Origin: Thermoplasmata archaeon
GTDB taxonomy: Archaea; Thermoplasmatota; Thermoplasmata; Thermoplasmatales; Thermoplasmataceae
Direction: 5' to 3'
Length of the DNA stretch: 36,885 nt
Assembly: GCA_021816965.1 (NCBI GenBank)
Contig: JAKAWU010000006.1
Span: forward strand, 1-36,885
Shown: positions 1 through 36,885 of the stretch, piece after piece
How the letters are laid out: each line of letters starts with the position of its first letter
How positions within the stretch are numbered: position 1 is the stretch's first letter
Notes under the pieces: model-generated
Databases searched by the model: none
What the model saw: the letters and a program-made list of their open reading frames with translations, nothing else
What the model was told of the DNA's origin: nothing
Position numbers and translations under genes: made by a program

Positions 1-41
1 AAATCCTAACTTTTTAATGGGTTATGGCATACAGGAGAAAA

Positions 42-126
42 GCGGAGGTTGCCGAGTCAGGTCAAAGGCGGCAGACTCAAGATCTGCCTCTGTAGGGATT
101 CGCCGGTTCGAATCCGGCCCTCCGCA
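42..126 (+). tRNA. tRNA-Leu (anticodon CAA)
   Basis: The acceptor arms GCGGAGG (42-48) and CCTCCGC (119-125) pair perfectly, followed by discriminator A126. The anticodon stem GCAGA/TCTGC encloses the loop CTCAAGA, giving anticodon CAA at 78-80. The T arm is GCCGG-TTCGAAT-CCGGC. A long variable arm is present, as expected of a type II leucine tRNA. The 3' CCA is not encoded and no intron is visible. It reads UUG codons. Confidence 0.96.
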
Positions 127-408
127 TATCCCTTTTTGGTTAAATGCGTATTATAATCTTAAAGCCGGTTCTGTCAGTTCTATGAAGTCTGGGCATGGTT
201 GTCAAGAGTCGGATGACTCGTAAATTATTAACAAATTAGTATAAATAATTTCCTATTTTGAAAAGTGTGTCCAGAAAATTTTTTTAATGACGTCTAACAC
301 ACTTATGAGAATTTCTAATAACCGGGTTATTTTACCAGATTTAGTAAGAATAACCTTTATTCATGGGTTGCCCATAATACAGCATGGAAAACCTTCTCGA
401 TGAAGCAC

Positions 409-693
409 TCAAGGAAATATATAAGGAAACGATGGGTCGTGATTCCCTTGCATTATTGTGCCTTCAACAACCTTCTCCTCGCCCCTGTTTGCGTCCCTGA
501 TCTCGGACCAGTTATCCGGGTCCAGCGGGCCGTAATAGTAGTATACCCTGGCAGCATCCCTCTCATTCTCATAATAGGCAGGCTTCGCTATCGCCTTATC
601 GGTAGCGTCCCTGCCTCCTATCTTTACCTTCACCAACGTGGTTGGTGAATCATTTATCTTATCAACCAATTCTTTTATGTTCACTGGTATCAC
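409..693 (-). CDS. Hypothetical protein, probably 3'-truncated
   Basis: This 94-residue minus-strand ORF begins with GTG (GTG-ATA-CCA-GTG). It reads convincingly up to about residue 80: KELVDKINDSPTTLVKVKIG, then a tyrosine-rich stretch ARVYYYYGPLDPDNWSEI. The tail after VVEGTIMQ overlaps the antiparallel transposase remnant and looks like read-through past a recombination junction near 455-465. I do not recognise the family. No signal peptide or membrane segment is seen. It sits inside the IS5-like remnant and may be passenger DNA brought in by rearrangement. Confidence 0.4.
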   Translation of the reverse strand: MIPVNIKELVDKINDSPTTLVKVKIGGRDATDKAIAKPAYYENERDAARVYYYYGPLDPDNWSEIRDANRGEEKVVEGTIMQGNHDPSFPYIFP

Positions 694-720
694 TTCCAGT
701 TACAGCACTTCTTGGCTGCC

Positions 721-795
721 CTCACCCCTCCCCAAAAATCGCCTTTTACCGGCAGTGCCGGTCCACACGGGTGAGAATGTGACCGTCACACTCAC
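721..795 (-). other. Structured region with mutually exclusive stems, upstream of the 409-693 ORF
   Basis: CTCACCC (721-727) pairs perfectly with GGGTGAG (769-775), enclosing a hairpin ACCGGC-AGT-GCCGGT (748-762). The GTGAG at 771-775 can instead pair with CTCAC at 791-795, enclosing GTGA/TCAC (779-782/786-789). The two folds compete for the same bases. It lies 28-100 nt upstream of the GTG start of the minus-strand ORF, so it could be a structured leader, or a relic of an insertion element. Function is unknown. Confidence 0.35.
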
Positions 796-1022
796 GCTTG
801 ATCAAACTTCTTCTGAACCTTCAATACTACTACCTACAGGTCAAATATAATACTTTCCATGGTTTCAGATTCGGGACGATAAGGAGGGCAATGAATGAGG
901 GGTATCTTCTATTGAAAGGACTGAGAAAGGTGACAGGGGAGTTTGGTTTCAGCGTAACAGCATACAACATGAAGAGGGCAATAAGCATCTATGGTAACAG
1001 ATCAGTAATTCAGAGCCTATGA

Positions 1023-1246
1023 AATAGAGAAAAACGACCCTTATCTAAATCCCTGTCTAAATTCAAGTGTAGCTATACCCAGAATCCCGCATGTTCAAAA
1101 ATAATTTTCACACGACCTCCTTCGAGCATACGTTGGACGATCGCCTCCTAACGGTCATCCCACAATCTAGATGACTATAATGTTTCCTGTAGGAGGAGAG
1201 TCACTCCCCATCTTAACATACCATCACATAGTTTACGACGCTTTGT
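1023..1246. other. Gene-free gap
   Basis: No convincing ORF, tRNA or repeat is seen here. It is probably the degraded 3' flank of the IS5-like remnant plus the 3' flank of the kinase-HD gene. No right-end copy of the TTTTCCTATAAACCTCC terminus was found. Confidence 0.4.
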
Positions 1247-4159
1247 TTAATTTTTGACTCTGTGTTCATCAAGATCATAGTTCATTACATCTTTACCTGA
1301 TATAGCCGCAAAAATTAATTCCATTGCCCATTTGTCTATTTCGCTAACAATTTCCTTTGTTGAGAATAGAGTACGAAAAGCATCTGGATGGACTAATATT
1401 GAAATCTTCCATATTGACTCATACAGTACCTTAGCAATTTCGGAAATTTCCTTTGCCTCAATAATCCTCGCACCTACTATTCCGCCTGACTGAAAATACC
1501 TCTTCCTAGTTTCATTCGGAACATATGACAAATTTCGCTTAAATCCTCTCTTAGATGCTGGATCTGGTGGGATGTCAATCAATAAAATAAACTTATTTTG
1601 GAGCTTTTTGTCAAATTCCTCCTTAGTCTTTATTCCCGTTTCCGGGTTATACATGTCTTTGTAGAGTATGTCTTTTACCTTTTCATTTAACTTAATTGAA
1701 ATTTCAGCTTTCTTATCCCACTTCAAGTTATATATGAGGTCCATCAAAGCGTCTGAAGGCTTTGAGACCAATATAGGAAAGTAATTATTTGCACCATCGA
1801 GTAGCCTAGAGACAGAATCAAATCCGACCGTTACTAGTTCCTTATAAAGCACCCTTCTGATCAGATCCTCAGCGAGCCCGGTTGAAGCATTACTATGACC
1901 TATGAATTTTTCATTTATTATTCTCATGTTTTCGAAATGTTTAATCATTAACTCATCATAGGAGTTGACATTGTAACCTTCCTGGCTTATCGGGTTTAGG
2001 TCTGTTCCTAATGTTTTGATATATTCACCAAAATTGTTTTTGAACTCTTTTGAGCTTTTATCCTCAGAGGCGGAACTTGAAAATGCCCCTTCCGGCAATT
2101 TCAACGCAACTAAATGTTGAATCATAGTTTTGATTATTCTGACAACATGATGCCAGTAGACGGATTCGAACATTTCGTATCGTGCGAATGTTACGGCCTC
2201 AGCAGAAATTTTTCCTCTTTCATAAACGCCTAAATTTGATTTAAAATTCCCATACTCGTCATGGTCTATTGCATATGTTAGGTCATTTATCAATTTTTCG
2301 TGGTCAATCTGACCTCCATAAGTTAGCCCGCATGCTTTACTGTCTCTTTGAATATAATCAATCTTGTCACAATCAATGGGTCCGTCTATCACAGCAGACA
2401 AGAGATTGGATTTAATGCTCTCTTTATATATCTCTAGATTGATATTTACATGGGATGATACCGAATAATGGGAGCCTTTATTTATTATATCGGCAATGAC
2501 ACCTAATATAGCATTCTTTTCATCATCATTTTTAGCATCAGGGAACCATTTCATTATAATGTCTTTTATCGTGTGTCCTTCTTTATCTTTGATGTCAGAG
2601 CTCAAAAAATTAATACTAAATATCGAATGAAGCAATAACTCTGGTGCTACCTCTTCGATATCATGCGCTAACGGAAATTGCCCTAGATCGTGAAGAATTG
2701 CAGCCAACATTAGTTCGGTCGCATCATCTCTAGTCACCAAGCCTCTGAAAACGGGGTACCACGGGTCATTGAATAGAGCTCTAATATATTTAAGTGAGTA
2801 AGTATATACCCCTATTGAGTGTTCATACCTCGTGTCTGTGGCCGTGGGATATACAAAAGAAACAAACCCTAATTGGGAAAAGTATTTAAGCCTCGAAAAT
2901 AACGGATGCTCAATCAAAGACTTAAGATTGTCTGTCATCGTTGTCATAATTAGGGGAATTATCCGCAGTAATTTTACTGGAGATAATGACATTTCGGGAA
3001 TTTCACTTTCCAGCGTCCAGGCTCCCTCTTCTTTCCTTACATCAATAATAAACTGTACAAGACTTTCGTACCTAATTTCAACATCATAGTCATTGCTAGT
3101 CAATCCTGGGAATACTTCCCCAATTGTGTAAGGCGGGTTTTCATACGGAACATTTCTGGCTCTTATTTGTATTAAAGAACTTCCATTTTTATTGTTTTCA
3201 CCGTCTAATAGCCTTGTTGCTAAGAAGTGCAATGCCCTGAATCTAGGAGACAAAGTGATTTTTTCCCCTAATTTAGCTTCTATGTCTTGTAAAAGTTCAA
3301 GTATGGTAATTCCAAGTGAGTAGTAGTCAAACCCCCTCTTTAATTTACTTCGCTTCATTCTTATGGATAGGTGATCGCCCCTTGTTCCATCACCTGTTTT
3401 CCACTGCAAAATAAAAGGATGTGAGTAAGGTTCTGAGACTGCCAAAGAGACGTCATCATCATTAATAACATTATCTCTTGGATTCAACAGTTTTTCAATA
3501 CTCCCCATATCCACCAGAACTACTCTCTTGTCCTTGTCTATCATACAGTTTTTAGGTTTGAAATCTAAGTAGACATAACCCTGCTTATTAATATAATCTA
3601 GGACTTCAGCGGATTCTCGTACAAAACTCAAAAACTCGTTGATCAGTTCATGCAAAGGTCCGGAATCAAAGTTCATACTGTTAGTAAGAATTTTTTCACA
3701 CTTCTCCTTGAAATAATTTCCTGATTCTTTTCCATCGATCCATTCTTCTATGATAAACGGGATACTCCGTCCTTCGAGACTGATCTCTCTCGAATCGAAA
3801 AATCTGACAATTCCTTTATGATTTAGCTTCTTTAGGAGATTTATTTCTTTGTTTATTCCATTGCTGTCGTCTAATCTGTCTGGCCTAGGAAACTTAAGCG
3901 CATAAACCATACCCGTTCTAATATGTTGAATGTTGAATACATAACTAGTTCCGCCCCTGAACTTGAATGTAATCAGTCCTCCAATGCTCCCCTCATTTGT
4001 CTTCCCACAATAAAAATCGTTTTTCAAGACTTCGCATATTTCATCTAGAATAGTTAGAACCTTGTCTATCTCTTCATCTGCTTGCTTTTCCGAAAAATTC
4101 TTATCTTCTGTTAGGTATTTTTTTATATGCTTCCTTAATTGGTCAAAGACAGAGTCCAT
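1247..4159 (-). CDS. Fused Ser/Thr protein kinase and SAMHD1-type HD phosphohydrolase
   Basis: The protein has about 970 residues from the start chosen here; residue numbers below use the longer 1022-residue frame beginning at 4315. A short helical N-terminus is followed by a eukaryotic-type kinase domain (about 115-345). It has FKFRGGTSYVF (Gly loop), YALKF with K141, E157 (helix C), YVYLDFKPKN with D251 and N256, VDMGS in place of DFG (D269) and FDYYSLGITILEL. A linker leads to an HD domain (about 455-700): TRYEHSIGV (H499), LHDLGQFPLAH (H542, D543) and DGPIDCDKIDYIQRDS, the H..HD..D layout of SAMHD1/dGTPase-type triphosphohydrolases. The last 300 residues are family-unknown. Start: ATG 4157-4159 has a TATA-like box 29 nt upstream and looks leaderless. 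The longer frame to 4315 reads into the right end of the adjacent IS110 element. Both catalytic sets look intact. It could be a stress or antiviral nucleotide-depleting enzyme; that role is inferred. Confidence 0.85.
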   Translation of the reverse strand: MDSVFDQLRKHIKKYLTEDKNFSEKQADEEIDKVLTILDEICEVLKNDFYCGKTNEGSIGGLITFKFRGGTSYVFNIQHIRTGMVYALKFPRPDRLDDSNGINKEINLLKKLNHKGIVRFFDSREISLEGRSIPFIIEEWIDGKESGNYFKEKCEKILTNSMNFDSGPLHELINEFLSFVRESAEVLDYINKQGYVYLDFKPKNCMIDKDKRVVLVDMGSIEKLLNPRDNVINDDDVSLAVSEPYSHPFILQWKTGDGTRGDHLSIRMKRSKLKRGFDYYSLGITILELLQDIEAKLGEKITLSPRFRALHFLATRLLDGENNKNGSSLIQIRARNVPYENPPYTIGEVFPGLTSNDYDVEIRYESLVQFIIDVRKEEGAWTLESEIPEMSLSPVKLLRIIPLIMTTMTDNLKSLIEHPLFSRLKYFSQLGFVSFVYPTATDTRYEHSIGVYTYSLKYIRALFNDPWYPVFRGLVTRDDATELMLAAILHDLGQFPLAHDIEEVAPELLLHSIFSINFLSSDIKDKEGHTIKDIIMKWFPDAKNDDEKNAILGVIADIINKGSHYSVSSHVNINLEIYKESIKSNLLSAVIDGPIDCDKIDYIQRDSKACGLTYGGQIDHEKLINDLTYAIDHDEYGNFKSNLGVYERGKISAEAVTFARYEMFESVYWHHVVRIIKTMIQHLVALKLPEGAFSSSASEDKSSKEFKNNFGEYIKTLGTDLNPISQEGYNVNSYDELMIKHFENMRIINEKFIGHSNASTGLAEDLIRRVLYKELVTVGFDSVSRLLDGANNYFPILVSKPSDALMDLIYNLKWDKKAEISIKLNEKVKDILYKDMYNPETGIKTKEEFDKKLQNKFILLIDIPPDPASKRGFKRNLSYVPNETRKRYFQSGGIVGARIIEAKEISEIAKVLYESIWKISILVHPDAFRTLFSTKEIVSEIDKWAMELIFAAISGKDVMNYDLDEHRVKN

Positions 4160-4183
4160 GCTAAAAGATAGTTGGATCCCAGT

Positions 4184-4192
4184 ATTTATAAT
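4184..4192 (-). promoter_or_regulatory. TATA box of the kinase-HD gene
   Basis: The minus strand reads TTATAAATA, centred about 29 nt upstream of ATG 4159. This is the spacing of an archaeal leaderless promoter. The box lies outside the IS110 element, so the native promoter appears intact. Confidence 0.6.
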
Positions 4193-4256
4193 TTGTGAGT
4201 TATCGTGCTCTGTTGAATGAAGAAGAGTAGACACAATCTCTTCATTAAACAGGTAT

Positions 4257-4279
4257 GTAAATATCCAGCCTGCTTTTCC
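4257..4279 (-). repeat. Right-end inverted repeat of the IS110-family element
   Basis: The minus strand reads GGAAAAGCAGGC, then four bases, then TATTTAC. It is an exact match in both blocks to the other end of the element at 5631-5656. This sequence also encodes the apparent N-terminus of the over-long 1022-residue reading frame, which argues against that start. Confidence 0.7.
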
Positions 4280-4324
4280 CCTCACATTGTCATACCCTCC
4301 AGATATTTGAAACATCCTGTGGAC

Positions 4325-4478
4325 CTGGATAGCTGTCTGCCCGATCCCCCCTTTCCCCCGAACAGGTATGAGCGTTCTGGACGCAAATTGACCATATAGG
4401 GGAGGGGAATCACTGCACTCAGAGCAAAGACGAGGATGCCAGTTGAATGAAAGCAGTGGAGCAGACAGCCACGTCCAG
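4325..4478 (-). ncRNA. Candidate bridge RNA / seekRNA of the IS110-family element
   Basis: This 154-nt stretch directly 3' of the transposase gene folds into a closed structure. The outer stem is CTGGA/TCCAG (4325-4329 with 4474-4478). After small internal loops comes GCTGTCTGC/GCAGACAGC (4332-4340 with 4461-4469). Inside are two further hairpins. One is CACTGC/GCAGTG (4411-4416 with 4453-4458) with a 36-nt interior. The other pairs the G-tracts at 4399-4407 with the C-tracts at 4346-4359 and is capped by GCGT/ACGC (4372-4375 with 4381-4384) above a large asymmetric internal loop. Two stem-loops with big internal loops match the architecture described for IS110 guide RNAs, and IS1111-group elements encode theirs downstream of the transposase. 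Which loop would bind target or donor was not resolved. Confidence 0.62.
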
Positions 4479-4492
4479 TGTATCCGGGCGTT

Positions 4493-5581
4493 TCAATCAT
4501 CTTCCAGGTCTGACACCTTTCTCTCTGTGAGCATTACGTTTTCGTATTTCCATGGCTTCCTGTTGCTGAGCATGAAGTAAATCATCCTGAGCAGCTTCCT
4601 CATTGTTAGTACGTGGGCGAGTTTACCTGAACCCGTTCTCTCTTTCTGATGGTTGTAGTATTCCATTATGGGTTTGTTTCTAATCTTAACGGTATCCACA
4701 GCCATGGAGAGAGCCCATCTTCCAGTTGATGCCCCCTCCTTGGACATGTGACCTCTCCTTGTTATTGAGGAGGAATCCCTGTTGCTTGGAACTATGCTGA
4801 AGAACGAGGCTAGCTTACTCTCATTTGGAAATCTCTTGATATCACCTATGTATAATGGTAACAGGAAAGCGAGATAATAATCTATTCCAGGAATAGACAT
4901 AAGGAGCTTGACGTCCTCTGATTCCCTTGCCCTTATCCTTTCTTCCAGAGGAGGGATCTGATCCTCAAGGAATTTCAGCCTTCTGAGCATTGTTTTAAGA
5001 ACTATATCCTTGTCACTGTTGAATTTGATGCTCTCCATTGCCTCCCTTCTCTTCCCAGAGAAGTTCTCACTGCTCTCTGGGATTGTATCGTATAATCCCT
5101 CTCTTTTGAGGTAGCTGATTATGGATGTTTTCATCCTAGAGACTTCCTGCCCAAACTTTGCCCTCTGGATAAGGAGGTCACGGAATATTCTGTCTTCTTC
5201 TGACAGCAGGTGGGATTCCGGAATCATGTTCACCAGGTGAAGCTTTGCCAGCTTCACTGAGTCAACATGATCGTTCTCTCTCTTAGACTTCACTATCCAT
5301 GAAAGCACCTTGGGGTGAGCAACAGTGATACTGTCATATCCAAGTGACTTCAGCTTGTTGAACACTACATAAGCCATTCCGGATGCTTCAAACGCTATCC
5401 TTGTTTCAGAAGGTATCTTCTCCCTGAACTCCCTGTATCCATCTGAGTTCATTGAAAATGTGAACTCTTCAATGATGTCTCCGGAAGGAGACATGTATGT
5501 TGCAACGCTTTCCTTTTCCCCAATGTCTATCCCTACTGCATAGTCGTTCATGTTTTCCATATTCACTTTCTTTCTCTTCAT
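4493..5581 (-). CDS. IS110-family DEDD recombinase (transposase)
   Basis: The protein has 362 residues, normal for the family. The N-terminal RuvC-like domain carries AVGIDIGEKES (D19), RIAFEASG (E65) and ENDHVDSVKLAKL (D104, D107), the DEDD set. A coiled-coil-like middle (about 140-230) follows. The C-terminal transposase_20 domain has LMSIPGIDYYLAFLLPLYIG and then SSSITRRGHMSKEGASTGRW, which includes the candidate nucleophilic serine. The start is supported by a Shine-Dalgarno GAGGTGG 9 nt upstream (minus strand, 5590-5596). No frameshift is seen, so the enzyme should be active. With the RNA downstream it would catalyse RNA-guided insertion of the element. Confidence 0.93.
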   Translation of the reverse strand: MKRKKVNMENMNDYAVGIDIGEKESVATYMSPSGDIIEEFTFSMNSDGYREFREKIPSETRIAFEASGMAYVVFNKLKSLGYDSITVAHPKVLSWIVKSKRENDHVDSVKLAKLHLVNMIPESHLLSEEDRIFRDLLIQRAKFGQEVSRMKTSIISYLKREGLYDTIPESSENFSGKRREAMESIKFNSDKDIVLKTMLRRLKFLEDQIPPLEERIRARESEDVKLLMSIPGIDYYLAFLLPLYIGDIKRFPNESKLASFFSIVPSNRDSSSITRRGHMSKEGASTGRWALSMAVDTVKIRNKPIMEYYNHQKERTGSGKLAHVLTMRKLLRMIYFMLSNRKPWKYENVMLTERKVSDLEDD

Positions 5582-5596
5582 TCTTTTCCACCTCTA

Positions 5597-5627
5597 AAGC
5601 GACACCAAGCACTGGCTAGTGTCGCTT
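5597..5627 (-). other. Hairpin in the left end of the IS110-family element
   Basis: AAGCGACAC (5597-5605) and GTGTCGCTT (5619-5627) form a 9-bp perfect stem with a 13-nt loop, immediately upstream of the transposase Shine-Dalgarno. It may limit translation or be an end-recognition structure. IS110-group elements encode their guide RNA on this side, but the region here (about 75 nt) is short for that. Confidence 0.5.
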
Positions 5628-5630
5628 GAA

Positions 5631-5656
5631 GGAAAAGCAGGCGGCAGGGTATTTAC
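5631..5656 (+). repeat. Left-end inverted repeat of the IS110-family element
   Basis: The plus strand reads GGAAAAGCAGGC (5631-5642), seven bases, then TATTTAC (5650-5656), matching the other end in inverted orientation. Confidence 0.7.
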
Positions 5657-5684
5657 TACTCAATCAGAGCAGATCGTTCAAAAG

Positions 5685-5692
5685 ATTATAAA
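5685..5692 (+). promoter_or_regulatory. TATA box of the small ORF at 5717
   Basis: ATTATAAA is centred about 27-28 nt upstream of ATG 5717, consistent with a leaderless transcript starting at that codon rather than at ATG 5708. Confidence 0.5.
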
Positions 5693-5716
5693 TCCATTTA
5701 TGTATTAATGGACAGC

Positions 5717-5887
5717 ATGGTCAAACTCCAAATAGATTTGGAAAGAAGGGCGCTCGGTTCTGTAATTGGAATAGTAGCTTACGATGAGATCACAAACAAG
5801 AAAAAGAAGATAGGTCTTTTAATTCCAAAAGATCGTATTGGACTTGACGAATTGCCTCAAAAAATAAGTGTGATTATTGATTATTAA
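5717..5887 (+). CDS. Small hypothetical protein (56 aa)
   Basis: The ORF starts MVKLQIDLERRALGSVIG and ends PQKISVIIDY, with a charged centre TNKKKKIGLLIPKDRIG. The residue pattern (alternating hydrophobic strands, KK-rich turn) looks like a folded small beta-rich protein. I do not recognise the family. An in-frame ATG at 5708 would add three residues, but the TATA spacing favours 5717. It stands alone between the IS110 element and an IS630 fragment, so it may be a remnant or a small regulator. Real gene status is moderate. Confidence 0.5.
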   Translation: MVKLQIDLERRALGSVIGIVAYDEITNKKKKIGLLIPKDRIGLDELPQKISVIIDY

Positions 5888-5960
5888 TTAAGAGAGTGGG
5901 GTGTCTCACATATTGTGAAATCTCCGATGGATGTCGAACATTATTAACATATTCCATTAT

Positions 5961-6173
5961 TTATTGCCTCTTGGGCTGATCCTGGAGGCATCCTCTCGTT
6001 TTTATGAAGGTTCTCCCCTTATCGTACAGCGCTGAGAATCCAGTTTCGTTGAAATCGTTAACCCAGCCCTCTACTGTTCTTGGGGAACGGCCAGGCATCC
6101 CTGCCACCTCGTAGCAGCTCATGCCTTCTGCTACCATCAACACCACCAAGCACGGAGACCTGTTGTGTTTTCA
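5961..6173 (-). pseudogene. IS630-family transposase, N-terminal helix-turn-helix fragment
   Basis: The reading VVLMVAEGMSCYEVAGMPG then RSPRTVEGWVNDFNETGFSA and LYDKGR is the N-terminal winged-helix region of IS630/ISNCY-like transposases (family pattern: vaEG.S..EIA...G.s..TV..W...f...G...L.D). The frame is cut by a stop just upstream and loses similarity after DKGR. The DDE catalytic domain is missing. It is a relic about 200 bp long. Confidence 0.7.
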
Positions 6174-6268
6174 GGAACTCTCGCAATTTAAAATTAATCT
6201 CGCATGGAAATACTTAATCGCACCCAAAGATGCTTAGAATGCAGTTATTATCACTTTTTTCAGTGTCT

Positions 6269-7071
6269 CTATCTGAGCTGTCTTGCATTATATACTATTA
6301 TGGACAACATTGTGGTAATAGCGAAGTACGAAAGCATTATTATGACCGACTCTCCCACCGTCGGGAAATAAGATGTTACTTGAACTCCGTTGATAACATA
6401 TGTTGAAATGTGGGGTGGATAGGTGGGAAGGGGACCGCCTCGATTGCATCGCCACCATAGATAAGAATGTACCACGGTTCCCTATCAAACTGAAGTACTA
6501 CCTGTTCTATCGCCAGAAAACCTACGAAGAGTAGCATAAATGATGATATGATAGAAACAGAAATGCTTCTGAACAAGGTACTGAAAAAGAAAGCTAAAGA
6601 CAGACTGGCCAGGAGGAAAAGGATTGCGAGTCCGTAGGAACTTAACATTCCTGTTGGGATTGAGGAGTAGTGATATAAGCTTGCTGCGGCATCTATCGCA
6701 TAATAAACACCAATCACCAAAGCTCCAGATGTGAGAGCGCCGAAGAGCCTTCCTATGTAAACTGATATCCTTGAGATAGGTTGGGTCAGAATCATGAGCC
6801 CCGTTCCGGAATAGAAATCTTGGGCAAACGCATCCCCCCCAAAAAATACGGCAACTACCACTATAACCAGAACTATGTTCCCAAGAACGTCACTTATGAA
6901 TGAGGCTGCCAAGTGTGGAAATTTTATGGCACCAGAGAAGTAGACCGCAGCCATCATAACGGAAAGCAACGCTGATACTATGAGCATTCCATAGAACCTC
7001 CAGCTCCGGGCGTAGTAACGAAGAAAAGTTAGGTAGAATGCGTTAGTCACTTTCATGAAACTTGGTTTCAT
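6269..7071 (-). pseudogene. ABC-2 type exporter permease, frameshifted
   Basis: From ATG 7071 a multi-spanning protein reads through five hydrophobic segments (MLIVSALLSVMMAAVYF, VLGNIVLVIVVVAVFF, LVIGVYYAIDAAASL, GLAILFLLASLSLAFFF, VSIISSFMLLFVGFLAI). It then ends early at 6376. The missing C-terminus, including the last membrane helix (ESVIIMLSYFAITTMLSIIV) and a basic tail, is in another frame down to 6269. The switch lies near 6400-6450 in a G-rich stretch. The start overlaps the stop of the ATPase remnant by ATGA. It is related to the intact permease at 17330. A sequencing error is possible, but the partner ATPase is also destroyed, so decay is more likely. Confidence 0.75.
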
Positions 7072-7244
7072 ACATCTCCACCTATCATCTTAATGTACGC
7101 CTCCTCCATTCCGATGGCTCCTTTGCCTTCGAATCTTTTATTGACTTCAGCAACAGACATCCTCGATATTATCTTTCCCTTGTTTATGAAGATGACTTCA
7201 TCACACAAGTCAGAAACTTCAAACATGAGGTGCGAACTTATGAC
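7068..7244 (-). pseudogene. ABC transporter ATP-binding protein, C-terminal remnant
   Basis: The minus strand encodes KVISSHLMFEVSDLCDEVIF, INKGKIISRMSVAEVNKRF and YIKMIGGDV, then a stop that overlaps the permease ATG by four bases. SSHLMFEV contains the H-loop histidine of ABC ATPases. Walker A, signature and Walker B lie upstream of the junction and are gone. The IS5-like left end begins exactly where the similarity stops (7245). Confidence 0.8.
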
Positions 7245-7704
7245 TTTTCCTATAAACCTCCCATGAAAATCTCAATGCCCATTGATCTCTCTTCTTTTCA
7301 TGTTTCCAACTGAATGTAATGCGGAATTAGCATTTCAGCAATGATTCAGTCACTTTGCATATGGAAAGCTTTATTCATGGGATCAGCATGTTCAATCAAT
7401 GAGTAACATTGTAGATTACGGTCTCCGTGAAGCATATAATTCCATGAAATCCATGGACAAACTTGCGGAAATCGATCCCATGATAAATTGGGAATTATTG
7501 AGGCCCATAGTGAGAGAACTTTACAGGAATGATACAGAGAAAGGCGGAAGGCCCAATATTGATGAGATTGTCATGATAAAGACACTTTTCCTGCAGAGCA
7601 TGTACAACTATTCCGATGAATCCATAGAGAGAGAACTGTACAACCGTATTGACTTCCGGAACTTCCTCCACTATCCGGAAATAATACCTGATTCAAGGTC
7701 AATC
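7245..7704 (+). mobile_element. IS5-like element, 5' portion only
   Basis: The left end TTTTCCTATAAACCTCCCAT begins at 7245. The same terminus recurs at 35031 and, diverged, on the minus strand ending at 23293. A leader of about 150 bp precedes the transposase start at 7399. The element is lost after about 7704; no right end was found. It truncates the ABC ATPase remnant. Confidence 0.7.
7399..7704 (+). pseudogene. IS5-like transposase, N-terminal DUF772 fragment
   Basis: The frame starts MSNIVDYGLREAYNSMKSMD and contains RPNIDEIVMIKTLFLQSMYN, YSDESIERELYNRIDFRNFL and PDSRSI. This is the DUF772 (InsH N-terminal) domain that precedes the DDE catalytic domain. In relatives PDSR(S/T)I leads on to W.FRERL; here that is replaced after residue 102 by unrelated sequence running to a stop at 7815. 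No catalytic residues remain, so it is not functional. Confidence 0.85.
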
Positions 7705-7762
7705 TGTGTATATTATGATCTAAATCACCAGAATTTTTTTACTCTTTTCCCTGAATTATTGT

Positions 7763-8275
7763 TTAGAGGAGAATATACATGTACAATTCATCAAAATACC
7801 TGTTTCCACGCTTGATCGATTTTGGCCGCATACCGTAGTCTATAAAACCGAGATTCCTGTATAGAGAATTGGCTCTCTTATTTGTGGTGAAAACACTCAG
7901 TGTCACGATTTCAAGTTTTCCTCTTGCAGCGTCCAGTGCACCTAAGATAAGTGCTTTTCCTATACCTCTGTCTCTGTATCCCTCCCTGATCGCAATTCCG
8001 AGAACTCCATTGTGTGAGACTTCAGAACCAGGTCTAATTCGGTGAATATCGCATATCCCAACAACTTTTCCATCTTCCACAGCAACCCTCACGAATGCAT
8101 CTCCTTTCATAGTGTTTCTGTAAAGATTTGAAAACCACTCAACTTCACTCTCAAAAGAAGGTTTGTCATGGAAGAATATGATGCCAAATTCTTGGTCTCT
8201 CTTAACTTCTTCATAGTACGAATAATAATTTTCTATAAGATCATTCATATCATTCCATTGAAGTTCTCTTATCAT
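7763..8275 (-). CDS. GNAT-family N-acetyltransferase
   Basis: The protein has 170 residues, typical for a single-domain GNAT. Motif A is visible as VLGIAIREGYRDRGIGKALI (R/Q-x-x-G-x-G/A: RDRGIGKA), which binds the acetyl-CoA pyrophosphate. The C-terminal motif B reads NKRANSLYRNLGF, the usual N..a..lY.k.GF. The substrate cannot be told (protein N-terminus, amino acid or small amine). Start ATG 8275 follows an A/T-rich TATA-like stretch by about 28 nt. It stands alone next to IS debris. Confidence 0.88.
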   Translation of the reverse strand: MIRELQWNDMNDLIENYYSYYEEVKRDQEFGIIFFHDKPSFESEVEWFSNLYRNTMKGDAFVRVAVEDGKVVGICDIHRIRPGSEVSHNGVLGIAIREGYRDRGIGKALILGALDAARGKLEIVTLSVFTTNKRANSLYRNLGFIDYGMRPKSIKRGNRYFDELYMYILL

Positions 8276-8470
8276 TCAACCAATAAATGATTAATATTGT
8301 TTAAAAATTTATCCATTCAACTGATTTCAATTATTTATGTGATATTTCAGAAACCAGAAGAATATGAACTTTTTAGACGAAAAATCTCTTACTGTGTATA
8401 TTCACCGTTACGCACAGCAGAATAAGAATGCGAAAAGATTATCATAATACATACATTGTAGGAATCCAAT

Positions 8471-9976
8471 ATGCAATTATGGGAATGGATTTCAATCGTA
8501 TCTATTATATTCTCTCTTCCAGTTATAGTTACATCATATTACCAGCTTATTCTTTTTGTTTCAGCACTTCTCTACCCACTTGATCTGGAAAAAGAGACTC
8601 CTGAATTGACGGAATTTCCATCTGTTTCAATACTCATTGCATGCTATAACGAGAAGAATGTTATAGGAGAATCACTTGATGCAATAACAACGCTTGATTA
8701 TCCATTTTCAAAGATTAATGTAGTGATAGCTGACGATTCAGACGATGAGACACGGTTGATTGTTGATGACTATGCTATGAAACTTGAAAAATTAGGAATA
8801 AAAACAATTATTTCAAGAAGAGATGAAAGAATTAATTTCAAGAGTGGGGCCCTCAATAAAGCACTTCTTCTTGTCACAGGTGATTACACACTTCTTCTGG
8901 ATGCGGATTCAAGAGTTAAACAGGAAACTCTAAAAAAAGGGATACACGCCATCCTAACACACAAAAACACTTCCTTTGTATCATACAGGGTAGGCCATTA
9001 TAACAGGTATTTCAACAGGATCACGCAACTTTTTGCACTTTCACAGGACATGGGTGATATGCTGTCAAAGATGGGTTCATACCGGTTCAATCTCCCATTC
9101 TCTTTACAGGGTGGTTTCACTCTTGTTAAAACCTCCGTATTGAGGGATGTCGGAGGGTGGTCTGAGCACACAATTACTGAAGATGCAGATCTATCATGGA
9201 AGATATATCTCAATGGAACGAGGGGAATCTATCTCAGCAACTCAAGGATAATGAGCGAGGATCCCTCTACTCTGGAAACGTGGAAAAAACAGGTTGCAAG
9301 GGTACAGCAGGGATGGACCAAGCTTGAAATTGACAGATTCAAGAGCACAGTGAAGGCGAAAAATGTTTCAATCAGGAACAAGTTCATACTTTTCAATATA
9401 TTCTTTGCACCATACTCCAATGTCAGCTGGCTTGTCACGACATTTATCTCTGCGTTTGCAGTAATATTTCAAATTGAAGCCCCAGCAAGCTCAATTTTCA
9501 GCAGCCCAATCTATGTGACCATACTTCTGATCCCTACGGTACTTTTCTATTTGTCAGGTGCCTATGCTCTCAAAGTTCAGAATATACTCAATTTCAAAAA
9601 TGGCGTGATGATTCCACTGTTATCTTATACTACTGCCTGCATGATAACCAGAGCTGCAATAGGGTTTACTAATGGCATAATGGGAAAGAGAGGGAATTTT
9701 TTCAGAACACCAAAAAGAGGGATGAATGCATCTACAGACATGAAATATTATATGGATTTGAAAATGGACAGAAGCGATTACATAGAAGCAACATTCTCTG
9801 CAATAGGTATAGTTGTGGGAATAATAGTTCTTTATTACGGGGTCTGGGTACTTTCTCTCTCTTTGTTGATCTTTTCAATTCTGACACTCAAATCAGTAAA
9901 TTTCAGGAAGTCTTCACCTGCGGACACTTCTGTGGAAGTTAAAGAAATTCTGGATGAAGCAGTAAAGGCTTTATGA
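8471..9976 (+). CDS. Membrane-bound family 2 glycosyltransferase
   Basis: The protein has 501 residues. An N-terminal membrane helix (about 5-35) precedes a GT-A domain with VSILIACYNEKNVIGESLDA (51-70), ADDSDDETR (88-95), LLLDADSRVK (D144, D146; nucleotide-sugar/metal DxD), TEDADLSW (236-243; acid base region) and QVARVQQGW (Q274, R277, W282; the QxxRW-type motif of processive enzymes). Four C-terminal hydrophobic segments follow (about 300-475). This is the layout of cellulose synthase/hyaluronan synthase-like enzymes. It likely makes a cell-surface polysaccharide or glycolipid from a UDP- or GDP-sugar; the product is unknown. It is a single-gene unit. Confidence 0.9.
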   Translation: MQLWEWISIVSIIFSLPVIVTSYYQLILFVSALLYPLDLEKETPELTEFPSVSILIACYNEKNVIGESLDAITTLDYPFSKINVVIADDSDDETRLIVDDYAMKLEKLGIKTIISRRDERINFKSGALNKALLLVTGDYTLLLDADSRVKQETLKKGIHAILTHKNTSFVSYRVGHYNRYFNRITQLFALSQDMGDMLSKMGSYRFNLPFSLQGGFTLVKTSVLRDVGGWSEHTITEDADLSWKIYLNGTRGIYLSNSRIMSEDPSTLETWKKQVARVQQGWTKLEIDRFKSTVKAKNVSIRNKFILFNIFFAPYSNVSWLVTTFISAFAVIFQIEAPASSIFSSPIYVTILLIPTVLFYLSGAYALKVQNILNFKNGVMIPLLSYTTACMITRAAIGFTNGIMGKRGNFFRTPKRGMNASTDMKYYMDLKMDRSDYIEATFSAIGIVVGIIVLYYGVWVLSLSLLIFSILTLKSVNFRKSSPADTSVEVKEILDEAVKAL

Positions 9977-10033
9977 CAGCACAAAGAGTGTGAATATCTA
10001 CTCAATTGTTTCAATGTTGGATTGAAATACAAG

Positions 10034-10107
10034 AGCCGCCGACGGGATTCGATCCCGCGACCTTGTGCTTACCAAGCACACGCTCTACCATGCTGAGCTA
10101 CGACGGC
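10034..10107 (-). tRNA. tRNA-Thr (anticodon GGT)
   Basis: On the minus strand the acceptor GCCGTCG (10107 to 10101) pairs with CGGCGGC (10041 to 10035). The discriminator is T, as in archaeal threonine tRNAs. The anticodon stem TGTGC/GCACA encloses TTGGTAA. The T arm is CGGGA-TCGAATC-type. No CCA or intron is encoded. Confidence 0.96.
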
Positions 10108-10157
10108 GACAGGGTGAAAATGTAATAACATTAATAAATTTTGCATAATGTGGCATT

Positions 10158-11129
10158 TTAGTTCTTATACAGAATGAGACCATTTTTTTCAACTGTGGAA
10201 CACATTCCTATGGTTTCCATATGCCTCAAATGAGATATGGCCTCCCCTATGGCAAATTTCTTCTCCATGTGATTCATTGAATCAAGATGCCTCCCCCTGC
10301 TCCATGTCATTTTGCACGCAATATCATATGCAGTTATCATTTTCCCATTTATGATATTCCGTATCTCTTCCATTCTTGTTGTATGATGAGACAGGAGAGA
10401 TTCGATTCTTCCCTTCACATTGCTGAAGGGAACTCCATGTCCCGGATATGCATTATTGATAGGAAGAAGCGCCGTCTTTTTCAAACTATCAATGTAATGG
10501 CCCAGAAAATCAGTCACACCATCGTAATAGCTTATGTTTGGAGTGATTTTCTCAAGTATATGGTCACCTGTGAATATTATGTCAGTTCCTGATGGAATGA
10601 AGCAGGTCGAACCAGGTGAATGGCCGGGTGTGCTCACATATTCGATACCTGTTTTTGTTACCGGCAGTTTATCAAAACTGTTTATGGAAAGTCCGGCATA
10701 TTCATCAAGTTTTGCAAATACAGGGTTCTCCTTTCTGAAAGCAAGAGAAGTAGGATCTGGCACGCCATTCATTTCAAGGAGTTTTTCATCATTTCCTGCG
10801 TAGCCATCAACATCTTCCTGCATTTTTAATATAAATTCAAGATCATTTTTTCCAATATAGAGTGGAATTCCATATTTCTCACTTGCAATCACTCCTCCTC
10901 CAAGATGATCAATGTGTAGATGAGTAAGAAGGATACCATCAATTTCTGAGAAATCAACGCCACTGTTTAAAAGGAAATCAAAACCTGCCCTATCCATACC
11001 GGCATCAATCAGATAGGTGCCTTTTTCTGTTTTTATTCGGTAAACAGAAGCAAATTTGAGTGCCCTTATAGCTATAGGGACAGTGTACATTTTAATCTCA
11101 GGGTTCATGGTTCTTGATGTTTTCATCAA
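10158..11129 (-). CDS. Metallo-beta-lactamase-fold hydrolase
   Basis: The protein has 323 residues. The zinc motif HLHIDHLGG gives H70, H72, D74 and H75. Downstream are STPGHSPGS (third histidine), IFTGDHIL (bridging aspartate) and YPGHGVPF (last histidine). The N-terminus has the expected SVYRIKTEKGTYLIDAG strands. The C-terminal 80 residues (SLLSHHTTRMEEIRNII, MEKKFAIGEAISHLRHMETI) look like the helical extension of LACTB2/YobT-type members that binds RNA or forms a small winged-helix. Substrate is unknown; glyoxalase II-like thioesterase or nuclease are both possible. Upstream ATGs within the first 14 residues leave the start slightly uncertain. Confidence 0.88.
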   Translation of the reverse strand: MMKTSRTMNPEIKMYTVPIAIRALKFASVYRIKTEKGTYLIDAGMDRAGFDFLLNSGVDFSEIDGILLTHLHIDHLGGGVIASEKYGIPLYIGKNDLEFILKMQEDVDGYAGNDEKLLEMNGVPDPTSLAFRKENPVFAKLDEYAGLSINSFDKLPVTKTGIEYVSTPGHSPGSTCFIPSGTDIIFTGDHILEKITPNISYYDGVTDFLGHYIDSLKKTALLPINNAYPGHGVPFSNVKGRIESLLSHHTTRMEEIRNIINGKMITAYDIACKMTWSRGRHLDSMNHMEKKFAIGEAISHLRHMETIGMCSTVEKNGLILYKN

Positions 11130-11239
11130 TAATCTATTTTATTCAATATTCGTTTTCTTTATAACACTATTCGAAACAGATAAATTGAATCTTAACAACG
11201 GAATGAAAAAAATTTAATATATGCTTCAATTGTCTCACG

Positions 11240-12283
11240 TTGACAGACTTCGATTATGATGCAATAATAATTGGTGCTGGAACGGCAGGGTTGTCTGCCG
11301 GTGCAGTGTTGGAAAAGAATGGCAAGAACTATATTATTCTGGATAAGAAAAAAGAGATAGGAGTTCCAGTCAGGTCCACGGGTGCAGTTTCACTTGAATG
11401 GGTGAGAAGAATAGGAATGCCTGAGAATCCTGAGATTATAGACGCAGAAATTTCCAGCATGAGTTTCAGAACAGACAGGAACGCAAGAATTGATATGAAT
11501 TTTGGCAAAACTGTAGGACTCGTTTACAATTTCACAAATTATGAAAAATTTCTTTCAAACAAATTTGCCGGAAAACTCAACATAAAACTTAACACAAGGG
11601 TTACAGGGGTTTCAGGTAACGTGGTTACTACTGAAAACGAAACATATACTGCAACACACATAATCATGGCTGCCGGACCCCAATCTACTTTTGGAAAGAA
11701 ATTACCGAAAAACGAGGTTCTGGTGGCATATGAAGAAATAAGAAAAGCGCCTGCAAGAGATGACTTTCAGATGATCTTATGGTTTAGCGATGATGCTCCA
11801 GGCGGATATTTCTGGGATTTTTCAGAATCAGGAAATTCCAGGAAAATAGGTGTTTGTTTTTATCCTCTGAAAGGTGAACAACCAAAGGAAATTCTGTATA
11901 AGTTTCAGGAAAAATTCCCTGAAATCAAAGGGGAGATGATTTCTACAATGGCGCATCAGATTCCTCTGGGAATGCCGCTTGAAACTGTTATAGAGGAAAA
12001 CAGACTCTACACAGGAGACATGGTCAATGCAGTTCTAAACACAACTGCAGGGGGACTTCAGGGAGCATTCTGGACTGGAAAGGAAGCAGCCCTTGCGGTG
12101 GTTAGCGGCAATCCGAAACAATATCAGGCGAAATGGGATTCGGAAATCAGGCCATGGTTGATGAAGCATCACAATCTGCACAGAAGAATGAACAGGAACG
12201 GTGCAAAATCCATAGGGAGGCTGATGACTTTGGCAAAGGTCATGCCTATGTCAATGAAGAAAAAGGTATTTGGTGGACTCTAA
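11240..12283 (+). CDS. Geranylgeranyl-reductase-family FAD flavoprotein
   Basis: The protein has 347 residues and begins with a Rossmann FAD motif, YDAIIIGAGTAGLSAGAVLE. Next come the GGR-family strand ILDKKKEIGVPVRSTGAVSL and the GD motif region ENRLYTGDMVNAVLNTTAGG, which binds FAD ribose and flavin. GGR enzymes saturate the isoprenoid chains of archaeal membrane lipids or prenyl quinones, so a lipid-related role is plausible. The start is a TTG with a TATA-like AATTTAATAT about 25 nt upstream. It ends three bases before a convergent gene. Confidence 0.85.
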   Translation: MTDFDYDAIIIGAGTAGLSAGAVLEKNGKNYIILDKKKEIGVPVRSTGAVSLEWVRRIGMPENPEIIDAEISSMSFRTDRNARIDMNFGKTVGLVYNFTNYEKFLSNKFAGKLNIKLNTRVTGVSGNVVTTENETYTATHIIMAAGPQSTFGKKLPKNEVLVAYEEIRKAPARDDFQMILWFSDDAPGGYFWDFSESGNSRKIGVCFYPLKGEQPKEILYKFQEKFPEIKGEMISTMAHQIPLGMPLETVIEENRLYTGDMVNAVLNTTAGGLQGAFWTGKEAALAVVSGNPKQYQAKWDSEIRPWLMKHHNLHRRMNRNGAKSIGRLMTLAKVMPMSMKKKVFGGL

Positions 12284-12286
12284 AAC

Positions 12287-12673
12287 TCACTTTCTATCTT
12301 TGATTATCTCAATAAGCTTCATCCTGTCATAATCCAGTTTGAATTTTATTTTTTTCGTCTTCAGTAATTTTGATATGGCTTCGGCCGCATCATATACAGA
12401 TTCTGATGAGTAATTGTAAGTAACAGTCATTTCAGTCTTCCCAAGAGGAAAAATTAGTGTAAGGCCAGTTTCCTCAGAATGAAATCCAATCGGTTTCTTG
12501 TCATTGGATATTTCTCTCATGTTAAGCTCAAGTTTCACGGTATAATGCTGTTCCTCTTCCTGGGAAAGTTCCTTCTCTCCTTTAATAACGTGGAAAATGT
12601 CAGGAAACACTTTTTCCAAATTTTTCCATTTAAAAGAGGGGTCGAAGATAAAATGGGCGCTCCAATTTTTCAC
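12287..12673 (-). CDS. Hypothetical protein, 128 aa
   Basis: The ORF starts with GTG (KNWSAHFIFDPSFKWKNLEK) and has a TATA-like AATATAAAAAG about 25 nt upstream, fitting a leaderless GTG start. It is rich in alternating beta-type segments (KLELNMREI, GLTLIFPLGKTEMTVTYNYS) and ends in a basic helix (AAEAISKLLKTKKIKFKLDY). No family is recognised. It has no membrane segment or cysteines. It converges with the GGR-family gene. Confidence 0.72.
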   Translation of the reverse strand: MKNWSAHFIFDPSFKWKNLEKVFPDIFHVIKGEKELSQEEEQHYTVKLELNMREISNDKKPIGFHSEETGLTLIFPLGKTEMTVTYNYSSESVYDAAEAISKLLKTKKIKFKLDYDRMKLIEIIKDRK

Positions 12674-12797
12674 TTATCATAATCGAATCTTTTTATATTA
12701 ATTTGATTGATTATCTTAATGTTGCTTCATTCAAATAGTTAATGCAATATATATAGCAATCAGTAACATCTTTATAGTCAAATACGCTCAAATACAG

Positions 12798-13961
12798 ATG
12801 GTATCCCTGACACCACTATTTTACAAACTTCTCCTGTCGAGGGTGTTTTTAAGTATCACATTCAACTTTTTTGTGATATTTTTTCTCTGGATCATTGTTA
12901 TTGATTATGATTCAGTATTTTTTGCAGGAATGCTTGCAACAATTTACCTTGCAACGTCTCTTTCCTTTTCATTGCCCATAGGCCACATGATAGACAGAAT
13001 GAACAGCACTGTGGTTGGATTGCTGGGAACACTGGTAGGAATTTCAGCTGCAATTCTGGTATTTTTTGGTCAATCATTGATTTTTGTTTATATAAGCATG
13101 GCTCTGTTGACTTTAGGAGTGACGATGAAAGGTGACTCATTCAGTGCCACGACGAAAAAACATCTTGATGATAAACAGTATCATGAAGCAAGTTCATATA
13201 TTCAGGGCACTGTATATGCTTCAAATCTTCTGGGGACAGCAATTGGTGGTGTTTGCATTCTGTACTTCAGGGATTATTTCCCAATAATTATGATTTCGTT
13301 TGTCATCGCATCCCTGTTCACTTCTACCATTGCTAAGGAGGAAAAATCCCGATCATCTGCAGAAACAGGAATGAAGGAAATGCGTTCAGCAATTTATTTT
13401 TATAGAAAAATTCTTGGCTTCATGATTGTTGCCTTTGCACTTAACGGTCTTTTTGAGTCAATTGATGTCTATTCATCGGGGCTATTCCATATTGTCTTGA
13501 AGACCTCACCACTGTATTATACAATTTTCGTCGCATCAGTACCTGTAGGGGGAATCATAGGTTCGGTAATTTCTAAAATGTTTCCTGCAGTCGGTAAAAA
13601 TGGCATAAAAATATCTGTTTTTATCTTGGGAGTTTCACCGATTTTAATTATTCTTGGAATCAGCAGGATGGCTATTATTGATATTGCAATGGCTTTTACT
13701 CTGGGGCTCATTCTTCCTATAATCAACATACCTCTCACTGCAAAACTCATGGGCGTTGTGCCGAAAGAAATATATGGAAAGGTCATGGCTTTCCTGAGGG
13801 TGTTTATAAGTGGTTCAACTCCCCTGATGGCTGCCATATTCTCCTTTGTATCAATTTATGTTCCTGTGGACATGATGTTTCTTTACATAGGATTGGCAAT
13901 GATCCCTATCACAGCACTCTCTTTTGCTGTAATACCAAGATTCATGGCTTTGGAATCCTGA
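12798..13961 (+). CDS. Major facilitator superfamily transporter
   Basis: The protein has 387 residues and about 12 hydrophobic segments. The loop between helices 2 and 3 reads GHMIDRMNSTVVG, a recognisable form of the MFS motif A (GxLaDrxGrr). The second half opens with IYFYRKILGFMIVAFALNGL after the central loop KEEKSRSSAETGMKEM. It resembles the drug-efflux branch without a diagnostic substrate motif. A TATA-like TTTATAGT lies about 24 nt before ATG, suggesting a leaderless message. Confidence 0.87.
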   Translation: MVSLTPLFYKLLLSRVFLSITFNFFVIFFLWIIVIDYDSVFFAGMLATIYLATSLSFSLPIGHMIDRMNSTVVGLLGTLVGISAAILVFFGQSLIFVYISMALLTLGVTMKGDSFSATTKKHLDDKQYHEASSYIQGTVYASNLLGTAIGGVCILYFRDYFPIIMISFVIASLFTSTIAKEEKSRSSAETGMKEMRSAIYFYRKILGFMIVAFALNGLFESIDVYSSGLFHIVLKTSPLYYTIFVASVPVGGIIGSVISKMFPAVGKNGIKISVFILGVSPILIILGISRMAIIDIAMAFTLGLILPIINIPLTAKLMGVVPKEIYGKVMAFLRVFISGSTPLMAAIFSFVSIYVPVDMMFLYIGLAMIPITALSFAVIPRFMALES

Positions 13962-14238
13962 AATAAATTCTCCGAGATACAAAGTGCAATTGAAACAGAA
14001 TATATTGTAAATTGCTTTATTCACAGCTTCTGTTACACATTTATTATTGATCTGAGCCATGATTTTGGGAAGATATTTTATCTTCCAATGATACATTCTC
14101 CCTAACCCACTTTTCTTCTTCTACAAGAATTTGATTTTGAAATATTTCTGGTTATTGTTATTCGAATTTAGAATACATCTTGCTTATTTCATTAAAAGAC
14201 AACTTAATATTATAATTTAGTATTCTAATTCTTAAAAG
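13962..14238. other. Gene-free gap upstream of the ATPase/TOPRIM pair
   Basis: No ORF of quality, no tRNA-derived direct repeat and no array of repeats is seen. Its right end is the promoter of the ATPase gene. Confidence 0.4.
14209..14217 (+). promoter_or_regulatory. TATA box of the ATPase/TOPRIM operon
   Basis: ATTATAATT is centred 26 nt upstream of ATG 14239, and no Shine-Dalgarno precedes that ATG, so the operon is probably transcribed from the start codon. Confidence 0.58.
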
Positions 14239-15510
14239 ATGATAATCAAAGAAGTTGGAATTGAAAATTTCAAAGGGATCGATTCATTAAAATTCAAACC
14301 AAAACTTCTGAATGTAATTGTAGGTAGAAACAATACTGGAAAAACTTCAATTATAGAGGCCATTGCTATGGCTCTTGACGGAACATTTCTTGATGAGAAT
14401 TATTCGGAATCTCCGACCTCAATAATTAACTACCTGGCGAATTCAGGAGAAATTTCTCTTGCCCTATCTGAAAATCGAAATACCAAACTTGTTTTGAAAT
14501 TCAAGAGAATAGATGAGCATGATCTGTATAAAAATATAGTCAGTAAGACATTGAATGACATTAAAAAAATTCAAGCTGGATCTGAAAAAAAAACAACTTC
14601 AGGAACGATTGATTCTAAAAAGATTAAAAAAGCTATAGATTCAAACGATATTTCTATATTTCAAGATGCAATCGAAGTAATTCTCAAGAATAGGTTTACA
14701 ACAGATATTATTAAAAAATTATTACAAGACTGTGTCTTAGTCAATAATGGAAATGAAGAGTATCTACTATTTGGGAATGATTTCAGATCTTTTGTAAATC
14801 AAATCACTGAAGCAGTTATTGAAAAAATTTATGATAAAAGTGTTGTTAAACAATTAGTATGGTCAACTAATTTTTCCTTGATACACTATTCTACATATTC
14901 ACCAATTTTTCCAAGTCAAAGAAAGAAAAGTATCTATGATTCTACGAAAATGATCTTTGTTAAAAATCCATTGCAAACTTTACAAACTCTATTAATCACG
15001 AAGGAGGGGCATCAGGAATTATCCTTAGAGATAGAAGATATACTCAAAAAAGATGATGTTCTTCCAAACTTAATTAGATTCGATTTTACTGAGTTAGTAT
15101 TTGATACGCCAGAAAGTAGAAAATCTGTCAAATTTAATAGGATGGGGGAAGGCTTCCAAACTCTGGTAGCCATTTTAGCAATTCTAAAATCCAACGGAAA
15201 TGTAAATTCTATTTTTCTGATGGAAGAACCGGAAGTACATATGCACCCCGGATATGTTGGTGAACTAGTAAAGTATTTAGCACAAATATCAAGTTCTCTG
15301 AAGATCCAGTTCTTCATAACAACCCATAGTTATGACTTGATTCAGTCACTCCTTGAAGAGGAAAATCCTGATCTCAAAGAATTTTTGGAAAAAAATCTAT
15401 TATTACTCAGACTAAACAAAGTTAATGACACTATAATAGGAGAAAACATAACATATAAGGATGCAAAGAAGGATAGTTCCGTTCTTCTTCTTGATTTGAG
15501 AGGAATTTGA
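14239..15510 (+). CDS. OLD/AAA15-type ATPase (AriA-like) of a two-gene module
   Basis: The protein has 423 residues. It begins with the RecF/SMC-like strand IIKEVGIENFKGIDSLKF and Walker A VGRNNTGKTSIIEAIAMAL (G29-T36). A charged, lysine-rich coil region (about 90-160) is inserted. The C-terminal lobe carries MGEGFQTLVAILAIL (signature-like; 302-316), Walker B IFLMEEPEVHMHPG (325-338, E329/E330) and FFITTHSYDLI (H363). This is the ATPase half of OLD-family nucleases, but no TOPRIM domain follows within the protein. That domain is in the next gene. Separate ATPase and TOPRIM genes are the layout of PARIS (AriA-AriB). The codon use is visibly more A/T-rich than neighbouring genes, suggesting transfer. 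Confidence 0.85.
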   Translation: MIIKEVGIENFKGIDSLKFKPKLLNVIVGRNNTGKTSIIEAIAMALDGTFLDENYSESPTSIINYLANSGEISLALSENRNTKLVLKFKRIDEHDLYKNIVSKTLNDIKKIQAGSEKKTTSGTIDSKKIKKAIDSNDISIFQDAIEVILKNRFTTDIIKKLLQDCVLVNNGNEEYLLFGNDFRSFVNQITEAVIEKIYDKSVVKQLVWSTNFSLIHYSTYSPIFPSQRKKSIYDSTKMIFVKNPLQTLQTLLITKEGHQELSLEIEDILKKDDVLPNLIRFDFTELVFDTPESRKSVKFNRMGEGFQTLVAILAILKSNGNVNSIFLMEEPEVHMHPGYVGELVKYLAQISSSLKIQFFITTHSYDLIQSLLEEENPDLKEFLEKNLLLLRLNKVNDTIIGENITYKDAKKDSSVLLLDLRGI

Positions 15511-16128
15511 TTGAAGGCGCTCATACTGTTAGAAGGAAATAATGATGGAATATTCCTTAAGGAAATAATACAAAATACCGCTTTTCCTAACATCAGACCA
15601 AATTATTATAAAAATCAGGGAACAAAACCTCAAAAAAAAGTTGAAGAAACTAAACTCCTAAGGAGCTTTTGTAGAAAAGATTGTGAGCATAATTTGCTAA
15701 TAGAAGAAGAGGGAGGAAAAGGCTTTGTCCTGAGTCTTTTTCATAATGTAATTGTTAATTTCTTGATAACCAACAAAAATATTCATTTAACAGTGATATT
15801 TGATCACGATGGAAATGATCCAACGAAGGAAATTGAAAAAATTAACAAAAATCTCCAAGACAAAACTTTTGGAAGAATTGAATTGAAACCAGCTGTTCCA
15901 AAAAAACAAATTATTCCTGGATTATATTCAAGAGAATTTTTTCTAACCATTAACCAAGGAAAATATAATAGAAACTTGACAAGTTTTTCCTTTATCAGTT
16001 TTGATAAATCTTTAGAATGTGAAGTGGCTAAACTCTGCCATAAATCTGAGAGTGAAATAGATGAAAATGACATAAAATTTTTTGCGTCTAAAATAAAATT
16101 CAATGACTTAATTCCCAATTCACCTTAG
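15511..16128 (+). CDS. TOPRIM-domain protein (AriB/DUF4435- or DUF3226-like nuclease candidate)
   Basis: The protein has 205 residues and starts with TTG immediately after the TGA of the ATPase gene (TGATTG), so translation is coupled. The TOPRIM pattern is visible: ALILLEGNNDGIFLKEII supplies E8 on the first strand, and TVIFDHDGNDPTKEIEK supplies D98 and D100 (DxD) after the expected spacing. The C-terminal part (about 120-205) has KKQIIPGLYS and DENDIKFFASKIKF but no further domain I recognise. Such proteins cleave nucleic acid (OLD, or AriB cutting tRNA). The activity here is inferred only. It ends 84 bp before tRNA-Arg. Confidence 0.78.
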   Translation: MKALILLEGNNDGIFLKEIIQNTAFPNIRPNYYKNQGTKPQKKVEETKLLRSFCRKDCEHNLLIEEEGGKGFVLSLFHNVIVNFLITNKNIHLTVIFDHDGNDPTKEIEKINKNLQDKTFGRIELKPAVPKKQIIPGLYSREFFLTINQGKYNRNLTSFSFISFDKSLECEVAKLCHKSESEIDENDIKFFASKIKFNDLIPNSP

Positions 16129-16208
16129 CTGAAAGATGTCAAATCTTTAAACTCTGAAAAATTTAAAAATTTAGTTTATAAAAGAAGGCGGGAGCTAAAC
16201 CATTGTTA

Positions 16209-16285
16209 TGGCGCCCGAGCCGGGATTTGAACCCGGATCTAAGGCTCCGCAGGCCTTCAGGATATCCAGATTACCCCACTCGGGC
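16209..16285 (-). tRNA. tRNA-Arg (anticodon GCG) with encoded CCA
   Basis: On the minus strand the acceptor GCCCGAG (16285 to 16279) pairs with CTCGGGC (16219 to 16213), then discriminator G (16212) and CCA (16211-16209). The anticodon stem AAGGC/GCCTT encloses CTGCGGA. The T arm is CCGGG-TTCAAAT-CCCGG. It is the only one of the four tRNA genes here with an encoded CCA. It lies just downstream of the ATPase/TOPRIM module, a position typical for integrated islands, though I found no attachment-site repeat. Confidence 0.96.
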
Positions 16286-16379
16286 ATGTAAGGTAATTGT
16301 ATCTGGCAAATAATCTTTAAATTTCAATGGTATCCAATTATGGAGACTACCTTATTATACTGTATTTACATGACTATAT

Positions 16380-17279
16380 ATGCTCCCACTTATTAAAGCA
16401 ATAATAGTTGCCATTATAGTGGTTGGTGTTGGCGTTCCAACAGCCTATGTTGCCTATACATACTATGCACCTGGCACGGTGCCTATGACAAATTTCATTC
16501 CACAGCAATCTTACGGGGTTGTTCACTATCAGAACAGCACAACTTCTCTTTATGTATATGCTGCAAACAATTCTTCAGCTATAATTATCAACTATAACTT
16601 GAAATCATTTGAATCTTTCTTCAATTCCAGTGTAAGCACAGGCTTCAAAAATTCTGTGAATACATCCATTAATGTTACAGAACTCAATAGCACATATTAC
16701 GGGTTTTCAATATATTCTGTGAATGGAATAAATCTTAACTTATCATCACTTAAGGGCCCCTACTCAGGATTGAATGGAAGTCTCACCACAATTGCAAACT
16801 CAAGCACAAATCTATCGGTCTATATATCGCCCGTTGAATCCAATTACATGATCATTGGAAATCTATCCTCAGTAAAAGCATCAATCAACGCTGAGCATTT
16901 TGGGACATACATGAAAAGTGGAGTCAAGTATCTGGAGCTTTCTGGAAATGGAATATCATTTTATATGAATCTCTCACATTACACTTCAATTGGAACTACA
17001 GGATTTAATTCAAAAATTCCTTCTTTGACCATTTATGGAAATATGGGTGTAACTACAACAAATATCACATTCTTAAATACCAATGCCACTGAAAAAACAC
17101 AAATCACGACCTATATGGCAGCACTTAGTGTACTTTCAAACAGCACCATAAGTATAATTAATTCCACAACCACTTCAACAAGCGCTTCATATGAACTCTC
17201 GATAGGATACACAACTTTCGGTGCGGATTTTGCAATAGTAATCGCGAATCTCATCAGATCAGGGTACACTGTCCCATAG
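16380..17279 (+). CDS. Secreted or membrane-anchored surface protein, N/S/T-rich
   Basis: The protein has 299 residues. A single hydrophobic N-terminal segment (IKAIIVAIIVVGVGVPTAYV) acts as signal peptide or anchor. The remainder is very rich in Asn, Ser and Thr with many N-x-S/T sites (NSTTS, NNSS, NSTYYG, NSSTNLS), as in glycosylated archaeal cell-surface proteins. There are no cysteines and no catalytic motif. A TATA-like ATTATACT lies about 24 nt upstream of the ATG. It precedes the ABC exporter genes on the same strand with a 50-nt gap that holds its own TATA-like box, so co-function is possible but not shown. Confidence 0.75.
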   Translation: MLPLIKAIIVAIIVVGVGVPTAYVAYTYYAPGTVPMTNFIPQQSYGVVHYQNSTTSLYVYAANNSSAIIINYNLKSFESFFNSSVSTGFKNSVNTSINVTELNSTYYGFSIYSVNGINLNLSSLKGPYSGLNGSLTTIANSSTNLSVYISPVESNYMIIGNLSSVKASINAEHFGTYMKSGVKYLELSGNGISFYMNLSHYTSIGTTGFNSKIPSLTIYGNMGVTTTNITFLNTNATEKTQITTYMAALSVLSNSTISIINSTTTSTSASYELSIGYTTFGADFAIVIANLIRSGYTVP

Positions 17280-17329
17280 TTCTATGAAATTTTTCCCTAA
17301 TCTTAAATATTTTTCAGCAATCATCAATC

Positions 17330-18166
17330 ATGGTAAGCAGGATTACTCTTTTCAAAGACACATACATCTACTATCTAAAGAATTACTACAGATCAAGGAG
17401 CTTTTACTTAATGTTCTCCATGGCGATACTGGTCTCATGCCTTCTTACATATCTTTCATTCAAGTATCTTAACGATCTGAACAGGTTTGCGCAATCAGTG
17501 AATTTTGTCATGTCCGGAACGGGTGCAAAGGAGAAGATACTCGGGTATTTGTGGAGTTTTGTCCTTTCGTCTCTCCCTGCTTTTGCTGCGGTCTTTTTTG
17601 GTTCGCCATCCATATCAAGTGAAATTGAAACAAAAACTGCACTTCATGTCTTCACCCTTCCAATCCCAAGAATCATTCTTCTCCTAGGAAAATTTTTCTC
17701 ATCTGTTACGGTTACATCAATAATAGTTATAACTTATACATTATTCGAGGCTGCTGTATTCCAGTATATATTCAATACGCTCATTATACAGTTGCTATAC
17801 AGTTTTCTTCTGACACTTCTATTTGTACTATCCTTTTCTGCTATGACTTTTCTAATTAGCAGCCTGTTTAACAAAAACACTTATGCATACATTACTGCAC
17901 TCATTATATATCTCTTAGTTTTCAGCGCTGCAACCATAATGATTGAACTTCTTTATTCAGTTACCCCGTATTACCTTCTCAACAATGCAGCAAGCATAAC
18001 GTCAAGGGTCTATATTGATATTTATTTTGGCATCAGTACAAATGGGAGCAATCCTTATCCTGCATCTTATCACCTTATTATTCTCTGTTCTCTTGTTATG
18101 TTCCTGTATTTCATAGTTTCACTAGGCATAACCGCAGTTATTTTTGAGAGAAAAGAGGTGAAATGA
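17330..18166 (+). CDS. ABC-2 type transporter permease
   Basis: The protein has 278 residues and six hydrophobic segments (first FYLMFSMAILVSCLLTYLSF; last LIILCSLVMFLYFIVSLGIT), with a large polar loop after the first helix. It has the ABC-2 layout with FFGSPSISSEIETKTALHVF and LPIPRIILLLGKFFSSV, the usual 'E...t..ll..Pvsr..i..gK' coupling region. It overlaps the ATPase start by ATGA, forming a half-transporter pair. A TATA-like CTTAAATATT lies about 24 nt before the ATG. The substrate is unknown. The broken permease at 6269 is a paralogue. Confidence 0.85.
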   Translation: MVSRITLFKDTYIYYLKNYYRSRSFYLMFSMAILVSCLLTYLSFKYLNDLNRFAQSVNFVMSGTGAKEKILGYLWSFVLSSLPAFAAVFFGSPSISSEIETKTALHVFTLPIPRIILLLGKFFSSVTVTSIIVITYTLFEAAVFQYIFNTLIIQLLYSFLLTLLFVLSFSAMTFLISSLFNKNTYAYITALIIYLLVFSAATIMIELLYSVTPYYLLNNAASITSRVYIDIYFGISTNGSNPYPASYHLIILCSLVMFLYFIVSLGITAVIFERKEVK

Positions 18167-19056
18167 TGTCAATCATTGAAGTTGATAATCTTTCAAAAAA
18201 CTATGGGAAAATCATAGCACTGGATGGTTTAAACCTTAATATTGAGAAGGGTGAATGCATAGCAATGCTTGGGCCAAATGGGGCAGGAAAAAGTACATTT
18301 CTTAAAATTGCAACAAACGTTGTTCATCCCACCTCCGGGACCGTGAAGATTGGAGGAGTGATAGTTGAACATGATCCTATGAGTGCACTTGAGAAAGTTG
18401 GGCCTTTAGTTGAGTTGCCGGAATTTTACCCATATCTCAACGGAAAAGAGGTCATGGACTATGTATGCAGGGTAAAGGGAGCATCCAGAGAAGAAATAAA
18501 ATCCGAAACTGAAAGGCTTTCCGGGATGCTCAGCATGGATGATTATATTGGGAGGAAATGCGGACAGTATTCAAGGGGGATGAAACAGAGACTTGCTCTT
18601 GCCTGTGCAATGGTGATGGAGCCAGACGTGCTGATACTTGATGAACCCACATTTGGCCTTGATCCAAGAGGAATGAGGGAATTTATAGATATTATTGTGG
18701 ATATAAACAAAAAGAAAAACAAAACTATAATCATGAGTACACATCTAATCAGTGAGGCAAGGGAAATAGCCAGCAGGGTGATTATAATGAATCATGGAAA
18801 GAAAATGGTGGACATGAAGAATGAGAGGGATATTTCACTGATGAAAGTTACATTCTCAGGGTCGCTGGACTCAAATGCTCTGTCATATGCTGGAATAGAA
18901 GTAGTGGAAAATGGAACTGATTGGGCAACAATAACTGCGAAGAATGATGAAAGCAACAAGGATATCATTTTGAAACTCGTGAACTTAGGGATGGAAGTAA
19001 AATGGGTTGAACCGGTTAACAGTATAGAAAAAACTTATCTTGACATAGTTGAATGA
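18163..19056 (+). CDS. ABC transporter ATP-binding protein
   Basis: The protein has 297 residues. Walker A is GPNGAGKST (about 36-44), the signature is YSRGMKQRLALA, Walker B is LILDEPTFGLDP and the H-loop is IIMSTHLISEA. The C-terminal 80 residues (MKVTFSGSLDSNALSYAGIE) are the regulatory extension typical of CcmA/NatA-like exporter ATPases. It overlaps the permease by four bases, so the two form one operon and complex at the membrane. Confidence 0.93.
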   Translation: MMSIIEVDNLSKNYGKIIALDGLNLNIEKGECIAMLGPNGAGKSTFLKIATNVVHPTSGTVKIGGVIVEHDPMSALEKVGPLVELPEFYPYLNGKEVMDYVCRVKGASREEIKSETERLSGMLSMDDYIGRKCGQYSRGMKQRLALACAMVMEPDVLILDEPTFGLDPRGMREFIDIIVDINKKKNKTIIMSTHLISEAREIASRVIIMNHGKKMVDMKNERDISLMKVTFSGSLDSNALSYAGIEVVENGTDWATITAKNDESNKDIILKLVNLGMEVKWVEPVNSIEKTYLDIVE

Positions 19057-19102
19057 ATATAAGATAAGAAAAATATTTATAATGCCAGTGAATGTTAAAC
19101 AC

Positions 19103-19279
19103 ATGGGAAAATTCAGGTATAGGTGTGAGAACACGGGTCATAAATGTGGTTTCCATGTAGAAGCAGACTCTAAGGATGACATACTAACACACATGAGGGC
19201 ACATGTATCAAAGCATCATGACATCACACAAGAAGAACACATCCAGAGTCTCGCAAATCAGTTCATCGAGAAAATCTGA
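19103..19279 (+). CDS. DUF1059-type small zinc-finger-like protein
   Basis: The start chosen gives 58 residues: MGKFRYRCENTGHKCGFHVE, then DSKDDILTHMRAHVSKHHDI. The Cys/His set (C-x6-C ... H-x3-H-x3-HH) matches the short DUF1059 family. A longer frame begins at 19049, overlapping the ATPase gene. However, a TATA-like ATATTTATAA sits about 26 nt upstream of ATG 19103, which favours a leaderless short form of the length usual in this family. Function of the family is unknown. Confidence 0.78.
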   Translation: MGKFRYRCENTGHKCGFHVEADSKDDILTHMRAHVSKHHDITQEEHIQSLANQFIEKI

Positions 19280-19381
19280 TTTTCCATTATTATTTTCCCA
19301 GGTTCAGGGAAATATTTTTGTGTTTTTATGAATATAACAATTTTTTACCATTTTTTAAATGTCTATTTGTTATAACTGATT

Positions 19382-19744
19382 ATGAGTTATAAGAATCTAA
19401 ACAAAGAGGAAGAAAAAGTAATCGTTCACAAGGGAACGGAAATGCCTTTCACTGGTGAATATGACGATTTTTTTGAAAAAGGAGTGTATCATTGCAAGAG
19501 ATGCGATGCTCCCCTTTATAAGTCTGAAAGCAAATTTAATTCTGGATGTGGATGGCCAAGTTTTGATGATGAAATACCCGGATCTGTCAAGAGATTGCCC
19601 GACAGGGATGGTTACAGAATTGAGATACAGTGCAATTCTTGCGGTGCACATCTTGGTCATGTATTTTCAGGAGAACATCTGACGCAGAAAAATATCAGGC
19701 ATTGCGTTAATTCAATTTCTCTTGTTTTCAGGAAGGGGGAGTAA
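19382..19744 (+). CDS. msrB: Peptide methionine (R)-S-oxide reductase
   Basis: The protein has 120 residues. It has zinc-binding pairs CKRCDAPLY and [12 protein letters not shown], the substrate loop SGCGWPSFD, and the catalytic cysteine in RHCVNSISL (family: R(Y/H)C(I/V)NS). It reduces methionine-R-sulfoxide in oxidised proteins in the cytosol. ATG 19382 has a TATA-like TTTTTTAAAT 26 nt upstream. It is followed two bases later by msrA, so both stereoisomers are handled by one operon. Confidence 0.95.
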
Positions 19745-19746
19745 CA

Positions 19747-20283
19747 ATGGAAAACATAATTCTTGGAGGAGGCTGTTTCTGGTGCACTGAAGCAATATTC
19801 AACAGCCTGAAAGGTATACAGGAAGCAATACCTGGTTATTCCGGAGGCACTACAGTAAACCCATCATATAATGAAGTCTGCACAGGAAAAACAGGGCATG
19901 CAGAAGTTGTCAAGATAACCTATGATCCAGAAACTATCACTACAGAGCAGATTCTGGAAATATTCTTCAGGACACATGATCCAACATCTTTAAACAGGCA
20001 GGGAGCTGATGTAGGAACTCAATATAGATCAATCATCATCTACACAAACGAAAATCAGAAGAGAGCTGCGCTGGAAATTATATCTGAAATGGAAAAAGAA
20101 AAAGTTTACGAAAAACCAATTGTCACATCTGTTGAAAATTTCAGGAACTTCTATCCTGCAGAAGAATACCACAGGAGGTATTTCGAGAAAAATCCGGAAC
20201 ATGGTTACTGCAGGTTTGTCATTGCGCCCAAAATGGAAAAACTTAGAAAGTTGCATTCAGAAAATATGAAAAACATCCGATAA
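19747..20283 (+). CDS. msrA: Peptide methionine (S)-S-oxide reductase
   Basis: The protein has 178 residues. The catalytic motif GGGCFWCTEAIF is present near the N-terminus, followed by GYSGGTTVNPSYNEVCTG and GHAEVVKITYDP, all standard MsrA blocks. HDPTSLNRQGADVGTQYRS completes the active-site region. The C-terminus lacks an MsrB fusion because MsrB is the preceding gene. It repairs S-sulfoxides using thioredoxin-like donors. Confidence 0.96.
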   Translation: MENIILGGGCFWCTEAIFNSLKGIQEAIPGYSGGTTVNPSYNEVCTGKTGHAEVVKITYDPETITTEQILEIFFRTHDPTSLNRQGADVGTQYRSIIIYTNENQKRAALEIISEMEKEKVYEKPIVTSVENFRNFYPAEEYHRRYFEKNPEHGYCRFVIAPKMEKLRKLHSENMKNIR

Positions 20284-20303
20284 AACCGTAAAATTATTTT
20301 TCA

Positions 20304-20819
20304 ATGAAGCATGAGATGTTTGTGATAAAAGACATTGAAAAAGCACAGAATTTTTCCACAACCACAGTGGCCCTAATAACATCATCAAGTGATGACAGAA
20401 TAAATGTAATGTCTGCAGAATGGACCATACGTTCATCCATTGAACCTTTCATGATAACAATTTTTATTGGTTATGAGCGAGGTTCATATGAAATGATCAA
20501 GAAAAGCGGTGAATTTGGACTAAGCTACTGTTCTGAAAGGCAGGGAGAACTGGCACATATTGCAGGAAATTATTCCATCAGGGATACAGATAAATTCTCC
20601 ACCGGTAAATTCAGGGTATTTTCATCAAGCATGATCAAGCCCCCATTAATTGAGAATGCAATCTGCGCCTTTGAGTGCAGGGTTGAAAGTGAATTCAGGG
20701 TTGGTGATCATGCCGCATTCAATGGAATTGTTCTGGAAGGATATTACAGCGATGGCGAAAAACCATTAGTCTTCCACGGTGGAAAATTCCATCACATTGG
20801 GGAAACCATAAAACATTGA
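20304..20819 (+). CDS. Flavin reductase-like (FMN-binding split barrel) protein
   Basis: The protein has 171 residues. TTTVALITSSSDDRINVMSA then AEWTIRSSIEPFMITIFIG is the FMN-binding start of the flavin-reductase/flavoredoxin split barrel. GEFGLSYCSERQGELAHIAG and CAFECRVESEFRVGDHAAFN continue the fold. It lies 20 bp after msrA in the same direction, so it may share the redox-repair transcript or supply electrons. Substrate and partner are unknown. Confidence 0.85.
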   Translation: MKHEMFVIKDIEKAQNFSTTTVALITSSSDDRINVMSAEWTIRSSIEPFMITIFIGYERGSYEMIKKSGEFGLSYCSERQGELAHIAGNYSIRDTDKFSTGKFRVFSSSMIKPPLIENAICAFECRVESEFRVGDHAAFNGIVLEGYYSDGEKPLVFHGGKFHHIGETIKH

Positions 20820-20860
20820 CTTATTTTTGCTCAAGCATATAAGGTTCTTATTCATACTCT

Positions 20861-21514
20861 ATGGTGTCGCAGAACCATTATGGAAACATTTTCTTCCTCA
20901 GGCATGGTGAAACCGTGTCCAACAGCAAAAGATACTGGAGTAATTATTTTTATGAAGGATTGAATGAGAATGGTATCAGGCAGGCAGAAGAGATTGGAAA
21001 AAGAATAGAAAAACTGAAATTTGACGCAATCTATACAAGCCCTCATAAAAGGTGCATCCAAACAATTTCATATTCTATTGGGCCGGAGAATGCCATGAGG
21101 GCAATTCAAGTTGTTGATCTTAAGGAGAGGGAGATGGACGGAGTGCAGAATATGACCAGCAATGATATCATGAACAAATTCGGTACAAATGTGGGCACAA
21201 TTCTATCCGAAGATTTCGACAGAATTCCTGAAATTGAAAAATCAGATCTTTTTATTGCCAGGGTCAGCATCGCACTCAAGCAAATTTTTCAGGAATCTAC
21301 CGGGAAAAATATACTGATTGTTTCTCATGGGGGAACAATGTCTGTTTTTCTTAAGGATTTCATAAATATTGATCCATTGCCAAGAACATTCCTGAACTGT
21401 GCCTTCCTTGGAATGGAGTATGATGGGGAAAAATTCAATCCAAGAGTTTCCTTGAACATGAAATCAGACTGGTATGCGCCTATCAATCCCTCATGGAAAG
21501 GCTTGCCCCTGTGA
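20861..21514 (+). CDS. Histidine phosphatase superfamily (phosphoglycerate-mutase-like) protein
   Basis: The protein has 217 residues. The phospho-histidine motif FLRHGETVSN is at residues about 9-18. YTSPHKRCIQT is the second block (usual SxxxRaxQT), and LIVSHGGTMSVF carries the second catalytic histidine. The family includes phosphoglycerate mutase and assorted phosphatases; the substrate cannot be told. Its 3' end overlaps the convergent flavoprotein gene by 32 bp. Confidence 0.9.
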   Translation: MVSQNHYGNIFFLRHGETVSNSKRYWSNYFYEGLNENGIRQAEEIGKRIEKLKFDAIYTSPHKRCIQTISYSIGPENAMRAIQVVDLKEREMDGVQNMTSNDIMNKFGTNVGTILSEDFDRIPEIEKSDLFIARVSIALKQIFQESTGKNILIVSHGGTMSVFLKDFINIDPLPRTFLNCAFLGMEYDGEKFNPRVSLNMKSDWYAPINPSWKGLPL

Positions 21515-22793
21515 TTATGGGGTCCCATACTTGGCTGAACGGTGGTGTGTATCCAAGATCATTATAGAAAAGCGTCTCCATATCCATACCAGAATAAATT
21601 GCAGTTTCCAGTGTGTTGAGTCTCCATGCCCCTCCATCTTTTGAACATATCTGGGCGCCAAGTATTTTGCCTGTGTCATGATCATATACCATCAGGAGTT
21701 TCACCTGTGAACCTCCCGGGTAATATTTTGCCCTGCTCAAGCCTTGAACAAATATTTCCCCGGGGTTGAACCCATTTTTTATTGCTTTCTCCATAGTGAG
21801 GCCTGTGAATCCTACTTCATAGTCAAAGAGTTTGACGAGGGTTGTTCCGAGTGCCCCCTTATAATGCATAATCTTCCCTGCAATATTTGATCCTGCGACC
21901 CTACCCATCTTGTTAGCAACCTGAGCAAGTGGGTGCCATTCATGCCCTCCAGTTATCCTGTTGAATGAAGTGGCACAGTCTCCAGCGGCGTAAACATTTT
22001 CTATGGAGGTCTTCATTTCATCATTCACCACAATAAGTCCGGTTTCATCTATTTTAATGCCGCTCCCTTCCAAAAATTTAGTGTTTGGAATTATTCCTGT
22101 TGCAAATATCACATGATCATGATGCAGAATCGTACCGTTTGAATCAGTCACCCTGAGTGTTTCACCATTTTCATGGATGTCTTCCACCAGGGAATTGAGC
22201 TTTACTTCTATCTTTTTTTTAAAGTAGTCAATCATATCGCTTGTAATTCTTGAATCAACCATGGGGAAAAGTGAACTGTGTTTTGAATACATAGTCACGC
22301 TCTTTCCATGGATAGAAAGTTCCGCAGCTATTTCCATTCCCAGAATACCGTCTCCAACTATAGCTATGTTGTTTCCATGAAGATGTTTTCTGATTTCAAT
22401 TGCCCCGTCAAGACTCCTGATAAAGAATACATTTTTCATACCATAAAACTGGTTCTTCCTAGGAGATGCACCTGTGGCAATCACAAGAATATCGTATGAG
22501 ATCTCCTGACCACCCTTAAGGTGAATTTTCTTTTCCACGAAATTCACTTTATCAACAGATTTGTCTGTCATGATTCCAATATGCCTATTTTCCACAAATT
22601 CTGTAATGGGATAATGAACCAAACTTTCAGGTTTCTCAACGACCCCTGACAAATAATAAGGTATCCCACACTGGGCATATGAGACAAAATTACCACTTTC
22701 TAGCACGTTGACCTCTATTTCTTGTTTTTCTCTCTTCGCCTTTGAAGCAGCTGACATGCCTGCTGCTCCACCACCAATCACCAAAAGTTTCAT
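21483..22793 (-). CDS. CoA-disulfide reductase-like FAD/NAD(P) oxidoreductase
   Basis: The protein has 436 residues from ATG 22793 (a TTG 15 bases upstream is less likely). The N-terminal FAD motif is LLVIGGGAAGMSAASKAKR. A single redox cysteine is at C42 in VSYAQCGIPYYLSG, the signature of CoA-disulfide reductase / NADH oxidase-type enzymes. The NAD(P) motif is IVGDGILGMEIAAEL and the second FAD motif is NVYAAGDCATSFN. The C-terminal dimerisation domain is present (TLVKLFDYEVGFTGLTMEKA). It probably keeps CoA thiol or similar low-molecular thiols reduced, matching the nearby Msr genes. Confidence 0.9.
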   Translation of the reverse strand: MKLLVIGGGAAGMSAASKAKREKQEIEVNVLESGNFVSYAQCGIPYYLSGVVEKPESLVHYPITEFVENRHIGIMTDKSVDKVNFVEKKIHLKGGQEISYDILVIATGASPRKNQFYGMKNVFFIRSLDGAIEIRKHLHGNNIAIVGDGILGMEIAAELSIHGKSVTMYSKHSSLFPMVDSRITSDMIDYFKKKIEVKLNSLVEDIHENGETLRVTDSNGTILHHDHVIFATGIIPNTKFLEGSGIKIDETGLIVVNDEMKTSIENVYAAGDCATSFNRITGGHEWHPLAQVANKMGRVAGSNIAGKIMHYKGALGTTLVKLFDYEVGFTGLTMEKAIKNGFNPGEIFVQGLSRAKYYPGGSQVKLLMVYDHDTGKILGAQICSKDGGAWRLNTLETAIYSGMDMETLFYNDLGYTPPFSQVWDPIITGASLSMRD

Positions 22794-22981
22794 TTTATTA
22801 AATGACAACTTTATTCTTTAACTTTATTTGTTACAATGCTTGAAGTGTTATGCAATGAACAAAATTGGTATGCGATTCATTTCTGACTTTTCACAATAAC
22901 ACAATAATTATTCTCCCAAGTAGATTGAAACAAAGAACAAAACTTTTTTACTGAAATATGTGGAAAAAGTTATACACACTC

Positions 22982-23058
22982 AACAGGAACTCTGTTTTGA
23001 TCATGACAATCTCATCAATGTTGAGATTTAAACATCTATCATTTCTGTAAAGATGTTT
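22982..23058. other. Three tandem hairpins in a gene-free gap
   Basis: AACAG/CTGTT (about 22983-22996), AATCTCA/TGAGATT (23008-23014 with 23022-23028) and AAACATCT/AGATGTTT (23030-23037 with 23051-23058) follow one another in 77 nt. They sit between the upstream flank of the flavoprotein gene and an IS5-like remnant. They might be an undescribed small RNA or decayed insertion-element ends. No promoter was identified with confidence. The rest of the gap (22809-22981) shows nothing else. Confidence 0.35.
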
Positions 23059-23061
23059 CAG

Positions 23062-23293
23062 AATGATTCCCAGTCTAAATGAGATCGATCTGTGACAGTT
23101 TGTCCATGGATTTCATGGAATTATTAGCTTCACGGAGACCGTAATTCAAAATGTTACTAAGTGTTTAAGCATGCTTATCCCACGTATAAAATTTTTCTTT
23201 TATAATATGCCAATTCATGGCTGAAATACGAATTCTGAAACAGGTTTATTTCAATATACGAATAGAGAATTTTCATGAATGATAATAGGAAAA
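23062..23293 (-). mobile_element. IS5-like element remnant, left end and start of transposase
   Basis: Read on the minus strand, this matches the element at 7245. It has the terminus TTTTCCTAT...CATGAAAAT..CTC, then ATTTCAGC.ATGA, GGGATAAGCATG and TTACGGTCTCCGTGAAGC, then TCCATGAAATCCATGGACAA. The transposase start codon is lost (CACTTAGTAAC for ATGAGTAAC) and a stop appears where the related copy has PMINW. Only about 230 bp survive, so the copy is dead. Confidence 0.82.
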
Positions 23294-23323
23294 GTTTCAT
23301 ATGTTTAGATTTCATGCAATTTC

Positions 23324-23929
23324 ATGGTTCAGGGAAGTTACTTTGATATTAAGGGGAAAAAAATCTTTTATATTGATTCTGGGGATGTTTCAAAGGAAAA
23401 AACCATTTTTCTTCTTCACGGATATTCCTTTTCCTCCGCTGATTGGGTAAAAATAGGGGCCATTGAACAATTCTCATCAATGGGTTACAGAGTGATTCTC
23501 ATCGATTATCCCGGTTTTGGAAAATCCGAGCCTCTTGACGAATATAAAATCAAAGAAGGTCAAATTCTTAATGCAGGCAAATTTATCTGCACTTTCCTTG
23601 ATCATGTTGGTGTAAAAAGTTGCACAGCCATTGGCCCATCAATGGGAGGTGGAATCCTGATTGATTCCTGGTCGTTTTGCAGTGACAGGATCAATAGTAT
23701 GATACTGGTATCTCCTGCATGGTTTCATCAGAACAATCTTCCTGGTATCACATGCAAGAAATTATTCATTTGGGGTGATATGGACGATATTATACCACTT
23801 AATGGTGTCGAATCTATCATCAGGGGCCTTAAAAATAGTACGCTTGAAGTGATAAAGGGTGGTAAGCATGCTGTATATCTGAACAAGTCTCAGGAATTTT
23901 TCAACGTATGCAGTAAATTCTTGACATAG
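23324..23929 (+). CDS. Alpha/beta hydrolase
   Basis: The protein has 201 residues, somewhat short for the fold. FLLHGYSFSSADW forms the oxyanion region, AIGPSMGGGILIDSW holds the nucleophile serine (G-P-S-M-G), IWGDMDDIIPL the acid and GGKHAVYLNK the histidine. The cap domain seems minimal. The substrate is unknown. The ATG lies 30 bp beyond the IS5-like remnant, whose insertion may have altered its promoter. Confidence 0.88.
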   Translation: MVQGSYFDIKGKKIFYIDSGDVSKEKTIFLLHGYSFSSADWVKIGAIEQFSSMGYRVILIDYPGFGKSEPLDEYKIKEGQILNAGKFICTFLDHVGVKSCTAIGPSMGGGILIDSWSFCSDRINSMILVSPAWFHQNNLPGITCKKLFIWGDMDDIIPLNGVESIIRGLKNSTLEVIKGGKHAVYLNKSQEFFNVCSKFLT

Positions 23930-24008
23930 TTTTTTCAACAATGCAATATAATTTTTCCCATATTTCACCGACTGAGAGGTAATATATACTTACAACATAT
24001 GTAGAATT

Positions 24009-25088
24009 ATGGCATACAAAGACCTTTTCAATTTTGCAAGGGAAGCTGAAGCAATACTAATATTGAACGCGGGTGAAAACTCCATCGATAAAACGTTCAA
24101 ATACATTACCAAGAGTCATGGCGGAATATTTGAACATTCATACATTATCGCTACACAGGATAAGGCATGCATATATACATCAGTTCTTGAAGAAGAAACA
24201 GCAAGGAAAACTGGAATTGAAACAAAGATTTTCAATTCTATGAAGGAATATGAGGAAATGATGAGGCAGGATCTCTCAAAATATAATACGATCGGTCTCA
24301 ATTATTCTTCCCTTACGCTGGAAAGTTACAAAAACCTTTTAAGGATAATACCAGACAAAGAATTTGTTGATATTTCTGTTTCCATAGGGGAAGCAAGAAT
24401 CATAAAGGATTCAGAGGAGATCAGCAATATAAAAGAAGCGGCCAGAATAGCCAGTGACTCCATAGGGAAAGTACATGAATCGCTTAAGGAGGGGATGACA
24501 GAGAAAGAGGTAGCATCACTGGTTGTGTATGAAATGATGAAGAATGGTGCAGACGATCCATCGTTCTCTACTATAGTGGGGTTTGGAGAAAATTCATCCC
24601 AGCCCCATTATTCGCCAGGAGAGAGGAAACTGAAGAAAGGAGACATAGTACTGATTGATTATGGTGCTATGTACAATGGATACTGTTCTGATGTTACAAG
24701 GACTGTGTGTTTTGGAATGGCCACTCCTGAAATGAAAGAAGTATATGAAATAGTGTACCGTGCACAGAAAGAATCCATGAGTCTCATAAAGGAAGGGGCC
24801 AATGGAAAGGATATAGATCTCAGGGCAAGGGAAATAATAGATTCAACAAAGTACAAGGGCCTCTTTATCCATGGGCTTGGACATGGAATAGGGCTTGAAG
24901 TTCACGATCATGGTGCCCTCTCAAGCAGGTCAGATTTCCCACTGAAGGAGAATATGGCTGTCACAGATGAACCTGGAATTTATATACAGGGAAAGTTTGG
25001 CGTAAGAATAGAGGATGACGTTCTGGTGAAGAAGAATGGATTTGAAAAGTTAAGCCATGGTGCTACACCAGAAATAACAGAAATATAG
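24009..25088 (+). CDS. M24-family Xaa-Pro aminopeptidase (prolidase-like)
   Basis: The protein has 359 residues. The N-terminal creatinase-like domain (1-125) precedes the pita-bread catalytic domain. The five metal ligands are visible: D in LIDYGAMYNG, D in CSDVTRTVCFG, H in HGLGHGIGLEVHDHG, E in TDEPGIYI and E in VRIEDDVLV. This matches archaeal prolidase/Xaa-Pro peptidase length. It releases proline-linked N-terminal residues during peptide turnover. A hairpin follows the stop codon. Confidence 0.94.
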   Translation: MAYKDLFNFAREAEAILILNAGENSIDKTFKYITKSHGGIFEHSYIIATQDKACIYTSVLEEETARKTGIETKIFNSMKEYEEMMRQDLSKYNTIGLNYSSLTLESYKNLLRIIPDKEFVDISVSIGEARIIKDSEEISNIKEAARIASDSIGKVHESLKEGMTEKEVASLVVYEMMKNGADDPSFSTIVGFGENSSQPHYSPGERKLKKGDIVLIDYGAMYNGYCSDVTRTVCFGMATPEMKEVYEIVYRAQKESMSLIKEGANGKDIDLRAREIIDSTKYKGLFIHGLGHGIGLEVHDHGALSSRSDFPLKENMAVTDEPGIYIQGKFGVRIEDDVLVKKNGFEKLSHGATPEITEI

Positions 25089-25106
25089 GCATTTATTCGA
25101 AGGGGA

Positions 25107-25135
25107 AAGAATATGTTCATTTGAAACATATTCTT
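25107..25135 (+). terminator. Hairpin after the M24 peptidase gene
   Basis: AAGAATATGTT pairs with AACATATTCTT (11 bp) around the loop CATTTGA, starting 18 bases after the peptidase stop. There is no long T-run, so it could be a terminator or an mRNA-end stabiliser. It lies just before the priL Shine-Dalgarno GAGGTG. Confidence 0.45.
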
Positions 25136-25149
25136 CCTGAGGTGCATAT

Positions 25150-25170
25150 ATGAATTCAATGCAAAATTAC
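25150..25170 (+). pseudogene. priL: Original 5' end of priL, cut off by the TnpB element
   Basis: ATG at 25150 has a good Shine-Dalgarno (GAGGTG, 25138-25143) six bases upstream and reads MNSMQNY before element-like sequence begins. Read on, it ends after 29 residues (..LTFREEMNCEMFIRM). Because priL resumes on the far side of the element without an obvious start of its own, this looks like its native start region. The inference rests on position and the ribosome binding site only. Confidence 0.5.
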
Positions 25171-25254
25171 AATCTTTTGAGCAAGAAAGCTCTGACCTTC
25201 AGGGAGGAGATGAATTGCGAAATGTTTATCAGAATGTAAAGGACTATGTAAGTA

Positions 25255-26424
25255 ATGATTAAAAACCTCAAAATGCAGTTATACCAAAATGAAGAACAGA
25301 AGTTTCTTCTTGAGAAGCATTTTGGGTCATGCAGGTTCGTATGGAACCACTTTCCTGAGGTCAGAAATAAGTATTATGCTGAACACAAGAACGACAAGAA
25401 AAATGGATTGACCGGATTTGATACCATGAAGATGCTAACGGTACTGAAAAAAGAAATCACATGGCTGAATGAGATCAACTCACAGAGCCTTCAGCATTCC
25501 CTTGTGAAACTGGATATGGGATACAAATCATTCTTCAAGAACAATACAGATTATCCAACATTCAGATCAAAGAAGGATAACCAGTACTTCATCATACGGT
25601 CAGGTTTCAAAACTGATGAAAATAAATTGATCATTCCAAAATTCATGGAAGGAATAGAATATCATGACAAAACAGGAATTCCAGAGAAAATAAAACAGAT
25701 CGTGATAACAGGAGATGTCGGGAGATACTATGTATCTATACAATATGAAACAGAAGAAGGGCCACCTAAAGGGATCGGTGTTATGGGTATTGACATGGGC
25801 CTCATGGCATTCCTCACCACATCAGATGGATTGCAGGTTGAACCCCTGAATGCACTTAGGAAAGTAGAAAAGAAATTGAAGAGAGAACAGAGGAAGCTGT
25901 CAGGAAAAAGAAAAGGATCAGAAAACAGGAAGAAGCAGATAATTAAAGAAAAGAAAATATATCAGAAGATGAGGGATACAAGAACAGACTTCAACCACAA
26001 AGTATCAACAGCCATAGCCATGCATTATGGTACTGTGGTTGTGGAAGATTTGAACATGCAGGGCATGCAGCAAAACCACAATCTTGAAAAGAGCATAACA
26101 GATCAGGGATGGTATCAGTTCAAAACCATGCTGCAATATAAACTCAATTTGAGAAAGGCAGATCTAAAAGAAACAGGAAGGTTTGATCCATCCTCAAAAA
26201 CATGCTCGAAATGCGGAAACATAAAACATGATCTGAAACTTTCGTATCGCACATATTACTGCAATAAATGTGGACTGATCATAAATCGTGATCTGAACGC
26301 AGCAATAAACATACGCAATATTGGTATGATAAAAGTAGGGAAGGGCATTCCCGAATTAACGCCTGAGGAAAGTGCTACGGCGGCGGAACTCTCAATAGGA
26401 GGTCTACCAGTTGTCACTCTATGA
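25255..26424 (+). CDS. tnpB: TnpB, RNA-guided nuclease of IS200/IS605 type
   Basis: The protein has 389 residues, full length. The N-terminal helix-turn-helix region reads LYQNEEQKFLLEKHFGSCRF. The RuvC motifs are all present: D in MGIDMGLMAFLTTSDG, E in VVVEDLNMQGM and D in INRDLNAAINI. The zinc knuckle is TCSKCGNIKHDLKLSYRTYY then CNKCG. It therefore looks catalytically intact. TnpB cuts DNA guided by an RNA from the element's right end and favours element persistence. Without TnpA it would need transposase from elsewhere. Confidence 0.96.
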   Translation: MIKNLKMQLYQNEEQKFLLEKHFGSCRFVWNHFPEVRNKYYAEHKNDKKNGLTGFDTMKMLTVLKKEITWLNEINSQSLQHSLVKLDMGYKSFFKNNTDYPTFRSKKDNQYFIIRSGFKTDENKLIIPKFMEGIEYHDKTGIPEKIKQIVITGDVGRYYVSIQYETEEGPPKGIGVMGIDMGLMAFLTTSDGLQVEPLNALRKVEKKLKREQRKLSGKRKGSENRKKQIIKEKKIYQKMRDTRTDFNHKVSTAIAMHYGTVVVEDLNMQGMQQNHNLEKSITDQGWYQFKTMLQYKLNLRKADLKETGRFDPSSKTCSKCGNIKHDLKLSYRTYYCNKCGLIINRDLNAAINIRNIGMIKVGKGIPELTPEESATAAELSIGGLPVVTL

Positions 26425-26457
26425 ATCAGGAACCTCAAACCCTTCAGGGTGGGGGGA
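26300..26457 (+). ncRNA. Candidate omega RNA scaffold at the right end of the TnpB element
   Basis: In IS200/IS605 elements the guide RNA overlaps the 3' end of tnpB and runs to the right end, with the guide taken from flanking DNA. Here that RNA would end near 26457, and its guide would be the first bases of priL. A terminal hairpin ACCC/GGGT (26439-26450) is visible. The 5' limit is nominal and the rest of the fold was not worked out. Confidence 0.35.
26397..26403 (+). promoter_or_regulatory. Shine-Dalgarno for priL supplied by the TnpB element
   Basis: AGGAGGT ends seven bases before TTG 26411, the start of the only long priL frame. Both lie within the last codons of tnpB, in a different frame. 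This strong site decides the start chosen for priL. Confidence 0.55.
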
Positions 26458-27463
26458 ATATCAGAAATTAACAGGGGAGGAGTATTTCAGGAATATGCTT
26501 AATGGTCCTGGGGACACTTTTGGCTCATTCTCAGAAAAAATTGATCTGATGTTCAGGTTCATAAATGCAGTATGTGAGGGCATTAAACCTGAGGCATTCA
26601 GAACTTCTCTTTTTAAGGATCTTACTTCATCCGATAAGAGAGACCTGCAGCTTGCTGCCTGGTTTTTGAAAATCGTAGATTCAGAACCGCTCACGGGAAG
26701 GGTTATCTATAGGATAAGAGATATGATTGAAAAATCCATGCTGAAATATACTGGTGAAGAACTTGCTTTAATGGCAGGCGTTTTTGAGCTTCACATTTTC
26801 TATAATGTAGTGGATAGTAATTATACTGTTCCAGTGGGGGAATTTACGAAATACTGCACAAAAATTTCCGGAAGCAGATTCAGGCTTGTTTATCAATCAA
26901 TGGATGATGGTTCTGTCCTGATAAATGATGATCTTCTCAGGAAAATTATCAGGGAAGCCTCTGTTTCTTTTATAAAGTTCCAGATGGAGATCATTGACAG
27001 GGATGTTGCGGTGGATATTTTTGGAAATTTTGAATCATCTTTTCAATCCCTTGCGAAGAAAGCTCAGAATATAAAGATTGAAACAGAGATGGGGCCCATA
27101 GATGTGCAATCATTCCCTCCATGCATAAAACATTATATAAGCGACATCAGAAACGGAATAAATCTCCCACACATGGGAAGGTTTGCAATGGTTTCATTTT
27201 TGAACAAGGTGGGGATGAAGCAGGAAGACATAATGTCAGTATTTGGAACCGTTCCGGATTTCAGTGCAAGGATAACTGAGTATCAGGTAAAGCACATTAT
27301 GGGGCTGATTTCCGGAATAAAATACACTCCTCCTAAATGCGAAACACTTCGTTCGAATCATCTATGCTATATGGGTGATGATCCATTATGTGCCGATGAA
27401 AGGGTGAAACATCCGCTCACATATTATACAATAAAAAAGAAGAGAATGCCAAAGAAAGCATGA
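26411..27463 (+). CDS. priL: DNA primase large subunit (Fe-S), with element-derived N-terminus
   Basis: The frame has 350 residues. The C-terminal half carries the four Fe-S cysteines: FPPCIKHYISDI, then PPKCETLRSNHLCYMGDDPL with a further C in LCADERVKHPLTYY. The motif LPHMGRFAMVSFLNKVGM is typical of PriL/Prim2. The subunit binds PriS and helps start primer synthesis at replication forks. The start is unusual: TTG 26411 lies in tnpB and is preceded by AGGAGGT, so about the first 16 residues (LYESGTSNPSGWG) come from the mobile element. ATG 26495 is an alternative start with a weaker, more distant purine run. The native start was probably at 25150. The gene abuts SRP19 convergently with no gap. 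Confidence 0.88.
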   Translation: MSLYESGTSNPSGWGEYQKLTGEEYFRNMLNGPGDTFGSFSEKIDLMFRFINAVCEGIKPEAFRTSLFKDLTSSDKRDLQLAAWFLKIVDSEPLTGRVIYRIRDMIEKSMLKYTGEELALMAGVFELHIFYNVVDSNYTVPVGEFTKYCTKISGSRFRLVYQSMDDGSVLINDDLLRKIIREASVSFIKFQMEIIDRDVAVDIFGNFESSFQSLAKKAQNIKIETEMGPIDVQSFPPCIKHYISDIRNGINLPHMGRFAMVSFLNKVGMKQEDIMSVFGTVPDFSARITEYQVKHIMGLISGIKYTPPKCETLRSNHLCYMGDDPLCADERVKHPLTYYTIKKKRMPKKA

Positions 27464-27715
27464 TTAAATCTTTCTTTCAATCATCTTGATTAGTGTCGTC
27501 TTCCTTACGTTTGATTCAATTACGTAAATTTTGCATTTTTCATATGGAATTCTAGAATAAGCGCCTTCTTTAACTTCATATTCAACCCGCATCTGCCTTA
27601 ATATTTCAGTAAGCTTTTCATCTGAAAATTTCTTAGCAGATTCAAGATTGATTTTTCGTCCCAAACGACGGGTGATTTTTGGGTTAAAATACTGTGAATA
27701 CAGTGTAACTTTCAT
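27464..27715 (-). CDS. srp19: Signal recognition particle protein SRP19
   Basis: The protein has 83 residues. It reads QYFNPKITRRLGRKINLESA, then LTEILRQMRVEYEVKEGAYS and RIPYEKCKIYV, the archaeal SRP19 pattern. It binds helices 6 and 8 of SRP RNA and lets SRP54 join the particle. Its ATG overlaps the stop of the S8e gene by ATGA, so the two are translationally coupled. Confidence 0.93.
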   Translation of the reverse strand: MKVTLYSQYFNPKITRRLGRKINLESAKKFSDEKLTEILRQMRVEYEVKEGAYSRIPYEKCKIYVIESNVRKTTLIKMIERKI

Positions 27716-28089
27716 AGAAGCACTGCATTAATGACTCCATCCTGGCCAGGTCTGGATGTAATTCTCGCAAGTCCTTTCTCAGTTTCTATGACAGTTCCTC
27801 TGTTCATTATATTCCTCTGCACATAGTGGGGGTTTGCGGGGTTTTCTTTCACAGTCACTATTTTCGAAGCAACTGTCTTCTTTGATTTAGGATCGTAAAG
27901 ATTCACCTGGTTAGAATTAAGAAGTACTGTTTTTTCAGCCCCTCCTCTAATTCTCAGAACCTTTCTCTGAGTAATGTTTATTCTTGTGAGAGTTGCCTCT
28001 CTTCCTATTTCAGATCTTCTCTTTGATCTTGAACTTCTTCTCTTTCCACCGGACGGTTTAGTCAGTGATGTACCTTGAAATCTTCCCAA
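27712..28089 (-). CDS. rps8e: Small ribosomal subunit protein eS8 (S8e)
   Basis: The protein has 125 residues, usual for archaea. The basic N-terminus GRFQGTSLTKPSGGKRRSSR is followed by REATLTRINITQRKVLRIRG, VASKIVTVKENPANPHYVQR and GTVIETEKGLARITSRPGQD. It starts with TTG, preceded by AGGTGA. Neighbour SRP19 suggests a translation-and-secretion operon. Confidence 0.95.
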   Translation of the reverse strand: MGRFQGTSLTKPSGGKRRSSRSKRRSEIGREATLTRINITQRKVLRIRGGAEKTVLLNSNQVNLYDPKSKKTVASKIVTVKENPANPHYVQRNIMNRGTVIETEKGLARITSRPGQDGVINAVLL

Positions 28090-28154
28090 ATTATCACCTG
28101 TATAGGGGGTTTATAATAGCAATGGTTTAAACTTTTCCACATAGGGGACTGATT

Positions 28155-28772
28155 TTATTGGTATGATTCTTTTCTCTTTTTGAGTGAAAATACACAGCAA
28201 TCAACTCCATCTATCTGTCTGTGGTTATTTTTCACATCCATCATCATCACTTTGTTGAACATATCTGTCTCCAGTTGGCATGTTACAGGAAACCTGGAGG
28301 CAATTTTGAATATGGGGCAGTTATACTCCGTCATGATGGAGTTTCCCGACGGATCATTCTTCAGTTCTGCAAAATAACCATCCACGTTTCTCATATCAAG
28401 GAGTTTCTGCACTCTTTTTTCCTCAGGCAAACCCAGAAGCTGGTTTCCATAAATAGTGGTTATTTTTTTGTATCTTTCAGCAAGATATTCATCAAATCCC
28501 TTACTCATACCATGGTCTTTCATGAAGTCAATCAGATCCATAAGGATCGAATCATGGGTAGAGTTTTCATCGAGTGCCTTCCCATTGTCTGAAAGTGAGA
28601 ATATATATGACGGCCTCCCGGTCCTGTTGCGCCTGACAGTTCTCTTCACCCTCCCTTCATTTTCCATTTTCACCAGCCACTTCAGAGTTGCAGTTTTAGA
28701 TATTCCCAGAGCAGATGAAATTTCTCCCAGATCCATTTTGCCATTCTTCTTTAGAATGATAAAAATTTCCAT
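28155..28772 (-). CDS. SufR-like winged-helix regulator with Fe-S cysteines
   Basis: The protein has 205 residues. An N-terminal winged helix-turn-helix (EIFIILKKNGKMDLGEISSA, LGISKTATLKWLVKMENEGR; wing RTGRPSYIFSLSDNG) is followed by a helical core and a C-terminal cysteine cluster: C in EYNCPIFKIASRF, C in PVTCQLETDMF and CC in DGVDCCVFSL. This is the arrangement of SufR-type [Fe-S] sensors. The region upstream holds a palindrome beside its TATA box, so autoregulation is likely. It is the last gene after the ABC exporter pair on the same strand and probably senses iron or oxidants. Confidence 0.82.
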   Translation of the reverse strand: MEIFIILKKNGKMDLGEISSALGISKTATLKWLVKMENEGRVKRTVRRNRTGRPSYIFSLSDNGKALDENSTHDSILMDLIDFMKDHGMSKGFDEYLAERYKKITTIYGNQLLGLPEEKRVQKLLDMRNVDGYFAELKNDPSGNSIMTEYNCPIFKIASRFPVTCQLETDMFNKVMMMDVKNNHRQIDGVDCCVFSLKKRKESYQ

Positions 28773-28825
28773 GTTGACAGGTTGTGATGAAATCCTGGTT
28801 TCTATGAAAAGATATATTTACAAAA

Positions 28826-28833
28826 TTTATAAA
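28826..28833 (-). promoter_or_regulatory. TATA box of the SufR-like gene
   Basis: TTTATAAA is a clear archaeal TATA element. A start about 26 nt on would leave a leader of about 30 nt before ATG 28772. Confidence 0.6.
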
Positions 28834-28837
28834 CTTA

Positions 28838-28849
28838 TTTGTTTACAAA
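28838..28849. promoter_or_regulatory. Probable operator of the SufR-like regulator
   Basis: TTTGT-TT-ACAAA is a perfect inverted repeat with a two-base spacer, four bases upstream of the TATA box (in the BRE region). A related TTTACAAAA lies at about 28817-28825. A repressor bound here would block TFB/TBP. Confidence 0.5.
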
Positions 28850-28858
28850 CTTTACAAT

Positions 28859-29641
28859 CTAAATTCCAGACCTAATGTTTCTGAACACCCTCATTGAGAT
28901 AGCGAAAAGCACTATCATTCCTGCAAAAATTATTCCTAATGAGACAAAAGTCTGGTAATTCACACCATATATGAAAGAATCTCTCAGAATATTTGATATA
29001 TAAGTCAGCGGATTGACATCAGCAATGTATACTAACCAGACAGGTGTGCTGGAAGTAATGCTATAGAATGATGTGCTTGCAAAGTCAAGGAGGAAGAAAA
29101 GCACTATGGTAATGGTCTGGTATATCTGCATGGATTTTGCAATACCGGAAATGATCAGGAATAAAGAAGAGAACAGGATTGTGCCTATTACAATGGCAAG
29201 AAGGAATGTTATAACTCCAATCAGGGTGTAATTGAAACTGACCGGTATTGCCAGGGCGAAGGCAAGCATGATCAGGGAACCTACAATGGCGAAGAAAATG
29301 GAAACAAATATTATTCCAAGGAGGTATTCAAATCTCCTGAAGGGGCCCACCATAATCTGTTCGAACATACCCCATCTCCTGTCTGACCACAGCATTCCAC
29401 CTCCAATATTTCCAGCGGTAAAAGACTGGAGCGCAATTATTCCGGGTGCAAGGAAAGTTGTGTATGGAATATCTATCCCGTTCTGATTTATCCGAAGACC
29501 ATTTGGAACTATGCCCTGAAACATGAAACCCATAACAAAGAGGTATAAAGTTGGAAGGCCAAGCATGAAAATCATCGTCCCCATATCTGTATTCACAACT
29601 ACATTCCTTATTGTAAGCCTGAGAAAAGCAGGAATTTTCAT
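28859..29641 (-). CDS. ABC-2 type transporter permease (drug/lipid exporter type)
   Basis: The protein has 260 residues and six hydrophobic segments. It has the family block GGMLWSDRRWGMFEQIMVGP after the second helix and VYIADVNPLTYISNILRDSF, the conserved 'NPlty....R' region of daunorubicin/NodJ-type ABC-2 permeases. It overlaps the ATPase gene by ATGA. It exports an unknown hydrophobic compound with its partner. Confidence 0.9.
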   Translation of the reverse strand: MKIPAFLRLTIRNVVVNTDMGTMIFMLGLPTLYLFVMGFMFQGIVPNGLRINQNGIDIPYTTFLAPGIIALQSFTAGNIGGGMLWSDRRWGMFEQIMVGPFRRFEYLLGIIFVSIFFAIVGSLIMLAFALAIPVSFNYTLIGVITFLLAIVIGTILFSSLFLIISGIAKSMQIYQTITIVLFFLLDFASTSFYSITSSTPVWLVYIADVNPLTYISNILRDSFIYGVNYQTFVSLGIIFAGMIVLFAISMRVFRNIRSGI

Positions 29642-30576
29642 TTCTGCACCACCTTTATAAAAACATCATCCAGAGTAGGATTTTCTACGTTTATCCTTTC
29701 AACCTGAATGTTATTATTTGAGAGTGTTGACATTATGTTTCCAAGATTTTTCTCAAGTTTCTTCGTTATAATGGTTATGACATTATCTCGCACATCCAGC
29801 TCATCAAATTCAATATCTGAAAAAACCTTCTGTATATCTTCCTTTGAAAATATCGAATCGTTACCGATCCAGATGGTGAGGGTTCTCAAATTCCCATACC
29901 TGTTTTTCAGCTGGCTCGAAGTACCTTCTTCCACAATCTTACCATCGTCGATTATTCCTATCCTGTCGCAGATCATGTCTGCCTCTTCAAGATTCTGTGT
30001 CGTGAAAAGCACTGTGAGGCCTTTATTAGCCTTCTGCCTGATATAGTCAAGGATTTTCCTTCTCATTATGGGATCAAGGCCTACCGTAGGTTCATCAAGA
30101 AATATGACCTTCATGTCATGCATGAATTCCCTCGCAACCTGAACTCTCTTTTTCTGCCCACCGCTGAGATCAAACATTCTCTTTTTTCTAATCTCCTCCA
30201 GGCCAAAAAGGTCCATCAGTTCGCTCATCCTGGAATCTCTTTCTTCCCTGCCTACTTCCCAGAGGAGTCCCGCAAGCTTGAAATTATTCTCGACCGTTGC
30301 GAAATCATAAGATTCTTCCTGTTGAACCACACCAATACATTTTCTTATCTTCGATGCTTCTTTCGCAATGTCGTACCCTGCGACGCTTCCTCTCCCGGAG
30401 TTGAATCCTATCAGGGTTGTCATGATTTTTATTGAGGTGCTCTTTCCTGCACCATTCTTACCAAGTAGTCCGTATATTTCTCCTTTTACGGTATTAAAAG
30501 TCAGGCCATCCAGAGCAAATTTTTTTCCATCATATGTCTTTCTTAAATTTTCAATCTCTATATAATTCTCTGGCAT
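29638..30576 (-). CDS. ABC transporter ATP-binding protein (DrrA-like)
   Basis: The protein has 312 residues. Walker A is GLLGKNGAGKSTSIKIM, the signature LSGGQKKRVQVA, Walker B VIFLDEPTVGLDP and the switch region LFTTQNLEEADMICDRI, where glutamine replaces the usual H-loop histidine (TTH to TTQ), a substitution seen in DrrA-like ATPases. The C-terminal extension (VFSDIEFDELDV, NPTLDDVFIKV) is of the DrrA type. It forms an operon with the permease. Confidence 0.93.
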   Translation of the reverse strand: MPENYIEIENLRKTYDGKKFALDGLTFNTVKGEIYGLLGKNGAGKSTSIKIMTTLIGFNSGRGSVAGYDIAKEASKIRKCIGVVQQEESYDFATVENNFKLAGLLWEVGREERDSRMSELMDLFGLEEIRKKRMFDLSGGQKKRVQVAREFMHDMKVIFLDEPTVGLDPIMRRKILDYIRQKANKGLTVLFTTQNLEEADMICDRIGIIDDGKIVEEGTSSQLKNRYGNLRTLTIWIGNDSIFSKEDIQKVFSDIEFDELDVRDNVITIITKKLEKNLGNIMSTLSNNNIQVERINVENPTLDDVFIKVVQK

Positions 30577-30703
30577 AGGACAAAATATAAAACAGGTTAA
30601 TATTAGTTTTGTGAAAATATTTAGAACCTAAGTATTAACCATTTAACTGTAGTGCTTTATCATACGTGTGCAGGAAGCAGACCTCCTTGGGGGTGGGAGA
30701 ATG

Positions 30704-31783
30704 TCACTCAGAGGAATTTGATGAAAGAGACACATCATATATCCTTGAACTGTTCTGAATGCTCAAATTTGCTGAAAGGGCACTTCTGTTGATGATGCAT
30801 TTTTTTCCAATGGATGTGTTTTCCATAATGACTGAACCAGATAGTTCTGTCTCACTGTCTATCCTGCAGCGATCGAATATTATAGAATCAGATATTTTCA
30901 CATTGTCGCCAATTTCAACGCCATTATATATCATGGAATTATGGACAGTAGTTTCATTTCCAATCTTAACGTTTTCACCAAGATAGCAGTTTCCGTTGAT
31001 TTTGTAATTATCCCCTATGGGCTTTTCTTTCATAATGATTCTGCCTGAGATACTCTTTTCATTGATCTCAAATCCATATCTGGAGGCCATGATCTGGCTT
31101 CCAGAAATGAGTTCTTTAGGTCTTCCAGTGTCAAGCCACACACCTTTTCCTTCCCATGAATTTATTTCCACCCCTTCAGAGAGAAGTTTAGGGAAAAGCT
31201 GCTTTCCAAAATCATATGGTTCATTTTCAGGAATATGTTCCAGAATTTCCGGTTCAAGAATATAAATTCCAGTGTTTGCTTTTTTTGAAAAAACTTCAGA
31301 GGCAGAAGGTTTTTCCAAAAATCTTTTCACAATTCCATTCTCAGTTTCAACTATTCCGAGCTGACTGGGATCCTCAACTTCAGTCAGAACAATAGTTGCT
31401 GATTTCCCGCTTTTCTCATGGCTTTTTATTGCTGCTTTTATGTTAAAATCAAATAGAATATCACCGCTACCCACTACGAAAGTATCGTCAAGGAAACCCT
31501 GAACAAGCTTTACGCTTCCCGCTGTTCCTGCTGGTTCCCTCTCTACAGAAAATAGAATATTCTGTTTTTTTCTGTCATTTTTCAGGAGACCTGCTATAAG
31601 GTGTTCAAATTTGTACCCGGTAGTCACAATCACGTCTCTGATTTCCGCTTCAATAAATGAATTCAGTGGATACTCCATGCAAGCCTTTCCTGCAACAGGA
31701 ACCAGTGGTTTTGGTATAGAATATGTTATAGGTCTGAGTCTCGTTCCTTTTCCCCCTGCCATAAGTACCCCTTTTACTGTCAT
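30704..31783 (-). CDS. Sugar-1-phosphate nucleotidyltransferase with left-handed beta-helix domain
   Basis: The protein has 359 residues from ATG 31783; upstream GTG and TTG codons are less likely, since TTTTTAAA lies about 27 nt before 31783. The N-terminal nucleotidyltransferase domain opens with GVLMAGGKGTRLRPITYSIP KPLVPVAGK and has FVVGSGDILFDF (metal-binding D) and EKPSASEVFSKKANTGIY. The C-terminal region (from about 250) is a hexapeptide-type helix (NCYLGENVKIGNETTVHNSM, IYNGVEIGDNVKISDSI). This is the layout of GDP-mannose pyrophosphorylase or glucose-1-phosphate thymidylyltransferase-like enzymes. It would supply activated sugar for surface glycans. Confidence 0.9.
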   Translation of the reverse strand: MTVKGVLMAGGKGTRLRPITYSIPKPLVPVAGKACMEYPLNSFIEAEIRDVIVTTGYKFEHLIAGLLKNDRKKQNILFSVEREPAGTAGSVKLVQGFLDDTFVVGSGDILFDFNIKAAIKSHEKSGKSATIVLTEVEDPSQLGIVETENGIVKRFLEKPSASEVFSKKANTGIYILEPEILEHIPENEPYDFGKQLFPKLLSEGVEINSWEGKGVWLDTGRPKELISGSQIMASRYGFEINEKSISGRIIMKEKPIGDNYKINGNCYLGENVKIGNETTVHNSMIYNGVEIGDNVKISDSIIFDRCRIDSETELSGSVIMENTSIGKKCIINRSALSANLSIQNSSRIYDVSLSSNSSE

Positions 31784-31870
31784 CAACACTGTATAACAAA
31801 AACCCTTTAAAAACTTGCATGTTAGAAAAAAATTAAAAATAATTATAAATTAATGGCATCACAATGGTAT

Positions 31871-32404
31871 TTAAGATACTGCGATGCCAACGTTTGGAGT
31901 GAATACTTTTGAAGTGATGTTCATATCACTGACAAGGTTGAAATCGATCATTACATTTGTGGTTGAGTGTGCTGATATGGTGAATGGATGGTTGATAAAC
32001 GCATATGGGGCCATCAACTTAAAGGTGTAATTAACACCAGAAATGGTAACTGTCACACTTGTAATGTAAAGTTTTATCATTGTGTATGTACCTGTGCTCA
32101 GTGCTATGTTTCCCAATACCGCAGCATCACTTGTTGAAAGATTGAGTATGTTTATAGTGTGAGTATTAACAGAGTAGTTACTCCATCCTCCAGACGAGTT
32201 GCTATTTGAGCCATTCGCCGGTGCTTTGTGTAGTGCAACCTCACTGAAACTGATATATACTGCGCTCACTCCTGTTATACTTAGATCTGCAACTGACAAA
32301 GTCATATTTCCATTGTTCTGCCCTTGTTCATATACGTATGCATATGAACCCAAGCCAGCGACAAGTAATATGACTACAACTGCGATCACATACTTAGTTT
32401 TCAT
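31871..32404 (-). CDS. DUF4382-like secreted/anchored protein
   Basis: The start chosen gives 177 residues beginning MKTKYVIAVVVILLVAGLGS, a signal peptide or membrane anchor. A 14-residue upstream extension is possible, but a TATA-like TTTATAAA about 23 nt before ATG 32404 supports the short form. The body has LSVADLSITGVSAVYISFSE and STGTYTMIKLYITSVTVTIS, a beta-sandwich pattern like DUF4382, which is found in archaeal and bacterial surface proteins. N-x-S/T sites are common. No enzymatic motif is present. Confidence 0.75.
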   Translation of the reverse strand: MKTKYVIAVVVILLVAGLGSYAYVYEQGQNNGNMTLSVADLSITGVSAVYISFSEVALHKAPANGSNSNSSGGWSNYSVNTHTINILNLSTSDAAVLGNIALSTGTYTMIKLYITSVTVTISGVNYTFKLMAPYAFINHPFTISAHSTTNVMIDFNLVSDMNITSKVFTPNVGIAVS

Positions 32405-32577
32405 AAAGTAAATACTGTTTTTATAAATATAAATTATTTGGTACAAAAGCCGGAGTACGAATATTTACTTTTATTCTATGACGATTATTGGTTCACTTAT
32501 ATGGAGTTTAGAAATGGCTTTACCGTAGATGTCAGATTCTTAAAGTATATCTAATAAGAAGGATTTACCTCTTTATT

Positions 32578-32650
32578 GCCACTGTAGCTCAGGTGGTAGA
32601 GCAGCTGATTTGTAATCAGCAGGTCGGGGGTTCAAATCCCTCCAGTGGCT
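32578..32650 (+). tRNA. tRNA-Thr (anticodon TGT)
   Basis: Acceptor arms GCCACTG (32578-32584) and CAGTGGC (32643-32649) pair perfectly; the discriminator is T, as expected for archaeal threonine tRNA. Anticodon stem GCTGA/TCAGC encloses TTTGTAA. The T arm is GGGGG-TTCAAAT-CCCTC. A T-run (TTTTTC) follows and may terminate transcription. No CCA or intron is encoded. Confidence 0.96.
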
Positions 32651-32698
32651 TTTTCAATTTACTTGAAAACAAATTGATATTTACAATTAGGAATAGAG

Positions 32699-33421
32699 TT
32701 ATTCTTTAGATAATTCTAATATATATCTTACGAGTTCTTCCGGCTGTGTAACCATGGGCCAGTGGCCAGTCTTTATTATTCTGTAAGGGCCTTCCAGTTT
32801 ATTGAGGTATTTTTCAAGTTCATTTTTATCCTCATCATTAAGCTCGTTCTCATTCTGAATTACGCAAATTATGTATGCTTTCCTAAGGGCCTTGAATCTG
32901 TTTGATATGACTATGGGATCCTTAGCAAGTCTGATTGGCCATGTTGTTCCTTTCTGAAGCATCCATTTCCTGTCCTCACCTTTCACATCGCTTCCTATTT
33001 TATCTATTATATTCTCAGTTAATGGAATTCCAATTTCTCCTTGAGGAATTGGTCCATACTCAGATTCAGGATCGAATATTCCCTGAGGTGTGTTGATATT
33101 TTCCGGAACAAAGGCATCCAAGAAAAGTACCTGTCTGATCTTTTCTGGCATCCTGTCTGAAACTACAGAGACAACCTTTCCAGCAAAGCTGTGTCCCACC
33201 AGTATGATGTCTTCAAGATCATTATATTCTATGACATTCATCACATCCTGTACTGCTGTTTCCATACCTATTTTTTCAGATGACAGGTGTTTTCTCTCAC
33301 CCATGCCGCTCAAAGTAATGGGATAAACATTGTATCCCTGTTTCTCAAGTGGTGGTATTAATTTCTTCCAAACCCACGCACCCAACCATGCTCCCGGTAC
33401 CAGAACAAGATTTTTTTCCAT
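32699..33421 (-). CDS. Alpha/beta hydrolase, EstC/salicylate-esterase-like
   Basis: The protein has 240 residues. LVLVPGAWLGAWVWKKLIPP is the oxyanion-loop start characteristic of the MES/EstC-like group; ILVGHSFAGKVVSVV holds the nucleophile serine (G-H-S-F-A-G), VLFLDAFVPEN the middle conserved block, and IKTGHWPMVTQPEEL the catalytic histidine. The substrate is not predictable. It is a single-gene unit, 49 bp from tRNA-Thr. Confidence 0.88.
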   Translation of the reverse strand: MEKNLVLVPGAWLGAWVWKKLIPPLEKQGYNVYPITLSGMGERKHLSSEKIGMETAVQDVMNVIEYNDLEDIILVGHSFAGKVVSVVSDRMPEKIRQVLFLDAFVPENINTPQGIFDPESEYGPIPQGEIGIPLTENIIDKIGSDVKGEDRKWMLQKGTTWPIRLAKDPIVISNRFKALRKAYIICVIQNENELNDEDKNELEKYLNKLEGPYRIIKTGHWPMVTQPEELVRYILELSKE

Positions 33422-33560
33422 GGATCAAGTATGATTTATTGATAAATATCGATTCTGTATAATCAAAACCGACATTTGTTCTTCTTACAGTTTTATATTC
33501 AAAGACAGCGCTGGTCATTTTTCCTTATTAACCCGGTTTTGCAAAGACCCTTAACGAATA

Positions 33561-33569
33561 ATTATATAT
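33561..33569 (+). promoter_or_regulatory. TATA box of pyrBI
   Basis: ATTATATAT is centred 27 nt upstream of ATG 33592, the archaeal leaderless spacing. Confidence 0.6.
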
Positions 33570-33591
33570 CGATGTAGCATCTTAATTTTTA

Positions 33592-34512
33592 ATGCTTAAG
33601 AAAAAAGATATTGTCAATATAGGGGACATTTCGAACGAGGATATTTTTAAGGTTTTTGAAAATGCCTCCAAGTTTAAGAAAAAGCTCTCCAAGGAAGAAA
33701 AAATCAAGACCATGGATGGAAAGATAATGACCACGCTCTTCTTTGAGCCCAGCACAAGAACAAGACTTTCCTTTGAGAGTGCAATGCACAGGCTTGGTGG
33801 TTCTGTAATCACAGTATCTGAACCTAAGAGCAGTTCTGCATCCAAGGGGGAAACCGTAGCTGATACCATTAGAATGGCATCCTCATACTCTGATATAATT
33901 GTAATGAGGCATCCTATGGAAGGGGCAGCCAGGCTAGCCTCGGAATTTTCTTCAGTGCCAGTAATAAATGGAGGAGATGGATCGGGACAGCACCCGACAC
34001 AGACTCTTCTTGATCTTTTCACCATTTGGGAAAAATTTGGGACTTTCAACGGGCTTCACATCACAATGGCCGGAGATCTTAAATACGGCAGAACTGTGCA
34101 TTCATTGATCAGGGCACTTAATAGATTTGATACAACCATATCACTGGTGTCACCAGAATCTCTTGAAATGCCTGACCATATAATCAGCACGCTCAAAAAC
34201 CCTGAAAAAGTCATTAAAAGTAAAAGCCTAGATGAAGTTCTGAACAGTAGCGATGTGTTTTATGTAACAAGAATACAGAAAGAGAGATTCGTGGATCTCA
34301 ACGATTATGCAAAAGTTATAGGTTCATACTCATTCGATATTGATACGGTTTCAGCAATGAAAGAAACTGCGATCATACTTCACCCGCTTCCTAGAGTGGA
34401 TGAGATTAGCCCGGAAGTTGATAATGATCCAAGGGCAACCTATTTCAAACAAGCGGAAAATGGTGTATTTGTGAGGATGGCTCTAATTGATATGATACTT
34501 GGAGGTGAATAA
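33592..34512 (+). CDS. pyrB: Aspartate carbamoyltransferase catalytic subunit
   Basis: The protein has 306 residues, standard. FFEPSTRTRLSFESAMHRLG binds carbamoyl phosphate. GDGSGQHPTQTLLDLFTIWE, AGDLKYGRTVHSL (240s-type strand), FYVTRIQKERF and ILHPLPRVDEIS complete the active site. It condenses carbamoyl phosphate and aspartate in the first committed step of pyrimidine synthesis. It overlaps or abuts pyrI, with which it forms the regulated holoenzyme. Confidence 0.97.
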   Translation: MLKKKDIVNIGDISNEDIFKVFENASKFKKKLSKEEKIKTMDGKIMTTLFFEPSTRTRLSFESAMHRLGGSVITVSEPKSSSASKGETVADTIRMASSYSDIIVMRHPMEGAARLASEFSSVPVINGGDGSGQHPTQTLLDLFTIWEKFGTFNGLHITMAGDLKYGRTVHSLIRALNRFDTTISLVSPESLEMPDHIISTLKNPEKVIKSKSLDEVLNSSDVFYVTRIQKERFVDLNDYAKVIGSYSFDIDTVSAMKETAIILHPLPRVDEISPEVDNDPRATYFKQAENGVFVRMALIDMILGGE

Positions 34513-34513
34513 A

Positions 34514-34990
34514 TTGTCTGAGGAAAAAACATTAAAGATAAGCAAAATAGAAGATGGGATAGTAATTGATCACATAAATCCAGGATCAGCAATGGAAGTT
34601 CTTTCCGTGCTAAAGATCAATGGCAAATCTGGATTTACTGTAAGTCTACTTATGAATGTGCGAACCAGTAAGGGCAACAGCAAGGATGTGGTGAAGATAG
34701 AGAAGAAAAACCTCAGGAAAAAGGAGCTTGATCTCATCAGTATGGTCTCACCAAATGCCACCATTAACATTGTTGAGAATTTTGTCATAAAGGAAAAGTT
34801 TAATGTTTCTCTTCCCGAGACAGTTCATGACATAATAAGATGCCAGAACCAAAACTGTGTCACTAACGCTAAAGAACCCGTGAAAACAGTATTCACAATG
34901 GAGAAAAAAGGAGACAAACTACTGTACAGATGTCATTACTGCGAGAGGACAATGACAATGGATGAAATAAGAAATTCTATAACCAAATAA
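34514..34990 (+). CDS. pyrI: Aspartate carbamoyltransferase regulatory subunit
   Basis: The start chosen is TTG 34514, preceded at six bases by GGAGGTG (34501-34507); an in-frame TTG at 34499 would have the ribosome site inside the gene. The protein (about 158 residues) reads LKISKIEDGIVIDHINPGSA in the nucleotide effector domain. The C-terminal zinc domain has four cysteines: CQNQNC and, after YR, CHYC. It binds CTP/ATP and tunes PyrB. Confidence 0.95.
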   Translation: MSEEKTLKISKIEDGIVIDHINPGSAMEVLSVLKINGKSGFTVSLLMNVRTSKGNSKDVVKIEKKNLRKKELDLISMVSPNATINIVENFVIKEKFNVSLPETVHDIIRCQNQNCVTNAKEPVKTVFTMEKKGDKLLYRCHYCERTMTMDEIRNSITK

Positions 34991-35030
34991 AACGATTAAG
35001 GGGCAATGAGTGACTTTTAATACTATTGAT

Positions 35031-35080
35031 TTTTCCTATAAACCTCCCATGAAAATCCCAATGAACATTGATCCTTCTTC
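35031..35080 (+). repeat. Solo IS5-like terminus
   Basis: TTTTCCTATAAACCTCCCAT and the next 25 bases match the left end at 7245 almost exactly (GAAAATC.CAATG..CATTGATC). No transposase sequence follows. It marks the left border of the accessory patch that runs to the window end and could be a scar or a solo end. Confidence 0.75.
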
Positions 35081-35112
35081 AAATTATATTTCTATATAAA
35101 AAGAGTCTCCCT

Positions 35113-36330
35113 TCAATCAATTTCGTAATTTCCGAATTTAGAGTTCCAAGCGTCTAACTTCTCGTTGAATTCATCTTTCCATTGATGGATTAATGGAAAT
35201 TTTTCTATCAATTTATCAAGTAACCTATTATAATTATCGATGGATCGATTAAAGGATTCGGCTACACTTGAAAGCGGTACTTTTTTAGTTCCCTTACATA
35301 CCGTGCATTCAACTTCTTCTGTCACTTCTTTGTATGTAGGTTCTAAATGAAAAGTGTTTAGGTCTTCATGTCCTTGCTCATCCCAAGAGGGTGTTCGATC
35401 GTAAACTCTGTGCTGTCCGGCATATATTGTTTTTATAATGGATTTCTTTCCTGTTCCATAACAGGATGGACAATAAATCATCTCACTGTCATTTTCAGAA
35501 GGAACATAGTACTCTTCTATTCTGTTTAATTTGAGTGGAAAAGAATCAGTTGGTAAGCCTATCTTATAGAATCTTTTTCCTTTGAATTCAAATGAAAGTC
35601 TTCTTTTCCACTCATTTTCGTAGAAAATGAAAGCAATAAAGAAGGGGAAACTAACTATGAAAAAAATTGAAACGAATATTTCATAACCTAAGCTTATATG
35701 AGTATAATTGGTCCCATAGAACGCATTTGCTAGGAAAACTATTCCTAATATCAAAAAAATAATACCTATTAATAAATAACGCCCAGACAGAGTATTTAAA
35801 TGGTTTACCGATTCGGGAGAAGAAATATCTGGTATCGATTTAATCTCTTCTACTGAAATATTGGGAAACAAATCAGCTAATATTCGCATTTGTTTATTTT
35901 GATAGATAGAGTGAGTTGCTATTTCATATATGGTCTTCTTGTCATTAGTGGATTTCGTTCCCAGTGCATACTCAAAAATTACACTGTCATGCTTGACTTG
36001 TTCATAAATCTCTCCCCAAGCAACTATGCAGGAACATCCTGATATTGAATTGTCTCTATCGTCAGTTCTTATAGTAGTTATTGTACTACTGTCTCCTCGA
36101 TCAGTTTCAGTACTCGTTTTGACGAAAGCAAAATCAATAAAGAATATGGTAAAAAGCACAAATGTTACAACAACGAATTCTTCAGCTAATGTATAATAGG
36201 AGTAAATCATATGTAAAGCATAAAGAATAAACACTGATGGCAATACTAATAGAACTGTAACGCCTAAACCTAATAAAATTGCCATTCCTCCCGCCTCTAT
36301 GATGGCATCTAATATGTTTTGGTTTTTCAT
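35113..36330 (-). CDS. Membrane protein with two DnaJ-like CxxCxG zinc knuckles, function unknown
   Basis: The protein has about 405 residues from ATG 36330, which follows the upstream ORF's stop directly (TGATATG); ATG 36342 is an alternative. Two hydrophobic segments near the N-terminus (MAILLGLGVTVLLVLPSVFI and FVVVTFVLFTIFFIDFAFV) and two in the middle (LIGIIFLILGIVFLANAFY, IFVSIFFIVSFPFFIAFIFY) define four membrane spans with a soluble domain of about 120 residues between. After the fourth helix comes a cytosolic domain with YCPSCYGTGKK and ECTVCKGTKK, DnaJ-type zinc knuckles 50-60 residues apart. It ends in a helical tail (SFNRSIDNYNRLLDKLIEKF). I do not recognise the family. Its A/T-rich codon use and IS borders suggest acquired DNA. 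Confidence 0.72.
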   Translation of the reverse strand: MKNQNILDAIIEAGGMAILLGLGVTVLLVLPSVFILYALHMIYSYYTLAEEFVVVTFVLFTIFFIDFAFVKTSTETDRGDSSTITTIRTDDRDNSISGCSCIVAWGEIYEQVKHDSVIFEYALGTKSTNDKKTIYEIATHSIYQNKQMRILADLFPNISVEEIKSIPDISSPESVNHLNTLSGRYLLIGIIFLILGIVFLANAFYGTNYTHISLGYEIFVSIFFIVSFPFFIAFIFYENEWKRRLSFEFKGKRFYKIGLPTDSFPLKLNRIEEYYVPSENDSEMIYCPSCYGTGKKSIIKTIYAGQHRVYDRTPSWDEQGHEDLNTFHLEPTYKEVTEEVECTVCKGTKKVPLSSVAESFNRSIDNYNRLLDKLIEKFPLIHQWKDEFNEKLDAWNSKFGNYEID

Positions 36331-36331
36331 A

Positions 36332-36571
36332 TCACGCCCCATTCCAATAGTGAATCATTAACATTGAGTTTTTTATGTTCCCGAAACAATTTAGGAATGC
36401 TAGTATAAGATTCATTCTATTCAAACAATGCAAATCCCAGTGTGGGGCTTTCGTTCCACATTTTAGATCTTCTAAGGGATTCTCAAGGAAATAAACGATA
36501 TTACATTTTTTATATTCGTCTTCAGGAGTAATTTTCAAAGTTTCCAGAATACATGCTCTCATAAAACTCAT
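36332..36571 (-). CDS. Small hypothetical ORF, 79 aa
   Basis: The ORF reads RACILETLKITPEDEYKKCN and CGTKAPHWDLHCLNRM. It ends where the membrane-protein gene begins. The N-terminal half looks coding (regular codon use), while the C-terminal half (NCFGNIKNSMLMIHYWNGA) is less so, and it could be a truncated remnant. No family is recognised. Confidence 0.35.
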   Translation of the reverse strand: MSFMRACILETLKITPEDEYKKCNIVYFLENPLEDLKCGTKAPHWDLHCLNRMNLILAFLNCFGNIKNSMLMIHYWNGA

Positions 36572-36720
36572 TCAACCGCCATGCAACCTTGGGTTTACTA
36601 TTAGATAACTTCATAGAATATATATGCATCCTATAATATGTTTCCTTACCAAAATTTAATGTGAATGGATTCATAGCTACCGCTGATCCATACTTGTTTC
36701 GCGTATTCCTTTTCTTTGGT

Positions 36721-36885
36721 TTATTCTTGTTTCCTGAATTTTTCAGGTATCTCAAATTGTTTATTGTTATGCCATACTGACCATATGATGTGACACTGTT
36801 TCCTTGATGCTGCAACAAGTGCCTTTTTCTTTGGCATTCCACCATCCACTTTATGATGGTAGAATTCTGATATGACAGGATTTCC
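36721..36885 (-). CDS. IS110-family transposase, 3' end (runs off the window)
   Basis: The minus strand reads GNPVISEFYHHKVDGGMPKK, then KALVAASRKQCHIIWSVWHN and a stop at 36721. This is the C-terminal helix region of transposase_20 proteins (family: NPv...Y.r....gK..k.Al.A.aRkll.iiw). It is clearly different from the complete IS110-family protein at 4493, so a second element enters the window here. The 5' part, including the DEDD residues, lies beyond 36885. Region 36572-36720 downstream shows no other gene and could hold this element's right end. Confidence 0.82.
   Translation of the reverse strand, partial: GNPVISEFYHHKVDGGMPKKKALVAASRKQCHIIWSVWHNNKQFEIPEKFRKQE

Follow-up and report, generated by a model that had tools for sequence, protein, structure and literature searches.

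The window, the whole 36,885-nt stretch of DNA that was analyzed and one entire contig of a Thermoplasmata archaeon, encodes a 970-residue protein in which a Ser/Thr kinase is joined to a SAMHD1-type HD enzyme. This kinase–HD fusion is real and is an accessory gene, and at least ten further kinase–HD proteins were found: four in the archaeal family of the window, at least five in bacteria, and one on a contig of a viral collection. HD dNTPases are known restriction factors against phages and retroviruses, and the activity of human SAMHD1 is tuned by phosphorylation. We tentatively propose, with slightly less than even confidence, that the fusion is an immune enzyme encoded by a single, horizontally mobile gene, in which the kinase would gate a dNTPase and dNTPs would fall on infection; the substrate, the trigger, the direction of control, and the abortive outcome are the parts of this proposal that we infer.

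Identification of the fusion gene

The longest open frame around the gene (1247..4315, minus strand) encoded 1022 aa, and an ATG at 4159 inside this frame gives the 970-aa protein. Because a TATA-like element lies ~27 nt upstream of this ATG, as in leaderless archaeal mRNAs, and homologues start near the same position in the alignment, 4159 was the better start, and translation likely begins there (Table 1). The residue numbers of the sequence-only reading of this DNA referred to the 1022-aa frame; subtracting 52 gives the numbering used here.

Pfam analysis of the 970-aa protein detected Pkinase (residues 68–291; 6.8e-17), HD (444–526; 3.4e-6), and HD_assoc_2 (618–687; 2.3e-9), all exceeding the curated cut-offs, so that the kinase and the SAMHD1-type HD enzyme that the earlier reading had placed in one polypeptide are indeed encoded by one genuine ORF. 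A sequence search of the PDB with the fusion returned GCN2- and PknB-like kinases together with SAMHD1-type HD enzymes, and no model in PADLOC, NCBIfam, or Pfam described the whole protein. Chance juxtaposition of the two domains was ruled out by the same domain order in at least ten other proteins, and an assembly artifact by the origin of these proteins in other assemblies.

Table 1. Features of the fusion gene and its locus in the window
Feature	Position	Strand	Evidence
tRNA-Leu (CAA), left border of variable block	42..126	+	ARAGORN
Variable block, 7.57 kb; 1138 bp instead in sister genome G008	128..7701	.	blastn of window and C46 against G008
94-aa ORF downstream of fusion	409..693	-	No significant Pfam or PADLOC match
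Kinase–HD fusion CDS, 970 aa	1247..4159	-	ORF, Pfam, AF2 model; start from TATA-like element and homologues
C-terminal lobe, aa 706–970	1250..2044	-	AF2 and Foldseek; tail motifs
SAMHD1-type HD catalytic region, aa 396–705	2045..2974	-	Pfam HD, HD_assoc_2; SAMHD1/EF1143 profile alignment
Ser/Thr kinase domain, aa 68–291	3287..3958	-	Pfam PF00069 6.8e-17; conserved residues
TATA-like element TATAAATA	4183..4190	-	Sequence; ~27 nt upstream of ATG 4159; inferred promoter
IS110-family transposase, directly upstream of fusion	4493..5581	-	Pfam PF02371, PF01548
Short transposase-like remnant, IS630-type helix-turn-helix	5961..6149	-	By eye; resembles ORFs beside G024 and G442 copies
ABC-2 type permease in block	6376..7071	-	Pfam PF12679
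DUF772 transposase fragment across right border of block	7399..7815	+	Pfam PF05598 5.3e-13

Conserved residues of the two enzymes

The window protein contained the signature of eukaryotic-like Ser/Thr kinases, namely the Lys–Glu pair, the catalytic Asp/Asn, and DxG. The residues read earlier as K141, E157, D251/N256, and D269 were recovered in the alignment as K89, E105, D199/N204, and D217, accompanied by K201 and G219. D199, K201, N204, D217, and G219 were invariant in 10 of 10 aligned fusions; K89 and E105 were also conserved, except that K89 deviated in one (L007), where the alignment was ambiguous, and that the kinase Lys and Glu of another (L053) are missing from the alignment owing to a contig end that removes its N-terminus. 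In the window copy, the His of the HRD motif was replaced by Tyr197, and the Gly-rich loop was degenerate.

The HD part matched SAMHD1 with a profile E value of 3.9e-31. Its metal site consisted of H447, H490–D491, and D598, which bears out the full H..HD..D set claimed earlier (H499 and H542–D543 in the numbering of the longer frame). These four residues and H499, D596, K599, Y602, D606, R660, and Y668 were invariant in all ten aligned fusions, and H511 deviated in L007, again in an ambiguously aligned region. In the active site of SAMHD1, R164, H215, H233, K312, Y315, and R366 contact the phosphates and Y374 stacks on the base (PMC11074143). Profile alignment placed R444, H499, H511, K599, Y602, and R660 of the fusion at these phosphate-contacting positions and Y668 at that of Y374. 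Both enzymes are very likely catalytically competent.

Dissimilarities from SAMHD1 were found at two sites. The position of Q375, which contacts the base in SAMHD1, was occupied by Trp669, an invariant Trp in all fusions, and the base preference, or even the substrate, of the HD part may therefore differ from that of SAMHD1. Together with the chemical breadth of the HD superfamily, this replacement would accommodate a non-dNTP substrate, such as another nucleotide, an alarmone, or a signaling nucleotide, cleaved under control of the kinase; we consider this improbable, since the equivalents of R164, K312, Y315, R366, and Y374, which hold the triphosphate and the deoxynucleotide, were invariant. 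Homology supports dNTPase chemistry well, and we regard dNTPs as the likely substrate. At the second site, the residues Q142 and R145 of the guanine allosteric site of SAMHD1 were replaced by S422 and K425 in the window protein, and among the sequences compared both were retained only in one fusion (L054) and two HD-only proteins (L061 and L064). Loss of the guanine site was rejected as a hallmark of the fusions because the nearest stand-alone HD proteins also lacked it; for the same reason, the kinase is not demonstrably its replacement.

Predicted structure

We predicted the structure of the 970-residue protein with AlphaFold2 from an alignment of twenty sequences. The model had a mean pLDDT of 81.6 and a pTM of 0.85, which are good values for a two-enzyme protein. 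A Foldseek search against the PDB superposed the HD part and the tail on dGTP-bound Enterococcus faecalis EF1143 and on SAMHD1 over 570–610 alignment columns, with E values from 6.7e-14 (3irh; TM-score by target 0.65) to about 1e-11; this structural match and the profile score above agree on the proposed relationship with SAMHD1. None of the 50 best Foldseek matches was a PDB entry spanning both a kinase and an HD enzyme. The 300-residue tail had been described as being of unknown fold; in the model it instead extended the HD-associated region and formed a C-terminal lobe like that of SAMHD1/EF1143, and its motifs were also present in stand-alone HD relatives. As judged from the model, the Foldseek matches, and the conserved residues, neither the kinase lobe nor the HD metal site was missing.

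Distribution and phylogeny of kinase–HD proteins

The search of 60 relatives yielded three further fusions, and a census of the family added a fifth archaeal fusion, so that 5 of 77 family genomes carry a kinase–HD gene. A sample of 390 genomes across the phylum gave no additional match covering both domains; an 891-aa open frame surrounded an HD match in one genome of this sample (G159). A first scan of a genome-contig collection with the single window protein as query returned no match. The bacterial fusions from the genome-collection scan came from Armatimonadetes, Actinomycetota, Acidobacteriota (Solibacter), and two more bacteria, representing at least three phyla, and an IMG/VR search provided one more (L130). 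Matches in plasmid and phage collections were HD-only or kinase-only, and nothing relevant was seen in the two neighborhoods inspected there.

Architectural variation was also observed. The G442 fusion (L177, 7214–10639, plus strand; 1141 aa) carries an additional Cys-rich N-terminal region of ~280 residues before the kinase, possibly a zinc-binding sensor. An alphaproteobacterial contig encodes another kind of HD fusion (L065, 5818–8670, plus strand), in which a SAMHD1-like HD domain is combined with a PRTase-CE domain.

Stand-alone HD relatives were widespread in the phylum, as would suit a housekeeping enzyme of dNTP homeostasis with a regulatory kinase. We consider such a role very unlikely, as the window genome possesses separate stand-alone HD genes (G000:C16 and C29), the fusion is present in 5 of the 77 family genomes, and two copies from the same genus shared only ~24% identity. 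On the first two of these grounds, the fusion was ruled out as a housekeeping homologue, and the homologues were not restricted to core housekeeping loci.

In the tree of HD domains, which had long branches, the fusions clustered far beyond chance (3 changes versus about 9; 0 of 500 shuffles), and this cluster mixed archaea with bacteria. A strict single-clade origin of the fusions was rejected (AU test, p 0.010), in part at least owing to a kinase-less HD protein (L063) that sits among them, and the archaeal fusions as one clade were weakly rejected (p-AU 0.034). The clustering and the mixing of archaea with bacteria support, without proving, repeated transfer of the fusion gene. Among the matches listed, the nearest HD-only group comprised the stand-alone planctomycete proteins L055–L060, which lay near the fusions in the trees and shared with them a YWHH motif and the tail motifs, whereas they were ~440–510 aa long and had no kinase.

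Genomic contexts of the fusion genes

Window bases 1–127, including the tRNA-Leu gene, are an exact overlap with G000:C46:1-127, of the kind left by assemblers where the assembly graph branches. Sister genome G008 contained one continuous stretch made up of the C46 sequence (90% over 6 kb), the tRNA-Leu gene, and, 1138 bp later, the match to window position 7702 onward (83–95%), which defined window positions 128–7701 as a variable block adjoining a tRNA gene; the sample may contain both strains that carry the block and strains that lack it. The variability of this block and the presence of the fusion in 5 of 77 family genomes are in keeping with the accessory role suggested by the sequence-only reading.

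Elsewhere on the contig, an OLD-like AAA_15 ATPase (14239–16128, plus strand), whose best PADLOC matches were AriA and PDC-M38A, is directly followed by a 205-aa ORF matching PDC-M38B (8e-5) and DUF3226. These two genes are likely a PARIS-like pair and would constitute a second defense candidate on the contig. A TnpB-like protein with OrfB_IS605 and a Cas12f1-like TNB domain is encoded at 25255–26424 (plus strand).

The clearest association with a defense system was found on an Armatimonadetes contig (L051, 1–11927). Its BREX-like operon consisted of genes for PglZ, the kinase–HD protein, the PglXI methyltransferase, AbiEi, AbiEii, and BrxL, all on one strand with short gaps. Among the matches listed, L051 alone was embedded in BREX, and the window and the other copies were without BREX genes. 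Other neighbors included an nSTAND3 ATPase 0.6 kb upstream of the G003 copy, with a transposase and tRNA-Ser nearby; an OLD-like AAA_15 ATPase 1.4 kb downstream of the L050 copy; HipA 2.4 kb downstream of the L053 copy; and Prok-E2 and ThiF genes 6.6 kb from the G027 copy. The G024 and G442 copies adjoined transposase ORFs, the L052 copy lay near a phage integrase, and the L130 copy was beside a serine recombinase. The embedding of one copy in BREX and the proximity of others to conflict genes suggest that the fusion gene probably has a defense role.

Alternatively, the fusion might be a gene of a mobile element or island that serves the element through nucleotide-pool control or a stress response and has no antiviral role. 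The window block itself, which contained IS remnants, the permease, and small ORFs and no recognized defense gene other than the fusion, would suit this explanation, as would the serine recombinase and the phage integrase. The BREX-embedded copy and those near nSTAND3, OLD-like, and HipA genes argue against it, and we judge it unlikely.

All-against-all blastp of the neighbors revealed no conserved partner gene; the neighbors shared only transposases, an archaeal regulator-like family, and core genes. The lack of a partner common to these loci suggests that the kinase–HD protein probably works alone. Individual copies had further neighbors. A 330-aa ORF (L016, 11511–12503, minus strand) without Pfam or PADLOC match shares 8 nt with the beginning of the G027 fusion gene and is a possible operon partner of that copy, and a 263-aa ORF on the other side of the fusion showed weak likeness to HSDR_N. 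Beside the G024 fusion (L018, 5243–11840) were genes for a 275-aa membrane protein and a nucleoside hydrolase and, on the opposite strand, a second HD protein, a ParA-like ATPase (PADLOC PDC-M28B), a 484-aa unknown protein, and a methyltransferase.

Comparison with known systems

The fusion shares with SAMHD1/EF1143 (PDB 3irh and 4lrl) the fold of the HD part and tail, the metal site, and the triphosphate-binding residues, but adds the N-terminal kinase and differs at the Q375 and Q142/R145 positions. Its kinase is of the Hanks type, as are those of PD-T4-6, MAD6, and PglW. PD-T4-6 and MAD6 were its best PADLOC matches, but the matches to models of these kinase systems covered the kinase region only (NCBIfam MAD6 scored 36 bits, far below its cut-off of 460), and none of the models includes an HD dNTPase. 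With BREX systems containing PglZ, PglXI, and BrxL, the relationship was the same-strand insertion between PglZ and PglXI in L051. The tests run place the fusion outside PD-T4-6, MADS, and BREX. Clover, composed of the dNTPase CloA and the nucleotidyltransferase CloB (PMC12265719), likewise pairs a dNTPase effector, which is predicted in the fusion, with a dedicated regulator; in the fusion, however, the regulator would be a kinase within the same chain, and no nucleotidyltransferase adjoined the fusion among the scanned neighbors, AbiEii being two genes away in L051; downstream of the window fusion, the scan extended over the 1.2 kb up to the contig end, beyond which the sequence continues in contig C46.

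We found no description of a fusion of a kinase with an HD, SAMHD1-like, or dNTPase domain in the open-access literature, including that on BREX. The main text of a recent BREX survey (PMC12839542, 2026) contains no mention of SAMHD1, of an HD domain, or of a phosphohydrolase or dNTPase, and nucleases are named in the part devoted to auxiliary effectors.

Functional prediction

In the proposed mechanism, the C-terminal two thirds of the protein would act as a SAMHD1/EF1143-type triphosphohydrolase that releases triphosphate and nucleoside from all or some dNTPs, and the N-terminal Ser/Thr kinase would regulate it from within the same chain. The kinase would be switched by infection or by a molecule that arises in its course; autophosphorylation or a kinase-driven rearrangement would then turn the HD enzyme on, and the resulting fall in dNTPs would stop viral DNA synthesis and host growth as well. 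A kinase that gates the HD enzyme is the simplest way to interpret a fusion that is fixed, and it is on this ground that we adopt this view, at even confidence.

The main rival reverses the two roles: the HD part would monitor nucleotides and detect, for instance, a virus-induced dNTP imbalance; the kinase, thereby released, would be the effector and would block growth by phosphorylating proteins of the host or the virus. Kinases are known as stand-alone or system effectors and sensors, and the PD-T4-6 and MAD6 models matched the kinase region. The S/T/Y-kinases of PglW have been proposed as possible suicidal effectors in the BREX survey (PMC12839542), and the HD dNTPase of Clover reads nucleotide levels (PMC12265719). 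Nevertheless, the whole HD catalytic set, including H499 and H511, was kept in nearly every fusion, which counts against pure sensing, as sensing needs no such set, and we regard this reversed arrangement as rather unlikely.

Depletion of dNTPs is an effector strategy common to animal immunity, through SAMHD1, and bacterial immunity, and how such effectors are kept off before infection is a live question; bacterial defense dNTPases act through unknown mechanisms of regulation (PMC12265719). The kinase–HD protein offers a candidate switch and its effector in one chain, so that regulation could be addressed with two point mutants. More speculatively, and with distinctly lower confidence than in gating itself, the fusions may represent a new cross-domain family of single-gene immune enzymes in which a SAMHD1-like dNTPase, serving as a BREX effector in at least one lineage, is switched through phosphorylation by its own kinase domain rather than by nucleotide allostery alone. 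If true, this would parallel the phosphorylation control of human SAMHD1, and BREX would gain a nucleotide-depleting effector beyond the nucleases named in the auxiliary effectors section of that survey (PMC12839542).

What the first reader, a model, noticed from the sequence alone, without database searches (positions are those of the whole stretch)
4325..4478. Readable bridge-RNA (seekRNA) candidate in an archaeal IS110-family element
A 154-nt segment downstream of the DEDD transposase closes with 9-bp and 5-bp perfect stems and contains two further stem-loops, one with G-tract/C-tract pairing and a large asymmetric internal loop. This matches the guide-RNA architecture of IS110 systems; the downstream location plus sub-terminal inverted repeats match the IS1111 group. 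An element from an acidophilic, probably thermophilic archaeon would be a useful new source of RNA-guided recombinases.
Basis: partly seen in the sequence, partly recalled or inferred. Interest (0 to 1): 0.72.

Follow-up and report, generated by a model that had tools for sequence, protein, structure and literature searches.

The report
Bridge RNA of archaeal jumping element
An archaeal jumping DNA element of the IS110 family carries, just after its recombinase gene, an RNA with two loops whose sequences match the DNA sites it joins, and its relatives appear to aim at the tips of other jumping elements.

Summary
Window 4250-5666 (minus strand) is a complete IS110-family element of a Thermoplasmata archaeon. 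Its 362-aa DEDD recombinase (4493-5581) is followed by an RNA gene at 4321-4487. Homologous RNAs (14, then 27, then 10 found afterwards in other families of the class) keep one fold with extensive compensatory change. The two internal loops behave as target and donor loops: the right and left target guides match each element's own flanks better than other elements' flanks (permutation p about 1e-5), and the donor guide co-varies with the element's right end. Guide order (top-strand guide first), downstream position and a 12-bp sub-terminal repeat are IS1111-type. But the repeat lies 24 and 18 bp inside the ends (7 and 3 bp in IS1111), and the conserved Ser-Gly is Ser-Ser. The window copy sits in such an IS5-type tip. 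No transcript or activity was tested; thermophily is untested. New member of a known kind, with a useful natural guide-target data set.

The parts
4250..5666 (-). whole element, 1417 bp counting the core TG at both ends
   Evidence: ends set by where 12-16 homologues stop being alike and by the shared TG at both junctions
4493..5581 (-). IS110-family DEDD recombinase, 362 aa; D19, E65, D104, D107 invariant; S270-S271 where others have Ser-Gly
4321..4487 (-). bridge RNA / seekRNA gene (predicted)
   Evidence: fold z -4.86 for its core; covariation in 14, 27 and 10 sequences
4442..4451 (-). right target guide, 5' side of the target loop (TTCATTCAAC), complementary to the top strand right of the core
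   Evidence: 8 of 9 positions match the window's own right flank; permutation test over 20 elements
4420..4425 (-). left target guide, 3' side of the target loop (GCTCTG), same sense as the left flank plus core
   Evidence: 6 of 8 positions match before the core; permutation test over 11 elements
4387..4392 (-). right donor guide, 5' side of the donor loop (GTCAAT), short complement of the left end ATTGA
   Evidence: short; class-level covariation in 11 of 12 elements
4363..4370 (-). left donor guide, 3' side of the donor loop (CATACCTG), same as the right end CATACCTG
   Evidence: 8 of 8 in the window; 34 elements tested
5665..5666 (-). core TG at the left end
4250..4251 (-). core TG at the right end
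5631..5642 (-). left sub-terminal inverted repeat, 24 bp inside the end
4268..4279 (-). right sub-terminal inverted repeat, 18 bp inside the end
5598..5626 (-). hairpin between the left repeat and the start codon; its extended form covers the GAGGTGG ribosome-binding-like sequence at 5588-5594
   Evidence: folds of left ends
4205..4249 (-). right part of the target: remnant of an IS5-type end, with a second copy of the tip (GCTCTGTTGAATGAA, + strand 4207-4221)
5667..5675 (-). left part of the target (GATCTGCTC)

Best explanation
This is an RNA-guided IS110-family mobile element whose RNA lies downstream of the recombinase, as in the IS1111 type. The RNA is closed by a long outer stem and carries two hairpins, each interrupted by an internal loop. 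The first loop reads the target: its 5' strand pairs with the top strand right of a TG core, and its 3' strand pairs with the bottom strand left of it. The second loop reads the donor, that is, the joined right and left ends of the excised circle: its 3' strand has the sequence of the right end (CATACCTG) and its 5' strand is a short complement of the left end. The recombinase then joins donor and target at the TG core without a target duplication. Shown here by sequence: element ends, fold, covariation, guide-flank and guide-end matching. Inferred from the known family: transcription, binding to the recombinase, circle intermediate, strand exchange through S270. In this lineage the target loops of three subgroups are set to the tips of other repeated elements, two of them coding for IS5-like transposases, so the element inserts into other transposons' ends.
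For: Recombinase family with D19, E65, D104, D107 invariant in 10 of 10. RNA covariation: 22 of 36 pairs with two-sided changes, covariation 0.565 against 0.274 shuffled and at most 0.139 for slid registers; 28 of 36 pairs in 27 sequences and in the 10 found later (both of these alignments were fitted to the model). Right target guide: mean 6.7 of 9 own against 4.4 cross, n = 20 of 27, p 1e-5; 6.9 against 4.6 for the 11 elements with intact gene and both ends, p 2e-5; 6.4 against 4.3 for 17 unique guides, p 1e-5. Left target guide: 4.55 of 8 against 2.45, n = 11, p 1e-5; unique guides n = 9, p 3e-4 (all). Later-found set, n = 10: right target guide 4.8 against 3.5, p 8e-4; left donor guide 6.6 against 5.0, p 4e-4; 17 distinct donor pairs p 1e-5. 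Guide-built pattern GCTCTGTTGAATGAA: 41 hits against 2 for the reversed pattern, four inverted pairs about 1.4 kb apart; 8 of 30 fetched loci hold the IS5-type transposase. Joined flanks of L009 restore a perfect tip. Second pattern: 10 of 22 hits are the end of one 1211-bp repeated element. Third pattern: 9 of 15 loci end in the same repeat boundary.
Against: For the window alone, a blind search for the longest match between the whole RNA and its target finds nothing special (7 and 6 nt, elsewhere in the RNA); the case rests on the family. L012 does not match its right flank in register (2 of 9), and L018 and L120 reach only 4 of 9. L011 breaks the donor match at the core (CATACCAG) and the left-end match; it is a chimaera. 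The right donor guide is only 4-5 nt. Reversed controls of the second pattern gave more hits than the pattern itself, and those of the third gave fewer but not few, so counts alone prove nothing there. R1 finds nothing in 21 loci with distant IS110 genes. No RNA data exist.
Confidence: 0.9

Rival explanations
1. The structure is only a 3' untranslated hairpin or terminator of the recombinase gene, or a DNA structure at the element's end, without a guide function.
For: It begins a few bases after the stop codon (stop at 4493-4495, RNA from 4487) and both strands fold well, as for any inverted repeat in DNA.
Against: The loops vary in step with the flanks of each element and with the element's own end, which a terminator does not explain; the fold has two loop-bearing hairpins within a long stem, conserved with compensatory change.
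Confidence: 0.05
2. The match of guide and flank comes from mis-set element ends: part of the flank is really the element's end, so guide and 'flank' are copies inherited together.
For: Some close copies share both guide and target (WIN, L009, L027), and L009 and L027 share 187 bp of right flank at 92%.
Against: Copies with the same guide (L030, L036, L125, L113) sit in otherwise different flanks that share only the predicted target bases; the predicted targets recur, without the element, as tips of other repeats; the signal holds for unique guides only.
Confidence: 0.04
3. The target of the window-type element is a genomic palindrome or regulatory repeat, not a transposon tip.
For: In the window the target is one arm of a short inverted repeat, and only 8 of 30 fetched loci hold the IS5-type transposase.
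Against: Four inverted pairs 1.40-1.45 kb apart; the three read in full flank IS5-type transposase genes.
Confidence: 0.12

Closest known systems
IS1111-type seekRNA elements (ISEc11, ISPa11, ISKpn4; PMC11187229)
   Same: RNA downstream of the recombinase gene; sub-terminal inverted repeats of 11-13 bp; top-strand guide 5' of the bottom-strand guide; specific targets that differ between elements
   Different: repeats 24 and 18 bp from the ends here, against 7 (or 6) and 3; recombinase 362 aa, against 330-350; Ser-Ser in place of Ser-Gly; a donor loop is evident
IS621 bridge RNA (PMC11208160, PMC11208158)
   Same: two internal loops, target loop first and donor loop second; each loop has a left and a right guide that include the core dinucleotide; DEDD plus serine recombinase
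   Different: IS621 RNA lies upstream in the left end and its left guide is 5' of its right guide; core CT there, TG here; IS621 has 328-aa protein with S241-G242
IS4321/IS5075 (IS1111 family, target Tn21-family terminal inverted repeats; title seen in the reference list of PMC11187229)
   Same: an RNA-guided type of element placed in the terminal inverted repeat of another transposon
   Different: here archaeal, and the targets are tips of IS5-type and other repeats; at least three target classes in one lineage
Haloarchaeal IS110-family transposases (29-31% identity)
   Same: nearest named plasmid relatives of the protein
   Different: the R1 model finds no such RNA around the 4 of them that were read

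Membership tests
IS110 family (DEDD recombinase with bridge RNA) | DEDD_Tnp_IS110 and Transposase_20 domains | tested here: met
   PF01548 6.6e-11, PF02371 5.1e-15; NF033542 161.9 bits, cut-off 140
IS110 family (DEDD recombinase with bridge RNA) | catalytic D, E, D, D and serine | tested here: met
   D19, E65, D104, D107 and S270 invariant in 10 of 10; aligned to IS621
IS110 family (DEDD recombinase with bridge RNA) | Gly after the catalytic Ser (Ser-Gly motif) | tested here: not met
   Ser in 10 of 10. In distant relatives my motif pattern matched 5 of 21 loci: 4 Ser-Gly, 1 Ser-Ser
IS110 family (DEDD recombinase with bridge RNA) | RNA with target loop and donor loop that pair with both strands around the core | tested here: met
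   pairing inferred from sequence, not measured
IS1111 group | long non-coding region with the RNA downstream of the gene | tested here: met
   RNA 4321-4487, gene 4493-5581, both minus
IS1111 group | sub-terminal inverted repeats, usually 11-13 bp | tested here: met
   12 bp perfect
IS1111 group | terminal extensions of 7 (or 6) bp left and 3 bp right of the repeats | tested here: not met
   24 and 18 bp, counting the core TG
IS1111 group | top-strand guide 5' of bottom-strand guide | tested here: met
   compared with PMC11187229 sections 9 and 12
IS1111 group | transposase of 330-350 aa that clusters with IS1111 in a tree | tested here: inconclusive
   length 362 aa is outside the range; no tree with named IS1111 proteins was built
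IS110 / IS1111 | RNA expressed and bound by the recombinase; excision as a circle | not testable with these tools
   needs RNA sequencing and assays

The most novel reading that the evidence does not exclude
A Thermoplasmata lineage of RNA-guided elements with its own layout (RNA downstream, IS1111 guide order, IS621-like donor loop, deep-set repeats, Ser-Ser active-site loop) has specialised as a parasite of other transposons: its target loops have been re-set by evolution at least three times to the terminal repeats of unrelated mobile elements.
Probability: 0.5. Interest if true: 0.65.

Novelty: new member of a known kind. Interest (0 to 1): 0.48.

Why it matters
It adds an archaeal branch to the RNA-guided recombinases with the guide-to-target and guide-to-donor relations readable from natural copies, so the rules of pairing can be tested without bacterial systems. 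The repeated choice of other transposons' tips suggests why such elements survive: the target is present in many copies and mostly harmless to lose. The Ser-Ser motif, in place of a glycine that in IS621 contacts the RuvC domain (PMC11208158), makes a question about the active-site loop directly testable.

Tried and rejected
Rfam gave only four tRNAs. IMG/VR gave no relative. The search for an uninterrupted site of the window's copy, with the right flank, found none in 117 genomes of the order. An RNA-model search of 15 distant IS110 loci of the order, 4 haloarchaeal and 2 enterobacterial loci gave nothing. A blind longest-match search on the window's RNA alone gave chance-level matches. The RNAalifold consensus of the left-end hairpin on alignment A4 was poor because MAFFT put two subgroups one column out of register; the hairpin is therefore only shown sequence by sequence. 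Strand: a plus-strand RNA was considered and dropped because the gene, guides and homologues all fit the minus strand. A tree with named IS1111 proteins was not built. AlphaFold was not used: the family is clear from sequence.

Dropped rows: of 27 RNA hits, 20 had both a readable right target guide and a right flank and entered the test; 7 did not (truncated or rearranged). In one search the guides of L111 and L122 were set by hand; the intact-only test (n = 11) does not use them. In one search all guides and ends of the 10 later-found copies were read by eye into a fixed register; for L198, L199 and L201 the register seems one base off, which lowers their scores.

Full report
What is there. 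The segment 4325-4478 lies just 3' of an ORF on the minus strand (4493-5581, 362 aa) that is an IS110-family transposase by Pfam and NCBIfam and by profile match to IS621 and ISCro4 structures. On the minus strand the segment folds better than all 200 dinucleotide shuffles (z -4.86). The 5-bp and 9-bp stems are exact.

Homologues. A DNA search of the 117 genomes of the order found 19 with matches, a protein search 54. One scan of genome contigs named the closest: Thermoplasmatales archaeon I-plasma (88% of residues) and other Thermoplasmata bins. Aligning left and right ends of these shows where the likeness stops: left at TGATTGAG / TGACTGAG, right at CATACCTG / CATGCGTG. With the shared TG as core the element is 4250-5666, 1417 bp. 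The 12-bp sub-terminal repeats are 24 and 18 bp from the ends, counting the TG. Each element's left repeat changes together with its right repeat (read by eye).

Fold. In 14 homologues 36 pairs are predicted, 22 of them with two-sided changes. 95.2% of cells are paired against 79.8% in shuffles, and 99 two-sided cells against 40 (0 of 500 shuffles reach either; the number of further pair types is not above shuffles, 369 of 500); slid registers give 27-53%. A covariance model found 27 copies in 15 of 117 genomes and, in 400 genomes of the class, 18 genomes with a copy, five of them outside the order. Ten of those copies (6 from one genome, 4 from others) were never in the model: 94.4% paired, 57 two-sided cells against 16.7. 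Alignments were fitted to the model's structure and lean towards it.

Loops as guides. The first hairpin's loop has, on its 5' side, the complement of the right flank, and on its 3' side the sequence of the left flank, in register with the TG core. Examples: L009 TTCATTCAAC with flank GTTGAATGAA; L010 TTTGGGACA with TGTCCCAAA; L029 TGAGACA with TGTCTCA; L036 left TCACTTA with TCACTTA. Test: own flank against other elements' flanks, 100,000 permutations. Right guide 6.7 of 9 against 4.4 (20 elements), 6.9 against 4.6 (11 intact ones); left guide 4.55 of 8 against 2.45 (11 intact ones); p 1e-5 to 2e-5, and 3e-4 for the 9 unique left guides. Exceptions are L012 (2 of 9), L018 and L120 (4 of 9). 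In the ten later-found copies the right guide gives 4.8 against 3.5 (p 8e-4).

The second hairpin's loop has CATACCTG on its 3' side where the right end is CATACCTG, CATACGTG where it is CATACGTG (L010), ATGCGTG where it is CATGCGTG; GTATCTG and GTGTCTG in the distant L201 and L198 follow their own ends. Over 34 copies own match is 6.8 of 8 against 5.7, and over 17 distinct pairs 6.5 against 5.0 (p 1e-5 each). Its 5' side reads TCAAT where the left end is TGATTG (3 elements) and TCAGT/TCAGA where it is TGACTG (8 elements); the chimaeric L011 is the one exception of 12.

Targets. A pattern made from the window-type guides (GCTCTGTTGAATGAA, one mismatch) occurs 41 times in 29 of 117 genomes, against 2 for the reversed pattern. 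Four pairs lie inverted 1.40-1.45 kb apart; the three read in full bound an IS5-type transposase gene, and 8 of 30 fetched loci carry that protein. The window's own target is such a tip, 14 of 15 bases, and the joined flanks of L009 restore it exactly with its partner tip 350 bp away. The second pattern (ACTTATGTCCCAATA, from L030/L036 guides) gave 22 hits, fewer than its reversed control, but 10 of the 22 are one and the same end of a 1211-bp repeated element, whose likeness stops just after the target; four copies in one genome are identical. Its ORF resembles IS5-type transposases weakly, below the cut-off. The third (TTTTTGTCCCAAAGC, from L010) gave 43 hits; in 9 of 15 loci with a close variant the likeness stops right after the target, and one locus has both ends 1.38 kb apart; its ORF matches no family. 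So guides of three subgroups fit the tips of three repeats. For the subgroup around L015, L017 and L018 no such target was looked for.

Comparison. PMC11187229 (abstract, sections 6, 9, 12, 13 and passages read) gives for IS1111: RNA downstream, sub-terminal repeats usually 11-13 bp with extensions of 7 and 3 bp, transposase 330-350 aa, and the top-strand match 5' of the bottom-strand match. The element meets the first, the repeat length and the guide order, and fails the extensions and the length. PMC11208160 (section 12 and passages) predicts bridge RNAs in 93.0% of IS1111 elements in the right end, with potential donor-binding nucleotides often in a multi-loop; here the donor loop is a simple internal loop. 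PMC11208158 (passages) shows S241 as catalytic and G242 contacting D102; here the glycine is serine in 10 of 10, though Ser-Ser also occurs in one haloarchaeal relative. Insertion into another transposon's terminal repeats is known for IS4321/IS5075 (title in a reference list).

In print. Searches for seekRNA + IS1111, bridge RNA + IS110 + archaea, IS110 + Thermoplasmatales, bridge RNA + IS1111 since 2025, and IS110 with archaea and target terms listed no study of such RNAs in Thermoplasmata; the held library lacks most subscription papers.

Limits. All is inference from sequence. No RNA data, no uninterrupted orthologous site for this copy.

Noticed in passing
5588-5626 (minus strand), and the left ends of 15 homologues: A hairpin between the left sub-terminal repeat and the start codon; its extended form pairs the left repeat with the GGAGG-like sequence, which may hide the ribosome-binding site. 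The stem sequence differs between subgroups but the hairpin is kept.
   Followed up: partly
4493-5581, residues 270-271: Ser-Ser in place of the Ser-Gly motif in 10 of 10 close homologues.
   Followed up: partly
1247-4315 (minus strand): 1022-aa protein with kinase and HD domains; weak, below cut-off resemblance to the defence kinase MAD6. Its first ATG lies inside the element; the native start is probably near 4159-4161 (ATGGACTCTGTC).
   Followed up: no
L027 (G039:C18): A copy whose right end is split by an insertion of about 1.25 kb, then continues into the same flank as L009.
   Followed up: partly
L011 / L068: A chimaeric element: left end and first two thirds of the protein from one subgroup (71% identity), last third and RNA from the window's subgroup (88%).
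   Followed up: partly
L112, L114, L122, L127: RNA gene and right end without any recognisable recombinase gene next to them; probably remnants.
   Followed up: partly
L192-L197 (G236): Six copies in one genome of another family; at least three right flanks share TAAG...AATATTTTG(A/T)CAA, another repeated target.
   Followed up: no
7399-7815 (plus strand): Start of an IS5/IS1182-like transposase (DUF772), short.
   Followed up: no
about 5985-6160 (minus strand): Fragment that reads like the DNA-binding part of another transposase; seen by eye only.
   Followed up: no

Follow-up and report, generated by a model that had tools for sequence, protein, structure and literature searches.

In the PARIS system, a ring of ATPase subunits sequesters a TOPRIM nuclease until infection sets it free (PMC11455837, PMC12409363), and the released nuclease, AriB, cuts tRNA-Lys (PMC12409363). 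Bacterial split AAA+TOPRIM_OLD pairs of the AbiL/NetFlax kind, in which an ATPase and a TOPRIM_OLD effector form a bicistron, behave as toxin–antitoxin modules that neutralise in E. coli, and AbiL is an abortive infection system (PMC10440598). The Toprim protein of Retron-Eco2 is an RNase (PMC12405507), while GajA and Cran1 cut DNA (PMC12796447). Cran1, the sole archaeal OLD protein studied, serves the cell cycle rather than defence; it is essential, vertically inherited, and conserved across its order (PMC12796447). A recent phylogeny of OLD proteins recovered class 4, the split class represented by PARIS, from bacteria only (PMC12796447).

Set against that bacterial distribution, the locus under study encodes a split ATPase–TOPRIM pair that occurs patchily through two archaeal classes. 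With this pair one can ask directly whether TOPRIM nucleases serve abortive infection in archaea, and how an ATPase without its nuclease domain controls a separate nuclease. The pair carries a small, sharply conserved DLRG tail that predicts the meeting point of the two subunits. We read the pair, with a probability of roughly 0.68, as a mobile two-gene antiviral module of archaea, akin to abortive infection or toxin–antitoxin systems, in which an ATPase would hold a TOPRIM nuclease in check.

The pair lies in a stretch of 36,885 nucleotides, hereafter the window, and consists of two plus-strand open reading frames, 14239-15510 (423 aa, ATG start) and 15511-16128 (205 aa, TTG start), with zero gap. 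Its features are the following.

14210..14219, plus strand: TATA-like box TTATAATTTA, 20-29 nt 5′ of the ATG, proposed from the sequence
14239..15510, plus strand: subunit A, OLD/AAA_15-type ABC ATPase without a TOPRIM domain, 423 aa
14323..14346, plus strand: Walker A GRNNTGKT, residues 29-36 of A; G29, N31, N32, G34 and K35 invariant in 11 sequences
15142..15156, plus strand: ABC signature-like MGEGF, residues 302-306 of A, where AriA has LSSGE
15223..15234, plus strand: end of Walker B with the catalytic Glu, EEPE, residues 329-332 of A, then VHMHPGY; invariant
15322..15330, plus strand: H-loop THS, residues 362-364 of A; invariant
15493..15504, plus strand: C-terminal DLRG motif of A, in 19/19 intact cassettes; its codons AGAGGA are Shine-Dalgarno-like
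15511..16128, plus strand: subunit B, small TOPRIM-type protein, DUF3226/PDC-M38B-like, 205 aa, TTG start
15532..15534, plus strand: TOPRIM catalytic E8 of B, invariant in 23 sequences and aligned with the OLD TOPRIM Glu
15802..15810, plus strand: TOPRIM DxD of B, D98-H-D100, invariant in 23 sequences
16012..16017, plus strand: L168-E169 of the SLE motif in B, perhaps a third acidic site, located past three inserted beta strands
16209..16285, minus strand: tRNA-Arg(GCG), oriented with its 3′ end towards the pair, 80 bp from the stop of B; a site marker outside the module

The junction reads ...GAT TTG AGA GGA ATT TGA TTG AAG, the stop TGA abutting the start TTG (TGATTG). The AGAGGA that encodes Arg-Gly of DLRG occupies the expected Shine-Dalgarno position for the TTG start of B, which suggests coupled translation of the two subunits, and the placement of the TATA-like box is consistent with a leaderless archaeal transcript for the pair. 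Sigma-70 promoter and terminator scans of the locus returned chance-level results. The GC content of the pair is 0.28-0.32, versus about 0.36-0.40 in the surrounding DNA, and its upstream neighbour is an MFS transporter gene. Genes for aIF2-alpha, S27e, and L44e in a genome of the same family identify the host as an archaeon. The zero spacing, the A/T-richness relative to the neighbours, and the adjoining tRNA gene, all reported in a preliminary description of this DNA, were confirmed by reading coordinates, junction, and composition directly. Elsewhere in the window, 7399-7815 is a transposase fragment (DUF772 domain, 138 aa), and in genome G009 the cassette is preceded, at a distance of 0.3 kb, by a related fragment (L046:5993-6340).

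Subunit A matches AAA_15 across residues 1-368 (E=1.4e-22) and also AAA_21. The OLD-type ABC motifs (Walker A, MGEGF, EEPE, and THS) are nearly all invariant across 11 aligned ATPases, the signature taking the form MG[DE]GF in this family, and A should therefore bind ATP and probably hydrolyses it. Its predicted structure (pLDDT 80) resembles the heads of SMC and Rad50 (Z 19-17 over about 265 residues, rmsd 3-5) as well as PtuA of Septu and retrons (Z 17). Only ~59 residues remain past the THS motif, ending in DLRGI, which leaves no room for a TOPRIM domain; the earlier identification of an AAA15/OLD-type ATPase lacking its own TOPRIM domain thus stands.

The second protein had been proposed to be a TOPRIM protein on the strength of E8 and D98xD100, and profile comparison agrees. 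Across 23 aligned sequences of 187-237 aa, E8, G9, D12, D98, and D100 are invariant, and in hhalign the B profile scored 32.2 against 55 OLD TOPRIM domains with the Glu and DxD in register. The 40 column-shuffled controls had a mean score of 8.9 and reached at most 15.5, and genuine AriB, included as a sensitivity control, scored 28.3 against the same domains. The structure model of B (pLDDT 88.6, pTM 0.84) has an alternating beta/alpha core with E8 after the first strand and the DxD after the fourth, followed by a three-stranded beta insertion (residues 123-164) and a helix that starts with the SLE motif; the C-terminal part, previously unrecognised, is traced in the model to these two elements. 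B is thus TOPRIM-like by profile, while Foldseek with the model retrieved no TOPRIM chain, merely weak and mixed matches. The best meaningful structural match was PH0156 (2p62; 152 aligned residues, rmsd 3.9), at a Z of 7.7, which as a value below 8 is not decisive. A profile of B compared with solved structures gave chance-level matches save for PH0156, a weak match in which the Glu and DxD are in register. L168-E169 is invariant in the nine sequences of the window's class and mostly, if incompletely, kept in those of the methanogen class; SLE may correspond to the later acidic site, which in AriB is SIEN, although the motif is missing from some methanogen-class copies.

The two genes travel together. 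In 19/19 intact pairs, A and B are adjacent and in the same order, with an ATPase ending in DLRG[I/V/T], a recurrence that is more than chance and that bears out the suggestion of a PARIS-style two-gene logic with separate ATPase and TOPRIM genes. Left out of this count were L161, L163, L166, L168, and L169-L171, which are broken, truncated at the ends of contigs, or irregular; assembly errors may account for some of these. The start of B falls anywhere from 41 nt before to 8 nt after the end of the ATPase gene, and 7/8 pairs of family f1 combine zero spacing with a TTG start. DLRG is kept where the junction spacing differs, which argues that it is retained for the protein and not solely for the ribosome site. 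Among 74 OLD-type ATPases fetched for comparison, the tail occurs in two from Methanocorpusculum and is absent from the other 72. The identities of A and B co-vary across pairs (Mantel r=0.905, p=0.0005). In the pair of genome G600, the ATPase (L161:1884-3047) has a degenerate Walker A (GKNNTAKS), reflecting either decay or a sequencing error.

The module looks mobile and patchy in archaea. Within family f1 it was found in 10/77 genomes, intact in eight (G000, G002, G009, G036, G042, G047, G050, and G054) and decayed in two (G020 and G221); it is also present in G380, from another family of the same class, and in Methanocorpusculum and others of a second archaeal class, where 18/232 genomes match the B profile. 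In the decayed copies the damage can affect A or B, with no toxin–antitoxin asymmetry. A comparison of related genomes at the tRNA-Arg, proposed earlier as a check, supports mobility, as does the patchiness of a pair whose universal conservation would, by the preliminary description, have told against that reading: the tRNA-Arg(GCG) site is occupied in G000 and G009 and empty in five congeners (G001, G002, G004, G007, and G010). G004 keeps both flanking genes (79-80% identity) at this site, the MFS stop and the tRNA being just 79 bp apart. G002, of the window's genus, carries its copy elsewhere; this A is just 30% identical to that of the window, compared with 61% for the ABC transporter gene of that genome, and the two copies fall apart in the ATPase tree. 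One copy lies 282 bp from a tRNA-Cys, and some have genes for AbiEii, a ParE-type toxin, Fic, or transposases close by. In G036, an AbiEii-type nucleotidyltransferase (L055:8337-12658; PADLOC 1.4e-97) sits 0.8 kb past the cassette, and a Mutator transposase flanks the opposite side.

At the window site itself there is no adjacent defence gene, and no integrase, flanking direct repeat, or tRNA fragment was found at the ends; integration targeted to the tRNA-Arg was considered and is not supported. Single-sequence searches for B yielded no match in GTDB contigs, plasmids, or phages. Five viral contigs recovered with the ATPase alignment carry generic OLD-type ATPases, none with the DLRG tail. 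The PDC-M38B model found nothing at E 0.001 in 243 genomes of the phylum, a search in which the controls were blank as well.

How might such a pair work? We envisage that A and B are made from one message, the start of B lying directly past the stop of A. Subunit A, a split OLD-type ABC ATPase, would oligomerise, sense infection, and hold B, with its DLRG tail as the proposed docking site. On infection the ATPase would change state and release or activate B, a small putative two-metal TOPRIM nuclease (E8, D98, and D100), which would then arrest the cell, most probably through RNA cleavage, with tRNA the favoured substrate. The sequences themselves document the catalytic motifs of both subunits, their regular pairing and co-variation, the patchy occurrence, and a DLRG tail particular to this split family; what we infer comprises complex formation, docking through DLRG, a role in defence, activation by release, and an RNA substrate. 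Weighing against the reading are the lack of an adjacent defence gene, integrase, or direct repeat at the window site, the Foldseek result for B, the symmetrical decay, and the cell-cycle role of Cran1. A more specific proposal, which we offer tentatively and consider rather less likely than the general one, is that the pairs represent an archaeal split-OLD class uniting a DLRG docking tail with a DUF3226-like TOPRIM tRNase bearing its own beta insertion, sensing virus and arresting translation as a separately evolved counterpart of PARIS.

The choice of RNA over DNA as the target of B is a modest leaning. It is possible, if doubtful, that the pair is instead a split OLD system that cuts DNA in the manner of Gabija, with an ATPase that gates the nicking or endonucleolytic cleavage of DNA: OLD TOPRIM domains give the best alignment with the TOPRIM region of B, the OLD proteins GajA and Cran1 are DNA cutters (PMC12796447), and the fold of A is that of SMC/Rad50 heads. 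Against this, the two TOPRIM effectors studied that are not fused to OLD, AriB and the RT-fused Eco2 protein, both have RNase activity, and RT-Toprim models pick up some of the homologues of B. The pair also differs from Gabija in having no ATPase–TOPRIM fusion and no adjoining GajB helicase gene, its downstream neighbours being the tRNA-Arg and unrelated genes.

A defensive role also has to be weighed against a purely selfish one, in which the two genes form a toxin–antitoxin addiction pair that offers its host no antiviral benefit. The toxin–antitoxin behaviour of split AAA+TOPRIM_OLD pairs in E. coli (PMC10440598) would be in keeping with addiction, as would the ParE-type, AbiEii, or Fic genes adjoining some copies. 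However, tblastn detected no plasmid or virus copies of the pair, and PARIS and AbiL, which share its design, are antiviral; we regard addiction alone as unlikely.

Is the antiviral module that we propose simply PARIS? The gene order, with separate ATPase and TOPRIM genes, is identical, and the top PADLOC match of A is AriA (2.4e-24). The AriA model (PDLC02979) is nonetheless broad rather than specific, and genuine AriA scores 54 bits with it, less than A does. Authentic AriA/AriB pairs served as controls. None of the eight B proteins of the family matched AriB or DUF4435, whereas genuine AriB proteins, as positive controls, scored 1.5e-32 (PADLOC) and 1.7e-19 in the same library; hhalign of B against genuine AriB, whose alignment is thin, gave a probability of 6% or less. 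The nuclease is DUF3226-like in the pair and DUF4435 in AriB. The ATPases differ as well, AriA having an LSSGE signature and ending soon after THS, while A has MGEGF and the DLRG tail. In an ATPase tree built with the tail removed, the 19 cassettes share one branch with L079 (98/97) and AriA falls elsewhere (100/96); support for the deep forks of this tree is weak, and the branch leading to L079 is long. On these comparisons the pair is PARIS-like in design and not PARIS by membership. The earlier suggestion of an archaeal variant of PARIS is accordingly not borne out as a statement of membership, and a genuine PARIS that has diverged in archaea is very improbable. The L079 locus (L079:3998-5931, Desulfurococcales) encodes a split ATPase of 407 aa without DLRG and a 234-aa TOPRIM-like protein with weak matches to PDC-M38B, mad4, and DUF3226.

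Least probable of all is a housekeeping role in the cell cycle or repair after the precedent of Cran1, an essential archaeal OLD protein (PMC12796447), given that the pair was not found in 67/77 family genomes, is decayed in two, occupies differing sites, and is patchy where Cran1 is vertical and conserved order-wide.

Among catalogued systems, the pair is nearest to PDC-M38, a PADLOC candidate that likewise combines an OLD-type ATPase having the same C-terminal tail region with a small TOPRIM-like protein, and both subunits match it. Subunit A matches PDC-M38A end to end (2.6e-21; residues 2-421 to model 4-366/367), and removing its last 53 residues lowers this score from 74.7 to 59.9 bits, a loss of 14.8, while that of AriA barely moves (84.8 to 84.7). 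For B of the window, the PDC-M38B match (8e-5) covers the first half only, ending at residue 116 with the C-terminal half unmatched, and appears too weak for a firm filing; the G380 homologue of B reaches 6.7e-7 over residues 8-170. The literature searched yielded no paper that mentions PDC-M38 by name. Two hallmarks of the split OLD architecture of class 4, OLD-type ATPase motifs and an E/DxD on a separate protein, are present in the pair; for a third, the three-dimensional TOPRIM fold, the model of B is confident but drew no TOPRIM chain from Foldseek. The alternative put forward earlier, an undescribed split-OLD defence type, comes nearer than PARIS, but "undescribed" goes too far, as PDC-M38 already matches both subunits and bacterial split AAA+TOPRIM_OLD pairs have been published.

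Other systems are matched in part. The AbiLi model matches A at 2.6e-20 and all eight family ATPases, at best 1.5e-31; AbiLii, however, is RloB-type, and B has no RloB or AbiLii match. DUF3226 (PF11536), for which PH0156 is a possible solved relative, matches 6/8 B proteins. B of the window aligns over profile positions 2-88 at 20.6 bits, below the cut-off of 27 and with its last 80 residues unmatched, and the G380 homologue exceeds that cut-off at 27.4. The MAD3/MAD4 ATPase and TOPRIM-like models of MADS also match the pair, although the mad4 match is weak for the window (0.022) and no other MADS genes adjoin. Lastly, two small homologues of B, L162:1315-1884 and L172:1489-2184, match RT-Toprim (retron I-C) at about 1e-4, hinting at a shared origin of these two with the retron Toprim effector.
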